Shown here piece after piece: positions 1 to 64,000 of a stretch of 64,000 nt of DNA. A program made the translations under genes and the position numbers. Origin of the DNA: an uncultured Anaerolineales bacterium (GTDB lineage: Bacteria; Chloroflexota; Anaerolineae; Aggregatilineales; Aggregatilineaceae); contig CAKZOB010000041.1 of NCBI GenBank assembly GCA_937135955.1, positions 62,001-126,000 on the forward strand, written 5' to 3'. Numbering within the stretch: position 1 is the stretch's first letter; the number at the start of each line of letters is the position of its first letter. The notes beneath the pieces were generated by a model. That model was not told the DNA's origin, did not search any database, and was given only the letters and a program-made list of their open reading frames with translations.

Positions 1-2
1 AC

Positions 3-893
3 GTGCTGCGCGAGATCATCCCGCTGCGCAGTCTATTACCTCCGCTGGGCCAGGGGCCGGAGCGCGTGCAGACCATCCTGGGCGTGGAAGACCTCAACCT
101 GGAACCCGCCCTGCTCGACCTGCAACAGCGCGGCCCTCATTTCATCGTCATCGGCCCGCCACTGTGTGGTAAGACCACTGCGCTGCGCTCGTGGGTGATG
201 GCCCTGGCTCATAGCTACCCGCCAGAGCGCGTGGCGATGGTGCTGATTGACTTTCAGCAGCGCTTCTTCAAGTATGGTGGCAAGCACACCCTGGGCGATC
301 TGCCGCATGTGTTGGCGACAGTATCGGAAAAAGAGGGCATGGCGCAGGTGCTCAAAAACCTGCAATACGAGTACAGCGCCCGCCCGCCCGACCTGCCCAG
401 GCCGGAGATTTTCGTCATCGCCGACAACTACGACGACTTCACCAACGTGCTTGGCCCGGCCACCCGCGCCACCGAATACCGCGACCTGGCCGAACTCGCT
501 CGCAAGTATGGGCCGGAGGGGTTGCACGTCGTGCTGTGCGGCTCGCTGAGCATCATGCGCTCGATGGACGATCTGGTCAAACAGGTCGTCGCGCCGCGCT
601 ATGGCCTGGGGCTGGATTCGTCCGACGCGCCCAGTGCGTTGGGCGGGCGCGTGCGCGGCGGCGGAGACGAGTTCCCGCCAGGGCGCGGCTATGTGGTCAA
701 GGCCGGGCGGCTCTCGCTGATCCAGACGGCCATCCCGCACGACGAAAGCGATCTGGAAGGGTCGCTGGATCGCTGGGTGGCCGAGATCGCCAGTCACTAC
801 CCGCAGCGCGCCCGTTGGTATATCGAGATCAACCCGCCGCCCGAACCAGAACCGGCTGAAGCCGCCGAGAAGACCGGCGCGCCGGCGAAGTGA
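3..893 (+). CDS. FtsK/SpoIIIE-type ATPase, C-terminal part (EccC-like), 5' truncated by window edge
   Basis: The visible 296 residues form a P-loop ATPase domain of the FtsK/EccC kind, the motor that drives substrates through type VII secretion-like systems at the membrane. A Walker A motif GPPLCGKTT lies at about residues 51-59 of the visible part. A Walker B-like stretch (FVIADNYDDF) lies near residue 137. The tail is Pro/Glu/Ala-rich. The reading frame is open to the window edge, so the GTG at position 3 is probably not the real start and the protein should continue upstream with further ATPase modules. The next gene encodes a ubiquitin-like plus FHA protein, which supports a type VII secretion context. 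The family is fairly certain; the substrate is unknown. Confidence 0.75.
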   Translation: MLREIIPLRSLLPPLGQGPERVQTILGVEDLNLEPALLDLQQRGPHFIVIGPPLCGKTTALRSWVMALAHSYPPERVAMVLIDFQQRFFKYGGKHTLGDLPHVLATVSEKEGMAQVLKNLQYEYSARPPDLPRPEIFVIADNYDDFTNVLGPATRATEYRDLAELARKYGPEGLHVVLCGSLSIMRSMDDLVKQVVAPRYGLGLDSSDAPSALGGRVRGGGDEFPPGRGYVVKAGRLSLIQTAIPHDESDLEGSLDRWVAEIASHYPQRARWYIEINPPPEPEPAEAAEKTGAPAK

Positions 894-990
894 GGGGTCT
901 TGAGCGAAGGACATCTGGCAGAGCAACTCTCGCAGTGCGGCTATAACTCATGACTCATAGCTCGTCACTCACAACGCTACAGAGGAAGCC

Positions 991-1638
991 ATGGATCGCG
1001 TCATCCTGACCATCACCTCCGAGCTATTCGACGAAGCGGATCGCCGCCAGGAAGTGTCGGTGCGCGCCAACCTGACCGTGCGCGCGCTCATCGAGGAGAT
1101 TCGGCGCGAGTTCAACCTGCTAGACGCCGGCTATCGCCTGACCCTGGCCGGGCAGCGCGAGCCGCTCCCACTCGACCGTACCATGGAGCAGCTCGGTTTG
1201 CAGACAGGTGCAGAACTGGTCTTCGCCCGCGACCGACATCGCCTGGATCAACGGGTGATCGCCCGCGGCGGTCAGTACTTCGAGCCGGTCAGTCAGCCGG
1301 GGCGCGCCTTCCTGCGCGAGGCAGCCTCCGGGCAGGTGTTCACCATTGACTGGCAACCGGCAATCATCGGGCGGCCCGATGCGGCCAACCCCATCACTGC
1401 CCAGGCGCTGGCGGTAGATGTCAGCACCCTGGCCGAGGGGCGCACTGTCTCGCGCCGTCACGCGCAGATCACCGAGCGGGGCGGGACGTACTACCTGGAA
1501 GCGCTCAACGAGCGCAACCCCACTCTGCTCAACGGGCAGCCGCTGACGTTGGGCGAACGGCGCGCGCTCTCGCCCGGCGACAGGATTCGCGTGGGGCTGG
1601 TGGAGCTGGAGTTTGGGATGCAGGGCCTGTCGTCCTGA
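991..1638 (+). CDS. Ubiquitin-like (EsaB/YukD-type) plus FHA domain protein
   Basis: This 215-residue protein has two visible modules. Residues 1-80 resemble the YukD/EsaB ubiquitin-like fold found in type VII secretion loci. Residues about 125-210 form an FHA phosphothreonine-binding domain, with GRP, then VSRRHAQI, then NPTLLNG and GDRIRVG. FHA domains dock phosphorylated partners, so this is probably a regulatory or assembly factor for the ATPase encoded just upstream. The ATG follows GAGGAAG at good spacing. The 97-bp gap before it holds no other gene. The fusion of the two modules in one chain is the unusual point. The domain calls are from sequence; the secretion role is inferred from the neighbour. 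Confidence 0.75.
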   Translation: MDRVILTITSELFDEADRRQEVSVRANLTVRALIEEIRREFNLLDAGYRLTLAGQREPLPLDRTMEQLGLQTGAELVFARDRHRLDQRVIARGGQYFEPVSQPGRAFLREAASGQVFTIDWQPAIIGRPDAANPITAQALAVDVSTLAEGRTVSRRHAQITERGGTYYLEALNERNPTLLNGQPLTLGERRALSPGDRIRVGLVELEFGMQGLSS

Positions 1639-1655
1639 GGCGCGCCCGCGCCGAA

Positions 1656-2450
1656 TCATTCTTCGGGCAGACCCTCCAGGGGGACGCGGCGCAATCCAGC
1701 AAGCTGAAGCAGCATATACCACACAAAGAGCGGATTGTAGATCAGATAGCGTCGCCACAGGCGGCGCGGTTCTGTTTTCAGGCGGAACAGCCATTCCAAA
1801 GCGCGCCGCTGCATCCAGCGCGGAGCCTGGGGAATGCGCCCCGTGTGGAAGTCAAACGCCGCCCCCACGCCGATCAGCACCGGCGCGTTGAGTTGGGCGC
1901 GATGCTCTGCCATCCACACCGTCTGCTTGGGGCAGCCCAGCGCCACCCACACTACATCCGGCTCGGCGGCGTTGATCTGCGCGACGATAGCCTCATCTTC
2001 CGCAGAGGTCAGCGGGCGGAAGGGCGGCGAATATGTTCCGGAGACGATCAGGCCGGGGAAACGCGCCGTCAACACCGCCGCGAGCTGTTCTGGCACGCCC
2101 TTCGCCCCGCCATAATAGAAGCTGCGGTAGCCGCGCCGGGCCATCATAGCGCTGACGGCCAGCATCAGGTCTGGGCCATAGACGCGATCCACGTGCGGGT
2201 GCCCCAACCAGCGGCTCAGGAAAACCAGCGGCATCCCATCCGGCGTGACCATGCCCGCTGCGTTGGTCATGCGGCGCAGGGCGGGGTCGCGGTGCGCGTG
2301 CATGATGTCGTTCACACAGGCGACTACCACATACTCGCGCGCGCGGTCGGCGATCCAACGCTCGATCTGCGCTACCGCCTGATCCAGGTTGATCGCGCTG
2401 ACTCCCACGCCCAGGATGTTGGTGCGCGGAAAAGGTGCAGGGGCCGACAT
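1656..2450 (-). CDS. WecG/TagA/CpsF family glycosyltransferase
   Basis: This 264-residue enzyme of the WecG/TagA (GT26) family transfers a sugar, typically N-acetylmannosamine(uronate), to an undecaprenyl-diphosphate-linked sugar on the cytoplasmic face. Family signatures are visible: TPDGMPLVFLSRWLG with the conserved Asp near residue 93, and LGCPKQTVWMAEHRAQL near residue 192. Length is normal for the family. It lies 19 bp downstream of the initiating sugar-phosphate transferase and probably shares its transcript, so it likely adds the second sugar of an exopolysaccharide or cell-wall glycopolymer. The sugar specificity cannot be read from sequence. Its 3' end faces the end of the FHA gene only 17 bp away, with no obvious terminator. 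Confidence 0.85.
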   Translation of the reverse strand: MSAPAPFPRTNILGVGVSAINLDQAVAQIERWIADRAREYVVVACVNDIMHAHRDPALRRMTNAAGMVTPDGMPLVFLSRWLGHPHVDRVYGPDLMLAVSAMMARRGYRSFYYGGAKGVPEQLAAVLTARFPGLIVSGTYSPPFRPLTSAEDEAIVAQINAAEPDVVWVALGCPKQTVWMAEHRAQLNAPVLIGVGAAFDFHTGRIPQAPRWMQRRALEWLFRLKTEPRRLWRRYLIYNPLFVWYMLLQLAGLRRVPLEGLPEE

Positions 2451-2469
2451 AGGCTGTCTCCGCCGGAGT

Positions 2470-3876
2470 TCAGAAAGCGCCGCGCCGCAGCAACACCGCC
2501 TGAACCGTCTTCCACAGGATTTTCAGATCGAGCCAGACCGAATAGTTGCGAATATAGTACAGATCATCTTCAGTATGCAGATGCATGGGCCGGTCGGCAC
2601 GACCGTTGATCTGCCACCAGCCAGTGAGGCCCTGCGGCACTTCGAAGCGCTTGCGTTGCCAGGCTTCGTACTTCTCCACCAGCCAGGGCATCTCCGGGCG
2701 CGGCCCCACCAGCGACATCTCGCCGCGCAGGATGTTGAACAACTGCGGCAGTTCGTCCAGGCTGGTACGGCGCAGCCAGCGCCCCACCCGCGTGACGCGC
2801 GGATCGTCGGCGCGTTTGTGCAAGATGCGACCCTCTTCGTCAAGCTGATTCACCGCTTCCTGCAACGCTTCTGCCCCCACAACCATCGTGCGGAACTTGA
2901 GCATGGTGAACAGCCGCCCGCCCTCGCCTACGCGCGTCTGCCGGAATAGCACTGGCCCCGGGCTGTCGCGCTTGATCGCCAGCGCGATCAGCCCCATCAA
3001 CGGCAGCGCAGGGATCAGCAGCAGAGTTGTCAACACTACGTCGAATGCCCGCTTGACTACGCGCTGAAACGGATCAAGCACCGGTTCTTTGAGGCTGAGC
3101 AGGGGTATGCCCCCGAAGTTCTCCATGCTCAGCCGCAGAAAGGCCATGTCGAAGTAGTCTGGAATGAGGCGAATGTTAACCGGCAGCGACTGCAACTGCC
3201 GCACGAATTGCAGCAGACCGTCGGCCCCGTTGCGCGGCAGAGCGATCACCACCTCGGCGATGTTGCGGTCTTTTACCAAAGCGGGCACATCGGCCAGGGT
3301 GCCCAGGATGGGCAGATCGGCGGCGGAGGAATTATTGGCGTGATCGGCCACAAAACCGGCGAGCGCCAGCCCCGACCACTCCTGCTCGTCAATGGCGCGG
3401 GCGATGTCGCGGGCGATGCTGCCGGTGCCGACGATCAGCACCTGGCGTTGCCAGCTGGCATAGCCCCACCGCCGCAACATCTGCCACACAGTCAGGCGGT
3501 GCACGATCATCAGTGCTAGGCAGAAGAACAGGAAGTAAATGTATTGCAGGCGCGAGACATCGCGAAAGCTGAAATAGAGCACCCCCGCCAGGATCAACCA
3601 GGCGAAAACGGTCGCGCCGAGCGCTTTGAGCAATTCCAGGCCGGGCTGAGTGAGCAGGCGCGGGTGATATACATCCAGCGCAACGAACACCACCAGCCAG
3701 ACGATCAGGCCGAGCACGTACACCGGCCAGGGAATAGTCCACACCGAGGGAGGAGCGGCCTTGCCGAAGGGCAGCGTCATGCGGGCACCTGTGGCCAGCA
3801 GCAACGCCACCACCATCAGAGCCAGGTCTGAACAGAGCAGGAACAATACCAGGCGCAGGCTGAACTGGCGCGTCAT
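2470..3876 (-). CDS. Polyprenyl-phosphate hexose-1-phosphate transferase (WbaP/WcaJ type)
   Basis: This 468-residue integral membrane enzyme starts exopolysaccharide repeat-unit synthesis by loading a sugar phosphate onto undecaprenyl phosphate. The N-terminal third has about four hydrophobic segments. The middle is a Rossmann-like CoA-binding fold ([17 protein letters not shown]). The C-terminal bacterial sugar transferase domain shows KRAFDVVLT, a membrane helix, [19 protein letters not shown] and VGPRPEMP. Both length and order match WbaP/CpsE proteins. It is followed by a WecG-type transferase and preceded by an O-antigen ligase/polymerase-like gene, so the three form one glycan module. 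Start ATG is at 3876. An extended -10 lies about 50 bp upstream. Confidence 0.9.
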
Positions 3877-3921
3877 CGTCCTACGGAGGTTGCATACTCC
3901 GGTCCACGTAAACCGTTCGCC

Positions 3922-3933
3922 GCTTAGTATAGC
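3922..3933 (-). promoter_or_regulatory. Possible extended -10 promoter for the sugar transferase
   Basis: Read on the minus strand, TGC-TATACT occurs 50-60 bp before the transferase ATG. A TGn extension can replace a -35 box, and no good -35 is visible. Weak support from sequence only. Confidence 0.35.
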
Positions 3934-3966
3934 AGTTTTACGATCAACCTACTGTGCAGCTTTTGT

Positions 3967-6519
3967 TCAGGGGTCGGCGCTCGTCAGCGCCCGTTCCAGG
4001 TGCGCCTGAACATCCCAGGCATAGGGGTCTTGTTCGAGGATACGCTCGTAAATCTCGCGGGCTTCCTGCCAGTCGCCCGCCGCTTCGTGCCGCGCAGCCA
4101 GGCGCAGCCAGGACTCGTATCCCTGACGACTCATAAGGGGAGTTTGGGCCTGCGGCAACACATCCAGTTCGGCGTGCAGGGTGAAGACAGTCGTGTCGTA
4201 GGAAAAGCGGAAGTCATGCGGATAGCGCAGGGAGCGGCTCAGATAGCCGTTCACTGTGTCCGCGTCCGCGCCGCTACGCTCGGCCAGCCGCGCCAGCACG
4301 TACCAGCCCCAGCCGACCTCGTTCTCGCTGAGGAAGATAGCCGCCCGCGCTGCCTTTTCCGCCGAAAGTTCACCGTCAGCGCTGCCCTCGTGCCCCAGCA
4401 GCCACTCGGCTTTGGCGATATAGTCCGCAGCCAGCGCATTCGGGGCGCGCCAGGCCGGATCATAGCAGGCCCAGCAGGGCAAAGAGTGGGAGTCGTAGGG
4501 CCACAGCGCTGCCAGACAGGCTTTGACGCTGGAGTCAGGCGCTTCGGCGGCCTGCTGCGTACGCGCCACAAAGAGCGCAGCCTGATATTGCCCGCTATAG
4601 ACCGCAATGTCCAGCGCTATAGCCGGATCGGAAACCAGGAAGCTGGACACCGCTTCGCTCAGGAGGGCGCGCCGCTCTGGGTAAGCCGGATCCGTCCAGA
4701 AGGCCGAGGAGGCCAGCCAGGGCGAGGTCTTCAGTGCGTCCAGGTAGGCCGCCCGTGCTTCGGTCAGTTGCCCGACAGCAGTGTAGTACTGGCCGAGTTT
4801 CAGGAAATAGCCCCCATTGAGCTGATTCCAGGCAATAGCCTTCTGTTCGGCGGCAATGGCCTGCTCGAAACGGCCCGCCTGCGCATAGAGCGCCGCCAAG
4901 TTGTGCCAGCCCACATCCCAGGTGGTGCTGCCTTGCAGCGCGTCTTCGAAGGCGGCGATGGCCTGATCAAGGTAGGGCTGTGGGACGGTCATGGCCAGCT
5001 CCCCCAGAATGACCGCTTCTTGCAGGCGGTACAGATCATTCCAGGGGTCGGCAGATTGTGCAGCGCGTTCGGCTTGCAACGCTCCTGTCAGATCACCATC
5101 GGCCCGCCGGGCCAGAGCTTGTCGGTGCAGCCAGAGTCCCCGGTGCAGGGGAATGAAGACGATCTGCACCGTGACCAACAGCGCAATCACAGCCCCGACT
5201 AACCGTCTCCGTCGCTGTTGCCTGGCGGGGTGTAGCTCCGGACGCGGTCTGTCTCCAGCCACGATATATGCGCCGATGATCACCACTGGCGTGACAATCT
5301 GCGCCTGCAAGAAGGTATCTACCAGGCTGTGCGTCGCATACGCGGCCAACGCTATGGCTGCGCCTTCCAGTCGCCGTCGGCGGATGCGATCGCCGGTTTG
5401 CCAGGCTTGCCACCAGGTTCGCCGTAGCTGATCCAGCAGCCAGAGGGTGGGCACCAGCACCACCAGCCCTCCCTCGGCCAACCACTGAAACAACAGGCTG
5501 TGCGCGTGAATGAGCGGCATGTAGGAATGGGAGAATTTCCAGTGAGGATGCCACAGACGCTCTCCACTGAATAGCCGTGGCCCGGCTCCGGTGAGCGGGT
5601 CGTCGCCGACGATCTGCACCGCGCTCACCCACAGATCGAGGCGGGAGATGCTGTTGGGGTCACGGGCGCGGATCACCGTCACGAACACCAGGGCTGCGCC
5701 CACTACCGCTACTGCGATGGCCCCGGCAATGAGCAGGCGTGGGGCCAGCAACGCCCGGAAGGGGCGCGGAAACCGCTGACGCACCGACGGGCGCAGCAGC
5801 CACCCTAGCAGACTCAGCCCCAGCAACGCAGCCAATCCCATGATCGCGCCGCGCGAGCGAGTCGCCAGCACCACCCCCATCAGCGCCACGGCGAGCGCCC
5901 CCAGCCCCCAGCGTAGATCACGACGTGGCGCGGTTTGTGCGCCAGCCAGTGCCAGGGGGATGATCAGCAGGCAATACGCGCCAGTCGGATTGTTGTAGCC
6001 CAGCGGTAGCGACACTTCGTGAATGATGGGCGGCACAGTGAAACCGAACAGAGGGGGCCAGCCCTGCGCGAACTGCGGTAAGATGTCTATCCCGAAATAC
6101 CACATCACCATTTCGGCGGCAGCAAAGCCGACGAACAACGCCCCTGTCAGGAATAGCCCCTCGAAAATCCACAATTGCCAGCGCGAGCCTCGCTGCATCA
6201 GATCAACTATGAGGTAGAAAGCCAGGATCACTCCCCAGATCAGCCAAGCGTATTCCAGACTGATACGCGGGTGGCGCGAAAAGATAGCGGACAGCGTCCA
6301 AGCCGCCCCCAGCCCCAGCAATGGCCAGTCGAGCGGAGTGACGGGGAAAGCCCGCCGCTCGCGCCAGACAATCAGCAGCCAGGCGATCAGCAGGGCGGTG
6401 AAACTCACCTGATGGACGATGCGCATCAGGGCATCCTGTTCCACCACCCCGCCGAAAATCGAGGTGTAGACCACGCTCAGGATGATCAACAGGCGTAACA
6501 GGTGAGGGGGCGTTTTCAT
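3967..6519 (-). CDS. O-antigen ligase/polymerase-like membrane protein with C-terminal TPRs
   Basis: About 850 residues. The first half holds around ten to twelve hydrophobic helices in the Wzy/WaaL (O-antigen ligase) pattern, with a long loop bearing AVQIVGDDPLTGAGPRLF, the position of the family's conserved periplasmic loop. The second half is soluble and rich in TPR-like helices (for example WHNLAALYAQAGRFEQAIAA). I chose the ATG at 6519, which follows GAGGTGG and precedes a typical membrane N-terminus (MKTPPHLL); the longer frame to 6612 adds non-hydrophobic sequence. It likely polymerises or ligates glycan made by the two downstream enzymes. The membrane-plus-TPR fusion is common in Chloroflexota. 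Acceptor and glycan are unknown. Confidence 0.8.
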   Translation of the reverse strand: MKTPPHLLRLLIILSVVYTSIFGGVVEQDALMRIVHQVSFTALLIAWLLIVWRERRAFPVTPLDWPLLGLGAAWTLSAIFSRHPRISLEYAWLIWGVILAFYLIVDLMQRGSRWQLWIFEGLFLTGALFVGFAAAEMVMWYFGIDILPQFAQGWPPLFGFTVPPIIHEVSLPLGYNNPTGAYCLLIIPLALAGAQTAPRRDLRWGLGALAVALMGVVLATRSRGAIMGLAALLGLSLLGWLLRPSVRQRFPRPFRALLAPRLLIAGAIAVAVVGAALVFVTVIRARDPNSISRLDLWVSAVQIVGDDPLTGAGPRLFSGERLWHPHWKFSHSYMPLIHAHSLLFQWLAEGGLVVLVPTLWLLDQLRRTWWQAWQTGDRIRRRRLEGAAIALAAYATHSLVDTFLQAQIVTPVVIIGAYIVAGDRPRPELHPARQQRRRRLVGAVIALLVTVQIVFIPLHRGLWLHRQALARRADGDLTGALQAERAAQSADPWNDLYRLQEAVILGELAMTVPQPYLDQAIAAFEDALQGSTTWDVGWHNLAALYAQAGRFEQAIAAEQKAIAWNQLNGGYFLKLGQYYTAVGQLTEARAAYLDALKTSPWLASSAFWTDPAYPERRALLSEAVSSFLVSDPAIALDIAVYSGQYQAALFVARTQQAAEAPDSSVKACLAALWPYDSHSLPCWACYDPAWRAPNALAADYIAKAEWLLGHEGSADGELSAEKAARAAIFLSENEVGWGWYVLARLAERSGADADTVNGYLSRSLRYPHDFRFSYDTTVFTLHAELDVLPQAQTPLMSRQGYESWLRLAARHEAAGDWQEAREIYERILEQDPYAWDVQAHLERALTSADP

Positions 6520-6604
6520 AGGACGTAAAGAGACCACCTCTGGTATGGGCAACAAGGGTGTTATACACCGGCGGCCCTGCCCGCGCCAGTCTGCGGTTAT
6601 GGTT

Positions 6605-6786
6605 GGGTGCATGCAAAATGTGTCGGGCAGTTTGCTACACGGTGCTTTACCTCACTCCCAGTGTCGCTTCGCCTGGCTCGTCCCGTCAGCCATGCGTACA
6701 AAGGGGCAGCGAGGCGCGCCAGTGCCAAACGGGGATGAGGTGAACGCCCCCGTGTCAGGCGAGGTCGCTGATAACCTGGGCACGCG
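6605..6786. repeat. Dispersed MITE-like element, copy 1 (type A core)
   Basis: This is a non-coding element between two genes. The left end begins GGGTGCATGCAAAATG and the right end has GTCGCTGATAACCTGG, an imperfect inverted match to the left end. The core begins TTTACCTCACTCCC and ends GGGGATGAGGTGAAC. The same ends recur near 42930 and 56172, and the core recurs near 11057, 42680 and 56212. No transposase is encoded. The rest of the 6520-6863 gap shows nothing else. Confidence 0.6.
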
Positions 6787-6863
6787 CTCTTGTAGTTGTG
6801 GCCTTCTGCCCAACTTTGGGTTATAAGCTATTCTGAACGACTGCATAGCAGGAGAGATGCTCT

Positions 6864-8771
6864 ATGAGACGCATGGCACTTGTCGGGATCGTGATGGGAA
6901 TCTTGCTGCTTGCACCGGCGGCCATGCCCTCTGCCGCGCAGGAAACCGCCCTCGGCCCGCGCCTGATCACCGGCACCTATGCCACGACCAATCCGATCTA
7001 CCCCACTATCGGCGCACAGGTGGGCGTTGTGCTCTACGATCTGTCCGGGCAGGTCCTGCGCGATTTCGATTTTCAACCCACCGAAGATACGCAGGTCTTG
7101 GGCACGTTGCAGGGCGATATTGCCCGCGGCCAGTACACCATCGCTCTGCCCACTGTGCCCACGGGGCAACGCCTCGATTTCGACGGGGACTCTGCTTCGC
7201 CCGCTGCGGTGCAGGTCTTCGCGCCCACTGTGTTCATCGAGTTTCGCGGCGACGAGTACCTGAACCGTGGCGAGACGCCGCTCGCCCTCTCGGCCCGCCT
7301 GGAACCGCTGACCTTCGACATTATCGGCGGGTACGTCCTGGTCTGGTCGGAGGGCAAGGGCGAACTATTCCCCGCCGGCTTTGGGTCAGACGGCGCGGCT
7401 TTCACTGCCGACGATCCGCTGATGTCTCTGCCTGCCGGCTGGAGTGTCGTTTCGCTGGAAAGCGAGCCGTTCACCATCTCGCGCGAGACTCACGCCGACC
7501 TGCCGATCGTGGAGAGTTTCGGCGGTCTCAACGATTACTCGGCGATGAGCTATGTAGACGCCTGGGAAACGCTCTATCAGCGCACCGCCGTCACGTACCC
7601 CTTTACCGCGGAGAAGAAGCTGGACTGGGAGACAATCTACCGGCAGATCACGCCCGCCATTCAGCAAGCCAGCAACGACCTGGAATTCCACCTGGCCATC
7701 ACCCGCCTGGGCGAATTCATACCGGATACACACATCGGCTATGTGTCCGTGCCCATCATGCAGACGTTTCTCTTTGGCGGCGTGGGTGTGCGTCGCCTCA
7801 CCGTGACCGACGAGGGACAGGTCGTGGTGGTCGAGGTTGCACCGCGTTCGGCGGCCAGTCAGGCCGGTTTGCAGGAAGGCGACATCCTGCTAACCGTGGA
7901 CGGAATCCCCGCGCTGCAGGCCCTGGACGAGACCCCTCTGCTGCTCACCAGTGCTTCTACACCACACGGCAGGCGCTACCTGCAGGCGGCCACTCTGTTG
8001 CAGGGGCCGCTTGGCTCGCAGGTGACGCTCACCTGGCAATCGCCCGGCGGGGCCGAGCGCAGCGCCACTCTAACGCGCACAGCAGACGTTGGCGCGCTGC
8101 TGGAAGCCTTCGGCGGCGGTCTCAGCGGTGACCTGGTCGAGGCGCGGGTGCTGCCATCGGGTTTGGGCTATCTGCGCGTGCGCAGTTTCGCCGAAGAGGT
8201 CAGCCAGGCCGACGACTATTTCTCCGCCGCGCTGCAAACTCTCCTGGACGCTGGCGTGCCAGGGATCATCCTGGACGTGCGCGACAACAGCGGCGGCCTG
8301 GTGCAACTGGCCATGGACATGGTCGGTCATTTCGTGCCGGGCTATGAGCGCCTGTTCAATTTCTATTACGCCGATGGCACGGGCGATTTCGCCTACAGGG
8401 GGTTCGTCGAGACGTTGCCGGGCGAGCCGCGCTACGACGGGCCGCTGGCCGTGCTGGTCAACGAAATGACCGGCAGCGCGGGCGACATGTTCGTCTATGC
8501 GCTGCGCCGCGAGGGGCGCGCCCTGATCGTCGGGGAGACGCCAACCGGCGGGTTCGCGGGAGAGGTGGGGGATGGGCAATATCTGCTGCCCGGCGGGTTG
8601 AACCTGCAAATTCCTACCGGGCGGCCCATAGACCCTGTCAGTGGAGAAACCCTGATCGAGGGGACGGGCATTGTGCCAGACGTGCGCGTCCCGCGCACCT
8701 GGAAGAGCGTGCTCTCGCCCGAAGATGAGGTGCTGCAGGCTGCCGAAGCCGCCCTGCTTGGCAGCCAGTGA
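6864..8771 (+). CDS. Secreted S41 (C-terminal processing) family serine protease with PDZ domain
   Basis: This 635-residue protein begins with a clear signal peptide ending near residue 26 (ALA/AAQ type cleavage). A beta-rich N-terminal region is followed by a tail-specific-protease helical region (about residues 215-300), a PDZ-like domain (VVVVEVAPRSAASQAGLQEGD, about 315-400) and an S41 peptidase domain. GSAGD, with Ser at about residue 538, matches the nucleophile site, and GRALIVGETPTGG follows as in the family. Expected location is the cell surface. The gene stands alone: the flanking gene on the right is convergent. Natural substrates are unknown. Confident as S41; closeness to Tricorn-like or CtpA-like subgroups was not tested. 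Confidence 0.85.
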   Translation: MRRMALVGIVMGILLLAPAAMPSAAQETALGPRLITGTYATTNPIYPTIGAQVGVVLYDLSGQVLRDFDFQPTEDTQVLGTLQGDIARGQYTIALPTVPTGQRLDFDGDSASPAAVQVFAPTVFIEFRGDEYLNRGETPLALSARLEPLTFDIIGGYVLVWSEGKGELFPAGFGSDGAAFTADDPLMSLPAGWSVVSLESEPFTISRETHADLPIVESFGGLNDYSAMSYVDAWETLYQRTAVTYPFTAEKKLDWETIYRQITPAIQQASNDLEFHLAITRLGEFIPDTHIGYVSVPIMQTFLFGGVGVRRLTVTDEGQVVVVEVAPRSAASQAGLQEGDILLTVDGIPALQALDETPLLLTSASTPHGRRYLQAATLLQGPLGSQVTLTWQSPGGAERSATLTRTADVGALLEAFGGGLSGDLVEARVLPSGLGYLRVRSFAEEVSQADDYFSAALQTLLDAGVPGIILDVRDNSGGLVQLAMDMVGHFVPGYERLFNFYYADGTGDFAYRGFVETLPGEPRYDGPLAVLVNEMTGSAGDMFVYALRREGRALIVGETPTGGFAGEVGDGQYLLPGGLNLQIPTGRPIDPVSGETLIEGTGIVPDVRVPRTWKSVLSPEDEVLQAAEAALLGSQ

Positions 8772-8801
8772 GTACCTTCGGCTCTCAGGTCAGGGGCGCG
8801 T

Positions 8802-9041
8802 TCAGATGAAGCGCCGAGGGGATGAGACCAGGGCAGCGCGCCATATCGCGCCGTTGGTGTGTAACTCGAAGACGCGCCCGTCGTCCACCAGCACCAGCAT
8901 ATGCAGCCCATCCTCGGTGTGCCAGCGCCGCCCCCTCTCCACCACAGGCAGCGTTTCGCCGTCCCATTGCAGGCTGTGCGGCAACGGCCAGCCCTCGGCG
9001 GTGAATGTCGCTTCGACCTCGGTGACGCGAAAATCCCTCAT
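8802..9041 (-). CDS. Small conserved-looking hypothetical protein
   Basis: This 79-residue protein overlaps the end of the upstream pncC-like gene by four bases (ATGA), which supports real, coupled translation. It has a beta-rich pattern (GRRWHTEDGLHMLVLVDDGRVFELH) reminiscent of short DUF6504-like proteins, but I cannot assign a family firmly. It has no membrane segment or signal. A competing frame at 8785-9051 has a poor composition and was rejected. Confidence 0.55.
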   Translation of the reverse strand: MRDFRVTEVEATFTAEGWPLPHSLQWDGETLPVVERGRRWHTEDGLHMLVLVDDGRVFELHTNGAIWRAALVSSPRRFI

Positions 9042-9544
9042 AGTGCCCCATTCAGGTAATCCAGCAACAGGCGGAATGCTTCATCGGCGGCGGCCTGGCG
9101 ATTGCCCTGCCGGTCACTGCCGAAGACGAAGCGACGCACCCATGTGCCGTTGGCGGCGCTCAGCGCGACGTAGTGCAGCCCCACCGGTTTGGTGGGAGTT
9201 GCCCCCGTTGGCCCAGCAATGCCCGTCACGCTCAGCGCCAGATCAGTCCCCAGGCGCAGGCGCGCGCCTTCGGCCATCTGCCGGGCGACCGGCTCGCTCA
9301 CTGCACCGAAGGCGCGCAGCGTCTCGGCTTCCACGCCCAACCACTGTTCTTTGACCTCATCCGCATAGGCGACGATGCCGCCAATCAGGTAGGACGAACT
9401 GCCGGAGATGTCGGTCAACCGGGCCGCGATCAGCCCGCCCGTGCTCGATTCGGCCACGGCCAGGGTCAACCCCAACGCGCGCAGACGTGCCCCCACCTGT
9501 TCTTCCAGCAATGGTCTGCTGCTCGCGTGTCTTGCTTCAGCCAT
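9038..9544 (-). CDS. pncC: Nicotinamide-nucleotide amidohydrolase (CinA C-terminal domain, PncC type)
   Basis: This 168-residue stand-alone CinA C-terminal domain hydrolyses NMN to nicotinate mononucleotide and ammonia in NAD recycling. Family features are VAESSTGGLIAARLTDISG near residue 30, the following YLIGGIVAYADEVK, and SVTGIAGPTGATPTKPVGL near residue 117. It is the length of E. coli PncC and lacks the N-terminal molybdopterin-binding-like domain of full CinA. The gene is followed by a four-base overlap with a small ORF. It is preceded by a Gfo/Idh gene 30 bp away, so it may lie on the same transcript without sharing a pathway. Confidence 0.88.
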   Translation of the reverse strand: MAEARHASSRPLLEEQVGARLRALGLTLAVAESSTGGLIAARLTDISGSSSYLIGGIVAYADEVKEQWLGVEAETLRAFGAVSEPVARQMAEGARLRLGTDLALSVTGIAGPTGATPTKPVGLHYVALSAANGTWVRRFVFGSDRQGNRQAAADEAFRLLLDYLNGAL

Positions 9545-9574
9545 GGGTGCATCCTGTGCTGCTGATGGCGACGA

Positions 9575-10912
9575 TCAGAAACGCTCATGGGCCATCGCTG
9601 CCGCGCGATATGCCTGCAGATCGATCACAATACCCTCGACGCGCGCCTGCTCGGCGGCGAAGGCCAGCAGATGGCTTTCCAGAGCCGAGCGAGCATCGGT
9701 GAGCGGAAGCTGTGTCCCCTCGCGTACGGCGCGCACGAAGGCAGCCATCAGCCCGGCGTCGCCGCCGCCATGTACCACGTGTGCGCCCAGGGGGTGCACG
9801 ACTTCAGTGCGCCCGGTCAGGTGATCGTGCACCTCGATGGTGTTGAGCATGTGCGTGAAGCGTGCTCCGAGCGTGCCGCGCGTGCCATCAATGCGTAGTG
9901 TGCGCCCTTCCAGGTGACTGTGCCCATGCATGATCAGCGTGGCCGAGCGACCCGACGCCGATTGCATGGTGACGACCTGATGATCCACCACGTCGTTGTC
10001 GCAGTGATAGACGCAGCGCCCATAGGGGCCTTCTTCCAGGGCGCGTCGCAGCACTTGCGGGCGCAGGTCGCCATGCGCCAGCACCGAAGCGGGCCAGTCC
10101 CGCTCGACCGAAAAGTCGTAGTAGGGGACGTCGGTCACGCCCACCGCCAGCGACCGCCAGGGGCGACGTTCCAGATAAATCGCCAGCGCGGAGAACGGGC
10201 ATTCCGCCTCGATAGGACAGCCGTCGGTGCAGCGCTCCGGCAGGTCGGGGCGCGGCGCGGCTTCGGGACGGAAGTGCAGCAGTGACCCGACCGAACTCAG
10301 GCGGACGAACGGTTCGCCCATCATCCAGTACATCAGGTCGAGATCGTGGCAGCATTTGGCCAGGATCATCGGGCTGGACTCGTCGGCGCGTCGCCAGTTA
10401 CCGCGTACGAAGCTATGCGCCATGTGCCAGTACACCACATTTTCGCGGTGCTCCAGCGTGACAATCTCGCCCAGCCGTCCTGCCTGAATGATCTGATACA
10501 CCTGGTTGAAGAAGTCCGAGTAGCGCAACACATGGCAAACCTGTAACATGTGCCCGCAGCTTTCCGATTCGTGGACGAGCGTCACGCAGTCGGGCAGGTT
10601 GGTCGCCATGGGCTTTTCCAGCAGCACATGATAGCCCCTTTGCAGAGCCGCAACTGCGGGGGCGACGTGCAGGTGATCGGGCGTGGCGATGATCACAGCG
10701 TCGGCCAGAGGAGGGCGTGCCAGCAAGTCCTCCCAACTGACAAAGCGGTGAGACGAGGGAATATCGTGCAGAGCGGCGAATTGCCCACGTCGCACGGCAA
10801 TCGGATCGGCGACAGCCACAAAAGATACTTCATCCGGGTGATCAAGTGCATACTTGCCATACGCGAATCCCCGATCGCCCGCTCCGATCAGGGCCAGCTT
10901 GACTGGGCACAT
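9575..10912 (-). CDS. Gfo/Idh/MocA family NAD(P)-dependent oxidoreductase
   Basis: This 445-residue dehydrogenase has an N-terminal Rossmann fold (GAGDRG at residues 10-15) and the family catalytic lysine motif EKP at residues 99-101. The C-terminal alpha/beta domain carries a Cys-rich insert (CTDGCPIEAECPF, about residues 224-238), seen in a subset of long family members. Such enzymes oxidise or epimerise sugars, inositols or glycosides. It sits downstream of rhamnulokinase and arabinofuranosidase genes on the same strand, so a role in processing plant-derived sugars is plausible. The 303-bp gap upstream, holding a dispersed repeat, suggests separate transcription. Substrate unknown. Confidence 0.85.
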   Translation of the reverse strand: MCPVKLALIGAGDRGFAYGKYALDHPDEVSFVAVADPIAVRRGQFAALHDIPSSHRFVSWEDLLARPPLADAVIIATPDHLHVAPAVAALQRGYHVLLEKPMATNLPDCVTLVHESESCGHMLQVCHVLRYSDFFNQVYQIIQAGRLGEIVTLEHRENVVYWHMAHSFVRGNWRRADESSPMILAKCCHDLDLMYWMMGEPFVRLSSVGSLLHFRPEAAPRPDLPERCTDGCPIEAECPFSALAIYLERRPWRSLAVGVTDVPYYDFSVERDWPASVLAHGDLRPQVLRRALEEGPYGRCVYHCDNDVVDHQVVTMQSASGRSATLIMHGHSHLEGRTLRIDGTRGTLGARFTHMLNTIEVHDHLTGRTEVVHPLGAHVVHGGGDAGLMAAFVRAVREGTQLPLTDARSALESHLLAFAAEQARVEGIVIDLQAYRAAAMAHERF

Positions 10913-11015
10913 GCTTTGCAGTTCTCCTTGCTATGTGAACGACGTTGCTCCCGTTGAAGTTGTCAGATAACTGCCGAGTATACCGGACTTTGCGGGCCAG
11001 GGGTATCGGCGACAC

Positions 11016-11132
11016 GGGGGTGCAAGCCCAGGTTGATAGCATCAAAAGCGCTTGCCGCTTTACCTCACCCCCAGCCTCGCTACGCTCGGCTTGGAGGCGC
11101 GCCAGCGCCGAGTGGGGGTGAGGTCAACCAGA
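11016..11132. repeat. Dispersed MITE-like element, copy 2 (type A core)
   Basis: The left part GGGGGTGCAAGCCCAGGTT resembles the inverted right end of copy 1. The core runs from TTTACCTCACCCCC to GGGGGTGAGGTCAAC with an internal arm GGCGCGCCAGCGCC. It lies in the 303-bp gap 10913-11215, in which I see nothing else firm apart from a lone TATACT box near 10979. The far right end is not recognisable. Confidence 0.5.
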
Positions 11133-11215
11133 AGATCACACCTGTGCTTACTTCTGCCTATGGTGGCCTTGACCCAGTTTCTCGGACACAGTAGAGCGGG
11201 GCAAGGTCAGCAGGT

Positions 11216-12700
11216 CTAAGCGGGGAGTAACGATACGATGTCTTTGAAGCGCTGATAGGCGTAGTCCCAGCCTTGCGCAGCGATGGGATCATAGCGTTTC
11301 AAAGCGGAGGAACGCCTGATCAAAGCCCGTGCTTCTTCGCGCGAATTCAGGTGCCCTGTCGCGATGGCCTGAACCGCCAGATTGCCCAACGTTGCGGCTT
11401 CTGCCGGCCCGGCGATGACCGGGCGATTCGTGGCATCTGCCGTCATCTGACACAGCAGTTCGTTCAGTGAGCCTCCCCCCACAATGTGAATAACCTCAAT
11501 GCTGTGCCCCAGCACTTCTTCTAGCTGCTCTAGCACTTGCCGATATTTCAGAGCCAGACTCTCAAAGATGCAGCGCAATATCGCCCCCTTATCGTTGGGG
11601 ACGTTTTGACCAGTCCGCGCACAGAATTCCCGGATGCGGGCAGGCATGTCACCAACCGTGCGGAAAAAAGGACTGTTCGGCTGCGGATCGATCAACGGCC
11701 CGAAGGGGGGCGCGGCGGCAGCTATCTCAACCAGATCGCGATCGGTAAACCGTTCACCACTGATGGCCCACCTGTCCTGGCACGCCTGAACCAGCCACAT
11801 CCCCAACACATTCTTGAGCAGGCGGAATGTCCCACCTATGCCCCCCTCATTCGTGAAGTTGTATTTCAGACTCTCCGGCGTGATCACGGGCGATTGAACT
11901 TCGGTTCCCACCAGCGACCACGTACCAGAACTGATATAAGCGAAGCGGTCCGTCTCAGCCGGAACAGCAGCAACAGCGGAAGCTGTGTCATGAGTCGCTA
12001 CGGCGATAACCGGCACAGCGGGGAACGCTGACATATCCTCAGGCTGGGCGTCGAGCGGCCCTAATATGGTTCCTGGAGGGACAACTTGCGGCAGGATATG
12101 GGTAGGAATCCCGAGTCGCCTCAGCAAGTCGTAGGTCCAGTCGCCCGCGTTGGGATCATAGAACTGTGTGCAGGTGGCACTGGTGAACTCGACCACCTGA
12201 CGGCCAGTCAACCAGTAGTTCAGCAGATCGGCTATGGTCAGGAAAGTCGCGGCATGGCGGAGCGCCGGAGCGTCTGCCACAACCAGCGCATAGAGCTGGT
12301 AGAGCGTGTTGATCTGCATAAACTGGATGCCGGTCCGGGCGTAGATCTCTTCACGGGGCACGATCTGAAATACACGTTCCATCATACCGTCGGTGCGTGT
12401 ATCTCGGTTATGGACCGGATTGTCCAGCAGCTTACCCCCTTCATCGAGCAAGGCAAAGTCCACCGCCCAGGTGTCCAGCCCAATGCTATCCAGAGGGAGA
12501 TCGCTTTGTATCCAGTTCTGGAGTCCCTCCAGTATCCCATGCCACAGATATAAAATATCCCAATAGAGAGTACCTCTCACTGGCACTGCCCGGTTAGGAA
12601 AGCGGTGGACAAGATCAAGCGTCAGCTTTCCTTCGCGCAGAGTACCAAGGATCGCGCGGCCCGCGGAGGTACCTATGTCGAACGCCAGAAATCGAGGCAT
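11216..12700 (-). CDS. rhaB: Rhamnulokinase (FGGY family)
   Basis: This 494-residue FGGY carbohydrate kinase phosphorylates L-rhamnulose at C1 using ATP in the cytoplasm. The N-terminal AFDIGTSAGRAILG matches the ATPase phosphate-1 loop. NEGGIGGTFRLLKNVLGMW is typical of RhaB rather than xylulokinase or glycerol kinase. VGGGSLNELLCQMTADA and GPAEAATLGNLAVQA are the C-terminal ATP-binding motifs. Length matches RhaB. No rhamnose isomerase (RhaA) or aldolase (RhaD) is in the window, so the exact ketose could differ. It lies 64 bp after an arabinofuranosidase gene on the same strand and probably shares a transcript with it. Confidence 0.82.
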   Translation of the reverse strand: MPRFLAFDIGTSAGRAILGTLREGKLTLDLVHRFPNRAVPVRGTLYWDILYLWHGILEGLQNWIQSDLPLDSIGLDTWAVDFALLDEGGKLLDNPVHNRDTRTDGMMERVFQIVPREEIYARTGIQFMQINTLYQLYALVVADAPALRHAATFLTIADLLNYWLTGRQVVEFTSATCTQFYDPNAGDWTYDLLRRLGIPTHILPQVVPPGTILGPLDAQPEDMSAFPAVPVIAVATHDTASAVAAVPAETDRFAYISSGTWSLVGTEVQSPVITPESLKYNFTNEGGIGGTFRLLKNVLGMWLVQACQDRWAISGERFTDRDLVEIAAAAPPFGPLIDPQPNSPFFRTVGDMPARIREFCARTGQNVPNDKGAILRCIFESLALKYRQVLEQLEEVLGHSIEVIHIVGGGSLNELLCQMTADATNRPVIAGPAEAATLGNLAVQAIATGHLNSREEARALIRRSSALKRYDPIAAQGWDYAYQRFKDIVSLLPA

Positions 12701-12764
12701 GGGTTCACCTGCCCTCGAGAAACTGCATCGGTGGCGTCAAATCATAGAAGAGGACGGATGACCA

Positions 12765-14255
12765 TCACATGGCGACCTCGATCGCCGTAAATGACAGCGG
12801 CGGCAGGTTGAGGGGCATTGTGCTGTCGCTGATAGAAGGTGTCTTGATCCTGCGCGCCACGATGCAATCTGGATTCTCGAAGCTATTGACGGCTTTCGGG
12901 TCGGTTCCGGCAATTTGATAGGCCGCCGTCACCCGGGTCGGCGTCAGCGCTTGCCAGCGCACATCAACGGTCACGCTGTCGGTTTGGCTTCGATTGACGA
13001 TGAAGATGGCACCGGTTCCTGTTTCCGCGTTGTATGATGACGACACATCCAGAACCGGCACGTCACCGAACTGGCGCGTCTCGACCAGTGGGGCCTTGAC
13101 GGCGACATCCAGCGCCACGCCTGACGCCATCCGGCTAAACAGCATGACCGGATAGTAGGTCGTCTGTTTGAGCAAGCTGTCCCGCGTGGTGATGATCGGG
13201 GAAATTGTGTTGACGATTTGCGCCAGGCACGCGATCTTCAGCACCTCAGACTTGCGCAGGAACACGTTCATCCACTGCGCAACAACCAGCGCGTCTTCCA
13301 GGTTATAAATTTCCTCGCTCAGATGCGGCGCTTCCGTCCAGCCCCCATCGCCGCTGCGATCTTTGTACCAGACATTCCATTCATCCCACGATAGATACAC
13401 ATTGTGTTTCGAGCGCGTTTTGGCCTTAACGTAGCGCAAGACACCCGCCAGTGTATCAACACAATTCTCGAAGTCTACACTGAGCGCCAGGTAGCTGGCG
13501 GTGTCGTCGTCGTAATTCGTGGCATAGTAGTGCATCGAATGATAGTTGACATGTTCCCACGCGATCTCAAGCGTTATGCGATCCCAGTCAGGATAGGTTG
13601 GCATCCGCGCGTGAGATGAGCCGCACAACACGGTTTCGATTGAAGGGTCGTGCCAGCGCATCATTTTGGCGGCTTCTAACGCTTTCTTGCCATATTCGGG
13701 GGCGTCCAGGTGTCCGATCTGCCAGGGACCGTCCATCTCGTTGCCGAGACACCAGTATTTCACCCCATAAGGTTCGGGGTGACCATTGCGGGCGCGCAGA
13801 TCGCTATAAGCTGTACCAACCGGCGCGTTGCAGTATTCGACAAGATTGGCAGCATCCTGGATGGTGCCGGTGCCCATGTTGACGCCCAACATTGGCTCGG
13901 CGTTCAGTTCCCGGCAGAAGTGCATAAACTCGTCTGTGCCAAATTGGTTGGTTTCGATGGCCTTCCAGGCGAGGCTACGGCGGCGCGGACGCTGGTCTTT
14001 GGGGCCGATGCCGTCTTCCCAGTGATAGCCGCTGAGAAAATTGCCGCCGGGATAGCGGATAGAACGCAGGTTGAGGTCGCGCAGTGCGGCCAGGACATCC
14101 CGGCGCAATCCGTATTCATCGGCATGGGGCGACGCCGGATCGTAGATGCCTTCATAAATGCACCGCCCCATATGTTCCGCAAACCCGCTGAAGAGCAACG
14201 GCGAAATGGTGCTGATAACCCGGTTTGTGTCCAGGTACACAGTAGCTTGTGCCAT
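12765..14255 (-). CDS. abfA: Alpha-L-arabinofuranosidase, GH51
   Basis: This 496-residue cytoplasmic glycosidase releases arabinofuranose from short arabinoxylan or arabinan oligomers. The acid/base Glu is in [10 protein letters not shown] (E173) and the nucleophile Glu is in [10 protein letters not shown] (E292), the canonical GH51 pair. A C-terminal beta domain follows. I start at 14255, where MAQATVYLD follows GAGGGACT; the longer frame to 14351 adds an unlikely extension. No signal peptide is present, matching intracellular action on oligosaccharides brought in by the ABC importer encoded immediately upstream. GH51 also includes some endoglucanases, but the arabinofuranosidase pattern is clear. 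Confidence 0.9.
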
Positions 14256-14308
14256 CTCGGAGTCCCTCATTATGAAAGAATTTCCCGCGAAAACCGATAG
14301 GTGGCAGC

Positions 14309-14336
14309 AGAATAGCGCAGCGACACTTTTAATCAA
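14309..14336 (-). promoter_or_regulatory. Possible promoter for the arabinofuranosidase gene
   Basis: On the minus strand, TTGATT is followed after 16 bp by TATTCT, about 50 bp before the GH51 start. It would allow expression independent of the ABC operon. Moderate match only. Nothing else is seen in the 14256-14488 gap. Confidence 0.35.
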
Positions 14337-14488
14337 TTGCCAGTATGTCACACGCTAGCCTGAAACGACCACCTGTATCCACGTGTTTGGTGCGACGATA
14401 TCTTCGTGACCCGCTGCCGCAACAACAGGAACGAGACAAAATGAAGAGCAGGAATAGTCACCCGTACAGAATAATCACCTGCTTGCGG

Positions 14489-15508
14489 TCAGGGTTGCGC
14501 TTCAGCCGCGGCTTTCTCACCGCGTTCCGAATACAAATAGCACTTCACCATTTGTTGGCCGACCTGTACATTCGGCGGATCAGCCTCCCGGCAGATATCC
14601 ATCACTTTGGGGCAGCGGCCCGCAAACTTGCACCCGATTCTTCCATACTCTTTGACTTCGGTTGCTCCAAGCTCAATGTGTCTTGCCCATGTTTCGCGTT
14701 TTTGGGGGGCAGGCTCAGGAACCGATTCCTTCAACAACTGTGTATACGGGTGTGCAGGCCGTTCCAGGACATCCTCAACGGGGCCCATCTCAACAATGTA
14801 CCCGCGCAGCATGATGGCAATCCGATCGCTGATGTAGTAAGCGGTTGCCAGATCATGGGTGATGTAAAGGACGCTGACCCCCTTCTCGTCTCGCAGTTTT
14901 CGAAACAGGTTCACGATCTCCATGCGCAAAGAGGCATCAACCATCGAGACGGGTTCGTCCGCCAGAATCAGCCTGGGCTGTGAGATCAGCGCCCGTGCTA
15001 CCGACACTCGTTGAATCTGTCCTCCGGAAAGTTCATGCGGATAACGCTGCCTCACTTCATCCAGCGATAACCCCACATTGCGCAGAGCATCATCCACCAC
15101 CCGGGCTGCATCGCGATCGTTTGACGCCATCTTAAAGTTATTGGCCGTATCGAACAGGTACGCCTCGACCCGCCGCAATGGGCTGAAGGTTTCAAACGGG
15201 TTTTGAAAGACCGGTTGGACTTTCTTCATGAACTCGATGAACTCGGATCGCTTACGAATAGTTGACACATCACGGCCTTCAAACAGCACTCTGCCCGCTG
15301 TGGGTTCAAGATCGCGAAGCAACACGCGAGAGAGCGTGGTTTTGCCACTCCCGCTTTCACCAGCCAGGGTGAATATTTCCGGCTTGTTGCTCTCCAGGGA
15401 GAAGGAAACATCATTCACCGCCGTGAGAAAGGTGCCTCCCAACAGGCCACCGATGTGGAATTTGACCGTCACGTGCTGTACATCCAGCAACTTTTCGCTT
15501 GTGCTCAT
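14489..15508 (-). CDS. Dpp/Opp-type ABC transporter ATP-binding subunit 2
   Basis: This 339-residue ATPase is the second of the paired nucleotide-binding subunits of a peptide/oligosaccharide importer. It has Walker [10 protein letters not shown], signature [15 protein letters not shown], Walker B LILADEP, and the C-terminal Cys-containing oligopeptide-transporter tail ([16 protein letters not shown]). I start at 15508 (MSTSEKLL), which overlaps the upstream stop by four bases (ATGA); the longer frame would run deep into the previous gene. The full operon order, read in the minus direction, is binding protein, two permeases, two ATPases. Confidence 0.88.
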
Positions 15509-16497
15509 ACAGAGTCCTCCTTGAAGAGGTGGCAGGCCACGCGATGACGCTCTTTGACCGTGACCAAATCTGGCACCACGGTTCGGCACTCGTCCATCAC
15601 GTGTGGGCAGCGGGGATGAAACCGACACCCTCCCGGAGGATTGGCAAGGTTTGGCGGCGAACCGCCCAGACTCGTTCTAGTCGTTTTTTCACCGATCATG
15701 GGCAGTGAGTTGATTAAGTGTTGGGTATATGGGTGGAGCGGGGCGTTGAAGATGCTCTCGGTCGGTGCCTCTTCGGCTATCCGGCCCGCGTACATGATCA
15801 TCATCCGGTCGGTCACGTTAGCATGCACTGCCATATCATGGGTGACCAGCAGGACGGTATTCTTGCTCATGGCCTGGATGTCCTTGATCATGTGTAAAAC
15901 CCCGCGCTGCACAACGACATCCAGGGCAGTAGTCGGCTCATCGGCAATGATCAAGGCCGGCTGGAACACAGTTGCCAGCGCGATGGCAACCCGTTGACGC
16001 ATGCCGCCGGAAAGCTGGTGCGGATAAGCGTTGAGCACGTCGGTCGGGAGTCCGAGCCGGTTGATATGGGCGCGCGTTTGTTCGAGGAATTTCTTTTTGT
16101 CTGTGATGCCCTCGTGGGTACGAACAATATCCTCGAAGGTCTTGATCACCTTACGTACCGGGTTGAGGACACTCATCGAGCCTTGCATCACGTAGGAGAT
16201 CTGCTTCCAGCGGACGTTACGGCGCAGTTCATCCTCGGAAATCTGCAGCATATCAACCTGATATCCATTAAAGTTGTAGATCACACTCCCTTCGAGAACC
16301 TTTAAGGGGTGTTTGATATTCCCTGAGATCACTTTGATCAGGGTGGTTTTGCCACAGCTCGACTCGCCCGCTACACCGTAGATCTCATTCGGAAACAGAT
16401 CAAAAGAAATTCCGTCAACTGCCTGTACGGTCCGGGAGATTCCATACGCCTCAGTTTGGTAATACGCGCGGAGGTTTCGCACACTCAACAAGGTCAC
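15505..16497 (-). CDS. Dpp/Opp-type ABC transporter ATP-binding subunit 1
   Basis: This 330-residue ATPase has Walker [10 protein letters not shown], signature [15 protein letters not shown], Walker [13 protein letters not shown] and the family C-terminal motif ([17 protein letters not shown]) that in some relatives coordinates an iron-sulfur cluster. It pairs with the next subunit to power uptake at the inner face of the membrane. It starts three bases after the stop of the second permease gene and overlaps the next ATPase by four bases, showing tight coupling. Serine replaces the usual third residue in Walker A (GESSCGKTT), which is tolerated. Confidence 0.88.
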
Positions 16498-16500
16498 GGA

Positions 16501-17358
16501 TTACCCTCCAATCAAGCGCAAGCGAGTCCGCGGATCGATGTACTCGTTGATGCTCGTGAAAAGCAAGTACAGACCGAGGAACAGAACAGCCGTCACCAGG
16601 GCTGGCGCGGTGATCCACCACCACACGCCGGCCACCAATGCCCCGTGCTGATTAGCCCAAAAGAGGGCAGTGCCCAGGGTCGGAGTGGACAAGTCCGAAA
16701 GCCCAAGGACACTCAGAGTGACTTCCATGCCCATTGACCACAGAAGATTGTTGAGGGTGGTAGCGAATACGATCGGCAACACAAAGGGAAGATGCTCGTG
16801 GATCGTGATCCAAAAGCTATTGGTTCCGGAATAGACCGCCGTGCGGGTGAAGGAGCGCTCCCGCAAACTCAGCACCTGCGAGCGAATCAGGCGGGCGTCA
16901 AATGACCAGCCGAAAAGCCCCAGGATAATCGCGAGGTTTAGCAGGTTCATGCTTTCGCGCAGCAGAAAACTCAGCAAGATCAGGATGGGGAGCAGGGGCA
17001 AGACCACGAAGGTGTCGCTGATCGCCATCAGCACCCTGTCAATCCATCCCCCGCGGTACCCGGCAGTCAAACCCACCAGGATAGAAATCACCCGCGAGAT
17101 GATCGCCGTCACTACCCCTACGTAAAGCGAATTGCGCACGGCAAAAGTCAACCACCAGAAGAGGTCCTGTCCTCGAGAGGTCGTACCGAAAGGGTGTTCC
17201 CAGGATGGAGGCAGGTCCCAGGGCACCACAAAGGACTTGCTTGGATCATAGGGGGAGTCGTAGGACAGAAAAATCATCACTGCCACGCCTCCCAGGAGAA
17301 TAGTCGCGATCCGAAAGCGACTATCATATCTGAGGAGATCGCGCAAAACCCTGAGCAT
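16501..17358 (-). CDS. Dpp/Opp-type ABC transporter permease 2 (DppC-like)
   Basis: This is a 285-residue permease with about six membrane helices. It has the N-terminal DppC-like extension, including [15 protein letters not shown], and a cytoplasmic EAA-like coupling loop around [22 protein letters not shown] start at 17358 (MLRVLRDLL), preceded by AGAGAGGA; this leaves a 10-bp gap after the first permease, whereas the longer frame overlaps it. It forms the channel with the DppB-like protein. Confidence 0.87.
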
Positions 17359-17368
17359 AGTTCCTCTC

Positions 17369-18382
17369 TTATTGGTAACGCACCCGCGGGTCGAAGAGTG
17401 GATAGAGTAAATCAATGAGGAAAACAGCAGTAGCGACCCCGATGATTGAGTAAATGGTGATGCCCATGATCATTGAGTAGTCGTTACTGTAGACGGCTCT
17501 TATGGCCAGACTACCGACGCCGGGGTAACCGAAGACGACCTCCATGATGAGAGCGCCGCTGAAGACCGTTCCGAGCGACATGGCCAGTGCTGTGAGTTGC
17601 GGCAGCATGGCGGTGCGCATAATGTATTGGACGAGGATATTTCTCTTCTTCAGCCCGACGATTTCGGCATACACCACATAGTCTTCAGAGATAATGTTGG
17701 AAGTGAGCGATTTCATGCCGACAAACCAGCCCCCAAACCCCACCAGTATCAGGGTGGCTGCCGGGAGCACAGAATGCTCGAGGTAGGTCAAGATAAAGTC
17801 GAGGGAAGACCAATCAGGACGAGTCCCGATCGGGTAGGCTCCACTGAATGGGAAGATCGGGATGAAATACGAAAACACTACGAGCAGCACGATGGCCACG
17901 ATGTAGTAAGGAATCGAGCGGACTACCTGACCCAGCACCTCGACCACGTTCAACGCTTTGTTCTCAGGATAATAGCTGGACAGCGCGCCGAAAAAGTTGC
18001 CGAATATCCACGAGATAATCAAGGCGGGGATCAACAGCCTGAGGGTGTACGGCAAAGCCTGACCAATCATTTCGGACACCGGGGTCGGGAAATTTCCCAG
18101 CGAAGGGCCGAGATCGCCCCGGAACAAACGGCTCCAAAACGCGAAATACTGCTCGACCGGACTGCCTGACAGCCCATACAGTTCTGTCAGTGCGGCGCGC
18201 ATTGCTTCGATAGCGTCGGGGTCGAGGGAGCTTCCCCTGGCTATCATCATGGATACCTGCGCCTCGACCGGGTTAGTGGGGGCGAGCCTGGGAATGATAT
18301 AAGTAAGCGTGATCCCGACAAAGATCAGCGTCAGGTACTGAATGATGCGTGGAATCAAATACCTGAGGACGAATTTTCGCAT
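17369..18382 (-). CDS. Dpp/Opp-type ABC transporter permease 1 (DppB-like)
   Basis: This 337-residue inner-membrane permease has the N-terminal helix typical of DppB, followed by a large external loop and five further helices. The coupling loop shows [20 protein letters not shown]. It is separated from the upstream substrate-binding protein gene by 156 bp that contain a terminator-like hairpin, a common way to express more binding protein than channel. It is tightly coupled to the downstream permease. Confidence 0.88.
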
Positions 18383-18400
18383 AGAGAGTACATCCTTTCT

Positions 18401-18447
18401 AAAAAACCTCCACTGCGATCGCTGGTGTAGGCAACCGCAGTGGAGGT
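18401..18447 (-). terminator. Intercistronic terminator/attenuating hairpin after the binding-protein gene
   Basis: On the minus strand a perfect 12-bp stem (ACCTCCACTGCG and its complement, 18436-18447 with 18406-18417) is followed by a run of six T. It lies between the binding protein and permease genes of one operon, so it likely reduces rather than stops read-through. Confidence 0.7.
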
Positions 18448-18538
18448 GTCACTCGTTAGTACTGCTGGCCTGCCCCACTTGCTGCGTTCAATGCCTTAGG
18501 ACCGAGTCAATGATCGGCGCGATCCTCGCAGCGGGCAG

Positions 18539-20482
<1,944 letters not shown>

Positions 20483-20570
20483 TTTTTCCTCCATTATATT
20501 AGGGATATTAGAGACAGAGAGAGAAGGGTTGACAAAGGGGCCTCCAGCAATGCTCAAGACATGCATTCAC

Positions 20571-20593
20571 TAAACAAATGCGAACTTTGTTTA
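20571..20593. promoter_or_regulatory. Probable LacI-family operator at the importer promoter
   Basis: TAAACAAA and TTTGTTTA form perfect 8-bp arms separated by 7 bp, about 90-110 bp before the binding-protein start. These are the same half-sites as in the operator at 20716-20734 but in the inside-out arrangement. No clean -35/-10 pair was found for the importer on the minus strand. Confidence 0.5.
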
Positions 20594-20683
20594 GAAAATG
20601 CTTGACCTATGGTATCCGGCTTATATACATTCAGATAGCCATGTTTGTGCTTCATTTTAAGATGTTCCGCAAAATTTGTCAAT

Positions 20684-20711
20684 TTGTCAGGTTATCGAAT
20701 CGCTGTATAAT
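20684..20711 (+). promoter_or_regulatory. Sigma70-type promoter of the LacI-family regulator
   Basis: TTGTCA, a 16-bp spacer and a perfect TATAAT precede the regulator start by 43 bp. The predicted transcription start falls inside the operator at 20716-20734. Confidence 0.65.
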
Positions 20712-20715
20712 TTTG

Positions 20716-20734
20716 TTTTGTTTAGTAAACAAAA
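20716..20734. promoter_or_regulatory. Palindromic operator at the regulator promoter
   Basis: TTTTGTTTA-G-TAAACAAAA is a perfect 19-bp odd-centred palindrome immediately downstream of the -10 box. It is the expected form and place for autorepression by the LacI-family protein that follows. Confidence 0.65.
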
Positions 20735-20753
20735 GCGCCAACGGAAACAAACA

Positions 20754-21767
20754 ATGAACAAATCAAAAGCAACCATGCGTGACATTGCCTCAGCGGCTGG
20801 GGTATCGGTGACCACCGTTTGGATGGTCATTCACAACAAGCCGGGAATCTCTCCCCATACCGCAGAGAAGGTCTGGTCAGTCATCAATGACCTGGACTAT
20901 AGGCCTCGTAAGCCCGCTGGCAGTTCGCCGGATGCGGTGGCGCTCTTGATCGAACAGTCGTCAATCCCGGCGATCAGCGATGTCTTCTATGGCGATGTAA
21001 TTCGGGGGGTTCAGTCGGAAGCCGAACGCTTAGGGATGCGCGTGGTCCTCTCAGTTTTTGATCGGAACAAGCGAGGCTTTGATCTTAATGGGCTGATCCA
21101 CGACGTTCAGGGGGTGGTTGTTGCCAATGACGGCGACCTACCCGCCCAGACGGTGCTACAACTGAAGGCGCGGAATATACCCATAGTACTGATAGAGAGT
21201 TATATCGCCGGCCATGACCTTCCCTGTGTGCTGGGCGATAACTTCATGGCAGGGTACCAGATCACGAAACACCTGCTGAACCTCGGTCACCGCGATATCG
21301 CCGTCTTGAAGGGGCCGTCCAAATACAGCAGCCTGGTGGATCGCCTGCGCGGGTGTATGGCCGCGATGGCCGAGGAACACTTGCTCTTCCCGCCGGAGTG
21401 GATGCCAGAACCCCTATCCGGTCATCCGCTCAAGGGGTATGTGCAGATGAAGCAGATTCTGGCATTGGACCGCCGCCCAACGGCGGTGATTGCCATCAGT
21501 GATAAGACCGCTATTGGCGCGATGGACGCTATTCGGGAAGCGGGATTGCGCATCCCTGAGGATATCGCCATTGGGAGTATTGACAATACCAAGGAAAGCC
21601 AGTTTACACGCCCCCCGCTCACGACGGTTCATATTCCGAAATACGAAATCGGCATGCTGGCCATGCAAAAACTCAATCGCATCATCAGGGGCGAGGACCC
21701 GACCGTATTCAAGAGTGTGGTCTATAGCCAGCTCATCGTGCGCAAATCCTGTGGTTCGGCGCGTTAG
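20754..21767 (+). CDS. LacI/GalR family transcriptional regulator
   Basis: This 337-residue repressor has an N-terminal helix-turn-helix (MRDIASAAGVSVTTVWMVIH, about residues 8-27) and hinge (YRPRKP), followed by a periplasmic-binding-protein-like sensor domain (about 62-335). I start at 20754 rather than 20676, because the shorter start gives a standard LacI N-terminus and the upstream codons overlap the promoter and operator. It is divergent from the importer/GH51/rhamnulokinase block, and its half-site recurs on both sides, so it most likely controls that block and itself in response to a sugar. The inducer is unknown. Confidence 0.87.
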   Translation: MNKSKATMRDIASAAGVSVTTVWMVIHNKPGISPHTAEKVWSVINDLDYRPRKPAGSSPDAVALLIEQSSIPAISDVFYGDVIRGVQSEAERLGMRVVLSVFDRNKRGFDLNGLIHDVQGVVVANDGDLPAQTVLQLKARNIPIVLIESYIAGHDLPCVLGDNFMAGYQITKHLLNLGHRDIAVLKGPSKYSSLVDRLRGCMAAMAEEHLLFPPEWMPEPLSGHPLKGYVQMKQILALDRRPTAVIAISDKTAIGAMDAIREAGLRIPEDIAIGSIDNTKESQFTRPPLTTVHIPKYEIGMLAMQKLNRIIRGEDPTVFKSVVYSQLIVRKSCGSAR

Positions 21768-21816
21768 TGCAGGTTGGGTGCATCTGCGGTACAACCGGGC
21801 TTCTTGGCAAACACCC

Positions 21817-21999
21817 TCAAGATGCGCATTGGCGATCTCGACGGGGTACTCGCCCGCCTGCGATCTGGTGCACGCGCTGGGTAGAAATGCCAATCTCGCG
21901 GGCAATGCGCAGAATGGGTTCGCGCGTTTCTGCCATGGGCAAGCTACCAGTGAAAACCAGCCCTCGAATTCCTGTAGAATGAGGGTGAGAGGCGGTCAC
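21817..21999 (-). pseudogene. Possible decayed ORF between the regulator and radical SAM genes
   Basis: A 60-codon minus-strand frame contains AREIGISTQRVHQIAGG. The protein-like pattern seems to continue in another frame (YPVEIANAHLEG) after a GGGCGG stretch, as if frameshifted. I do not recognise the family. This is the only hint of content in the 248-bp gap 21768-22015. Confidence 0.2.
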
Positions 22000-22015
22000 A
22001 GACGATCTTCCTGCA

Positions 22016-23083
22016 ATGGAGCGCTATACCTCTTGCGCGGTTTGCGGTTGCGCTTCGCCGCTGATGTCCGAAGTATTGGGCATCTGCCCGGCTTGCGCAC
22101 GCCGCGATCGCTGTCTGGAGCAGGCGCGCGCCGTTCATGCCGCATCTCGACGCCTGTTCGATCTGCCAGAAGCTCCACCCTGCACTGAGGGAGGAGTCAG
22201 GTGTACTCTCTGCGCGTGTGAGTGCACTGTCGGCGAGGGAGAACGGGGTTTCTGTGGTCTGCGGACGGTACAGCAGGGCAGGCTATGTCACCTGGCGGGA
22301 ACGCCGCAGCGGGGTAGTCTGCACTGGTACCGCGACCCCCTGCCGACGAACTGCGTGGCCGACTGGGTGTGCAGCGGCAGCGGGCAGCACGGCAAGCATA
22401 ACCTGGCAGTGTTCTACAACTCCTGCACGCTCAACTGTCTGTTCTGCCAGAACTGGCATTTCCGCGAGGTAGATGTCGTCCGCAGCGAGGGCATCAGCGC
22501 CCGCCAACTGGCCGATTGCGCCAACCCCCGGACGTATTGCGTGTGCTACTTCGGCGGCGACCCGGCTGCGCAGATGCCGCACGCGCTGGCGTCGGCCCGT
22601 CTGCTGGCCGAGCGGGGCGTTGTGGTGTGCTGGGAAACGGCGGGGACAAGCCATCCCGCGCTGCTGGACAGAGCCGTACGGCTTTCGCTGGAAACGGGCG
22701 GCTGTATCAAGTTCGATCTCAAGGCGTACACCGAGACGTTGCACATAGCTCTGACGGGCATGAGCAACCGGCGTACGCTGGAGAACTTCACCCGCGCCCT
22801 GCAACGCTCTTCCGAGCGCCCCCACCCGCCGCTGGTGATAGCCAGCACGCTGCTCGTTCCAGGCTATGTGGATGCCGAAGAAGTCGGGCGTATCGCCCGT
22901 TTCATCGCCCGCCAGAATCCCGACACGCCCTACGCGCTTTTGGGGTTTGCCCCCAACTTCCTGATGCCCGATCTGCCACCGACCTCGGTTCGTCATGCCG
23001 AAGAAGCGCGTCAGGCTGCCCTGGACGCCGGGCTGCGGAATGTGCGCATCGGCAACCGGCATGTGCTGGGCTGGGACTATTGA
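22016..23083 (+). CDS. Radical SAM protein, AmrS/PflA-activase-like
   Basis: This 355-residue protein has the radical SAM triad C137-x3-C141-x2-C144 (CTLNCLFC). Two further Cys-rich stretches lie before it: residues 7-33 with CAVC, CPAC and RC, and residues 63-80 with CTLCACEC and GFCG. The latter resembles the N-terminal pattern of AmmeMemoRadiSam-system radical SAM proteins and glycyl-radical activases. It presumably binds one canonical 4Fe-4S cluster and perhaps extra metal sites. No AmmeMemo partner or glycyl radical enzyme is in the window, so the reaction is open. Start codon ATG at 22016 has a weak ribosome site. Confidence 0.75.
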
Positions 23084-23117
23084 AGAGACAGCACGCAGAG
23101 TCACACGGCAGCCAGGC

Positions 23118-23146
23118 CCGCAGCCCAGCTATAGGCCGGGCTGCGG
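23118..23146. terminator. GC-rich hairpin between convergent genes
   Basis: CCGCAGCCC and GGGCTGCGG form a 9-bp stem with an 11-base loop just after the radical SAM gene and before the convergent dehydrogenase relic. There is no T-run, so terminator function is only possible. Confidence 0.35.
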
Positions 23147-23208
23147 AGGGAGGAGGGAGGGAATGCAGGGCGGGCCAGTGTGTCAGACCATCGGCCCCGC
23201 CTCATGCT

Positions 23209-23558
23209 CTAGAAAACTCGCGACCACTCCTTGGGCCAGCGTTCGATGACGACCTTGGTCTGGGTGAAGAACTCGACGGCATGGCAGCCCTGGCCGTGCA
23301 GCGTGCCGGAGAAGCTGGCCTTCCAGCCGCTGAAGGGGAAGAAAGCCATCGGTGCGGCGACGCCAATGTTGATGCCGATGTTGCCAGCCATGGCCTCATA
23401 GCGGAACTTGCGGGCGGCGGCGTCTACTTCGCTGTTGGCGAAAGCGGTGCCTGAGCCAGCACTTCGCCCGTTGCCGGGTTGTGCACCACTGCCCATTGCG
23501 TCGCCGCTGAGGCGTGCCATGCACCGTTGATGTAGTTCTGCAGTGTTTGTAGTGCCAT
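23209..23558 (-). pseudogene. Internally deleted methylmalonate-semialdehyde-type aldehyde dehydrogenase
   Basis: From a good start (ATG at 23558 after AGAGG/AAGGA) the frame reads [17 protein letters not shown] and [16 protein letters not shown], an aldehyde dehydrogenase N-terminus. It then hits a stop (TAG) after about 43 codons. In the next frame the sequence continues as [20 protein letters not shown] and [12 protein letters not shown], ending in EWSRVF, the C-terminus of the MmsA/IolA subfamily. About 380 central residues, including the catalytic Cys region, are missing and there is a frameshift at the junction. It lies 13 bp after the RpiB-like gene, so it was probably the last gene of that operon. 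Confidence 0.8.
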
Positions 23559-23571
23559 TCCTTTACCTCTT

Positions 23572-24201
23572 CTAGTCCAGCCGTGCCACAAGCGCCGCTT
23601 TCAGGGCTGCGTCCTGAAGCGTGTCAACATCGAGCAGCGTCCTGACGCCAGGAAATTCCAGTACCGGCTTGAGCACATTGTCGGGCAGAGCGCTCACAAT
23701 CTCGGCCATCGTCCGGTGTGTCAGTGTCGAAATGTTGCCCAGAATCTGGCGTGACTGACGCTGCGACTCCTGGCGATGTGGAGGATACCCGCCACCTGGT
23801 TCGACGCTGAAGAGGCTATCGAAGATAAGGCGCAGGTTGACATCCGCTGCCCAGCCATAGCCCTGGTTGAGCATCAGCGAAATGCAGTTGCCAGCGTTGA
23901 TCTGAGCGAACAACCAGGCATCGAGCGGGCTGAGGATATGCCCGCAGAACACGCCGGGATATTGCATCACCGCATTGAGAAAGCCCTGTCCTGTGCCGCA
24001 GCCGCCCACGACGAAGTCAACGCGCCCGGCGTTGAGCAGCAAAGCTGCCAGCAGGCCGGTATGGATGTAGGTCAGTTCTGGTTTGGCCCCGTTCCTGGTC
24101 ATGCCAGCATTGATGAGGGTGTGACCACGCCCGTCGAGCGCTACCAGGATATCGGCGTTACGGTCTGCCGCGCTGGTCTCGTTGATGACTGCAATCCGCA
24201 T
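23572..24201 (-). CDS. RpiB/LacA/LacB family sugar-phosphate isomerase
   Basis: This 209-residue isomerase interconverts aldose and ketose phosphates or related acidic sugars. The family active-site segment GGCGTGQG is present, with the catalytic Cys at residue 68. The N-terminus MRIAVINETS and the later AWLFAQINAGNCISL match a longer LacAB-like subgroup rather than housekeeping ribose-5-phosphate isomerase B (about 150 residues). The ATG at 24201 follows AAGGAGA. It lies 28 bp after the split transketolase genes and before the aldehyde dehydrogenase relic, so it probably feeds or drains a transketolase step. Exact substrate unknown. Confidence 0.8.
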   Translation of the reverse strand: MRIAVINETSAADRNADILVALDGRGHTLINAGMTRNGAKPELTYIHTGLLAALLLNAGRVDFVVGGCGTGQGFLNAVMQYPGVFCGHILSPLDAWLFAQINAGNCISLMLNQGYGWAADVNLRLIFDSLFSVEPGGGYPPHRQESQRQSRQILGNISTLTHRTMAEIVSALPDNVLKPVLEFPGVRTLLDVDTLQDAALKAALVARLD

Positions 24202-24229
24202 GGTCTTCTCCTTGTCCACTCACGTAGCG

Positions 24230-25171
24230 CTAGCGCTTGCGCTGCAGAACGCGCCGGACGGCAGCAGCGACATCGCTCACAGCCAGTCCCCAGGCGTCCA
24301 TCAACGTATCGGGGTCGGGGCCGGTCTCGGCGAAGGTATCCTTGAGGCCGACGAATTCGATCGGGGTCGGGCATCTCTCTGCCAATGCCTCGGCAACCGC
24401 GCTGCCCAGCCCGCCCAGGATGGTATGATCCTCGGCGGTGACCAGCGCGCCAGTCTCCTCAGCAGCCTGGCAGACCAGCTCGACATCGAGCGGCTTGATC
24501 GAGGTCATGGACAGCACGCGCGCGCTGATGCCTTCTTTGGCCAGCAGCTCGGCAGCCTGCACACAACGCCCGACCATGCTGCCCGACCCGATGATCGTCA
24601 CGTCATTGCCGGGGCGGACTAATGTGCCCTGGCCGATGCGCACCGTGTGCCCGTTGCCGAACACATCTGGCACGGCGGCGCGGCTGATGCGCATATAGAC
24701 TGGCCCTTCGTGTTCAGCGATGACCGGCACCAGCAGGGCGGCCTCGGTGTTATCGGCGGGGGCCAACACCACCATATTGGGCATGGCTCGCATCAGCGCT
24801 ACATCGTTGGTGGCGAAGTGCGTCGGGCCGTCCTTGTAGTCGGACAGACCAGCGTAGCCGCCGATGAGCTTGACGTTGGTGCAGGCATAGGCCACACAGG
24901 TGCGAATCTGCTCGCAGGCGCGCAGGGTGAGCAGCGCGGCGAAGGTGTTGACAAAGGGAATGGCTCCGCCCAGAGCCAGCCCCACGCCCACATTGACCAT
25001 CGAGGCTTCGGTGACGCCCAGATTGAAGAAGCGCCCTGGGAAACGCTCGGCGAAGTATTTGGTCAGGGTCGAGGATGATACGTCGGCATCGAGCACAACT
25101 ACCTGAGGATTGATGGCTCCATAGTCGGCCAAAGCTATGCCGTAGGCCTGACGCTGTGGAATCTCGCTCAT
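24230..25171 (-). CDS. Transketolase, C-terminal subunit
   Basis: This 313-residue half-transketolase holds the pyrimidine-binding domain (with NLGVTEASMVNVGVGLAL, the conserved Glu region) and the C-terminal regulatory fold. It completes thiamine-diphosphate active sites together with the N-terminal subunit encoded just upstream, with a four-base ATGA overlap at 25168-25171. Split transketolases are common in archaea, Firmicutes and Chloroflexota. In some bacteria they serve dedicated pathways for unusual sugars rather than the pentose phosphate route. The longer frame to 25240 lies inside the previous gene and is not used. Confidence 0.88.
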   Translation of the reverse strand: MSEIPQRQAYGIALADYGAINPQVVVLDADVSSSTLTKYFAERFPGRFFNLGVTEASMVNVGVGLALGGAIPFVNTFAALLTLRACEQIRTCVAYACTNVKLIGGYAGLSDYKDGPTHFATNDVALMRAMPNMVVLAPADNTEAALLVPVIAEHEGPVYMRISRAAVPDVFGNGHTVRIGQGTLVRPGNDVTIIGSGSMVGRCVQAAELLAKEGISARVLSMTSIKPLDVELVCQAAEETGALVTAEDHTILGGLGSAVAEALAERCPTPIEFVGLKDTFAETGPDPDTLMDAWGLAVSDVAAAVRRVLQRKR

Positions 25172-26007
25172 AATACGTATCCTTTCAGTTCGGCCCTGGC
25201 CCGCGCGTATTCTGCCTCGTTGGGCACCGCCCCGTGCCACTTGGCGCTGTTCTCCATGAAGGACACCCCTTTGCCCTTGGTGGTGTGGGCAATGATCACC
25301 GTGGGCAGACTGTGAATCTCCAGGGCGGTATCCAACGCCTCCAGAATCTGGCGCAGGTCATGCCCGTTAATCTCAATGACAGCGAAGCCAAAGGCGCGCC
25401 ATTTGTTCGCCAGCGGTTCTAGCGGCATGATGTCGTGCGTCGGACCGTCAAGCTGTACGTCGTTGTAGTCCATCAGCACGGTCACTTCGCTGGTCTTGAA
25501 CTTGGCGGCGGCCAGCGCGCCTTCCCAGGCCACACCCGACTGCATGTCGCCGTCGCTCATCATGACGTAGATGTGATAGCGCGGACCATGCAGCCGCTGG
25601 GCCAGGGCCATACCCACCGCGATGGACAGCCCGTGCCCCAGGAAGCCCGATGACATTTCGACGCCAGGGGTTTTGAGGCGGTCTGGATGACCTTGCAGGT
25701 GTGCGCCCAGGTGCCCCCAGTGTTGCAGGTCTTCTATCGGGAAGAAGCCGCGCTGTGCCAGCGCTGAATAGAGAGCCGCTGCAGCGTGCCCCTTGCTGAG
25801 CAGAAAGCGGTCGCGTTCTGGCCAGTCGGGACGTGCTGGATCGATCTTGAGGTGGTGGAAGTACAGGGCGGCCAGCATGTCTGCGCAAGAGAACGATCCG
25901 CCGGGGTGCCCTGCCCCGCGGCGGTAGACCATGTCCAGCACATCAAGGCGGATCTGGCGCGCTCGTTTCTGCAACTCGCGGATCAAAGATTCGGGGTGAT
26001 CATGCAT
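25168..26007 (-). CDS. Transketolase, N-terminal subunit
   Basis: This 279-residue half-enzyme holds the diphosphate-binding domain of transketolase. GHPGGSFSCADMLAALYFH and LLSKGHAAAALYSAL are the family signatures, and GDGDMQSG-type metal-binding is represented by MMSDGDMQSGVAWEGAL with the downstream Asn (MDYNDVQ). I start at 26007 because AGGAG lies at ideal spacing; the frame to 26130 has no support. It is translationally coupled to the C-terminal subunit. It lies 126 bp downstream of the ThDP enzyme gene, probably on the same transcript. Confidence 0.88.
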   Translation of the reverse strand: MHDHPESLIRELQKRARQIRLDVLDMVYRRGAGHPGGSFSCADMLAALYFHHLKIDPARPDWPERDRFLLSKGHAAAALYSALAQRGFFPIEDLQHWGHLGAHLQGHPDRLKTPGVEMSSGFLGHGLSIAVGMALAQRLHGPRYHIYVMMSDGDMQSGVAWEGALAAAKFKTSEVTVLMDYNDVQLDGPTHDIMPLEPLANKWRAFGFAVIEINGHDLRQILEALDTALEIHSLPTVIIAHTTKGKGVSFMENSAKWHGAVPNEAEYARARAELKGYVL

Positions 26008-26133
26008 GGTACAACTCCTGCCAAAGACTGGGTGCTGTCGTGAACCATAGTGCAGTGTCTTCTCCTTGCCCCTGAGTTCTCTTCGCCTGGCGAGCGGGTC
26101 GAAGAGCCTGAGGGGCAGGGAGCCTGACACATC

Positions 26134-27936
26134 CTAAATGCGCTCTTCGCGGCGCTCGCGCTCGTAGACTGCGCGGCGCTTTTCGTAGTAGCCGGGTACA
26201 GGCACATCCCACCAGCCGGGAGCCAGCCCGCCCGAAGTGCCGAGGCGGGTATCAATCATGATCTCGATCACCGCCGGGCCATCGAGGGACAGAGCGTGTT
26301 CCAACGCAGGCGCGACCTCGTCCGGGCGGCTGATGCGCACAGCGTGCGCCCCAAAAGCGCGGGCGGCGTCGGCCAGGTGTGGCGTCAACGGTTCATGTCT
26401 GTCTTCGAACATGGTCGCGTAGACGGCCTCTTCGCCGTAGGCGATGATCTGCAGGTCGCGGATGGCCTGCCAGCCCTGGTTGTTGAAGATGACGCTCACT
26501 ACTGGAATCTGGTACTGCACGGCGGTTGCCAGTTCCTGGAAGGTCATCAGGAAGTCACCATCGCCGACCAGGGCTACCACAGGAGCGTCTGGTGCGGCCA
26601 GTTTGGCCCCCATCGCCGCCGGAAAAGACCAGCCCATCGTGCTGAAACCGCCCGCTGCAAGGTAAGTGCGGGGGCGGGTGAAAGGCATTTCCTGGAAGAC
26701 CTGAGCCTGGATGTTGCCCGACGAGGTGAAGACGATCCCTTCTGCGGGCAACACCCTGCGAATCTCGCTGATAGCGCGGCCCATGGTCACCGGCGTGCTG
26801 TCGGCTTCGCGCAGTGCGCGGCACTGCGCCCGCCAACTGGCGACCTGTTCGGCGATCTCGCGAGTGTAGGGGGCGTTCCGCCAGTCGCGCGGCGGAATAA
26901 GGGCGCGTACCGCGTCGAGCAGCGCCGCCAGGATCGCTTTTGCGTCGCCGACAATGCCTACTTCTACCGGATAGTTCTTGCCGATCTCAAAGGGGTCAAT
27001 GTCAACGTGAATCAGCCGGGTCGGGGGGATGTTAAAGGATGCGCCCGGTCTGTAGGACGAGGCAGCCTTGTCAGCGAAACGTACCCCTACCGCCAGCAAC
27101 ACGTCGGCATGAGTGGTCATGAAGTTGCCGCAGGTTGTGCCGTTGCAGCCCATGTGCCAGGCATACAAGGGGTGATCTTCGGGGAAGGCACTTTTGCCCT
27201 GCATGGTCGTCACCACGCACGCGCCGAGATGCTCGGCAAGCTGACGCAGTTCATCCCACGCCCCAGACAGGATGACGCCACCTCCAGCGACGATCACCGG
27301 ACGGCTGGCGCTCACCAGCAGCCTGGCGGCTTGCTGCACAGCGGTTGGGTCGCCAGCGGGACGGTCGTGGGGACGGCGCGCGCGCGGCTGTGGCGGGTCG
27401 GGCAGGTCTACCATATCCGCCTGCACGTCCATAGGCAGGGTGACCAGCGTCGGCCCAGGGCGACCGGTGCGCATCGCGTTGAATACCTGGCTCATGGCCC
27501 GCTGAAGCTGAACAGGGCTGTCAATATGCCAGGCTCGCTTGACAGCGGGGTACAGCATATGCGGCATGTCCGACCAGTGCTGGCGCTCGATCTCCTGCAG
27601 CACACCGACGCCGCGCATGTAGGTGTGGGTTTCGCCGATCAGCAGCAGCAGCGGGATTGAGTCCACATAGGCGGTTGCCAGGCCGATGGCCGTATTGGCC
27701 GCTCCTGCGCCAATAGAGGTGAAAACGGCCAGCGGCTCGCCTTTGACCCGGAAGTAGCCGTCGGCCATGTGCACGGCGGCCTGTTCATGGCGCGGCATGA
27801 TCACTTTGATATCGTCCTGGCGACGCCGAAAAGCATCTACCAGCGCCAGGTTGCCATGCCCTGGAATGCCGATGACATAGGGCACGCCTTCGCGTACCAG
27901 TATGTCGGTGACGATCTCTGCACCTGTCAGTCTCAT
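26134..27936 (-). CDS. Thiamine-diphosphate-dependent enzyme, acetolactate synthase-like
   Basis: This 600-residue ThDP enzyme has the three domains of the acetohydroxyacid synthase family. The catalytic Glu is at residue 51 (PRHEQAAVHMADGY), and the cofactor motif is VALVGDGDFLMT followed by NNQGW. The C-terminal tail (APGWWDVPVPGYYEKRR) is not typical of biosynthetic IlvB. No small regulatory subunit gene (ilvN) is adjacent. The context is catabolic: Gfo/Idh dehydrogenase upstream, split transketolase and RpiB-like isomerase downstream. Candidates include an IolD-like or Xsc-like carbon-carbon or carbon-sulfur cleaving enzyme; sequence inspection alone cannot decide. Confidence 0.8.
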   Translation of the reverse strand: MRLTGAEIVTDILVREGVPYVIGIPGHGNLALVDAFRRRQDDIKVIMPRHEQAAVHMADGYFRVKGEPLAVFTSIGAGAANTAIGLATAYVDSIPLLLLIGETHTYMRGVGVLQEIERQHWSDMPHMLYPAVKRAWHIDSPVQLQRAMSQVFNAMRTGRPGPTLVTLPMDVQADMVDLPDPPQPRARRPHDRPAGDPTAVQQAARLLVSASRPVIVAGGGVILSGAWDELRQLAEHLGACVVTTMQGKSAFPEDHPLYAWHMGCNGTTCGNFMTTHADVLLAVGVRFADKAASSYRPGASFNIPPTRLIHVDIDPFEIGKNYPVEVGIVGDAKAILAALLDAVRALIPPRDWRNAPYTREIAEQVASWRAQCRALREADSTPVTMGRAISEIRRVLPAEGIVFTSSGNIQAQVFQEMPFTRPRTYLAAGGFSTMGWSFPAAMGAKLAAPDAPVVALVGDGDFLMTFQELATAVQYQIPVVSVIFNNQGWQAIRDLQIIAYGEEAVYATMFEDRHEPLTPHLADAARAFGAHAVRISRPDEVAPALEHALSLDGPAVIEIMIDTRLGTSGGLAPGWWDVPVPGYYEKRRAVYERERREERI

Positions 27937-27975
27937 ACGGTGATCCCCTCTCCAGTTAGTTGGCCGCGGCCCCAG

Positions 27976-29037
27976 CTACAACCTGACAGCACGCCCGGTC
28001 CGCACCGACTCCTGGGCAGCCAGCGCGAAACGCAGAATTTCGCGCCCTTCCCAGGCCGTCAGGCTCGGCGGGTCGCCAGCGAAGTAAGCGTCAATGAAAT
28101 GACGTGTCGAGTTGATGAAACTGTGTTCCCAACCGACGGGCATGTCAGAATGGGCGTACACCTTGCGGTCGCGATACAACACGACGGGCGGCACGTCCAT
28201 CATCTTGCCGTGACCGCGCGTGATCCACAGCACGCCTTTGGTGCCGGTGATCTCGATGCGGTCGTCCTGGGCGTAGTGTTGGGTGTCCAGCACCAGTTCC
28301 GGCGAGTGCACGATTTCCAGCGATCCATAGCGGTTGTTGCTGAACTTCCAGGAGATGATCCCCGGCGAATCCAGCACAAAGCCGGGGGCGATCTCGGTCG
28401 CGCCGATCCAGGCGTGCACTTCCTCGGCCAGGCCCATGAAGAACCAGGCCAGCGAGAATTTGTGGTGCCCGTCATCGAAGGACAGCGGCCCACCGCCGCA
28501 TTGTTCGGGGTTGTAGCGCCAGGCCCAGGCCGAATGAGGCACGTCCCACATGGTGGGGCTGGTACCGGAATTGCTCTTAATGCGGATGGTCAGCAGATCG
28601 CCGATTTCACCCGCCTCGAGCAGCGCTTTGGCGCGTTGCACAGGCGGATAGAAGATGAAGTTCTCGAACACTTTGAAGATGACGCCCGCCCGTTCGGCAG
28701 CGGCGATCATCTCATCGGCTTCGGCGACGGTGAGAGCCATGGGCTTCTGCAACGAAATATGCTTGCCAGCAGCGGCGGCGTCCAGCGTTGCCTGGCGATG
28801 GAGGTGATGGGGCAGGAGGATTTCGACCAGGTCTACGTCGGGCAGGGCGAGCAGGTCGTGATAGTCGGTGAAGATGCGGTCGGGCGGGACGCCCCACTTG
28901 GCCCCCCGCGCCTGGGCGAGTTGGGGATCAATATCGCATACAGCGACGATGCGCGCTCGCTCGTTGGTCAGGTATTCCAGGGCGTGCAGATCGGAGATAC
29001 GCCCTGTCCCAATGAAGCCTACGTTGAGTCTATCCAT
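27976..29037 (-). CDS. Gfo/Idh/MocA family oxidoreductase
   Basis: This 353-residue NAD(P)-dependent dehydrogenase has a Rossmann fold with GFIGTGRISD (residues 7-16) and the conserved lysine in LQKPMALT, where the usual Glu of EKP is Gln. The C-terminal domain has the family's DDGHHKFSLAWFF His/Lys site. Start at 29037 follows AAGGAGC; the slightly longer frame is not needed. It is the first gene after the IclR regulator on this strand and precedes the ThDP enzyme by 40 bp, so it probably performs the first oxidation in this sugar-acid or polyol pathway. Confidence 0.85.
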   Translation of the reverse strand: MDRLNVGFIGTGRISDLHALEYLTNERARIVAVCDIDPQLAQARGAKWGVPPDRIFTDYHDLLALPDVDLVEILLPHHLHRQATLDAAAAGKHISLQKPMALTVAEADEMIAAAERAGVIFKVFENFIFYPPVQRAKALLEAGEIGDLLTIRIKSNSGTSPTMWDVPHSAWAWRYNPEQCGGGPLSFDDGHHKFSLAWFFMGLAEEVHAWIGATEIAPGFVLDSPGIISWKFSNNRYGSLEIVHSPELVLDTQHYAQDDRIEITGTKGVLWITRGHGKMMDVPPVVLYRDRKVYAHSDMPVGWEHSFINSTRHFIDAYFAGDPPSLTAWEGREILRFALAAQESVRTGRAVRL

Positions 29038-29127
29038 AAGCGCTGCTCCTTGTTGAATAATACGCAACATTGTTGCGCAAATAAGACCTGCTGCTACCAG
29101 GACTGTGAAAGGCCCTGGGAATGGCGA

Positions 29128-29874
29128 TCAGCTACGTCGAAAGCTCATGCGGTTGGAAAGTTCGCGCGCGGCGTCCATCACCACCTGCGCGTAGTGCGGT
29201 AGGCGATCCAGCCCCATGCGCCCCGCCGGGCCGGAGATGCCAATGGCCCCAATGACCTTGCCGCGGTAGTCGAAGACAGGGGCAGCCACGCAGCGCACGC
29301 CGAAGTCGTATTCCTCATCGTCTATGGCGTAGCCCTGGCGGCGAGTCTGTTCCAGGTGCAGGCGTAGCACCTCTGGATCGGTAATCGTGCGCGGCGTGTA
29401 CGAAGGTAGCTCTTTGGGCAGAGCAATGCCGTTATCGAAAGCCAGCAGGCACTTGCCCAGCGCTGTGCAGTGAAGTGGAGCAAGGGTGCCCACACCGGTT
29501 GTCACACGCAACGAGGCGGGGGACTCAACCTGATCCACATAGAGCGCCTGACCCTGAGCCAGGATGGCCAGGTGAGCGCATTCACCGGTGCGCTCTACAA
29601 GCTGGCGCAGGAAGGGCTTGGCTTCGTCGCGCAGAGGCATCCGCGTGAGCAGACTGCGGCTCAAGCGTACTACCTGTGGTCCTAACCGATAGCGGCGGCT
29701 AGTGGGGTCCTGCTCAGCAAAACCATAGGTAGCCAATGTCTGGATCAGGCGCGAGGCGCTGCTCTTATCTACGCCGAGTTCTTCGGCCAGTTCAGTGACG
29801 CTGACGCCGTTCTCAGCCTGCGCCAGCAATTCCAGGATTTTCAGGCCCCGGGCGAGCGATTGGATTTCAGCCAA
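29128..29874 (-). CDS. IclR family transcriptional regulator
   Basis: This is a 248-residue regulator. Residues about 7-70 form a winged helix (GVSVTELAEELGVDKSSASRLIQTL). Residues about 80-245 form the IclR effector-binding domain (GVGTLAPLHCTALGKCLLA and YDFGVRCVAAPVFDYRGKVIGAIGISGP). It is divergent from the sugar importer binding protein, with two good promoters facing apart in the gap. It heads the dehydrogenase/ThDP/transketolase genes. It therefore likely switches the whole catabolic block in response to a small acid or sugar. Confidence 0.88.
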   Translation of the reverse strand: MAEIQSLARGLKILELLAQAENGVSVTELAEELGVDKSSASRLIQTLATYGFAEQDPTSRRYRLGPQVVRLSRSLLTRMPLRDEAKPFLRQLVERTGECAHLAILAQGQALYVDQVESPASLRVTTGVGTLAPLHCTALGKCLLAFDNGIALPKELPSYTPRTITDPEVLRLHLEQTRRQGYAIDDEEYDFGVRCVAAPVFDYRGKVIGAIGISGPAGRMGLDRLPHYAQVVMDAARELSNRMSFRRS

Positions 29875-29912
29875 AACCTACACTCCTTCGATGGCGAGTC
29901 AGTTTGTTGTGT

Positions 29913-29941
29913 ATTGTACAACTGCCTGGCGGGGTTGTCAA
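29913..29941 (-). promoter_or_regulatory. Promoter of the IclR regulator
   Basis: On the minus strand TTGACA, a 17-bp spacer and TACAAT lie about 40 bp before the IclR start. The last spacer bases plus the -10 start read GCAGTTGTA, a 9-mer that recurs in mirror orientation at the divergent promoter. Confidence 0.7.
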
Positions 29942-29958
29942 ACTCAGAATGGCGGTTG

Positions 29959-29987
29959 TTGACAATAGTAAAATGCAGTTGTATCAT
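29959..29987 (+). promoter_or_regulatory. Promoter of the sugar importer operon
   Basis: TTGACA, 17-bp spacer and TATCAT, with predicted start near 29994 and the binding-protein ATG at 30073. The 9-mer GCAGTTGTA overlaps the spacer and -10, as in the opposite promoter, which suggests one regulator acts on both. Confidence 0.7.
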
Positions 29988-30072
29988 AAGCAACAGACCA
30001 TTTATTGCCCGTCCCATGGGGGATTCGCCCTTCAGTAAAACTCGTTCAAGAGTAAGAAAGGAGTTTTCCGAT

Positions 30073-31350
30073 ATGCGTCGCAGATTATTCTTGTCCGTGT
30101 TGACGACCCTTGTGCTCGCCCTGGGCGTGGTAGCGCCGGTGGCCGGACAAGGCGACGTCAAGCAGGTCACGCTGCTGCACTACTTCAGCGGCGAACTGGG
30201 GTTCGATGCCCTGTCGCAGATTTTCAACAATTTCAAAGCAAGTCATCCAGACTATATCGTCCTGACTAATCCCGTCGGTCATGAGGAATTCAAGACGCAA
30301 ATCTTGATCATGCTGGCGGGCGATGAACCGCCGGACATCTTCTCCTACTGGGCGGGCGCGCGCGTGCAATTCGTGGTAGATGCTGGACGCCTGGCCCCGA
30401 TTGATGATCTGTGGGAGTCCGCTGGCCTGGACGCTGTTTTGCCCCCCGCGATTGTCAGCGGTGCAACCATCTACAACGGCCAGCACTATCTGGTGCCCTT
30501 CGGCTATCACTATGCGGGCATGTTCTATAATAAGCAGGTGTTCGCCGATGCTGGTATCACCGAACTGCCGCAGACCTGGGATCAGTTCCTGGAAGTCTGC
30601 GAAAAGCTCAAGGCAGCGGGCGTAGCCCCAATCGCCCTCGGTTCCAAGAACCGCTGGCCGGCGCAGTTCTGGTTCGACTATCTGCTGCTGCGCACGGCGG
30701 GCCCAGAATACCGCGCTGACCTGATGGCCGGGCGAGCCTCCTATACCGATCCTCAGGTCGTGCGCGTGATGGAGCTGTGGAAGGAACTCGTTGACAAGGG
30801 CTACTTCTATCCGGATGCCAACGCCTACGACTGGACTGATGCGGGCGATCTGGTGGCGGTGGGCGAGGCGGGCATGACGCTCATGGGCACCTGGCTCACC
30901 GGCTACTGGGATGGCACTGTCGGGCTGGTGCCGGGCGAGGACTACGATGTCTTCCCGTTCCCCGTCATTGATGAGGGCGTGCCGGATGCAGTGGTTGGGC
31001 CGGTTGATGGCTGGGTGCTCACGGCCAAGGCCAAGCACGCTGAGGCGGCCAAGGAACTGATGGCTTTCCTGCTCACCGATACCGAGTCGCAGGCGATCTG
31101 GGCCAAGGGGCAAGGCGCGCTGGCTCCCAATATCAACGTGGACACCGCTATCTACAGCCCGGTGATGATCAAGGCCCTGGACATCGTGAAGGCCGCCGAT
31201 ACCTTCGCGTTCAACTACGACCTGGCGACCACACCTCCGATGGCCGAGGGCGGCCTGGATATGTTCGCCCGCTTCATGGACGATCCGAGCGGGTACGAGA
31301 CCTACTTGCAGGATACCGAGAACGTCGCTAAGGAAGTCTTCGGCAAGTAG
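30073..31350 (+). CDS. Sugar ABC transporter substrate-binding protein (CUT1, family 1)
   Basis: This 425-residue binding protein has a signal peptide (MRRRLFLSVLTTLVLALG, cleavage near residue 26). Extracellular solute-binding family 1 features follow: YFSGELGFDALSQIF, ILMLAGDEPPDIFSYWAG and GVAPIALGSKNRWPAQ. I start at 30073 because AGGAG precedes it and it gives the signal peptide; the frame to 29860 runs through the promoter. It is followed by two MalF/MalG-like permeases but no ATPase, so a shared MsmX-type ATPase encoded elsewhere is expected. The ligand is probably a mono- or oligosaccharide. Confidence 0.9.
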   Translation: MRRRLFLSVLTTLVLALGVVAPVAGQGDVKQVTLLHYFSGELGFDALSQIFNNFKASHPDYIVLTNPVGHEEFKTQILIMLAGDEPPDIFSYWAGARVQFVVDAGRLAPIDDLWESAGLDAVLPPAIVSGATIYNGQHYLVPFGYHYAGMFYNKQVFADAGITELPQTWDQFLEVCEKLKAAGVAPIALGSKNRWPAQFWFDYLLLRTAGPEYRADLMAGRASYTDPQVVRVMELWKELVDKGYFYPDANAYDWTDAGDLVAVGEAGMTLMGTWLTGYWDGTVGLVPGEDYDVFPFPVIDEGVPDAVVGPVDGWVLTAKAKHAEAAKELMAFLLTDTESQAIWAKGQGALAPNINVDTAIYSPVMIKALDIVKAADTFAFNYDLATTPPMAEGGLDMFARFMDDPSGYETYLQDTENVAKEVFGK

Positions 31351-31373
31351 CCCGCTGGATGTGACTGTTGCGA

Positions 31374-31412
31374 TGCCGAGTCCTCATCCCTGGCCGGATG
31401 GAGGACTCGGCA
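31374..31412 (+). other. Strong hairpin between binding-protein and permease genes
   Basis: TGCCGAGTCCTC and GAGGACTCGGCA form a perfect 12-bp stem in the 102-bp gap. There is no T-run. It probably protects the upstream message end and lowers permease expression, as in malE-malF type intercistronic structures. Confidence 0.55.
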
Positions 31413-31452
31413 CGCCAGGCACGCGCACAGAGGACATAGAAAGGATTGACTT

Positions 31453-32337
31453 GTGGGCAAATCGCTGTGGCTCTGGCGCATCGGCTTTCTGGCAGTTCCC
31501 CTGAGCGTGTATACCGTAGTGGTCGTTGCGCCTTTGCTCTATTCATTCTATTACAGCCTCACCGATTGGAATGGTTTCAGTCCCAACTACAATTTTGTCG
31601 GTTTGGATAATTTCCAGAGAATCTTTCGCGATCCCTTGTTCAGCAACGCCATCGAAAACACGGTGATCTGGATGATCGCCGCGATCATCATCCCCACCGG
31701 CGGCGGGCTGTTCCTGGCGTTGATGTTGCACGAAGGCGTGCGGCTGGCAAATCTCTACAAGTCACTGTTCTATTTTCCCATCAGCCTCTCGCTGGCGGTG
31801 ATCGGGCAGGTATGGATATGGATTTACCAACCGCGCTGGGGCCTGCTCAACGTGGTTCTGCGCGAGGTGGGACTGGGTCAGTACGCGCGCGCCTGGCTGG
31901 CCAAGGCGGACTCGGCGCTGCCTGCGGTGATCGCGGCCTGGTCGTGGCAGCAAATTGGCCTAGCGATGGTGATCTTCCTGGCTGGCCTGACTGCCGTGCC
32001 CACCGAGCTGACCGAGGCGGCGCAGATTGACGGAGCCAACCGTCGGCAATCGCTGCGCTATGTGGTGATCCCCATGCTGCGACCAGCTTCGATCGTGGTG
32101 ATTGCGCTGGCGGTGATCAACTCGCTGAAGAGCTTCGATGTGGTGTACGTGATGACCAAAGGCGGGCCGTTCCACTCGTCCGATACGCTGGCGATGTTCA
32201 TGTATAACGAATGTTTCCAGAAGTACTATATGGGCTATGGCAGTGCGTCGGCGGTGGTGCTGTTCCTGATCGCGCTGGTGGTGGTCGCTTTCTACTTTGT
32301 GTGGCAGATGCGCGCCATGGAGACGATCTATGAATGA
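31453..32337 (+). CDS. Sugar ABC transporter permease (MalF-like, CUT1)
   Basis: This is a 294-residue permease with six predicted membrane helices. The EAA coupling loop TELTEAAQIDGANRRQSLRY lies near residue 190 and is the CUT1 signature. Starts with GTG after AAAGGA. Its end overlaps the start of the second permease gene by 8 bp. It forms a heterodimeric channel with that protein. Confidence 0.9.
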   Translation: MGKSLWLWRIGFLAVPLSVYTVVVVAPLLYSFYYSLTDWNGFSPNYNFVGLDNFQRIFRDPLFSNAIENTVIWMIAAIIIPTGGGLFLALMLHEGVRLANLYKSLFYFPISLSLAVIGQVWIWIYQPRWGLLNVVLREVGLGQYARAWLAKADSALPAVIAAWSWQQIGLAMVIFLAGLTAVPTELTEAAQIDGANRRQSLRYVVIPMLRPASIVVIALAVINSLKSFDVVYVMTKGGPFHSSDTLAMFMYNECFQKYYMGYGSASAVVLFLIALVVVAFYFVWQMRAMETIYE

Positions 32338-33214
32338 CGCATATCGGCTGACTTCGGACGCAGCCACTCAGCAGAAGGTAGTCCCGCTCCAACAGCGCGT
32401 GGTGCGCCTGACCCTGTACGCTTTGTTGACGGCGCTGGTGCTCATTTACTCGATCCCGGCCTTTGGAGTGATCATCACGTCCTTCAAGAGCAATGGTGAA
32501 ATCGCCCGGCACGGGTTGTGGTCTGCCCCCCAGCAGATTCGCTTCGACAACTACCGCGAAGCCTGGTACGACGGCAATGTCAAGACCTACACGATCAACT
32601 CCTTCAAAGTCACTGTTCCGGCGACAATCATCTCGATCCTGTTTGGTGTCCTGACGGGCTATGTACTGAGCAAACTGCCCTTCCGGGGCAGCCAGGCATT
32701 GTTCATCTTCATTGTGGCGGGCATGTTCTACCCGCCGCAAATCGTACTGATCCCCCTCTTTCGTCTGTTCAACGAGATCAAGCTATATGACACGCTATAC
32801 CCGATGATTATCGTACATTCCGCGTTTGGCCTATCCATCTGCACCTTGCTCATGCGTAACTTCTTCGCTACTGTCCCGAACGCTTTGCGCGAAGCAGCGA
32901 TCATTGACGGGGCAAATGAGTTGCAGATTTTGCTGAAAGTCATGTTGCCGCTCAGCCTGCCCGCGTTGGCTGTCTTGGCAACCCTGCAGTTCACCTGGAT
33001 ATGGAATGACTTCCTGTGGCCGCTGGTCTTTACGCAGTCCGATACCAAGCGCACGATCATGGTGGGGATTATCACCATGCGCGGACAGTACTCGGTCGCC
33101 TGGGGGGTACAGGGGGCCATGTCCGTGATCGCCAGCCTGCCGACCCTGTTTATCTTCGTGTTCTTCCAGCGCTATTTCATCCGCGGGCTGACGCTGGGAT
33201 CGGTGAAAGGCTAA
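32330..33214 (+). CDS. Sugar ABC transporter permease (MalG-like, CUT1)
   Basis: This is a 294-residue permease with six helices. The EAA loop NALREAAIIDGANELQILLK lies near residue 187, and the family C-terminus YFIRGLTLGSVKG is present. The ATG at 32330 overlaps the end of the MalF-like gene. An inverted relic of another MalG C-terminus lies only 190 bp downstream. Confidence 0.9.
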   Translation: MNDAYRLTSDAATQQKVVPLQQRVVRLTLYALLTALVLIYSIPAFGVIITSFKSNGEIARHGLWSAPQQIRFDNYREAWYDGNVKTYTINSFKVTVPATIISILFGVLTGYVLSKLPFRGSQALFIFIVAGMFYPPQIVLIPLFRLFNEIKLYDTLYPMIIVHSAFGLSICTLLMRNFFATVPNALREAAIIDGANELQILLKVMLPLSLPALAVLATLQFTWIWNDFLWPLVFTQSDTKRTIMVGIITMRGQYSVAWGVQGAMSVIASLPTLFIFVFFQRYFIRGLTLGSVKG

Positions 33215-33402
33215 CGCGGCGGAGAGATCGTTCCGGGTCGGGCACGGGCTTCCCCATCGCCAAAGTCTGCCGAAAAACGTTGTGCGCTATCCCGAAATGA
33301 TGCGCAGTCGGTACGGGAGCGACGGGCTTGGCCCCACCCGGCGGCTGCCTGATTTGGGGAGCGCAGTCCGAGTATCGCCCTCAGGACTTCTCAAGTGGCC
33401 TC
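33215..33402. other. Gap without recognised content
   Basis: I see no gene, terminator or repeat in this stretch between the intact permease and the permease relic. Short frames on either strand have poor composition. Confidence 0.5.
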
Positions 33403-33512
33403 TTAACCTTTCAGACTCCCTGCGGTCAGGCCACGAATCAGTTGGCCCTGCGCCACTATAAAGACCAGGATCATCGGGATCGCCGCGATCGCCAGCCCTG
33501 CCATCACTACTC
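33403..33512 (-). pseudogene. Relic of a MalG-type permease C-terminus
   Basis: Read on the minus strand, about 35 codons give VVMAGLAIAAIPMIL and FIVAQGQLIRGLTAGSLKG followed by TAA. This is the last helix and terminal tail of a CUT1 MalG-like permease. Upstream sequence is unrelated and becomes the promoter of the next gene. The tail differs from the intact neighbour (TAGSLKG versus LGSVKG), so it comes from a different transporter that was lost by deletion or inversion. Confidence 0.75.
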
Positions 33513-33516
33513 GCTT

Positions 33517-33545
33517 TTCGCAAACTGCGCGAAATCCGCTATACT
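33517..33545 (+). promoter_or_regulatory. Probable promoter of the BMP-family gene
   Basis: TTCGCA, 17-bp spacer and TATACT, 58 bp before the start. A partial inverted repeat TTTCGC...GCGAAA covers the -35 region. Confidence 0.5.
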
Positions 33546-33602
33546 AAAGGCGGTCTGCGGACCGTGTATTTCGCCTAGAGAGTTACAAGGAGATTACCTG
33601 CT

Positions 33603-34670
33603 ATGAAGCGACTGCTGACGTCACTGCTGGTGATGGTGTTCGTGCTGATGGCGGCTCAGGTTGCCGTCGCGCAGGAGGGCGAGGAGTTCACGGTGAAAGA
33701 ACTCATCCCCTGCGACGAGTACGATCTCAGCGACCTGCGCATCGGCCTGGTGACGGACGTGGGAGAAATTGACGACAAGAGCTTCAACCAAAGCTCGTGG
33801 GAAGGCGTGCTGGCGGCGGAAGCCTGCGGCGCGACGGTCAACTACATCGAAACACAGAATGCCGCAGACTATGCTGACAACATCGCCGAATTCGCCGAAG
33901 CCGACTACGACATCATCGTCACAGTCGGGTTCGCGCTGGGTCCGGCCACCCTGGAGGCCGCCGCACTCTATCCGGATGTGCTGTTCATTGGCGTGGATCA
34001 GTTCCAGGCCGAGCCAGTGGACAACGTGGTCGGTCTGGTGTTCCACGAAGATCAGTCTGGTTTCCTGGCGGGTGTGCTGGCCGCGCGGCTGACCCAGACC
34101 GGCACCATCGCCGCTGTGCTGGGCACTGACCAGGTGCCGCCTGTGGTGGCCTTCAAGGAAGGTTACGAAGCGGGTGCGCGCTACGTTAACCCGGATATCA
34201 AGATCATCTCCACCTATCACCCCGGCGCGATTGACCAGGCCTTCACCGACCCCGAATGGGGCGCGACCACGGCCCGTCAGGCGCTCGATCAGAACGCTGA
34301 TGTGATCTTCGCCGCGGGCGGCAAGACGGGCAACGGTGGCCTGATCGAAGTCGCCAATGCCGTTGGCCCGGATGGCCCGCCGCCGTTCTGCATCGGTGTG
34401 GACACGGATCAGTGGAACACCGTTCCCGAAGCGCATCCCTGCCTGGTGTCGAGCGCCATGAAGCTGTTGGACAAGGGCGTGGCGGACATCGTCATGGCCT
34501 ATGTGGATGGCACGCTGGAGCCGGGCAACTTCTTCGGCGAAGCCGCCCTGGCCGATTTCCATGATCTGGCCGATTACGTGCCCGATGAGGTCAAGGCCGA
34601 GCTGGAGGAGATCACCAAGGGTCTGCTCGACGGCACGATCAAGACGGGCTACGGCGAAAGCGCTGAATAG
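33603..34670 (+). CDS. BMP/PnrA family ABC substrate-binding protein
   Basis: This 355-residue secreted protein has a signal peptide (about residues 1-24) and the basic-membrane-protein (Med/PnrA) fold. Signatures are IGLVTDVGEIDDKSFNQSSW, then VVGLVFHEDQSGFLAGVLAA and VAFKEGYEAGARYVNPD. Known members bind nucleosides or related ligands for ABC uptake. There is a good promoter upstream and a strong terminator downstream. No ATPase or permease is adjacent, so it is either served by a transporter elsewhere or an orphan sensor/binding protein. Confidence 0.9.
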   Translation: MKRLLTSLLVMVFVLMAAQVAVAQEGEEFTVKELIPCDEYDLSDLRIGLVTDVGEIDDKSFNQSSWEGVLAAEACGATVNYIETQNAADYADNIAEFAEADYDIIVTVGFALGPATLEAAALYPDVLFIGVDQFQAEPVDNVVGLVFHEDQSGFLAGVLAARLTQTGTIAAVLGTDQVPPVVAFKEGYEAGARYVNPDIKIISTYHPGAIDQAFTDPEWGATTARQALDQNADVIFAAGGKTGNGGLIEVANAVGPDGPPPFCIGVDTDQWNTVPEAHPCLVSSAMKLLDKGVADIVMAYVDGTLEPGNFFGEAALADFHDLADYVPDEVKAELEEITKGLLDGTIKTGYGESAE

Positions 34671-34699
34671 CACTCACTGTTGACAACTGTATAGCTTCA

Positions 34700-34733
34700 G
34701 GCCCCCTCGTCCCGTGAGGGGGCTTTATTTTTT
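34700..34733 (+). terminator. Intrinsic terminator of the BMP-family gene
   Basis: GCCCCCTC and GAGGGGGC form an 8-bp GC stem with a 7-base loop followed by TTTATTTTTT. It marks a single-gene transcript. Confidence 0.9.
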
Positions 34734-34810
34734 GCCCCGCCGCTGGACAGTGCCGCGCCCTTCGCATAGAATGAGGGGGTGTTATCAGCCATCCCCAGGA
34801 CGAGCCAGTC

Positions 34811-36091
34811 ATGATCAAGCCGGTTAGCGCACCGCTGACGGCGGAGGAACGGGAGCGTATCTACCGCCGCAATTTCGTCTTCTTTCTGACCGACTACACC
34901 ATTTTCTCCATCGCGCTCAACCTGATCGGCCCGACGACAGTCATCCCCGATTTCGTGCGCAAGCTCACCGATTCGGAGATTCTCATCGCCACCTCCAGTC
35001 AGCTGTTTGAGATCGGCTGGCTGCTGCCGCAGTTGTTAGTAGCGCGGCGACTGGTGCGCGTTGCCCACAAGAAATGGTGGTTCGTGGGGCCGAATATCCC
35101 TGTGCGCACCCTGATTCTCATCTTCAGCGGGGTGATCGTGTTGCTCGGCCCGGAGCGGCCCGGCGCGATCCTGGCCGCATTTCTGATTTTCTATGGGCTG
35201 GCGGCGCTGGGCGATGGGCTGGTGGGCGTGCCCTGGATGGACTTGGTCGGCAGCAGCCTGGACGACCGGCGGCGCGCGCGGCTGTTCGGGCTGGGCAACG
35301 CGGCAGTGGGCATCACCATCCTGGGGCTGGCTCCGCTGGCCGGTTACATTCTCGGTGAAGGGGGGCCAGAGTTCCCCAACAACTATGCCCTGCTGTTCGC
35401 GGTCTCTGGGGTGCTGTTTCTGCTGACACTGCCGCCCATCCTGCCGATCCGCGAACTGCCCTCTGCCAAACCGCTGGAGACGATCCCGCCCCTGCGCGAG
35501 TATCTACCCGGCCTGGTGACAGTGCTGCGTCGCGACCTGCCTTTCCGCGCGGTAGTCGCCGCTCGCCTGCTCACCACGCTGGCGACTATGGCCGCGCCCT
35601 TCTACATCGGCCTAGCCACAGAGAAATTGGGGCTGTCGAGCGATGAAGCTGTCAGTCGCCTGCTGCTGATGCAGACGCTGGGGAGTGTGGCCGGGGCGTT
35701 GGTCTTCTCGCGCTATGGGCACGACCGCACTATGCGCTTCACCCGCATGGCGTTGCTCTTCGCCAGCGCGCAGCCTTTGCTGGCCTTGCTCGCCAGCGCC
35801 TTGGGGCCAGGGCCGCTGTATGTGGCTTTCCTGGCTGGCGGTGTGGCCGCGGGTAGCCTGGGCATCAGTTTCCTCAACTGGGTCATCAGCTATGCCAGGC
35901 CAGAGCAACGCCCGGTCTATGCGGGACTGTTCAACACGCTTTCGGCGGTTGGTCTGCTGATCGCGCCGCTGCTGGGTGGCAGCTTGGTGCAGAGCTTCGG
36001 CTACGAAGCCGCCTTCGTGGTGGCCCTGGTCGCCTTGGGAGGTGCGTTGCTGGTGCTGCTGCGCTACTGCCCGTCTCCGGCGCAGGCGTGA
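34811..36091 (+). CDS. Major facilitator superfamily transporter
   Basis: This 426-residue protein has about twelve hydrophobic helices in two sets of six, a charged middle loop around ILPIRELPSAKPLETIPPLREY, and a cytoplasmic N-terminus. The pattern resembles MFS efflux-type permeases common in Chloroflexota. Nothing nearby identifies a substrate: it stands between a BMP-type binding protein and a convergent zinc-ribbon membrane protein. Confidence 0.8.
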   Translation: MIKPVSAPLTAEERERIYRRNFVFFLTDYTIFSIALNLIGPTTVIPDFVRKLTDSEILIATSSQLFEIGWLLPQLLVARRLVRVAHKKWWFVGPNIPVRTLILIFSGVIVLLGPERPGAILAAFLIFYGLAALGDGLVGVPWMDLVGSSLDDRRRARLFGLGNAAVGITILGLAPLAGYILGEGGPEFPNNYALLFAVSGVLFLLTLPPILPIRELPSAKPLETIPPLREYLPGLVTVLRRDLPFRAVVAARLLTTLATMAAPFYIGLATEKLGLSSDEAVSRLLLMQTLGSVAGALVFSRYGHDRTMRFTRMALLFASAQPLLALLASALGPGPLYVAFLAGGVAAGSLGISFLNWVISYARPEQRPVYAGLFNTLSAVGLLIAPLLGGSLVQSFGYEAAFVVALVALGGALLVLLRYCPSPAQA

Positions 36092-36152
36092 ACGTTGGAG
36101 CGCCGTTGAGAAGTCCGGAGTTTTCGATTCGTGCCAGCCACGCCCGTTGTCC

Positions 36153-37700
36153 TCAGCCCCAACCGGGCAAGGGCAGCACGCTGACCCGGAACGCGCCGTG
36201 ATGGATAGTGCCCACTACGAACAGCGTCGCGCCACCCCACATGCTCACCACGGCCACACCCGTCAGGATCACCCAGGCGACGAAACCATCCCTGGCCAAA
36301 GCCACGTCGTCCGGGTGAGCCTCGACGGCGCTGAAGTGCTCTTCGAAAAGAGTGATCGCCGGGTAGGCTTCGCGTAAGGCGGCCTGATTGGTGTCGCTGC
36401 GCAGGTAGACAGCGGCTATTGCGCCCAGCGTCAGCGCCAGCACCAGGCTCAGCGCGAACACCACTGCTCCAAACAGCGCCCACCGCCGTCCGGCGCGAGC
36501 GCGCCCGCGCCGGACGTGAGCCGCTCCAGGGCCATCCTCATAGACCAGCCCGTCGCTTTCCAGCGTGATGTAGACGCGGTCGGCGCGCAGACCGCTGAAT
36601 AGCAGCAGCAACAGGTACCAGGCCAGGCCGATGCCGGTCAACAGGGCCAGCAGCCATCCGCCAGCGCCCAGCGCCTTGCCGCGCGATAGCACAGCGGCGG
36701 TCGCCGTGCGCTGATGGAGCCGGTAGCCGCCGCGCAGGTAATCGCCAACCCGTTGTTGCAGGTAGGCCAAGCCCGGAGCCAGAGGCGCAGCGACAGGCGG
36801 TGGGCTGTAGACCGGTGCAGGCGGCGCAATGAAAGCAGGCGGCGGGGGAGTGACGGGCGGCGTCCGTGGTGGCGGCTCAACGCGCAGATGACGCGGCGTG
36901 ATGCTTTCCCGCGGGCCAGGGGCAGGCTCGTGCACGCGCGGCTGTGTGACCGCGACCGGCGGGGTCTCCCTGCGATCGGTATCCTCGTAGGGCAGGCGTG
37001 CTTCTGCCTCGATCTCCTCCGGCGGGAAAGGCGTGGTCATGCCTCCTGGCGGCGTGTGTCCGGCGGGAGGGGCTGGCCTGGCACCCGGCGGCGCGATCCC
37101 TTCGAGGGGGGCCAGTTCCGGCGGGAGGGGCCGCTCCTCGACGGCGGCTACGGGTGCTTCCGGCCCGCCGGCTTCCTCGGTAACCTCAGGGAAACGCTGC
37201 GCATTCCGGCGGTTTTCCTCACCCACAGCTTCGCTTGGCTCAGCCTGCCCTCTCTCCGCGTCGGAGAAGGGGCTGTATGGTGCGTCAGCGTCGAGCGGAG
37301 GCGGGGTAAAGTGGGGTGAAGCAACCTGCCCCTCCAGTTCTTTATCTGAGGGCACTTCTGCACCAGGGGCTTCCTCAGCGGCAGCAACGCCTGCTGCTTC
37401 CTCCGGAGGTATGATGGCCGTGGGCGCATCGCGCGGCGTTTCCGCGGGCGCAGAGATCAGCTCCTCAGCCGCAGGGACTTCGTCTTCCAGCGCGAAGATC
37501 GCAGTGGCCGAGTCGGGGGGCGTCTGCTCCGCTGCCTCAGACACGTCTTCGGCGACCGGTTCCTGGTCATCCAGCGGGGCGATCACCGTGGCCGGGTCTT
37601 GCGCCAGGGGGGATAAAACCTGGCCGCACTGCGAACAGGCCGTCGCGGTCATACTCACCGGAGCACCGCAACGTGGGCAGGGGTAACTATCAGCGGGCAC
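36153..37700 (-). CDS. Zinc-ribbon, Pro/Glu-rich linker and C-terminal membrane protein
   Basis: This 515-residue protein has an N-terminal zinc ribbon (CPRCGAP...CSQCGQ, residues 8-27). A long low-complexity acidic and proline-rich linker follows (about 30-300). The C-terminal region has about four hydrophobic segments (about 345-510), including GGWLLALLTGIGLAWYLLLL. The layout resembles membrane proteins with a cytosolic sensor tail, but no enzymatic motif is visible and I cannot assign a function. GC-rich, repetitive linker coding explains several long shadow frames on the other strand. Confidence 0.7.
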   Translation of the reverse strand: MPADSYPCPRCGAPVSMTATACSQCGQVLSPLAQDPATVIAPLDDQEPVAEDVSEAAEQTPPDSATAIFALEDEVPAAEELISAPAETPRDAPTAIIPPEEAAGVAAAEEAPGAEVPSDKELEGQVASPHFTPPPLDADAPYSPFSDAERGQAEPSEAVGEENRRNAQRFPEVTEEAGGPEAPVAAVEERPLPPELAPLEGIAPPGARPAPPAGHTPPGGMTTPFPPEEIEAEARLPYEDTDRRETPPVAVTQPRVHEPAPGPRESITPRHLRVEPPPRTPPVTPPPPAFIAPPAPVYSPPPVAAPLAPGLAYLQQRVGDYLRGGYRLHQRTATAAVLSRGKALGAGGWLLALLTGIGLAWYLLLLLFSGLRADRVYITLESDGLVYEDGPGAAHVRRGRARAGRRWALFGAVVFALSLVLALTLGAIAAVYLRSDTNQAALREAYPAITLFEEHFSAVEAHPDDVALARDGFVAWVILTGVAVVSMWGGATLFVVGTIHHGAFRVSVLPLPGWG

Positions 37701-37865
37701 TGGCGCGTCCTTTCTGATAAGTCAATGGTGCTTTCATTGTACCGCGCTTTCGCTGCTGCATTGGACAGTCGGGACGCTCTGTGCCTAGAATCTGTTCCGG
37801 TGCGCAGTGTCCGCTATGCGCCTCTACGATCGCAGTCAGATTACTGATATGAGGAGAACTGATTG

Positions 37866-38276
37866 ATGGCTGTACCAATTCCTGACACACACCGCGATCT
37901 GCTGGACGGGCCGGTAGTTGTCGCCCTGATCACTGTCATGCCGAACGGACAGCCGCAGGCGACGCCGGTCTGGTGCAACACCGACGGTGACTACATCCTG
38001 GTCAACACGGCGCGCGGTCGCCAGAAGGATCGCAACATGAGCCGCAATCCCAGGGTGACACTGTTGGCGATTGATCCCAAAAACCCGTTCCGCTGGATCG
38101 AGGTGCGCGGTCAGGTGATGGAGATCACCGAAGAAGGGGCTGTGGAACACATCAACGCGCTGTCGAAGCTGTACACCGGCAACCCGGACTACTACAGCTT
38201 CAACCCGGCGGCCAAGGGCAAAGAGACGCGCGTGATCTACCGCATCGAGCCACTCAAAGTCGTCGCCTTCGGTTAG
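37866..38276 (+). CDS. PPOX-class (pyridoxamine oxidase-like) flavin/F420-dependent protein
   Basis: This 136-residue split-barrel protein of the pyridoxamine 5'-phosphate oxidase-like superfamily has VALITVMPNGQPQATPVWC, ILVNTARGRQKDRNMSRNPRVTLL and WIEVRGQVMEI, the pattern of the subgroup often annotated as PPOX class F420-dependent reductase. Such proteins reduce enones, biliverdin or other small molecules with FMN or F420. The ATG at 37866 follows AGGAGA. The cofactor cannot be decided from sequence by eye. Stands alone. Confidence 0.85.
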   Translation: MAVPIPDTHRDLLDGPVVVALITVMPNGQPQATPVWCNTDGDYILVNTARGRQKDRNMSRNPRVTLLAIDPKNPFRWIEVRGQVMEITEEGAVEHINALSKLYTGNPDYYSFNPAAKGKETRVIYRIEPLKVVAFG

Positions 38277-38384
38277 CGCGGGCCTGACGCCACTGTTTGC
38301 CCTGCGATCGGCGTGCGCCCTCTTGCCGACGGCCACGCTGTGGGTTACGTTATAGAAAACACTGCACTACCAGGCAGGCATAGC

Positions 38385-39476
38385 ATGATGGTATTGAAGC
38401 GCAGACACCAGGTGTGGAGCAGGGGCGCTGTGCTGGGGCTGGCGCTGATGATCGTGGCGCTCGGTTCGCTGGCGGGGGCGCACGCTCAGGGTGACCCGCC
38501 CCCCTCGGCACGGCTCAACGGTCTGATCCATCAGTATCAGACGTGGAACAATTGCAGCGGGGCCAACCTGACGATGGCGCTATCCTACTTCGGCTGGGGT
38601 TTCGATCAGGACATCGCCCGGCGCTGGCTCAAGCCCAATGTCGAGGACAAGAATGTCTCTCCCTGGGAGATGACCGACTACGTCAATAAGGTGCAGACCA
38701 CCCTGCCCAGCGTGCGCGCCATCTGGCGCTATGGCGGCGACCTGGCCGTGATCAAACGCCTGATCGCGGCAGGGTTCCCCGTGATCGTCGAGAGCGGCTT
38801 CGACGTGGAAGACCTGGGCTGGATGGGGCATTACGAAACGGTCGTCGCTTACGACGATCCTTCGCAGACGATCTGGGTCTACGATAGCTACTTGGGGCCA
38901 GCCGGCTACGGGCGCGCGCATTCCTACGCCGACTTCGACTACTGGTGGCGGCACTTCAACCGCGCCTTCATCGTGCTGTTCACGCTGGAACGCGAGGCCG
39001 ACCTGCGGGCGGCATTGGGTGATTACGTCTCCCCAGAGAACGCAACTACCATTGCCTTGCGCACCGCCCGTCAGGAGGCAGCCGCCAATCCCGGCGACCC
39101 CTGGGCCTGGCTGAACATGGGCGTGTCGAACGCAAAACTGGGCAACTATTTCGACGCCGCGACCGCCTTCGATCAGGCTTTCGCGCTGGGCCTGCCCTAC
39201 CGCGTCACCTGGTATATCTTCAGCCCCTTCGAAGCCTACTGGAACGTGGGTCGCTTCCAGGATGTGATCGCGCTCGCCAACAATACCGAAGCCACCACGG
39301 TCTACGTGGAAGAACTCTACTACTGGCGCGGCATGGCGCTGGCGGCCCTGGGGCAGCGCGACCTGGCGCTCAACGAGTTCAACAAGGCCGTTTCCTACAA
39401 CCCCAACTTCACCCTGGCCGCCGACCGCCGCGCCCAGGTCGAAGCGGGCATCTTCTGGGCACCCGCACCGGCCTAA
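38385..39476 (+). CDS. Secreted C39-like peptidase domain with TPR-like C-terminus
   Basis: This is a 363-residue protein with an N-terminal signal (hydrophobic 14-33, cleavage after AHA). Residues 42-200 form a papain-like C39 fold. Cys57 is in WNNCSGANLTMALSYFGW, His149 in GHYETVVAYDDP and Asp167 in VYDSY, a plausible Cys-His-Asp triad. Residues 235-355 are TPR-like helices (PWAWLNMGVSNAKLGNYFDAA). Secreted C39-like proteins outside bacteriocin exporters are of unknown role. I start at the tandem ATG 38385; the frame to 38313 would disrupt the signal. Confidence 0.75.
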   Translation: MMVLKRRHQVWSRGAVLGLALMIVALGSLAGAHAQGDPPPSARLNGLIHQYQTWNNCSGANLTMALSYFGWGFDQDIARRWLKPNVEDKNVSPWEMTDYVNKVQTTLPSVRAIWRYGGDLAVIKRLIAAGFPVIVESGFDVEDLGWMGHYETVVAYDDPSQTIWVYDSYLGPAGYGRAHSYADFDYWWRHFNRAFIVLFTLEREADLRAALGDYVSPENATTIALRTARQEAAANPGDPWAWLNMGVSNAKLGNYFDAATAFDQAFALGLPYRVTWYIFSPFEAYWNVGRFQDVIALANNTEATTVYVEELYYWRGMALAALGQRDLALNEFNKAVSYNPNFTLAADRRAQVEAGIFWAPAPA

Positions 39477-39523
39477 GAGACCGTACGGGGCCTCACCCCC
39501 GGGCCCTTTTCCATATGGTCTCT
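39476..39523. terminator. Possible terminator hairpin between convergent genes
   Basis: AGAGACC pairs with GGTCTCT around a GC-rich interior (CGGGG with CCCCG). It lies between the C39-like gene and the convergent GT39-like gene, without a clear T-run. Confidence 0.4.
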
Positions 39524-39541
39524 GGAGCGCGTCACGCACCC

Positions 39542-41563
39542 CTACGGTCTGTCCACGTGCAGCGTCGTCAGGTAGACCAGCGACGAGCCGGTCGGTGTGC
39601 CGTCGGGGGTGTAGATCGGCACCGCTTCGGCATTGGTCATGTTGTGCAGGCCAATCAGCAGCGAATAGTCGCCCGGCGGTAGATCGCAGGGGATAGTCAG
39701 CGTCCGCCGGTCGAGGTGATAGGTGTCCGTCGCCCAGTCAATGGTGCGCGCGCCACTCGGCCCGGCATCTACCCTGGCCACTCCCTGCCCGTTGGCGTCG
39801 GCCAGCACCAGGCCAATGCCCAGGTCAACGCCTGGCGCGTCAGCAGCGTACCACCAGCTTTCGAAGGACACGTCCTGACAGGCGCGCACGTTCACACCGC
39901 CCGGCAGGTTCCACCCCTGCAGACTGATGGCCTCGCCGAAGCGGGCTTGCGGGGTCAGGGTCTGCGGCACGCGCCGGTAGGCGACGATCTGATAGACGTT
40001 GCGGTCATCTACTAACATCGCCCGTTGCGTATCTCCATACTGACGGTGCAACACTGCCAGGAACGGATCGAGCAACGCCGTCCGGTTGTAAGTGATCAGC
40101 CAGACGCGCTCCGCCCCGTCGAGGAACTGCGCAAAGCGAGTCAGCGCCTCGTCATCGGCGCTGAAGACCTGCTGAGCGATCGGATCGTAGGGAAAGTAGT
40201 GATTGCTGCCGCCAATGTGGAACATGTTCGCTTTGTCGAGCGAGCCAGGCAGACGGTCGCGCAGGTAATAGTAGAGCACCTGCGTGCTGGCCGCGTAGTC
40301 CTGCACATGGGCGATTACCTTGTCGCCTGGCTGATAGTCCGGCGACATGAACGTCACCAGTTCGCGGTAGGGCGCGTTGGTGCGGTAGGTGCGGAATTCG
40401 GTGAGGGCCGGATAGCCGAGCAACAGGATCGCTGCCAGCCGCGCCTGCCAGGGCAACCGCAGCAGCCCCAGCGCCGCGACCAGGGCCAGGAAGGGGGTCA
40501 GGATGATCAGATTCTTGGAAGTGGCATTGCCCGTTACAAAGCGGTTGGCCAGGAACGCCAGGGCCAGCATGGCGGCGGGCGCGAGCAGCACGATCAGCAC
40601 CTGCCCCGCCGCGCCGAAGCGGTAGCGCTCCGCTGCGTAGATGGGACGCTCAGAGCTGTGCCGTTGAACTGAGCGGCGGCCAGGTGAAGCGTAGGTGCGC
40701 CACAGCCACCCCACCGCGGCGCTGAGCAGGGTCACTGTGCCGACGAGCAACAACAGATCGCCGATGGCGGCAGGGACGGGCATCATTTCGCGATAGAGTT
40801 GTTGGAAGAAGCGCCGGTCGGACGGAAGCGCGTAGCTCTTGCCGCCTGGCCCGGCGACGAAACGGTGGAGCAGGGGCAACAGCCACGCCGTCAGCGACAG
40901 GCCAACCGCGGCGAACAGGCCGAACGCGCGCAGGTACAGGTCGCGCTGCCAGCGCACCAGTCCTACAAAAGCTATCGCCAGCCCGGCCAGCAGAAAGCCG
41001 CCGTAGTAATGAGTCTGCAGCGCGGCCACGCCGAAAGCCACGAAGAGCAGGGCGCGGGCAAAAGTGGGTCGCCGCACCCAGCGCAGCAGGGCCAGCGTGC
41101 AGCCTGCGGTCACCAGCGTCAGCGCCCCATAGGGTCGGAACTCGTGCATATAGAACTGCGCGAAGGGCAGCGTGCCCAGCACGAAGACAGCGTAAGCGCC
41201 GCCCGCCCGCCCGAACAGGTCAGCCCCCAGCCGCCAGACCAGCGCCAGTGCGATCAGCGTGATCAGAGTCGAGAAATAGCGCACGACCGGTTCGGTCTCG
41301 CCCGCTTCGCCCAGCGCCTGTACCCAGGCGACCGCTGCCAGTCGCCAGCCCGGCGGGTGCACGCCGCCCAGCCCCAGCCACTGCACCACTTCGGACAGGT
41401 TCATGATCTGCGCGGCGTGCACCGTGTAGATTTCGTCCTCGCGGAAGTTACGATCGTGAAAATGGGCGGTGTGCAGCGCCACGCTCGCCAGCAGCAAGAC
41501 CGCAGCGAGCAAAAGAGTGGTGGTCATCCACTGCCTACCGCCAACGGTTGTTTGAAAGGGCAT
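39542..41563 (-). CDS. GT39/ArnT-like polytopic membrane glycosyltransferase
   Basis: This is a 673-residue membrane protein with around ten helices in the first 430 residues and a soluble C-terminal beta domain of about 200 residues. The first external loop has NFREDEIYTVHAAQI, whose Asp/Glu pair fits the catalytic loop of protein mannosyltransferase/ArnT-type enzymes that use polyprenyl-phosphate sugars. The ATG at 41563 follows AGGAG at 7 bp; the longer frame overlaps rsmH and is rejected. It would act on the outer face of the membrane. Acceptor unknown. Confidence 0.75.
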   Translation of the reverse strand: MPFQTTVGGRQWMTTTLLLAAVLLLASVALHTAHFHDRNFREDEIYTVHAAQIMNLSEVVQWLGLGGVHPPGWRLAAVAWVQALGEAGETEPVVRYFSTLITLIALALVWRLGADLFGRAGGAYAVFVLGTLPFAQFYMHEFRPYGALTLVTAGCTLALLRWVRRPTFARALLFVAFGVAALQTHYYGGFLLAGLAIAFVGLVRWQRDLYLRAFGLFAAVGLSLTAWLLPLLHRFVAGPGGKSYALPSDRRFFQQLYREMMPVPAAIGDLLLLVGTVTLLSAAVGWLWRTYASPGRRSVQRHSSERPIYAAERYRFGAAGQVLIVLLAPAAMLALAFLANRFVTGNATSKNLIILTPFLALVAALGLLRLPWQARLAAILLLGYPALTEFRTYRTNAPYRELVTFMSPDYQPGDKVIAHVQDYAASTQVLYYYLRDRLPGSLDKANMFHIGGSNHYFPYDPIAQQVFSADDEALTRFAQFLDGAERVWLITYNRTALLDPFLAVLHRQYGDTQRAMLVDDRNVYQIVAYRRVPQTLTPQARFGEAISLQGWNLPGGVNVRACQDVSFESWWYAADAPGVDLGIGLVLADANGQGVARVDAGPSGARTIDWATDTYHLDRRTLTIPCDLPPGDYSLLIGLHNMTNAEAVPIYTPDGTPTGSSLVYLTTLHVDRP

Positions 41564-41606
41564 ACAGTTGCTCCTAATCCTGGCGCTCCATTTCTCCGAA
41601 TGGGCG

Positions 41607-42575
41607 TTACTTGCCTGTCCGGCCTGCGGAAGATAGCCGCTCCACCACGCGCAGGCGGGCGCTGCGACTGCGCGGATTGGCGGCGATTTCCGCATCGTCG
41701 GGACGGATGGGCTTGCGCGTGACCAGGCGCACGCGGGCCACATGCCCGCAGGTGCACACGGGTTGACGGGGCGGGCACAGGCAATCCGTCGCCTCAGTCT
41801 TGAAAGTCTGCTTGACGAGGCGGTCTTCCAGGCTGTGAAAGCTAATCACGGCCAGCCGCCCGCCCGGTCGTAACAGGCCGATGGCGACGGGTAGCGTCCG
41901 CTCGATTGCGCCCAGTTCGTCGTTGACGGCGATGCGCAGCGCCTGGAATGTGCGCGTGGCCGGGTGAATTTTCTCGCGCGGGCCGCGGTAAGCACGCGCG
42001 ACTACGTCGGCCAGTTGTCGTGTGCTGGTCAGCGGGCGCGCAGCGACGATGGCGCGGGCGATATGACGGGCGTAGCGTTCCTCACCGTAGCGGTAGAGCA
42101 CATCAGCCAACGCCTCGGCGTCCCAGGTGTTGACGATTTCGGCAGCGGTGAGATCCCCTGAGGTGGGATCGAAACGCATGTCCAGCGGTCCGTCGAGCAG
42201 AAAAGCGAAGCCCCGTGCCGGATCGTCTACCTGCATGGATGACATGCCCAGGTCGAGCAGGATACCGTCCAGGCCGGGGACGGCGTCAGGCAACCAGGCG
42301 GATACCAGCGCGGCCATGTGCTCGTAGCTGGCGTGATGCAGCGTGACGCGCTCTCCAAAAGGGGCCAGCCGTGCCCTGGCCAGCGCCAGCGCTGCCGGAT
42401 CGCGATCCAGCCCCCGCAGGCGAGCCTGCGGCGCGGCGCTGAGGATGGCCGCCGCGTGACCGCCCGCGCCCACCGTCCCGTCCACGAAATATCCCGCCGG
42501 GCACTCGGTCACGCGCAGCGTCGCCAGCACGGCCTCCAGCAGCACGGGGATATGGGGATCGGCGGGAGCATTCAT
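41607..42575 (-). CDS. rsmH: 16S rRNA (cytosine-1402-N4)-methyltransferase
   Basis: This is a 322-residue SAM-dependent methyltransferase (RsmH/MraW) that modifies C1402 of 16S rRNA. The N-terminus HIPVLLEAVL, SAM motif VDGTVGAGGHA (about residues 28-38), LDLGMSSMQVDDPARGF and ISFHSLEDRLVKQ are diagnostic. In many bacteria it opens the dcw cell-division cluster. Here no ftsL, pbp or mraY follows and the next gene encodes a GT39-like membrane protein, so the cluster is broken up. A Cys-rich segment (CLCPPRQPVCTCG) near the C-terminus is common in the family. Confidence 0.95.
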   Translation of the reverse strand: MNAPADPHIPVLLEAVLATLRVTECPAGYFVDGTVGAGGHAAAILSAAPQARLRGLDRDPAALALARARLAPFGERVTLHHASYEHMAALVSAWLPDAVPGLDGILLDLGMSSMQVDDPARGFAFLLDGPLDMRFDPTSGDLTAAEIVNTWDAEALADVLYRYGEERYARHIARAIVAARPLTSTRQLADVVARAYRGPREKIHPATRTFQALRIAVNDELGAIERTLPVAIGLLRPGGRLAVISFHSLEDRLVKQTFKTEATDCLCPPRQPVCTCGHVARVRLVTRKPIRPDDAEIAANPRSRSARLRVVERLSSAGRTGK

Positions 42576-42605
42576 CGGCGTCCGGTTTCCTCCGAAGGCA
42601 AGAAG

Positions 42606-42890
42606 AGCTTATCACAGAGAGCGCGGAGAACACAGAAATGAACTGAGGCAAAGAATTAGCAGACGCATTGCCTCTGCCCGGTTTTACCTCACCCCTGTCT
42701 GGCACTGGCGCGCCTCGCTGTCCCCTATCCAGGCGTGGGGAGCAAGCCGAGTGGGGTGAGGCCGGGAGTGAGGTAAACAAAGCTATTCGCAGAGTTCCCC
42801 TGCACTCTGAAGGAGCACGGAGAGAAGTTCGTCTCAGTCCTCTGTGCTTTCTCGTTCTCCGCGGTGAGTTTTTCATCTGCCTGGCCTCAA
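42606..42890. repeat. Degenerate long inverted repeat flanking a type A element
   Basis: CACAGAGAGCGCGGAGAACA near 42614 recurs in inverted, diverged form near 42840-42880 (complement of TTCTCCGCGGTGAG and CCTCTGTGCTTTC). The inverted arms enclose copy 3 of the dispersed element. This is part of the 678-bp gap 42576-43253, which has no gene. Confidence 0.45.
42680..42778. repeat. Dispersed MITE-like element, copy 3 (type A core only)
   Basis: The core runs from GGTTTTACCTCACCCC to GGGAGTGAGGTAAAC and contains TGGCACTGGCGCGCCTCGC, the complement of a segment in copy 1. The outer ends seen in other copies are absent or too diverged. Confidence 0.5.
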
Positions 42891-42929
42891 GTGTAGAGGG
42901 GGCAGCGGCGAACAGCAAGCCTCAGCGGG

Positions 42930-43137
42930 TGGGGTGCGTGCAAACTGTGGCGGGCGATTTGCTGCAGTCTGCTGCCCCTCACCCCTACATCCCCTCTCCC
43001 TCGCGACGGCGTCGCGGGGCGAGGGGACTTGCTGTCTCTCGCTCAGGCGCTCCCCTTCGCCCGCGCTACGGGCGAAGGGGCCGGGGGTTGAGGGTCATCA
43101 GGCGGGGCAAAGCCGCTGACAACCCTTGCACACCCCT
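42930..43137. repeat. Dispersed MITE-like element, copy 4 (type B core)
   Basis: It is bounded by GGGGTGCGTGCAAACTG on the left and, inverted, GGGGTGTGCAAGGGTTG on the right. The core holds two hairpins: CTCGCGACGGCGTCGCGGGGCGAG and CCCCTTCGCCCG paired with CGGGCGAAGGGG. The ends match copies 1 and 5 but the core matches copy 6. Confidence 0.6.
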
Positions 43138-43253
43138 TCCTTAGACGGCAGGTTGTCCCGCCAGAAAGCTTGGGGTAAAGTTGCAGTAGCACTGCCAGCC
43201 ATGATAGGCGCTTGCTCGCAGCGTGGCAGAGCGCCATCAACGGAGGGAAAACC

Positions 43254-43856
43254 ATGCCTCGTTTACTTCGGATGGGCCGCCGCTCACACCCTGCTCAGCC
43301 CGCTGAAGTTACTCCGACCGTCGAGGCCGCTGCCGAGGGCGAAGAGGATCACCTGGACCGCGCGGGACTTGAGCCGTTCGTGCCCGTGCCCGACGAGGAT
43401 GCCTACGCCCTGCGCGCCTACTCCTACCGTGCCGAGCCACTCCTCCCCGCAGCCGACGCCGTCAGAGGCGCAGCGCGGCGCAGACGCCTGCGCACACCGC
43501 GTCTGCTGCCCGGCCTCCAGGTGCGCTGGGGCTGGTTGATCCTGGCCCTCGCCCTGATCGCTGGTGGAGCGATCGGCACGCTGCTGCGACAGGGTCGCCT
43601 GAGCGAAGAAGATGTCACCTGGTGGCCGATTCTGTCCCTGGCCCTGGCGGGTCTATGGATGCTGCTGGCGTTGATCCGGCGGCGGGTGGCTTCCTTCCTC
43701 GGCGGGGCGGCTCTGGCCGGTGTGGGGCTGAGCGCCCTGCTCGATACCCAGGGCGTCGCTGTGCTGCGCGAAACGTTGCTGGGGTTGGTACTGGTCAGCA
43801 CTGGCCTGGGCATCGTCGTCCGCGGCTTCGCGCTGCGCGGACGGATCGCCCGCTGA
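43254..43856 (+). CDS. Hypothetical membrane protein
   Basis: This is a 200-residue protein with an acidic/Pro-Ala N-terminal half (to about residue 85), a basic patch ARRRRLRTPR, and three to four hydrophobic segments (about 95-190) such as WGWLILALALIAGGAIGTLL. The ATG at 43254 follows GGAGGG; the longer frame starts within noncoding sequence. It lies 117 bp before the CcdA-TlpA gene on the same strand. No family recognised. Confidence 0.65.
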   Translation: MPRLLRMGRRSHPAQPAEVTPTVEAAAEGEEDHLDRAGLEPFVPVPDEDAYALRAYSYRAEPLLPAADAVRGAARRRRLRTPRLLPGLQVRWGWLILALALIAGGAIGTLLRQGRLSEEDVTWWPILSLALAGLWMLLALIRRRVASFLGGAALAGVGLSALLDTQGVAVLRETLLGLVLVSTGLGIVVRGFALRGRIAR

Positions 43857-43973
43857 TCCCCAGCGTATCTCCTCAACCTGGCGAACATCTGAAACCCCCA
43901 TCGCAGAGTTGGCATCTGATGGATAGGACTGAGAGATTCTGATCACCCAGGAAGTACTGGATGGAGAACAACG

Positions 43974-45596
43974 GTGAGCGGTGACGTAACGATTGGGTTG
44001 GCATTTCTGGCTGGGTTGCTGTCGTTCATTTCGCCGTGTGTGCTGCCGCTGGTACCCGCTTATGTCGGCTATATGGGGGGACAACTCACGCAGCAGGTCA
44101 GCACACCGCACGCCATTGCTCGCGACTTCCGGCAACGCTTCGGCACGCTGACGCATGGCATTTTCTTTGTGCTGGGCTTCACCCTGTTCTTCGTGATCTT
44201 CGGCCTGCTGACGACTGCCGCGGTGTCCTCGCTGACCGAGATTGGCGTCACCGAAGGGCAGGTGCGCGACGGCATCGCCCGCATCGGCGGCACGGCGGTG
44301 ATCTTGTTCGGGCTGCATATCATGGGTGTGCTCAATCGCGTGTTCGTCTGGCTCGGCACACAGGCGGCCAGACTGGATCGCTCGCCCTATGGCAACCTGA
44401 TTTCCACACTGGTGGGCATTGCCCTGATCGGAGCCATCTACTGGTTGTTCGTCGAATCCTGGTTCCTGACGCTGGTGGTGATCCTGCTGCTGGGGCAGGT
44501 CTTCCGCGACGCGCTCAAGGCCGACACCGCCGGGCAATTCTGGGGGCGCATCATCGCCCGCCTGCACACGGCCCTTTATGTGGACACGCGCCGCCAGACA
44601 CGCCCCGACAGTCGCTACGGGTACCTGGGATCGCTCTTCATGGGCGTGGTTTTTTCGGCAGGATGGACGCCTTGCATCGGCCCCATCTACGGCGCAGTGC
44701 TCACGCTCGCCTCGACCGGCAACTCGATCTCCGAGGCGGGGGTATTGTTGACGGCCTACGCCCTGGGGCTGGGCATTCCCTTCCTGCTGACAGCCCTGGC
44801 GCTGGATCGAGCGCAGGGAGTCTTCCGCCGTCTGCAACGGCACATGCGCGCCATCGAAACCTTCAGCGGCGTTTTCCTGATCCTGATCGGCGTGCTGGTG
44901 TTCAGCGGGCAGTTACAGCAACTGTCTACCCTGGGCACTCAGGGCGACCTGGGCGACTTCCAGCTCAATATGGAAAACTGCGTGGTAGGCGCGCTGGAAG
45001 GGCGCGTGCTCTGGCGCAACGTGCCCGCCTGCATCGGCGACGGCATCAAAGAAGGTTTCTACGTGGCCGCGCCGCGAGTCAGCGCAGCCTCTGACGATCA
45101 AGACCTGGGCGCGGCCCAGGGGGCGACCGCGCCCTCCACTGCGGCGGCGGACGATGTGCCAGTGGGCCTGAGCGTGGGACAGCGCGCGCCCGATTTCACC
45201 GTCGAACTGCTGGACGGGCGCACGGTGGCGCTATCCGACTTTCGCGGACGGCCCGTGCTGCTGAATTTCTGGGCGACGTGGTGCGGCCCCTGTCGCGAAG
45301 AACTGCCCGACTTCCAGGCCGTCTTCGACCTGCAGGGCGGCCCAGAGCGCTTTGTGGTGCTGGCCGTCAACAACATGGAATCGCGCGAGACAGTCGCGTC
45401 GTATGTCAGGGAAGTGGGCCTCACTTTCCCGGTGGCGCTCGACCCCGATGGGCGCGTTAACTTCGACCTGTATGGCATTCAGGGGTACCCGACCAGCCTC
45501 CTGCTCGATGCGAACGGCGTGATCGCCGCCCGCTTCCAGGGATCGCTGCGCGGGCCGCAACTGCTGGCCGCGCTGGAGTCTTTGCAGACCGGATAG
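43974..45596 (+). CDS. CcdA-type membrane domain fused to TlpA-like thioredoxin
   Basis: This 540-residue protein combines a CcdA/DsbD transmembrane electron carrier (residues 1-320) with a periplasmic TlpA/ResA-like thioredoxin domain (about 395-540). The CcdA cysteines are C22 in SPCVLPLVPAYVGY and C234 in GWTPCIGPIYG. The thioredoxin has WATWCGPC with C437 and C440. A linker of about 75 residues separates them. It would pass reducing power from cytoplasmic thioredoxin to an external thiol-disulfide enzyme, for instance in cytochrome c or secreted-protein maturation. Starts with GTG after GGAGAA. A two-Cys segment (ENCVVG...VPACIG) lies in the loop after the membrane domain. Confidence 0.88.
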   Translation: MSGDVTIGLAFLAGLLSFISPCVLPLVPAYVGYMGGQLTQQVSTPHAIARDFRQRFGTLTHGIFFVLGFTLFFVIFGLLTTAAVSSLTEIGVTEGQVRDGIARIGGTAVILFGLHIMGVLNRVFVWLGTQAARLDRSPYGNLISTLVGIALIGAIYWLFVESWFLTLVVILLLGQVFRDALKADTAGQFWGRIIARLHTALYVDTRRQTRPDSRYGYLGSLFMGVVFSAGWTPCIGPIYGAVLTLASTGNSISEAGVLLTAYALGLGIPFLLTALALDRAQGVFRRLQRHMRAIETFSGVFLILIGVLVFSGQLQQLSTLGTQGDLGDFQLNMENCVVGALEGRVLWRNVPACIGDGIKEGFYVAAPRVSAASDDQDLGAAQGATAPSTAAADDVPVGLSVGQRAPDFTVELLDGRTVALSDFRGRPVLLNFWATWCGPCREELPDFQAVFDLQGGPERFVVLAVNNMESRETVASYVREVGLTFPVALDPDGRVNFDLYGIQGYPTSLLLDANGVIAARFQGSLRGPQLLAALESLQTG

Positions 45597-45613
45597 GACA
45601 GGGAGAGTAGCTG

Positions 45614-46387
45614 ATGGCGTCGCTTTCTACAGCGGATGAGCGCGCCCTGCGGCGGGCCATTCGCACCAACCGTTGGGTGTTGTGGCTGGCGCGGCATTGG
45701 CTGCTGCTGGCGTTGCTGTTCCTGTTTGTCTACACGGGCCTGTCACTGACTGCGCCTGTGTTCATGCAGGCGGGCTGGGACAGCGCCGCCGAGGTGGTAT
45801 ACACCATCTACGCGCCGCTGTGTCATCAGTTTGCCTTCCGGTCGTGGTTCCTCTTCGGCGATCAAGTGGTGTATCCGCGCGCGGTGGCGGGGTCGAGTCT
45901 GCGCCCGTTCGAATATTACGCGGCACAAGACCCGCACTTTGCTGGCGTAGACCTCTATACCTGGTCGGCAGACCTGCAACTGAAGGCGCGCTCGTTTCGC
46001 GGCAACGAGCAGATGGGCTACAAGACCGCCCTCTGCGAGCGCGACATGGCCATCTACGGGACGATGTTGCTGGCAGGACTGCTCTTCAGCCGGGTGCGAC
46101 GCTGGCTGCGCCCCGCTCCTATTCTCCTTTATGTCTTTCTGGGGCTGGGGCCGTTGGGGTTGGACGGCTTCAGTCAGCTTTTCAGCTATCCGCCATTTGA
46201 GTTCTGGCCGGTGCGCGAGACGCTGCCCGCCTACCGCCTGCTGACTGGCGCGCTCTTCGGGTTGATGAACGTCTGGCTGGCGTTCCCCTATATCGAAGAG
46301 TCCATGAACGAGGCACACCACAGGATAAGCACCCGGCTGCGGCTGGCGGAGCAACGTCTGGCGGAGATGCGCGTCACGTCCCGCTGA
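45614..46387 (+). CDS. DUF2085 family membrane protein
   Basis: This is a 257-residue integral membrane protein. The DUF2085 signature pair CHQFAFRSWFLFGDQ and, about 75 residues later, CERDMAIYGTMLLAGLLF is present, in the known C-HQ...C-R-D pattern. About five helices are visible. It starts 18 bp after the CcdA-TlpA gene and probably shares its message, so a link with thiol or metal handling through the conserved cysteines is possible. Function of the family is unknown. The C-terminus is charged and helical. Confidence 0.8.
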   Translation: MASLSTADERALRRAIRTNRWVLWLARHWLLLALLFLFVYTGLSLTAPVFMQAGWDSAAEVVYTIYAPLCHQFAFRSWFLFGDQVVYPRAVAGSSLRPFEYYAAQDPHFAGVDLYTWSADLQLKARSFRGNEQMGYKTALCERDMAIYGTMLLAGLLFSRVRRWLRPAPILLYVFLGLGPLGLDGFSQLFSYPPFEFWPVRETLPAYRLLTGALFGLMNVWLAFPYIEESMNEAHHRISTRLRLAEQRLAEMRVTSR

Positions 46388-46401
46388 AGCTGTTTACAGG
46401 G

Positions 46402-46444
46402 AAAAAAAGACGGCCTCAGGGAGAACCCCTGGGGCCGTCTTCTT
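46402..46444. terminator. Bidirectional intrinsic terminator between convergent genes
   Basis: A long GC stem (GACGGCCTCAGGG with CCCCTGGGGCCGTC) is flanked by seven A on the left and TCTTCTT on the right. It is strongest for the minus strand, ending the pilin-like operon, and acceptable for the plus strand. Confidence 0.85.
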
Positions 46445-46459
46445 GCTGTGCGGCGCTGC

Positions 46460-48622
46460 TCACTCCCCGCCACCCAGATCAATCGTGGGGGTAGGAGTCG
46501 GCGTTCTGTGGGCCGTCGGCGTGTTCGTCGGCGTATTGGATGGCGTAAACGTGGCTGTCGCCGGGCCGGGCGTGGGTGTGTTAGTCCTGGTTGGGGTAGG
46601 CGTGCGGGTATTGGTACTGCTCGGCGTCAGCGTGATGGACGGCGTCAGCGTGATCGTCGGTGTGCGCGTGTTGGTCGGTGTGTTAGTCGGCGCTGGCGTG
46701 GACACCGTGTATTGCCCATAGCAGACGAAGTTGATGGTGAAAGTCGTGGCGTTGAAGTCGTAGCTGTTGTAGCCGACCTGATCGAGCCGCTCGGCGACCC
46801 CGTCGAAATCGAGCCACACATCTACCTGCTGTCCGGGGTAGAGCACTGCATCCACCAGCCAGCCTGAGCCGCCCGAAACGCCCACCGTAGGCGGTGTGGT
46901 AGACTGCGCCGCCGAATCCCATAACTTGACCGCGGACGGATCGAAGGCGTTCGCTCCGCCTACCGCCACGAAGTCCAGGTAGATCGGTGGCAAGGTGCGG
47001 TTGTAGGTGTTCCAGTTGATGCTGAAGCCAGTGATATAGGCTACCGCAATGTCCGTGTTGCGGATGGTGTAGCGCACCACCGCATTAGTATCGAAGCCCG
47101 CGAACCGCACCTCATAATTGGTGCAAACCGGCGTCGGCGTGCGGGTAGGCGTGTTGGTCAGCTGCCAGCCAGGCGGGGTGGCAGTGAAGGTATTGGTGGG
47201 CGTGGGCGTGGGCAGACCGGTCAGTTCAATCAGGCAATCGGTAGCTGGGTTGTAGCCTATCCCGCCCCAGGTGGTGCCCAGGTAGATGCGCGTGCCGTTG
47301 AACGCACCGGGCACGAAGTGATCGCTGAGGCGCAGCGGGCCATTGAGGAATTCGACGCGCAGGGCTGTGGTCGTATTGGCACCGAAGCGGCGGTTCTCGT
47401 AGGTCGGCGCGTCGTCATCCCAGCCAGGATCGGTGTTGTCTATGACTGTGGGCGGCGTGAAGTCTGGCCCCTGCCAGAAGGCCGTGCGCGTCCCCACGCG
47501 CATGGTGTTGACATACATACCCGGATAGGCTGGCGGTTTAGACCATCGCAATTCCACTCGCGAGACGAACACCGGCCCGTACTCGTTGGCGTTTCTGATG
47601 CGGATTTCCAGCAGATTGTCCACCAGACGCACCTGGTCCAACCAGATCAAGTTGCACTGCGGAGAGGGCGTCGCCGTAGCCGAAGGCACAGGGGTGTCGG
47701 TAGGCGTGTGACTGGGCGTAGGGGTAATGGACGGCGTATTGCTGGGCAAGGGTGTATTGCTGGGCAGCGGCGTATTAGACGGCGTGAAGGTAGGCAGCGC
47801 CAGCGCAGGCGGGATGTTGATCACGCGCGTCGAACGGAACGACTCGTTGATCATCACACGCCGCGCCTGCAACTGAATGTAGTCGGCCAGCCCCAGAGGC
47901 GTGATCAACGGGTGATTGAAGAAGACGACGATCTCCACGGCGTCGCCAGGGCCGCCCGGATCGTACTGGTTGACGCCCTCCATGCCTGGCTCCTGCACCT
48001 GGCACAGACGGTCGCTGCGGTTTTCGCTGGGCTTGTAGCGGGCCGGTATGTCATAGTTCACGCCAGGGCGCGAACTGCAAATCCACACGTGGAACCAGCC
48101 CGGCTCGCTGTCGGTGATGGTGCCCGTGTGCAGATCGTATTCGTCCGGATATTTCAGGCCGACATAGTGATCGCCGGGCTTGAGGGCCAGACCCGCCGCG
48201 CCGATCCGCGCCCGATCCACAATGGAGGGAATACGCGCCACATCCTGGCGCAACCACTGATCTTCGATGGCACCAGGCTCGCAGTCGTGGCCCCAGTGTC
48301 GCCGGAAAGCGACGTCTTCGCCTTCCGTACAGGGCATCAGCGTGTCCAATACCACCTGACGGCGCTGTTCCTCGGTCAGACCGGCGGGGATGGTGTAGCC
48401 CATAGCCTGGGCCAGGATGTCTTCGTCCCACTGCCCGGTGACCGCATAACGCGCCGCGGCCCGCGCTGCGTTCTGCAGGGTGATCCACGCCTGGAAGATG
48501 CGCGCAAACTCGATGACGCCGAACATCAGCATCAACAGTATAGGCAGGGTCAGCGCGAATTCCACCAACGTTTGCCCGCGCCGACTGCCTGTAGGTTGGG
48601 GTGATGCAGGTGCTGGACTCAT
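46460..48622 (-). CDS. TadE-type pseudopilin fused to two beta domains with Thr/Pro linkers
   Basis: This 720-residue protein starts with a TadE-like N-terminus (RRGQTLVEFALTLPILLMLMFG and following helix), the pseudopilin-type export and membrane anchor. An extracellular domain of about 200 residues follows. Next come Thr/Pro/Ser linkers (TPSNTPLPSNTP type) separating two similar beta-rich domains of about 140 residues (about 325-465 and 495-640). A long Thr/Pro tail ends in IDLGGGE. The layout suggests a surface-displayed filament-associated adhesin or glycan-decorated stalk. Start at 48622 follows GGGGAG. The linkers explain the strong period in the DNA here. Confidence 0.78.
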   Translation of the reverse strand: MSPAPASPQPTGSRRGQTLVEFALTLPILLMLMFGVIEFARIFQAWITLQNAARAAARYAVTGQWDEDILAQAMGYTIPAGLTEEQRRQVVLDTLMPCTEGEDVAFRRHWGHDCEPGAIEDQWLRQDVARIPSIVDRARIGAAGLALKPGDHYVGLKYPDEYDLHTGTITDSEPGWFHVWICSSRPGVNYDIPARYKPSENRSDRLCQVQEPGMEGVNQYDPGGPGDAVEIVVFFNHPLITPLGLADYIQLQARRVMINESFRSTRVINIPPALALPTFTPSNTPLPSNTPLPSNTPSITPTPSHTPTDTPVPSATATPSPQCNLIWLDQVRLVDNLLEIRIRNANEYGPVFVSRVELRWSKPPAYPGMYVNTMRVGTRTAFWQGPDFTPPTVIDNTDPGWDDDAPTYENRRFGANTTTALRVEFLNGPLRLSDHFVPGAFNGTRIYLGTTWGGIGYNPATDCLIELTGLPTPTPTNTFTATPPGWQLTNTPTRTPTPVCTNYEVRFAGFDTNAVVRYTIRNTDIAVAYITGFSINWNTYNRTLPPIYLDFVAVGGANAFDPSAVKLWDSAAQSTTPPTVGVSGGSGWLVDAVLYPGQQVDVWLDFDGVAERLDQVGYNSYDFNATTFTINFVCYGQYTVSTPAPTNTPTNTRTPTITLTPSITLTPSSTNTRTPTPTRTNTPTPGPATATFTPSNTPTNTPTAHRTPTPTPTIDLGGGE

Positions 48623-48652
48623 GGGCACTCCCCTTTGATCGCTCCGCATGGC

Positions 48653-50713
48653 TTAGCGCGACAGGCGCGTGAACATGCGGCTGGCGATCTCTTCAAACAC
48701 GTCGTTCAGCTCAGCCAGACCAGCGGCAAAATAGTACTGTCCACATTGCTGTGTAGGGTGCAGGACACGAGTCGGTGTATTCTCACAGACATCGGGTTCG
48801 CCGTAATAATCGGGATATGGCCCGCCGATCGGGTAGGTGGGGACGGGATTGCGATCCTCGCGCAGGTCGTGCTCCAGGTTGTTGTCAATGAAGCCGTTGT
48901 CACCCGCGTCGGCGATGTAGCGCAACAGAGGCGCGGCTGTCGGTTCGTCAATCACTTCCTGCCCGAAGCCAATCGAGAACATGGCGATGAAGTTGCCAGG
49001 GATATTGGGCTGGATTTCGATCAGACCGGCGAAGTCGGCCATGTCGCGGGCATAATCGTCGGCGTCGTAGTGGCCGGCCGCACCACATTCCGGATTACCA
49101 GTTTCCGGTTCGTTGGTCTCCCAGTCCATGCAGAAATGGCGCGACCGGGGGTCATTGTCGTTGCAATAGGGCAATGCTCGCTCAACCTGAGCAGGGTTGT
49201 TCTCCCTGCATTCCGGCCAGACATAACCTCTATCCGGGTTCAGATTGCAGAACGTCCACCAGGGGCAGAAACCATAGAAGCCGTAGTCGCGGACACTGGT
49301 AACGTCGGGGATGCGGTTGGTCACGTTGGCCGCCCCATCGCTGAGCACCACCATCACCCACACGGCATCGCGGCGCACATCTATCGGATCGGTCAGCGCA
49401 TTGCTGCCAGCCAGGATACCCCCGCCGATATTGGTGTTGCCACAAGGGGCGATAGCCTCATAGGAAAAGGGGCGACGTTGTGGCTCTTCGTCAGGGTCGG
49501 CCCCTTCCGCTATCCACTGATTCCACTCAAGCTGCGCGTCTACATATTCCTGGCAGATATTGTGCAGGCGCTGGCGGTTCGGGTTGACCCACACGCCCAC
49601 CTTCTGGTTGAGCGTGTCAATGGCGGTCTGTTCGCTGCGCAGCATGGGGCGGAAATTGGTGCCAGTCCCGTCCGGATCGTAGGCCACGCCCTCGCGGTCG
49701 AAGGTCACCAGCACCACACGGTCGCCGCGCACGAAGTCCAGGCGCTTGATGAACATGCGCGCGGCGTCTTTCACCTGTTTGAACGGTTGACAGATCAGGG
49801 TAGTGAAGTTGAAGCCCAGCGGATCGGTCAGGCTACTGCTCTGGGCTACGCTGCTGGCCAGGCCATCCTCGCCGGGGTCCCACATATTGTTGAAGTTGGC
49901 GTCGTGCCAGATGTAGCCGTTGGGCAGGTATCCCCCTGTGGACCTGCGCACGGTGCCATCGCTCACCGAGCCGGTGCCGGGATCGTTGCAGCACCCCGCC
50001 CAACGTTCTCTGGCATAGGGACGGATGCCAGCGGCCAGGTCTGCGGCAGTGGTGTAGCATTCGGGGCGAATGGTGCGCGATCCGCCACCGCCATAACTCA
50101 GACCGACGGCGGTATAGTGCGTGCTGTTGGTCTCCTGCGACATGGACTCGGACGTGTCAATCACCAGCGCCACATCGAGCACCGCCGTCTCGCCGACTGA
50201 CGTCGCCTCCAGCGTGATCGAGTTAATGCCGAGCAGCGCCAGGAAAGTCGTCGGCGACTCGATCTGCGCACTCACACGGATCAGCTTGCGCGGGTTGTCC
50301 CAGTTACACAGTTCGGTTTCGGGCATATAGCGGCTGACCGGTGAGTAAGCTGCTTCGGGGTGCGGTTCGCCTTCCCAGGGGCCAAGCCCCAGCCGCCATT
50401 TGTGAATGTCGGTCTCGCAGCTTTCGACCAGCACGCTGCGCGGGTCAATATTATGCAGCTCGATGTACTGCTCGGCGATGACGGAGATGGTGGCGAAGTC
50501 CGATCCTTCGCGCACCTGACTGGCGGCAGCAATGGCGGCAGCGTCTACAGCGCGGCGCAGGGCCGCATAGCGCACGAACAGCAGCGCGATATCTGTCACC
50601 AGGCCGACGAAGGCGATGAGAGCAATGAACGCGAAAGCCAGCAGCAGGATGGACTGGCCACGTTGGCTGCGCCGCAGCAGATGAGGGAAGACAGGCAGGC
50701 GTTTCATAGGCAT
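48653..50713 (-). CDS. TadG-like pilus-assembly protein with von Willebrand A domain
   Basis: This is a 686-residue protein. Residues 16-50 form the TadG/Flp-type N-terminal helix (RGQSILLLAFAFIALIAFVG). A vWA domain follows, with the MIDAS motif DTSES at residues 186-190 and large inserts rich in Cys, Asn and Asp. TadG-like proteins are minor pilin or tether components of tight-adherence pili; the vWA domain can bind metal and ligand. An alternative start two codons in (50707) is equally good. It lies between the two TadE-type genes of the same operon. Confidence 0.8.
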   Translation of the reverse strand: MPMKRLPVFPHLLRRSQRGQSILLLAFAFIALIAFVGLVTDIALLFVRYAALRRAVDAAAIAAASQVREGSDFATISVIAEQYIELHNIDPRSVLVESCETDIHKWRLGLGPWEGEPHPEAAYSPVSRYMPETELCNWDNPRKLIRVSAQIESPTTFLALLGINSITLEATSVGETAVLDVALVIDTSESMSQETNSTHYTAVGLSYGGGGSRTIRPECYTTAADLAAGIRPYARERWAGCCNDPGTGSVSDGTVRRSTGGYLPNGYIWHDANFNNMWDPGEDGLASSVAQSSSLTDPLGFNFTTLICQPFKQVKDAARMFIKRLDFVRGDRVVLVTFDREGVAYDPDGTGTNFRPMLRSEQTAIDTLNQKVGVWVNPNRQRLHNICQEYVDAQLEWNQWIAEGADPDEEPQRRPFSYEAIAPCGNTNIGGGILAGSNALTDPIDVRRDAVWVMVVLSDGAANVTNRIPDVTSVRDYGFYGFCPWWTFCNLNPDRGYVWPECRENNPAQVERALPYCNDNDPRSRHFCMDWETNEPETGNPECGAAGHYDADDYARDMADFAGLIEIQPNIPGNFIAMFSIGFGQEVIDEPTAAPLLRYIADAGDNGFIDNNLEHDLREDRNPVPTYPIGGPYPDYYGEPDVCENTPTRVLHPTQQCGQYYFAAGLAELNDVFEEIASRMFTRLSR

Positions 50714-50727
50714 CCCATCACTGGTCG

Positions 50728-51660
50728 CTAATAATCCAGATCGGGTTCGGCTGCCGAAACAGGGAAGAAAGCCCAGACGTGAATCATCTGGCCTTCCTCA
50801 AGCGGTCCCAGGTTGAACCAGGGCAATGCCAGCAACTGACGGTGCCGCCAGAACACTTCCACCAGCACCAGCCCATAGTTGGGCACATGCGCGATCTTGG
50901 CGCGATCGAAATCGGTGGCCAGGTTCAACTGTTCTTCGACCTGCTGGGTCGAAAAAGCCGACCCCAGACAATCCATGGGCGCACCGAAATTCATGCGATG
51001 ATTGCCACGGAAGACGTATCCCCGCACGTTGTCCCACGTCGAATCGAAGCGGGCGGAATCTTCGTCCAGGCCAGTGCCGCTGCCGTCGTGATTCCAGTCG
51101 AAGGGATCGAACCGGTCGTCGTTTTCGCATTCGTTGGCTTTGGCGGGCAGGCGACCGACCACGCGCACTTCGGCGAAGGGAGTGCTGCGATTGAGCACCA
51201 CGTACTGAAACACCGAAACCACAATGTCGTCGGTCAGGTCGTTGAATTCCAGCGGCTGCATGTTGCCGATCACCGAGCAGGCCACGCCGTCGTAGAAGCC
51301 GATGGGCCGCTCGTCGCCGACGCTGTAGCCCCAGGCTGTCAGATCGGGGCCGGGCCAGGTAAGCTGTTCCTCGAAGGGACGTTTGTCGAAGTTGGTTTCC
51401 AGTTCCTCGCAATCCATGCGGTGATACTTCAGTTCTTCGCCGTCTGCCCACGAGAGAGGATCGAGCGTGGCCCCGAAACGCCCGGCCTCGCGTACCACGT
51501 CGAGCAGCGTCAGGTAGTTGTTGGCGTACCAGCCGACTTCGGTCAGGCCCATCAGCATGATCAGCAGGATAGGCAGAGTGAGCGTCAATTCGACCAGACT
51601 CTGCCCGCGCGTACCTCTACCGTCCAGAAGCGCCAGTAGGTTGCGTAATCGGTCCCGCAT
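50728..51660 (-). CDS. TadE-like minor pseudopilin
   Basis: This 310-residue protein has a TadE N-terminus (RGTRGQSLVELTLTLPILLIM and hydrophobic helix, residues 17-45). An extracellular domain of about 250 residues contains several Cys and an Asp-rich stretch (NECENDDRFDPFDWNHDGSG) that could bind calcium. First gene of a three-gene set. The core tad secretion genes (ATPase CpaF, TadB/TadC, prepilin peptidase) are not in the window. Confidence 0.8.
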   Translation of the reverse strand: MRDRLRNLLALLDGRGTRGQSLVELTLTLPILLIMLMGLTEVGWYANNYLTLLDVVREAGRFGATLDPLSWADGEELKYHRMDCEELETNFDKRPFEEQLTWPGPDLTAWGYSVGDERPIGFYDGVACSVIGNMQPLEFNDLTDDIVVSVFQYVVLNRSTPFAEVRVVGRLPAKANECENDDRFDPFDWNHDGSGTGLDEDSARFDSTWDNVRGYVFRGNHRMNFGAPMDCLGSAFSTQQVEEQLNLATDFDRAKIAHVPNYGLVLVEVFWRHRQLLALPWFNLGPLEEGQMIHVWAFFPVSAAEPDLDY

Positions 51661-51700
51661 GGTGTCACCTCGACACGCCGGCGCGCGCTGCCGGCCTGCA

Positions 51701-51727
51701 GATTGCCCCTATTGGCAATCATACCAT
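51701..51727 (-). promoter_or_regulatory. Palindrome overlapping a possible extended -10 upstream of the pilin operon
   Basis: GATTGCC and GGCAATC form a perfect 7-bp inverted repeat with 6-base spacing at 51701-51720. The minus-strand TGG-TATGAT (51718-51726) overlaps it. Its position 40-65 bp before the first Tad gene, next to a response-regulator gene, makes it a candidate operator. Confidence 0.4.
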
Positions 51728-51778
51728 AGATGGCTTACCGGCCCTGTCAGACTATTGTGAGGAGTTTATAAGGATTTG

Positions 51779-52519
51779 TCAGCGCTGAACGGGCGTTGGC
51801 GTCTGGGTATCGTGTTCGATCAGCGCATTGAGCGTATAGCCGCGCCCGTGCAATGATACGATGATATTGGGATGATTGGGGTCGGCCTCGATTTTACGAC
51901 GCAGGTTGCGGATGTGATTGCGCACCAGGGCCGTATCGCCGCTGCCGGGAGCATAGCCCCACAGCGCTTCTAGCAAACTATGGGCGGTATGATAGCGGTC
52001 GGCATGGCGGCAGAGGTAATCGAGCAGATCGTATTCAGTAACGGTGAGGGTCGCCCGTCGCTCGTTGATGGTCACCACGCGCGTTTGCGGGTCGAGCCGT
52101 AGTATGGGGCGGGTGGCCTGCGGGCGCCGTGCCGCCCGCCGCAACAGGGCGCGCACCCGCGCGCGCAGTTCCCGCGAGGCAAAAGGACGGCACAGGTAAT
52201 CATCGCCGCCGCAGTCCAGCGCCTGCGCGACCGCGTGTGCGCTCACCCGCTCGCTGACGAACAGGATCGGCGTGTGCGTGACGTAGGGCAGCGTGCGTAG
52301 ATAGGCGCATAGCTCCAGTCCGTTCATGTCGGGCAGCGAAGTGTCGAGGATGATCATGTCTGGGCGATGCACCCGTGCCAGCTCGACCGCTGTCCGTGCA
52401 TCAGGGGCTTCCAGCACAGCATGACCTTCCGGTGCCAGCGCGCGTCCAATGACGTGGCGCGTCGCTGAATCACCGTTGACGGTCAGAATAGTGCAACGCC
52501 CTGCACTTCGTGCGAACAT
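51779..52519 (-). CDS. OmpR/PhoB-type response regulator with atypical receiver
   Basis: This 246-residue protein has a receiver domain (about 9-125) and an OmpR winged helix (about 140-240, with VTEYDLLDYLCRH and RNHIRNLRRKIEADPNHPNIIVS). The phosphorylatable Asp59 is kept (MIILDTSLPDMNG). However, the acidic pocket reads NGD (only Asp17) and the invariant Lys is Arg (YLCRPF). It may signal with altered phosphorylation chemistry. It has its own promoter (52556-52583) and lies next to the pilin operon and to a kinase/regulator pair. Confidence 0.85.
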   Translation of the reverse strand: MFARSAGRCTILTVNGDSATRHVIGRALAPEGHAVLEAPDARTAVELARVHRPDMIILDTSLPDMNGLELCAYLRTLPYVTHTPILFVSERVSAHAVAQALDCGGDDYLCRPFASRELRARVRALLRRAARRPQATRPILRLDPQTRVVTINERRATLTVTEYDLLDYLCRHADRYHTAHSLLEALWGYAPGSGDTALVRNHIRNLRRKIEADPNHPNIIVSLHGRGYTLNALIEHDTQTPTPVQR

Positions 52520-52555
52520 GAACAGCTTCCAGTTTTGCGTCTGTCGTCTGGCCTA

Positions 52556-52583
52556 AGTATAAGTGACATGGGGCACTTGTGAA
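52556..52583 (-). promoter_or_regulatory. Promoter of the atypical response regulator
   Basis: On the minus strand TTCACA, 16-bp spacer and TATACT lie about 40 bp before the start. Confidence 0.5.
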
Positions 52584-52729
52584 TGGCGCGTGCATGAAAG
52601 ATCTGTGAAAAATCCTGCGACAGGGGGGCTGATGCCGCGCGGACGAGCATTTTTCGTCTGTAGATTGCGCCCTATGTCCCAGATGAAGGTGACAGCGCAG
52701 GAGAGAAAAGCTCTTGTGGAGGCCCCGGC

Positions 52730-53428
52730 TCAGCCGACGATCATATAGCCGACACCGTGAATAGTGCGGATGTAGCTTTCGTCACCGGCCCGTTCCAGCT
52801 TGGCGCGCAGATTGCGCACATGGGCGCGCACCAGGTCGGGATCGCCAGTGTCTGGCGGATAGTCCCACACGGCTTCCAGCAGGTGCTGGGGCGAAAGCGC
52901 CTGATTGGCGTGCTCCATCATGTAGCGTAGCAGGCGATGCTCGGTCGCCGTGAGCTGGATCGGAGTGCCGTTGCCCACCGTGACGCGGTGCGTGCTGGAG
53001 TCCAGTTGTAATTGCCCTACGGTCAGCAGCGGGCTTTCCAGCACGGCGCTGCGCTGCCCGCGCCGGATCAGGGCGCGCACACGGGCGGTCAGTTCGGCAA
53101 TTTCGAAGGGCTTGACCACATAGTCATCGCCGCCAGCGTCCAGGCCAGCGACAATGTCGTCCGTCTGACCGCGCGCGGTCAGGAAGAGGATGGCCAGATC
53201 GTCGTACTGGTTGTTGGCGCGAATACGCCGACAGACCGTCAGGCCGTCCAGGCCGGGCATGATGATATCGAGGATGATCAGGTCGGGGCGGCGTGCGGCC
53301 AGCAGGTGCAGCGCCTCAGCGCCGGAGCTTGCCCGCCCCACTTCGTAACCTTCGCGCGTCAACGCCCGGTACAGCGTGCCGAGCACCTCGGGATCGTCGT
53401 CTACGGCCAGGATATACGGCTTGCTCAT
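52730..53428 (-). CDS. OmpR/PhoB-type response regulator
   Basis: This 232-residue regulator has a canonical receiver (acidic pocket D10-D11-D12, phospho-acceptor Asp54, Lys106 in YVVKPF) and an OmpR winged helix (about 130-230, with TATEHRLLRYMMEH and DLVRAHVRNLRAKLERAG). The ATG at 53428 overlaps the kinase stop by four bases, so the pair is coupled and this protein is the likely target of that kinase. Confidence 0.9.
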   Translation of the reverse strand: MSKPYILAVDDDPEVLGTLYRALTREGYEVGRASSGAEALHLLAARRPDLIILDIIMPGLDGLTVCRRIRANNQYDDLAILFLTARGQTDDIVAGLDAGGDDYVVKPFEIAELTARVRALIRRGQRSAVLESPLLTVGQLQLDSSTHRVTVGNGTPIQLTATEHRLLRYMMEHANQALSPQHLLEAVWDYPPDTGDPDLVRAHVRNLRAKLERAGDESYIRTIHGVGYMIVG

Positions 53429-56070
53429 ATGTCCCCCTCTCCCCGCCACACCGGCAAGAAAATGATGAAGCGCGTACCCTCATTATAGGCACTCTGCATC
53501 TTGATGCTACCACCACACTTTCTAACAACCTGCTTACAGATGTGCAATCCCAGGCCCGTGCCTTCGCCCACGGGCTTGGTAGTGAAGAAGGGATCGAAAA
53601 TCTGCTGCTGCAATTCAGCCGGAATGCCAATGCCATTGTCCCAAACGGTCACCTCCACGCCACCTTCGGCGTGAAGATAGCGCGTGCTGATGCCAATCCG
53701 CGGGTCGGGGCGGTTGACGACCGCGTCACGCGCGTTGAGCAACAGATTCAGCCACACGTCTTCCAGTTGGCCGGGCACCGCCGACACCGGCGGCAGGCCG
53801 TCGGCCAGATCAACGGTCAACGCGATACGCCCCTGCCGGATATGCGATTCGACCAGGGTCAGCGTGTTGCGAATGGTGGCGTTGACTTCCTGCGGCTCAG
53901 GGGCCTCTTCGCCGGTCTGCTGACGGGCCATGGTCAGCAGGCGGCGTACCACTTCCAGGGCGCGCTTGCCCGCGCGTTGGACCGCTTCCAGCCCTTCGCG
54001 GTTGGGGTGATCGGGCGGCAGATCGGCCAGCAACAATTCTGTATCTACCAGAATGGTAGTGAGCGGGTTGTTGATCTGATGCGCGACCGCTGCCGCCAGT
54101 TCGCCCATAGCCGACAGGCGCGCCGTCTGTACCAGGCGACTCTGGGTGCGATGCAGTTCTTCCAGGCTCAGCTCCAGGTCACGGTACAGGCGGGCGTTCT
54201 CCAGGGCGTTGGCCGCCTGCAACACCAATGCCTGCGCCAGTTCGACTTCGCGGCGGCCAAAATCGCGGCGGGTGAGCGTATCTACCAGCAGCACCAGCCC
54301 GGCAGAGTTGCCGCGGATGATGAGCGGCAGGGCCAACATGCTGTGCCCGTGCACCAGCTCGATGAGCCGCTTCAGATCATCCTCTGGCGCGCCGCTAACC
54401 GGCTGCTGACTGGTCAACACACGCGCCAGCGACGGGAAAGCTGCCAGGTCGAGTTGAGGCTTTGGCTCCTCCAGCCAGATGCCCCCACCGCACGATAGGG
54501 CAATGGTCATCTGGGCGTGCGTCGGATTCCACAGGGCGATCTCCAGCCAGTCCGCCCCTGCGCTGGCGATCATACGCTCTGCCGCGGCGAACAGGCTGCT
54601 CTGATGACGGCGGGCGTCTGTGTCGGCGAAGGCGCTCAGCAAGTCGTGCGTGTGATGCTGCAGTTCCTGCTGCGCCGAGCGCAGGTGTTCGTCGCTGAAA
54701 GGCTGCTGCAGTCGTGTCAGCAAGATCGCGCCCAGGGGTTGATCGTGAGTCAGCAAGGGCACCACGATCGCCCCTCGCGCTGTGTAGCGTTGTGGGAGCA
54801 GAGCGGAGACAGGCTGCGCGTCGCGGTGAGCGAGCAGCGGGCCAAGCGCGGGGCGGCGCGTAGCCAGCGCGCGCGCCAGCGCAGGGCGAAAGCCATCGCC
54901 CGGCTCCGGCCCATTCGCGCTGCGCCAGAGCGCCCGGTAGTGAATGGCCCGCCAGCGTAACATCCCGTCGCCGGCAGCCCACTCGCCGATGTAGCACTGT
55001 CCGGTGCCCAGCGCGGCGATCAACTGGCGGGCAATGATCGCCAGCACCCGGTCAATGGCCAGCGTGGAGTTGGCCGCCTCGCCCGCCTCGACCAGGATGC
55101 TCAGTTCATGCGTGCGCTGCACGCTCTCCTCATACAGACGCGCGTTCTCGATGGCTACCGCGGCATGGGCGGCCAGGTCTTGCAGCAATTCCAGGTCATG
55201 TTCGGTGAAGGTGCGGTCGGCGAACTTGTTGTTGACACCGAGCACGCCGATGATCTGCCCTTTGATGGACAGCGGCACATAGAGCAGCGACTTGACCAGG
55301 TACTCCGTCTTGATCTTCTGCGGCCCCTGGTCGCCCACCAGCACCGGACGCCCGGAACGATAGACCTGTCCCGCCAGCGAGTCCTGGGTCTTGATGCGGA
55401 AATTACGCGCAGTTTCGGTATCCAAGCCCTTGGCAGCGCGGATGAGCAGGGCCTTGCCCTCTTCGTCGGGCAGCAACAACAGCCCCTCTTCGGCATAGCT
55501 CAGGCTGACCGCAGCGTCCACAACCTGAGTCAGCAGCGTGTCCAGGTCGAGCACGGCGCTCAGAGAACGGGCCAGCCGCGAGAGGGTCTGCTGTTCGGTC
55601 AGGCGTTGGGCCAGCAACCGATTGAGTTCGTCGTGAGCGGCGCGCACGGTGTCGTCGGCGGGCATCTCCGGTCTGCCCGCCAGAGACATGCGCTGTCCGC
55701 GCAGGGCGTTATCTGCATGGCGCAACAACACGCCCGCCGTGAAGGGACGCTGTACGATCGCCGCTGCGCCGTAATCGAGCAGGCGCTGTGGCGCGCGGTG
55801 ATTCTCTTCTACCAGTGCCACCCAGGGCAGCGACGCTGACCGCGTCATGTGTACGGCCAGGCTGTATTCGTCGCGCTCGGCCAGCGGCGCATCCACCACC
55901 ACCAGGTCGAAAGTCTGGTAGCGCAGGGCGTAAAGCGCATCACCGGCATTGTAGGCCTTGGTGACCACATAGCCCGCGCTATGTAGAATATCGGCCAGAC
56001 GATCCATCTCGGCGGGATCGCGGTCGGCCAGCAGCACCCGCGGCGCATTAGGATCGAGCAACATTGTCAT
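53425..56070 (-). CDS. Sensor histidine kinase with N-terminal receiver-like and multiple GAF domains
   Basis: This is an 881-residue soluble kinase. Residues 11-125 form a receiver-like domain (Asp60 present, but the conserved Lys is Arg in VQRPF). Residues about 150-320 form a GAF domain, and about 330-490 a second GAF. A third GAF-like region (about 495-620) is followed by a helix, then a HisKA dimerisation segment with His664 (MGELAAAVAHQINNPL). The HATPase domain has NLLLNARDAV, DNGIGIP and GEGTGLGLHICK. No membrane segment, so it senses cytoplasmic cues such as small molecules or redox. It is coupled to the downstream canonical regulator. Confidence 0.9.
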   Translation of the reverse strand: MTMLLDPNAPRVLLADRDPAEMDRLADILHSAGYVVTKAYNAGDALYALRYQTFDLVVVDAPLAERDEYSLAVHMTRSASLPWVALVEENHRAPQRLLDYGAAAIVQRPFTAGVLLRHADNALRGQRMSLAGRPEMPADDTVRAAHDELNRLLAQRLTEQQTLSRLARSLSAVLDLDTLLTQVVDAAVSLSYAEEGLLLLPDEEGKALLIRAAKGLDTETARNFRIKTQDSLAGQVYRSGRPVLVGDQGPQKIKTEYLVKSLLYVPLSIKGQIIGVLGVNNKFADRTFTEHDLELLQDLAAHAAVAIENARLYEESVQRTHELSILVEAGEAANSTLAIDRVLAIIARQLIAALGTGQCYIGEWAAGDGMLRWRAIHYRALWRSANGPEPGDGFRPALARALATRRPALGPLLAHRDAQPVSALLPQRYTARGAIVVPLLTHDQPLGAILLTRLQQPFSDEHLRSAQQELQHHTHDLLSAFADTDARRHQSSLFAAAERMIASAGADWLEIALWNPTHAQMTIALSCGGGIWLEEPKPQLDLAAFPSLARVLTSQQPVSGAPEDDLKRLIELVHGHSMLALPLIIRGNSAGLVLLVDTLTRRDFGRREVELAQALVLQAANALENARLYRDLELSLEELHRTQSRLVQTARLSAMGELAAAVAHQINNPLTTILVDTELLLADLPPDHPNREGLEAVQRAGKRALEVVRRLLTMARQQTGEEAPEPQEVNATIRNTLTLVESHIRQGRIALTVDLADGLPPVSAVPGQLEDVWLNLLLNARDAVVNRPDPRIGISTRYLHAEGGVEVTVWDNGIGIPAELQQQIFDPFFTTKPVGEGTGLGLHICKQVVRKCGGSIKMQSAYNEGTRFIIFLPVWRGEGDI

Positions 56071-56171
56071 GACCGTGTCCTGCGTGTTGATACCAAGCCA
56101 TGTAGCCGGTTCTATCCCTGTCTCTGTTCTACACCATAGGCATGAATTTTGTAAAGCATCCGATTGGCGCT

Positions 56172-56304
56172 GGATGCATGCAACCTGTGTCAGGCGGGGT
56201 GCTGCGCTATGGTTTACCTCACCCCCTGCCTCGCGTCAGCGCCGAGCGGGGGTGAGGTAAACGCCTCCGCACCGGGCAAAGTCGCTGACGCCCTGGCATA
56301 CACC
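56172..56304. repeat. Dispersed MITE-like element, copy 5 (type A core, both ends present)
   Basis: The left end GGATGCATGCAACCTGTG and the inverted right end GGTGTATGCCAGGGCG match each other and copies 1 and 4. The core TTTACCTCACCCCC...GGGGGTGAGGTAAA is a near-perfect palindrome arm pair. It lies in the 396-bp gap 56071-56466, where nothing else is seen. Confidence 0.65.
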
Positions 56305-56466
56305 TTTGGCGCTTCTGTTTGGTCCCTCTCAATGCCGGTCGGAGATTCTACGGCAGGGTCAGAAAAGGGTTTGGGCAGAGGTAGTCAGTCTATTGGGGAA
56401 CCGACAGCGAAGTCGGGAGACAGGGTGTTGCCAAAATCGGGCGGCCACCAATGACGGCGAGCAGCC

Positions 56467-57384
56467 TCAGCCCAGGGCGTTGACTGCCAGCCAGACGGCC
56501 ATCAGCGCCGCAGCCGCCAGCATCGTCCCCAGTTGTAAGCGCCCGCTGAGATCGAGGGCTGCCGTGCCGCGCATATCGGTTGGGCGTGGCCACAGCAGCA
56601 CCGGTAGCAAAGACAGGCCAGCCAGCGGTCCGAGCCACAGCGGCCACAGGCCGGCGATCACTGTCAGCGCCAGCAGCAGCCCCGCTGCGCCCAGGCAGGT
56701 GAACATCAATGCGCGTGCTCCGCGGATTCCCAGCACCCAGGTTGTGTTGCGCAGTCCGGCGGCGCGATCCTGATCGGCATCGCGCACCTGATTGTAAAGC
56801 TGCCCATACGCGGAAATCAGCCCGGCCATGACGATCACCGCCCAAACGCGGCCCGGTGCCGCGTCGAAGGCCAGATAGCCCGTCAGCACCAGCAAGGCGC
56901 TGAGCATGAGCGCGTGCGCGATCACATCGAGGACAGGCAGCGCTTTCAGGCGCACTGCCCGCCAGGAATAGAGCCAGCCCAGGGCCAGCGTCGCCGTGCC
57001 GGTTAACAGAGCGGGGAGGGGCAACATGGCGTAGAACACCAGCGCCAGCGCCCCTACCAGCGCCGCAAGGAACCAGGCCGCCCGCGCCGACAGTTCGCCG
57101 CAACTGACTACATTGCTCGCCCCGCGCGCCGGATCGCGGGCATCGTCGGGCGCGTCGGCCACGTCATTAACCATGAAGGCGAAGGTCACCGCCAGGATGT
57201 TGGCTACCGTCACCGTGAGCACATCCCCATCTAGCGCGGCGTGTGCATGATGCACAGCCATGTTGACGCCCAGCCAGGTCGCCGCCAGGGTGAAAGGGAC
57301 GTGTTCCTGCCAGCGCGACAGGCGCACTATTGCACTCAGCAGGCGCGGTCTGTGAGGTCTGGAGGGAAGCGATTGGGCTTTCAT
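56467..57384 (-). CDS. UbiA family prenyltransferase
   Basis: This 305-residue polytopic membrane enzyme joins a prenyl diphosphate to an aromatic or other acceptor. Both Asp-rich motifs are present: NDVADAPDD (residues 73-81) and NQVRDADQD (about 210). About eight to nine helices are seen. Family members make quinones, haem O, chlorophyll side chains or archaeal-type lipids. The neighbouring genes give no decision among these. Confidence 0.87.
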   Translation of the reverse strand: MKAQSLPSRPHRPRLLSAIVRLSRWQEHVPFTLAATWLGVNMAVHHAHAALDGDVLTVTVANILAVTFAFMVNDVADAPDDARDPARGASNVVSCGELSARAAWFLAALVGALALVFYAMLPLPALLTGTATLALGWLYSWRAVRLKALPVLDVIAHALMLSALLVLTGYLAFDAAPGRVWAVIVMAGLISAYGQLYNQVRDADQDRAAGLRNTTWVLGIRGARALMFTCLGAAGLLLALTVIAGLWPLWLGPLAGLSLLPVLLWPRPTDMRGTAALDLSGRLQLGTMLAAAALMAVWLAVNALG

Positions 57385-57491
57385 GACAGGTAGTGCTGGG
57401 CCTGAAGCTCGAACTTGATAGGGAACCTCATCTTATAGCCGTACAGCCTTCGCTTTCTCGCTCCGCCTCAAAAGCTATGCATACCCACAAG

Positions 57492-57606
57492 TCTCCCCTC
57501 ACCCCTAAGTCCGCTCTCCCTCGCGACTGCGTCGCGGGGCGAGGGTCTCGCCCAGGCACTCCCCTTCGCCCGCGCTGCGGGAGAAGGGGCCGGGGGTTGA
57601 GGGGGG
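57492..57606. repeat. Dispersed element, copy 6 (type B core)
   Basis: CCCCTCACCCCTAAGTCC, CTCCCTCGCGAC and GCGTCGCGGGGCGAGGG, then CCCCTTCGCCCGCGCT and GGAGAAGGGGCCGGGGG closely repeat the core of copy 4. The outer ends of the family are not recognised here. It abuts the end of metG. Confidence 0.55.
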
Positions 57607-57622
57607 CTTTTCAAACGCTCTC

Positions 57623-59434
57623 CTATGCGTTTCGCCTGGGCAGGCTCTCCACTTCGCGCGGCTGACCCAGGCGGGCGCGTTCCTCGTCCACCAGGGACAG
57701 CTCCAGTTTGCGGAAGAGCGGCTGCGGGTCGCGCAGGGCCTGCCCCACCGGCAGACGGCTCGGCTCCCAGCGCCCCACCACGCGCCCGTCGGTGTGATAG
57801 GTCAGGGCCTCGTGTGCTCGCTCGCTCTCCTGGAACGTTTCGATGCGCTGTTCGCCGAAGAGTGTTCCCTCGTAACCCAGGTACTCATGCACCCGCTGCG
57901 AGGTGAAGGGCAGGAACGGCGCGAACAGCGTCTTGAGATTGTCAATGCAGCGCAGCGCCGTGTAGATGGTCGTCGCGGCTGCCGCGCGATCCTGCTCGAT
58001 GACCTTGAACCAGGGTGCGCGATCCAGATACCCGTTGACCTCGCGGGCCAGGGCCATCGTCTCGCTGAGGGCATCGCGCAGGCGCACCGCCGCCAGCAAT
58101 TGCCCGACCGTCTCGAAGCCGCCCTCGACCTTGCTGAGAATCTCGCGGTCTATGTCCCGCAGTTCGCCGGGGTCGGGCACTGCGCCGCCGAAGTGCCTGT
58201 GCGCGAACTTAAGCACGCGGTTGACCAGGTTGCCCCAGGCGGCCAGCAGCTCGGTATTGTTGCGCGTGACAAAGCCGTCCCAGCTCCAGTCAGAGTCGCG
58301 CGTTTCGGGGAAGGTCATGGCGATATAGTAGCGAATGGGGTCGGGATCGTAGCGGTCGAGAATGTCCGGCACCCAGATCGCCCAGTTGCGGCTCTTGGAG
58401 AACTGCTGCCCTTCAATGTTCATGAACTCGTTGGCGGGCACGTCGTAGGGCAGCGAGATGGGGCCATCGCCGTCGGAGGCATACAGCCCATCAATGCCCA
58501 TCAACTCCGCTGGCCAGATGATGGTGTGGAACTCGATGTTATCTTTGCCGATGAAGTTGTAGATTTTGGCTTCCGGATTGTACCACCAGTGCTTCCAGGC
58601 GTCCGGCTGACCGGTGTTGTGCGCCCATTCGATGCTGGCGGTCAGGTAGCCCATCACCGCCTCGAACCAGACGTACATGCGCTTGTCTTCCCAGCCTGGC
58701 AGCGGGACGGGGATGCCCCAGGCGATGTCGCGCGTGATGGGGCGGCCCTTCAATTCCTCGATCTTGTTCAGCGAGACGCGCAACACATTCGGACGCCATT
58801 GCTCAGCCTTGCGCGGGTCCGAAAGATAGGCGCGCAGCCGGTCTATGAAGGCGGGCAGGTTGAGGAAGTAGTGCTCCGTCTCGCGGACGACGGGGATGCT
58901 GCCATCGGTCTTGCTGCGCGGATTGATCAGGTCGAGCGCGTCGAGCAGACTGCCGCAGTTGTCGCACTGATCGCCGCGCGCGCTGGTGTAGCCGCAGATC
59001 GGGCAGGTGCCCTCCACGTAGCGGTCGGGCAGGAAGCGCTTTTCCGTCTCGCTGTAGAGCAGGCGCTGAGTCTCGGTGTAGAGGTAACCGCGTTCCAGCA
59101 GCGTCCGGAAGATATCCTGGGCGACGCGGTGATGGTTTTCGGTGTCGGTGTGCGTGAACAGGTCGTAGCTGATGCCAATACGCTGCTGCGTGATCAGGAA
59201 GCGGTGATGGTAGTGCTCGAAGACCTCGCGGGGCGACAGGCCCAGCCGGTCGGCCTCGACCGTGATCGGCGTGCCGTGCGCGTCCGATCCGCTGACCATC
59301 AGCACATAATTTCCCTTCAGCCGGTGAAAGCGGGCGAAGATGTCGGCGGGCAGATAGGCCCCGGCCAGGTGACCGGCGTGCAGGTCGCCGTTGGCGTAGG
59401 GCCAGGCTACGGAAACATGGATGTACTCTGGCAT
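57623..59434 (-). CDS. metG: Methionyl-tRNA synthetase
   Basis: This 603-residue class I synthetase charges tRNA-Met. WPYANGDLHAGH with the HIGH-type HAGH at residues 19-22 starts the Rossmann fold. The zinc knuckle is CPICGYTSARGDQCDNCG (about residues 125-142). The KMSKS loop reads QFSKSRN, a tolerated variant. The anticodon-binding helical domain follows, and there is no C-terminal tRNA-binding extension. Start at 59434 follows GGGGAG. Upstream lie a weak local promoter (59475-59503) and, 150 bp back, a terminator preceded by a short Met-containing ORF that looks like an attenuation leader. Confidence 0.95.
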   Translation of the reverse strand: MPEYIHVSVAWPYANGDLHAGHLAGAYLPADIFARFHRLKGNYVLMVSGSDAHGTPITVEADRLGLSPREVFEHYHHRFLITQQRIGISYDLFTHTDTENHHRVAQDIFRTLLERGYLYTETQRLLYSETEKRFLPDRYVEGTCPICGYTSARGDQCDNCGSLLDALDLINPRSKTDGSIPVVRETEHYFLNLPAFIDRLRAYLSDPRKAEQWRPNVLRVSLNKIEELKGRPITRDIAWGIPVPLPGWEDKRMYVWFEAVMGYLTASIEWAHNTGQPDAWKHWWYNPEAKIYNFIGKDNIEFHTIIWPAELMGIDGLYASDGDGPISLPYDVPANEFMNIEGQQFSKSRNWAIWVPDILDRYDPDPIRYYIAMTFPETRDSDWSWDGFVTRNNTELLAAWGNLVNRVLKFAHRHFGGAVPDPGELRDIDREILSKVEGGFETVGQLLAAVRLRDALSETMALAREVNGYLDRAPWFKVIEQDRAAAATTIYTALRCIDNLKTLFAPFLPFTSQRVHEYLGYEGTLFGEQRIETFQESERAHEALTYHTDGRVVGRWEPSRLPVGQALRDPQPLFRKLELSLVDEERARLGQPREVESLPRRNA

Positions 59435-59474
59435 GGTCTCCCCTTTTCCTGTGTGCGGTCTGCTGACCGGCGAA

Positions 59475-59503
59475 CATTGTAACAGGCCGCCCAATGGCGA
59501 ACA
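59475..59503 (-). promoter_or_regulatory. Possible internal promoter of metG
   Basis: On the minus strand TTGTTC, 17-bp spacer and TACAAT precede the metG start by about 40 bp. If used, metG has a basal transcript that bypasses the upstream terminator. Confidence 0.45.
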
Positions 59504-59583
59504 ACGGCGGGGCGATGAGTCTGGAATTTTGGGTGACGAGTTTGCAGCAAAGGCGCTCCTTGGTCGCTACTCCGCGCTCCTCC

Positions 59584-59617
59584 AAAAACAAAAACCGCCG
59601 AAGGGTCTTCGACGGTT
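59584..59617 (-). terminator. Intrinsic terminator between leader ORF and metG
   Basis: Minus strand: AACCGTCGAAG, loop ACC, CTTCGGCGGTT (11 pairs, one U-G wobble) followed by TTTTTGTTTTT. The whole 5' arm can pair instead with a segment of the leader ORF (59659-59681). Confidence 0.88.
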
Positions 59618-59695
59618 GGCCTGCCGTGGTCTGTGGGCGAGAGCGCTAGGCACGCGCCCCACGCCGTCGCCGGGAAAACCCTGACCACGGCAGGC
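59603..59695 (-). promoter_or_regulatory. Putative transcription attenuator of metG (competing RNA arms)
   Basis: Arm A (GCCTGCCGTGGTC, 59683-59695) lies inside the leader ORF and is perfectly complementary to A' (59619-59631). Arm B (59659-59681: GGGTTTT, CGACGG, TGG) can pair with B' (59603-59619: CCA, CCGTCG, AAGACCC), giving 7+6+3 pairs. B' is the 5' arm and loop of the terminator. A-A' encloses B, so A-A' and B-B' exclude each other as nested structures. This is the usual logic of leader-peptide attenuation. Confidence 0.55.
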
Positions 59696-59750
59696 TGCGC
59701 ATGCGCATCACGATGCTCCGGGTTTCGTTGACTGTCACGCTCTCGTCCAT
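59646..59750 (-). CDS. Short leader peptide ORF upstream of metG
   Basis: This 34-codon ORF begins MDESVTVNETRSIV, then MRMR, and ends in SRRRRGARA. Its ATG is 7 bases after a TATAGT -10 box, so the transcript would be leaderless or nearly so. Two Met codons in close succession (codons 15 and 17) sit 4 bases before RNA arm A, where a stalled ribosome would cover that arm. It does not resemble a known protein and is too short for a domain. It could instead be a free-standing micro-protein gene with its own terminator. Confidence 0.5.
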   Translation of the reverse strand: MDESVTVNETRSIVMRMRSLPWSGFSRRRRGARA

Positions 59751-59757
59751 GCCTCTA

Positions 59758-59786
59758 ACTATACGGGAGCGGGCGGTGGATGTCAA
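59758..59786 (-). promoter_or_regulatory. Near-consensus sigma70 promoter of the metG leader
   Basis: TTGACA, 17-bp spacer, TATAGT on the minus strand, beginning 21 bp after the end of pyrF. It is the best promoter match in the window (11 of 12 consensus positions). Confidence 0.85.
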
Positions 59787-59806
59787 TGCCTCCCGATCGC
59801 GCCGCT

Positions 59807-60631
59807 TTACCGCAGCGGCTGATATACTGCCCGGAGCTGACGGATGCGCTCGACCCACTCGCGCGCAGCCCGGCTCGCCGCCTCGGCGAAATCGTCCCCC
59901 CGGCTGGCGTAGATGATGGCCCGCGTGACGCTGATAATCGGCCCCACACCTGTGCGCGTCGTCCCGTGTTGTACGGCAGTATCGAGATCGCCTTCCTGCA
60001 CCCCCAGCCCAGGGATCAGGAAGGGGATGGATGGTGCCCAGCTTCGCAACAGCACCAGATCGTGCGGCTGTGTCGCGCTGACGATCATCCCCAGTTGATC
60101 CGGATTGTCGCGGGCCAGGGTGTTGATCTGCGCCGTCACGAAGCGGTACAGCGGCGCGCGCTCGCTCGGCCACAACTGAAAATCGTTCCCGCTGCGGTTC
60201 GACGAGCGCACCAGCACAAAGGCCATCTTGTCGGTGTAGCTGAGCAGGGGCGTGACCGCATCCATGCCCGCGTAGGGGCTGACGGTCACCGCGTCCGCGC
60301 CCAGCACGTCGTAAGCCGAGCGAGCATAGTGCTCTGCCGTGTAGCTGATGTCCCCGAACTTGGCATCCAGGATGACCGGCGTGTCGTCCGGCACGTAAGT
60401 GATGGTCTCCTGCAAGGCCTGTATTCCGTCCGCCCCGTAGGCCAGGTAGAACATCAGGTTGGGCTTGTAAGCGCAGACGTACTCCCGCGTAGCGTCAATG
60501 ATCGTCCGCCCGAACTCCAGCAGATCAACGCCCGCTGGCATGAGCGACGGCGTGGGATCCAGCCCCACACAGAGCCATGTATCCCGCGCTTCCTGCGCCG
60601 CCCGCAAGCGATCCACAAAGTTTTGCGCCAT
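59807..60631 (-). CDS. pyrF: Orotidine-5'-phosphate decarboxylase, type 2
   Basis: This 274-residue decarboxylase makes UMP, the last step of pyrimidine synthesis. It belongs to the longer type 2 group: CVGLDPTPSLMP at residues 21-32, the catalytic DAKFGD at 89-94 (Asp89, Lys91, Asp94) and VLGADAVTVSPYAGMDAV. Start ATG at 60631. It is not in a pyr operon here. The antisense strand is open across the gene, which creates a false extension of the downstream glucosidase frame. Confidence 0.93.
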   Translation of the reverse strand: MAQNFVDRLRAAQEARDTWLCVGLDPTPSLMPAGVDLLEFGRTIIDATREYVCAYKPNLMFYLAYGADGIQALQETITYVPDDTPVILDAKFGDISYTAEHYARSAYDVLGADAVTVSPYAGMDAVTPLLSYTDKMAFVLVRSSNRSGNDFQLWPSERAPLYRFVTAQINTLARDNPDQLGMIVSATQPHDLVLLRSWAPSIPFLIPGLGVQEGDLDTAVQHGTTRTGVGPIISVTRAIIYASRGDDFAEAASRAAREWVERIRQLRAVYQPLR

Positions 60632-60817
60632 GGTGTTCCTGCCAGTCCCTCAGGGTTGCAGACGTTATGGGGCCAAGTATACCCCAAAAAGAGGTACGTT
60701 GTGGCGCTACTGCTGAGGTGCGTCTATGATCGCTCTGCGCGTCATATTTCCAGGAAACCAGTTAGAGCGCACTATTGCTGCCAGACGCCAGGACTGAGAG
60801 TAGAGGAGACCTTTGCC

Positions 60818-62152
60818 ATGGTGTTTCCGCGCGACTTTGCCTGGGGGGTTGCCACCGCCAGCTATCAGATCGAAGGGGCCGCGCTCGAAGACGGGCGTGG
60901 CGCGTGTATCTGGCACCGTTTTTCGCACACGCCGGGCACCATCGCCGACGGCTCGACGGGCGATGTGGCCTGCGATCACTATCATCGCTATCGTCAGGAT
61001 GTGGCACTGATGGCCGACCTGGGCCTGACCGCCTATCGTTTTTCGATCTCCTGGCCGCGCGTGCTTCCGGCGGGCACCGGCCCCCTCAACCCCGCCGGCC
61101 TGGACTTCTACGACCGGCTGGTAGACGAACTGCTAGCGCATAACATTCAGCCTTTCGTCACGCTCTATCACTGGGATTTGCCCCAGGCATTGCAGGACAG
61201 GGGCGGCTGGGAGAATCCCGACAGCGTAGCCTGGTTCGCCGACTACGCCGCGCTGATGGCTGAGCGCCTGGGCGACCGCGTCAAACACTGGATCACCCAT
61301 AACGAGCCGTGGGTGGTGTCGTTTCTGGGCAACTACCTGGGGATTCACGCGCCAGGCAAGCGCGACCTGGCCGCCGCTTACACCGTGGCGCATCACCTGT
61401 TGCTATCGCACGGGGCGGCGGTGCCCCGCATCCGCCAGGCCGCGCCGGGGGCGCAGGTCGGCATCACGCTGTACCTGTGTCACGTCGAGCCAGCCAGCGA
61501 CTCCGAAGCCGACCGTCAAGCCGCCCGCCGACACGACGGCTATGTGAACCGCTGGTTCCTGGACGCCGTATTCAAGGGGAGCTATCCGCAGGATATGGTA
61601 AACCTGGTCGAACCAGCTCTGGCGCGTATTGACCCGGCAGCGATCCGCGCTGCCGCCGTGCCGCTGGACTTTCTGGGCATCAACTACTACACCCGCATCC
61701 TGGTTGCAGCGGCTGAGACAGCGCCTTTCTTCGCCCAGGAAGTGCGCCCGGCGGGATTGCCTTATACAGCGATGGGCTGGGAAGTGTATCCGCAAGGGCT
61801 GCGCGCCCTGCTGGTGCGCGTGTGGCGCGAGTACGGGCCGCGCGCGATCTACATCACCGAGAACGGCGCGGCTTACGACGACCCCGATGTCGCCGAGGGC
61901 ATCGTCGAAGACCCGCAGCGCGTCCACTACTATCAGTTGCACCTGGACGCCTGCGCCGCCGCGCTGGCCGAGGGCGTGCCGCTGCGCGGGTACTTTGCCT
62001 GGAGCCTGATCGACAACTTCGAGTGGGCCGAAGGATATCGCAAACGCTTCGGCCTGGTGCACGTCAATTACCAGACGCAGGCGCGCACGCTCAAGCGTAG
62101 CGCCCTGTTCTACCGCGACTTCATCGCGGCGCAGCGGGCTGCTGCCCGGTGA
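60818..62152 (+). CDS. Beta-glucosidase, GH1
   Basis: This 444-residue intracellular glycosidase of family 1 has the N-terminal FPRDFAWGVATASYQIEGA, acid/base Glu163 in THNEPWVVSFLG, and nucleophile Glu348 in YITENGAAYDD. It hydrolyses beta-glucosides, often also galactosides or fucosides. The ATG at 60818 follows GAGGAG; the frame continues upstream through the antisense of pyrF but has no support there. No signal peptide. It may act on imported cello- or plant oligosaccharides. Confidence 0.93.
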   Translation: MVFPRDFAWGVATASYQIEGAALEDGRGACIWHRFSHTPGTIADGSTGDVACDHYHRYRQDVALMADLGLTAYRFSISWPRVLPAGTGPLNPAGLDFYDRLVDELLAHNIQPFVTLYHWDLPQALQDRGGWENPDSVAWFADYAALMAERLGDRVKHWITHNEPWVVSFLGNYLGIHAPGKRDLAAAYTVAHHLLLSHGAAVPRIRQAAPGAQVGITLYLCHVEPASDSEADRQAARRHDGYVNRWFLDAVFKGSYPQDMVNLVEPALARIDPAAIRAAAVPLDFLGINYYTRILVAAAETAPFFAQEVRPAGLPYTAMGWEVYPQGLRALLVRVWREYGPRAIYITENGAAYDDPDVAEGIVEDPQRVHYYQLHLDACAAALAEGVPLRGYFAWSLIDNFEWAEGYRKRFGLVHVNYQTQARTLKRSALFYRDFIAAQRAAAR

Positions 62153-62173
62153 GCAGCGTCCCGTTCGCAGCAC

Positions 62174-62213
62174 GAAAAAACGCCCTGGCCTGGGCCGACC
62201 AAGCCAGGGCGTT
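62174..62213 (-). terminator. Intrinsic terminator of the epimerase gene
   Basis: AACGCCCTGGC and GCCAGGGCGTT form a perfect 11-bp stem with a 13-base loop; on the minus strand it is followed by TTTT. It may also slow plus-strand transcripts from the glucosidase gene. Confidence 0.85.
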
Positions 62214-62242
62214 GCTAGTCCTCTCTTCTGGCAATGCGCAAC

Positions 62243-63277
62243 TCAGGTGAGCGCTTTGGGTTGTGCCGCCTGGGGTATGGCGTGACCTTCCAGCCTGGCC
62301 CGTACCTGCTCTTCGATCCAGGCATACGTCCGGGCCAACCCCTCTTCCAGCGAAATTTCCGGCTCCCAGCCCAGCACCTGACGCAGACGGGTGTTGTCGG
62401 AGTTGCGCCCGCGCACCCCCTGCGGGCCAGGCACATGCTTCTTGACAATCTCGACCCCCGCGATCTCGGCAATGATGTCGGCAAGCTGATTGATCGTCAC
62501 CATGCGGTCCTGCCCCAGGTTGAGCGGCTCGTGATAGTCTGAGCGCATCAGCTTGTAGATGCCGGTCAGGCAGTCGTCAATGTAGCAGAACGAACGGGTC
62601 TGCTCGCCATCGCCCCAGATTTCGATCTCCGGGTTGCCAGTCAGCTTGGCGTAGGCAATCTTGCGGCAGAGCGCGGCAGGGGCTTTCTCGCGCCCGCCTT
62701 CCCACGTGCCCAACGGCCCAAAGATGTTGTGGAAGCGCACGATGCGCGTCTCCAGGCCGAATTCCTCGCGGTAGTGACGGCAGAGGTGCTCGCCGATCAA
62801 CTTCTCCCAGCCGTAGGCGTCTTGCGGTTGCGCCGGATAGACATCCTCTTCTTTCAGCGGCGCGACGTTGGCATCCATCTGCCGGTATTCGGGGTATACA
62901 CAGGCTGAGGAGGTGAAGAAGTAACGCGATACCCCATTGATGCGCGCCGCCTCGATGGTATGCAGGTTGATCAGCGCGTTGTTGCGCAGAATCTGCGCAT
63001 GGTTGGACGAGATGAAGCCCATCCCGCCCATATCCGCCGCCAGCGCGTAGACCTCGTCAATGCCGCGGGTGGCCTGCAAGCAGTTGTCCCAGCGCCGCAG
63101 GTCGAGCAACTCGAACTCGTCGGCGTCGGTGGGGGCAAACTCCGGGTACTTGATATCTACGCCGCGCACCCAATAGCTACGCTGCTTGAGGAAGGTCACC
63201 AGGTGATGGCCGATGAAGCCACCGGCTCCGGTCACCAGGACTCTGGTCGCTTTGGCCTGTGCCACTTGCTCGCTCAT
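62243..63277 (-). CDS. GDP-mannose 3,5-epimerase-like NAD-dependent epimerase
   Basis: This 344-residue extended short-chain dehydrogenase has the NAD motif GAGGFIG (17-23), TSSACVYPEYRQ with catalytic Ser, and Tyr155-x3-Lys159 (YGWEK). FHNIFGPLGTWEGGREKAP and IWGDGEQTRSF correspond closely to the plant GDP-mannose 3,5-epimerase, which makes GDP-L-galactose. That suggests an L-galactose or L-gulose donor for a surface glycan. Start at 63277; the longer frame has no ribosome site. No glycosyltransferase is adjacent. Confidence 0.82.
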   Translation of the reverse strand: MSEQVAQAKATRVLVTGAGGFIGHHLVTFLKQRSYWVRGVDIKYPEFAPTDADEFELLDLRRWDNCLQATRGIDEVYALAADMGGMGFISSNHAQILRNNALINLHTIEAARINGVSRYFFTSSACVYPEYRQMDANVAPLKEEDVYPAQPQDAYGWEKLIGEHLCRHYREEFGLETRIVRFHNIFGPLGTWEGGREKAPAALCRKIAYAKLTGNPEIEIWGDGEQTRSFCYIDDCLTGIYKLMRSDYHEPLNLGQDRMVTINQLADIIAEIAGVEIVKKHVPGPQGVRGRNSDNTRLRQVLGWEPEISLEEGLARTYAWIEEQVRARLEGHAIPQAAQPKALT

Positions 63278-63529
63278 GGCATCTCCATACTCTCGATCAC
63301 TCTGGTTCTGCGATGCGCTGCCCGCGCTGCCTGGCGGGGCAGTGTGTACATCAGTGTACTCCAAGCCCAGCCCTCCGCAAAGCGGCGATTTCCGTGCGGG
63401 CAGCTCACCGCTGCCCCGACTGGGCGAGGACACAGCTAACTTGTGCATCCGCTGGTATACTACCAGCAGTCACACCAGAAAACGGCTACCGCCTTTCCGA
63501 ACGTCACAAGAGTTTTAGGGAGTCAGGTC

Positions 63530-64000
63530 ATGCGCAACTATTGGCTTTCTCTGCTTCGCCGGATTGGGCTGATCGTGCTGCTGATCGCGCTGCTGCCCGT
63601 TGGCCCGCTACACGCGCAAGACAGCGGCCTCAACCGCGCCGCCCTGCTGCACGACAGTCGCGACGACCTCTACCGCTTCCCGACCGGCCCAGTGCCCATC
63701 GGCAGCACGGTGTTCCTGCGCCTGCGCACTGCTGCGCGCGACGCGGACGCGGTCACTGTGCGCCTGTGGGACGACCGCGCCCAAACGCAGACGCTGTTGC
63801 CCATGAGTGTTGTCGCCAGCACGCCCGATGGCTATGACCTGTGGGAAGTGCCGCTCAACGTGGGCGATACACCAACCATCTACTGGTACCGCTTCGTGAT
63901 CCACAAAGGCGCTGAGACGCTCTATTACGAGGACGACAACCGCCCCGATGGTGTCTACTTCCCGGCCAACGAGGGCGGGCCGGGCGCAGTCTATGAAGAA
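63530..64000 (+). CDS. Secreted GH13-like glycosidase, N-terminal part, cut by window edge
   Basis: 157 codons are visible. A signal peptide (MRNYWLSLLRR, hydrophobic core, cleavage near HAQ at about residue 30) is followed by a beta-sandwich region with LYRFPTGPVPIGSTVFLRLRT, VRLWDDR and IYWYRF. This is the N-terminal starch-binding-like module of amylopullulanase/neopullulanase-type enzymes. The catalytic barrel would lie beyond the window. AGGGAG precedes the ATG. The call rests on the N-terminal module only. Confidence 0.65.
   Translation, partial: MRNYWLSLLRRIGLIVLLIALLPVGPLHAQDSGLNRAALLHDSRDDLYRFPTGPVPIGSTVFLRLRTAARDADAVTVRLWDDRAQTQTLLPMSVVASTPDGYDLWEVPLNVGDTPTIYWYRFVIHKGAETLYYEDDNRPDGVYFPANEGGPGAVYEE

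Follow-up and report, generated by a model that had tools for sequence, protein, structure and literature searches.

The pyrF-metG interval

In the window, by which we mean the whole stretch of 64,000 nucleotides analysed, pyrF and metG lie one after the other on the minus strand, and direct reading of the sequence placed all the features of a putative metG leader in the interval between them (Table 1).

Table 1. Positions of the features of the pyrF-metG interval in the window, with one T-box match from elsewhere in the same genome
Feature	Position	Strand	Remarks
pyrF	60631-59807	minus	TIGR02127
Promoter P1, TTGACA-17-TATAGT	59758..59786	minus	TTGACA 59786-59781, 17 nt, TATAGT 59763-59758
Leader ORF, 34 codons, leaderless or nearly so, MDESVTVNETRSIVMRMRSLPWSGFSRRRRGARA	59646..59750	minus	Short counterpart ORFs in relatives
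Putative sensor codons Met-Arg-Met (ATG CGC ATG)	59700..59708	minus	Direct reading and Met cluster statistic
Arm A (region 1), GCCTGCCGTGGTC	59683..59695	minus	Partner of A' and of B
B core CGACGG (region 2)	59664..59669	minus	Hairpin partner of A, or partner of the terminator 5' arm
Arm A', GACCACGGCAGGC	59619..59631	minus	Complementary to A over 13 nt
B', terminator 5' arm (region 3)	59607..59617	minus	Direct reading, terminator call, consensus folding
Intrinsic terminator	59583..59617	minus	Stem 59617-59593, T-rich tail 59592-59583
Promoter P2, TTGTTC-17-TACAAT, extended -10 (TGT)	59476..59504	minus	Downstream of the terminator
Hairpin GGTC-AGCA-GACC	59457-59468	minus	Just after P2, where the metG transcript is expected to begin
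metG, methionyl-tRNA synthetase, putatively regulated gene	57623..59434	minus	NCBIfam TIGR00398, 482.7 bits, cut-off 336
T-box match L156, with tRNA-Ala (GGC) gene	103-414 of L156; tRNA-Ala 286-360 (G000:C52, 22985-23059)		E 1.7e-19, below the gathering score

A promoter scan identified P1 as the sole promoter-like site in 3 kb (11/12 matches, 0.5 expected). Since the leader ATG (59750) follows 7 nt past the end of its -10 box, the transcript is expected to start at or adjoining the ATG, and direct reading thus bears out a preliminary description of this locus, which had proposed a near-consensus promoter starting a message at or next to that codon. The gap between the -10 box and the ATG is 6-7 nt in 37 of the 47 leaders whose promoter scores at least 8 out of 12, which places the predicted start point at the ATG or within a base or so. 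Because the gap is conserved among relatives, the leaderless start is a conserved trait and not a peculiarity of the window's genome; the preliminary description was right about the geometry but not in regarding it as an added oddity. The DNA upstream of P1 varies among relatives, and the promoter, ORF and terminator remain with metG. When the own genome was scanned with a strict leaderless promoter pattern, three sites were obtained, one of which is the metG leader, so there is no sign of many similar attenuators under this pattern.

The second promoter that had been placed between the terminator and metG was confirmed and is conserved in relatives. Its extended -10 element reads TGTTACAAT or TGCTACAAT (59484-59476 in the window, with a 17-nt spacer between TTGTTC and the -10), and one or the other occurs between the terminator and metG in 10 of the 10 window-family loci listed; over all leaders, a strong extended -10 match was observed in 27%, compared with 2% in shuffles. 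At a locus of the same genus (L005, genome G003), P1 and the leader are replaced by repeat-rich DNA and P2 is retained; as this is a draft assembly, the loss of the leader is possibly an artefact. If the assembly is right, L005 is a natural deletion of the putative attenuator. Since P2 is conserved, and is retained in the leader-less L005, metG is probably under dual control by a P1-driven attenuator and P2. The hairpin just after P2 is kept by relatives with other letters (GGTCTGCGGACC, GGTCCACGGGACC), and is perhaps a 5' stabilising element.

Distribution of the leader and clustering of its Met codons

metG was sought in 61 genomes (the own genome, its genus, family and order), its upstream sequence being read wherever the contig extended far enough; 80 further named metG loci were taken from a genome collection, the nearest being that of Anaerolineales bacterium UBA2029. 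The same leader plan was found before metG throughout much of Anaerolineae and in the majority of genomes of the order, and a terminator precedes metG in 90 loci. A metG tree of 74 rows contains a clade of 50 rows (UFBoot 97, SH-aLRT 84) that unites the order with other Anaerolineae, among them records named Ardenticatenales, Thermoflexia and Anaerolineaceae; 38 of these 50 rows have the leader, and no leader was found in the tree's rows for Dehalococcoidia, Chloroflexia, Caldilineales and Actinomycetota. The distribution fits one origin of the leader followed by several losses, a history that we infer only, because the root of the tree is its midpoint. The preliminary description had staked its case on conservation in close relatives, and the ORF, the arms and the terminator are conserved across the order and class. 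A covariance model search was also proposed there. The model, R1, found the metG leader in the own genome and otherwise no more than one weak match (E 0.16), which lies on the opposite strand of the same leader; in 298 genomes of the class it gave few matches, because the leader RNA diverges. Two weak R1 matches, L145 and L146, lay outside the order; L145 was rejected as a metG leader, the match being a terminator unrelated to metG.

The internal Met codons of the window's leader ORF start at 59708 and 59702, codons 14 to 17 reading Val-Met-Arg-Met; both the ORF length and the Met motif had been given correctly before. Codon 14 is GTG in the window and ATG in most relatives of its family (Met-Met-Arg-Met), so that the window leader contains one Met less than is usual in its family. 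Clustering was assessed in 81 non-redundant leaders with a terminator, and the expected counts were taken from dinucleotide shuffles. At least two internal Met codons within 6 codons were found in 66 of the 81 leaders, versus 4.4 expected, and at least three Met in 39, versus 0.3 expected, although these leaders share descent and thus are not 81 independent trials. Arg was the next best residue (66 versus 35 expected), and no other amino acid came near the Met enrichment. The families compared are far apart in sequence; the Met cluster, its position and the terminator persist, whereas the remaining peptide varies, reading VMMRMRxLPWS in the window's family and MMGMMCCEP, MMGMSGLPWS, MMMRNPRW, VMMCKG or MPMRMP in others. 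The conservation of the Met codons in related Chloroflexota that the preliminary description had asked for is therefore present.

As in leader-peptide attenuators, a short ORF with clustered cognate codons (Met, before the gene of its cognate synthetase, metG, TIGR00398) is followed by an intrinsic terminator between the ORF and the gene. The conserved start geometry and the Met cluster are indirect signs that the leader ORF may be translated. In L016, L019 and L062 (family f7 and its kin) the leader and terminator are retained with a single internal Met codon; these leaders are perhaps decaying attenuators.

No Rfam family matched the window at gathering score or the leader at E up to 10. A T-box (RF00230) before metG was rejected on this ground, as were SAM and other Rfam riboswitches at the leader. 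The same genome contains eight T-box matches, four of them over the cut-off and none at metG, and the identifiable genes that follow these matches include trpE, serS, thrS, pheS and a TrpB-like gene. Two matches over the cut-off, L152 and L154, precede a GNAT acetyltransferase-like ORF and a methyltransferase-like ORF, which are not obvious amino-acid genes. The match L156 looks unusual, with a complete tRNA-Ala gene inside it. In Herpetosiphon (L132, L138) metG also follows a terminator, located in the last 100 bases before the gene, and a conserved upstream ORF ends WLWAG(V/I)RLTAGGFMAGLPAN and is not Met-rich; this is possibly another kind of attenuator.

Alternative pairings and computed folding

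Arm A begins 4 nt past the last internal Met codon (59702-59700) and is complementary to A' with zero mismatches, which confirms the perfect 13-nt pairing reported in the preliminary description. The alternative pairing of B with the terminator 5' arm, also described there, exists, but it is short in the window (6 bp, CGACGG 59669-59664 with CCGTCG 59615-59610) and weak in the window's family; the B core reads CGATGG in most relatives. A local A:B hairpin directly behind the Met codons (GCCGUG-stem-loop-GAUGGC) had been missed. A simple motif for it matches 24 loci, against an expected 3% per shuffled region. Relative to the ORF, these matches fall into three reading frames (16, 6 and 2 loci), so the hairpin is conserved at the level of RNA, not of peptide. 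The layout A-B-A'-B'-T permits A:B, A:A', B:B' and the terminator B':T, with A:B and A:A' mutually exclusive. A:B, B:B' and B':T match the classical 1:2, 2:3 and 3:4 order of attenuators, in which region 1 adjoins the sensor codons, and the main competition is likely to be between A:B and B:B', with A:A' as an additional option.

Coevolution of the arms was analysed by alignment-free duplex energies, comparing native partners with partners swapped in from other loci. Arm A binds its own A' at a mean of -18.2 kcal/mol versus -15.1 for swapped A' (0/20000 permutations; also 0/20000 on 20 representatives), and B binds its own B' at -15.3 versus -13.3 kcal/mol (0/20000; 4/20000 on 20 representatives). 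The native pair was within the best 5% of swaps in 29% of loci for A:A' and in 17% for B:B'; some relatives depend on A:A', others on a long B:B' (about 9-11 bp). Within the window's family, the changes in A:A' comprise one full compensation, U-A to C-G, which occurs in the window genome, and two one-sided changes. The compensatory or coevolving changes in both pairs of arms for which the preliminary description had called are thus found.

The leader region is more stably folded than expected (z = -5.25), with 0 of 200 shuffles as stable. By equilibrium folding, L034, L071, L073, L098 and L116, which are the relatives with long B:B', have a terminator probability of 0-0.33 when the ribosome sits on the Met codons and 1.00 when it sits at the stop codon, while the window and its family have a probability near 1.00 for both, the terminator forming in all states computed; such calculations take no account of how fast polymerase moves relative to folding, and these values thus neither prove nor refute the mechanism. 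Before the 3' arm is made, B' in the window's family is paired to the ORF more without a ribosome (probability about 0.4-0.8 in most family members) than with a Met stall. The RNAalifold consensus of the family is B:B' only when the mask covers about 20 nt past the A site; with 13-16 nt masked, it consists of A':B' (4 pairs) and residual A:B. Of the switch proposed in the preliminary description, the Met leader, the terminator and the alternative arms are conserved, but the clean computed B:B' switch appears in relatives only and not in the window's family, where we consider the chances that B:B' is the antiterminator to be even.

A candidate Met-tRNA attenuator and its alternatives

We consider it very probable that the leader is a transcription attenuator of the ribosome-mediated (leader-peptide) kind, which senses charged Met-tRNA and controls metG, a reading supported as strongly as sequence alone allows. 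RNA polymerase would initiate from P1, on the leader ATG or beside it, with a ribosome translating close behind. When Met-tRNA is ample, the ribosome would reach the stop codon and cover region B, so that the terminator (B' with its 3' arm) could form and transcription would end before metG. When Met-tRNA is scarce, the ribosome would stall at the Met cluster and block arm A just downstream, which could then pair with neither B nor A', leaving B free for the terminator 5' arm B'; once B:B' had formed, polymerase would continue into metG and more synthetase would be made when charged tRNA is short. P2, past the terminator, would provide basal transcription of metG. Counting against such an attenuator are the same-genus locus without a leader, the shortness of B:B' in the window, the mutual exclusion of A:B and A:A', and the folding of the window's family, in which the terminator forms wherever the ribosome stands and B' is paired to the ORF less during a Met stall than without a ribosome. 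A further objection is that Met-tRNA is also required for initiation, so that in a severe shortage translation of the leader should cease as well.

A refinement of this attenuator, not exclusive of it, holds that the antiterminator of the window's family is not B:B': free A' would pair with B' (CGGC with GUCG), or A:A' would free B for a pseudoknot with B'. The A':B' pairs of the RNAalifold consensus at 13-16 nt masked, the strong coevolution of A:A' and the position of A' abutting the terminator speak for it, yet four base pairs closing a long loop would compete poorly with a strong terminator, and no A':B' covariation was seen, B' being nearly constant; we regard it as possible but doubtful. 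A further proposal, which we think unlikely, is that of a class-wide leaderless attenuator in which the amino acid being sensed is also the one that translation of the sensor needs in order to begin; A' and P2 would be additions that keep metG expressed when Met-tRNA is too low for the leader to initiate, and the device would thereby tell initiator and elongator Met-tRNA apart.

Other explanations deny the Met codons a role in tRNA sensing. They could reflect the function of an arrest peptide or of a trans-acting leader peptide, as the conserved LPWS and RRWR parts in the window's family might indicate; however, RRWR becomes DDG or DDGR in L006, L019 and L020 by frame shift with the RNA hairpin kept, and this persistence of the hairpin explains the conservation of both parts. 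As outside the window's family mainly Met is shared, we judge such a peptide very unlikely. The Met codons would be incidental if the leader were a metabolite riboswitch (SAM or methionine) or a T-box, and a structured leader with a terminator before an amino-acid gene, in a genome with eight T-box matches elsewhere, would agree with this. Apart from the lack of Rfam matches noted above, sequence and structure vary between families while the Met cluster persists, which is the opposite of an aptamer, and makes this explanation extremely unlikely. The terminator might simply belong to pyrF, the ORF being spurious and metG being read from P2 only, for which the conservation of P2 and its retention without a leader in L005 could be cited. 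Comparison refutes this reading, and we give it practically no credence: the Met cluster is far above chance, and promoter, ORF and terminator stay with metG while the DNA upstream of P1 differs.

The leader-peptide attenuator favoured here resembles known systems in part. In E. coli, pheST is controlled by a leader-peptide attenuator of phenylalanyl-tRNA synthetase, which likewise combines a synthetase gene, a short ORF with cognate codons and a terminator with alternative pairs, but concerns Phe in Proteobacteria and has an ORF that is not leaderless; the two are not known to be related in sequence. T-boxes also regulate synthetase genes, in the same genome before serS, thrS and pheS, but bind uncharged tRNA directly and have no ORF. 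Candidate attenuators of leuS and trpS in Streptomyces (PMC1262725) and a His leader before hisS/hisZ in bacilli (PMC2965389) share with the metG leader the synthetase genes, the runs of cognate codons and discovery by comparison, and differ in amino acid (Leu, Trp, His) and phylum. For the methionine operons of Actinobacteria, no conserved RNA structure upstream is reported (PMC1262725). A transcript start at the ATG of an amino-acid-sensing ORF has a parallel in the leaderless trpL of Sinorhizobium meliloti (PMC7298713), which serves Trp biosynthesis and not a synthetase. PMC13236596, citing Canestrari 2020, describes mycobacterial polycysteine sORFs that are also leaderless and act by translation attenuation; they belong to Cys operons, not to a synthetase gene. 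The open-licence papers searched yielded neither a leader-peptide attenuator for Met or metG nor any in Chloroflexota, in agreement with the preliminary description, whose author knew of no described metG leader of such a form.

If the attenuator is real, the range of amino-acid leader-peptide attenuation would widen to include methionine and Chloroflexota. What sets methionine apart is that initiation on the sensor requires the same amino acid whose shortage is reported. One lineage would then use T-boxes before other synthetase genes and a leader predicted to be translated before metG, and the divergent copies of the metG leader are numerous enough for a study of how such a switch evolves.
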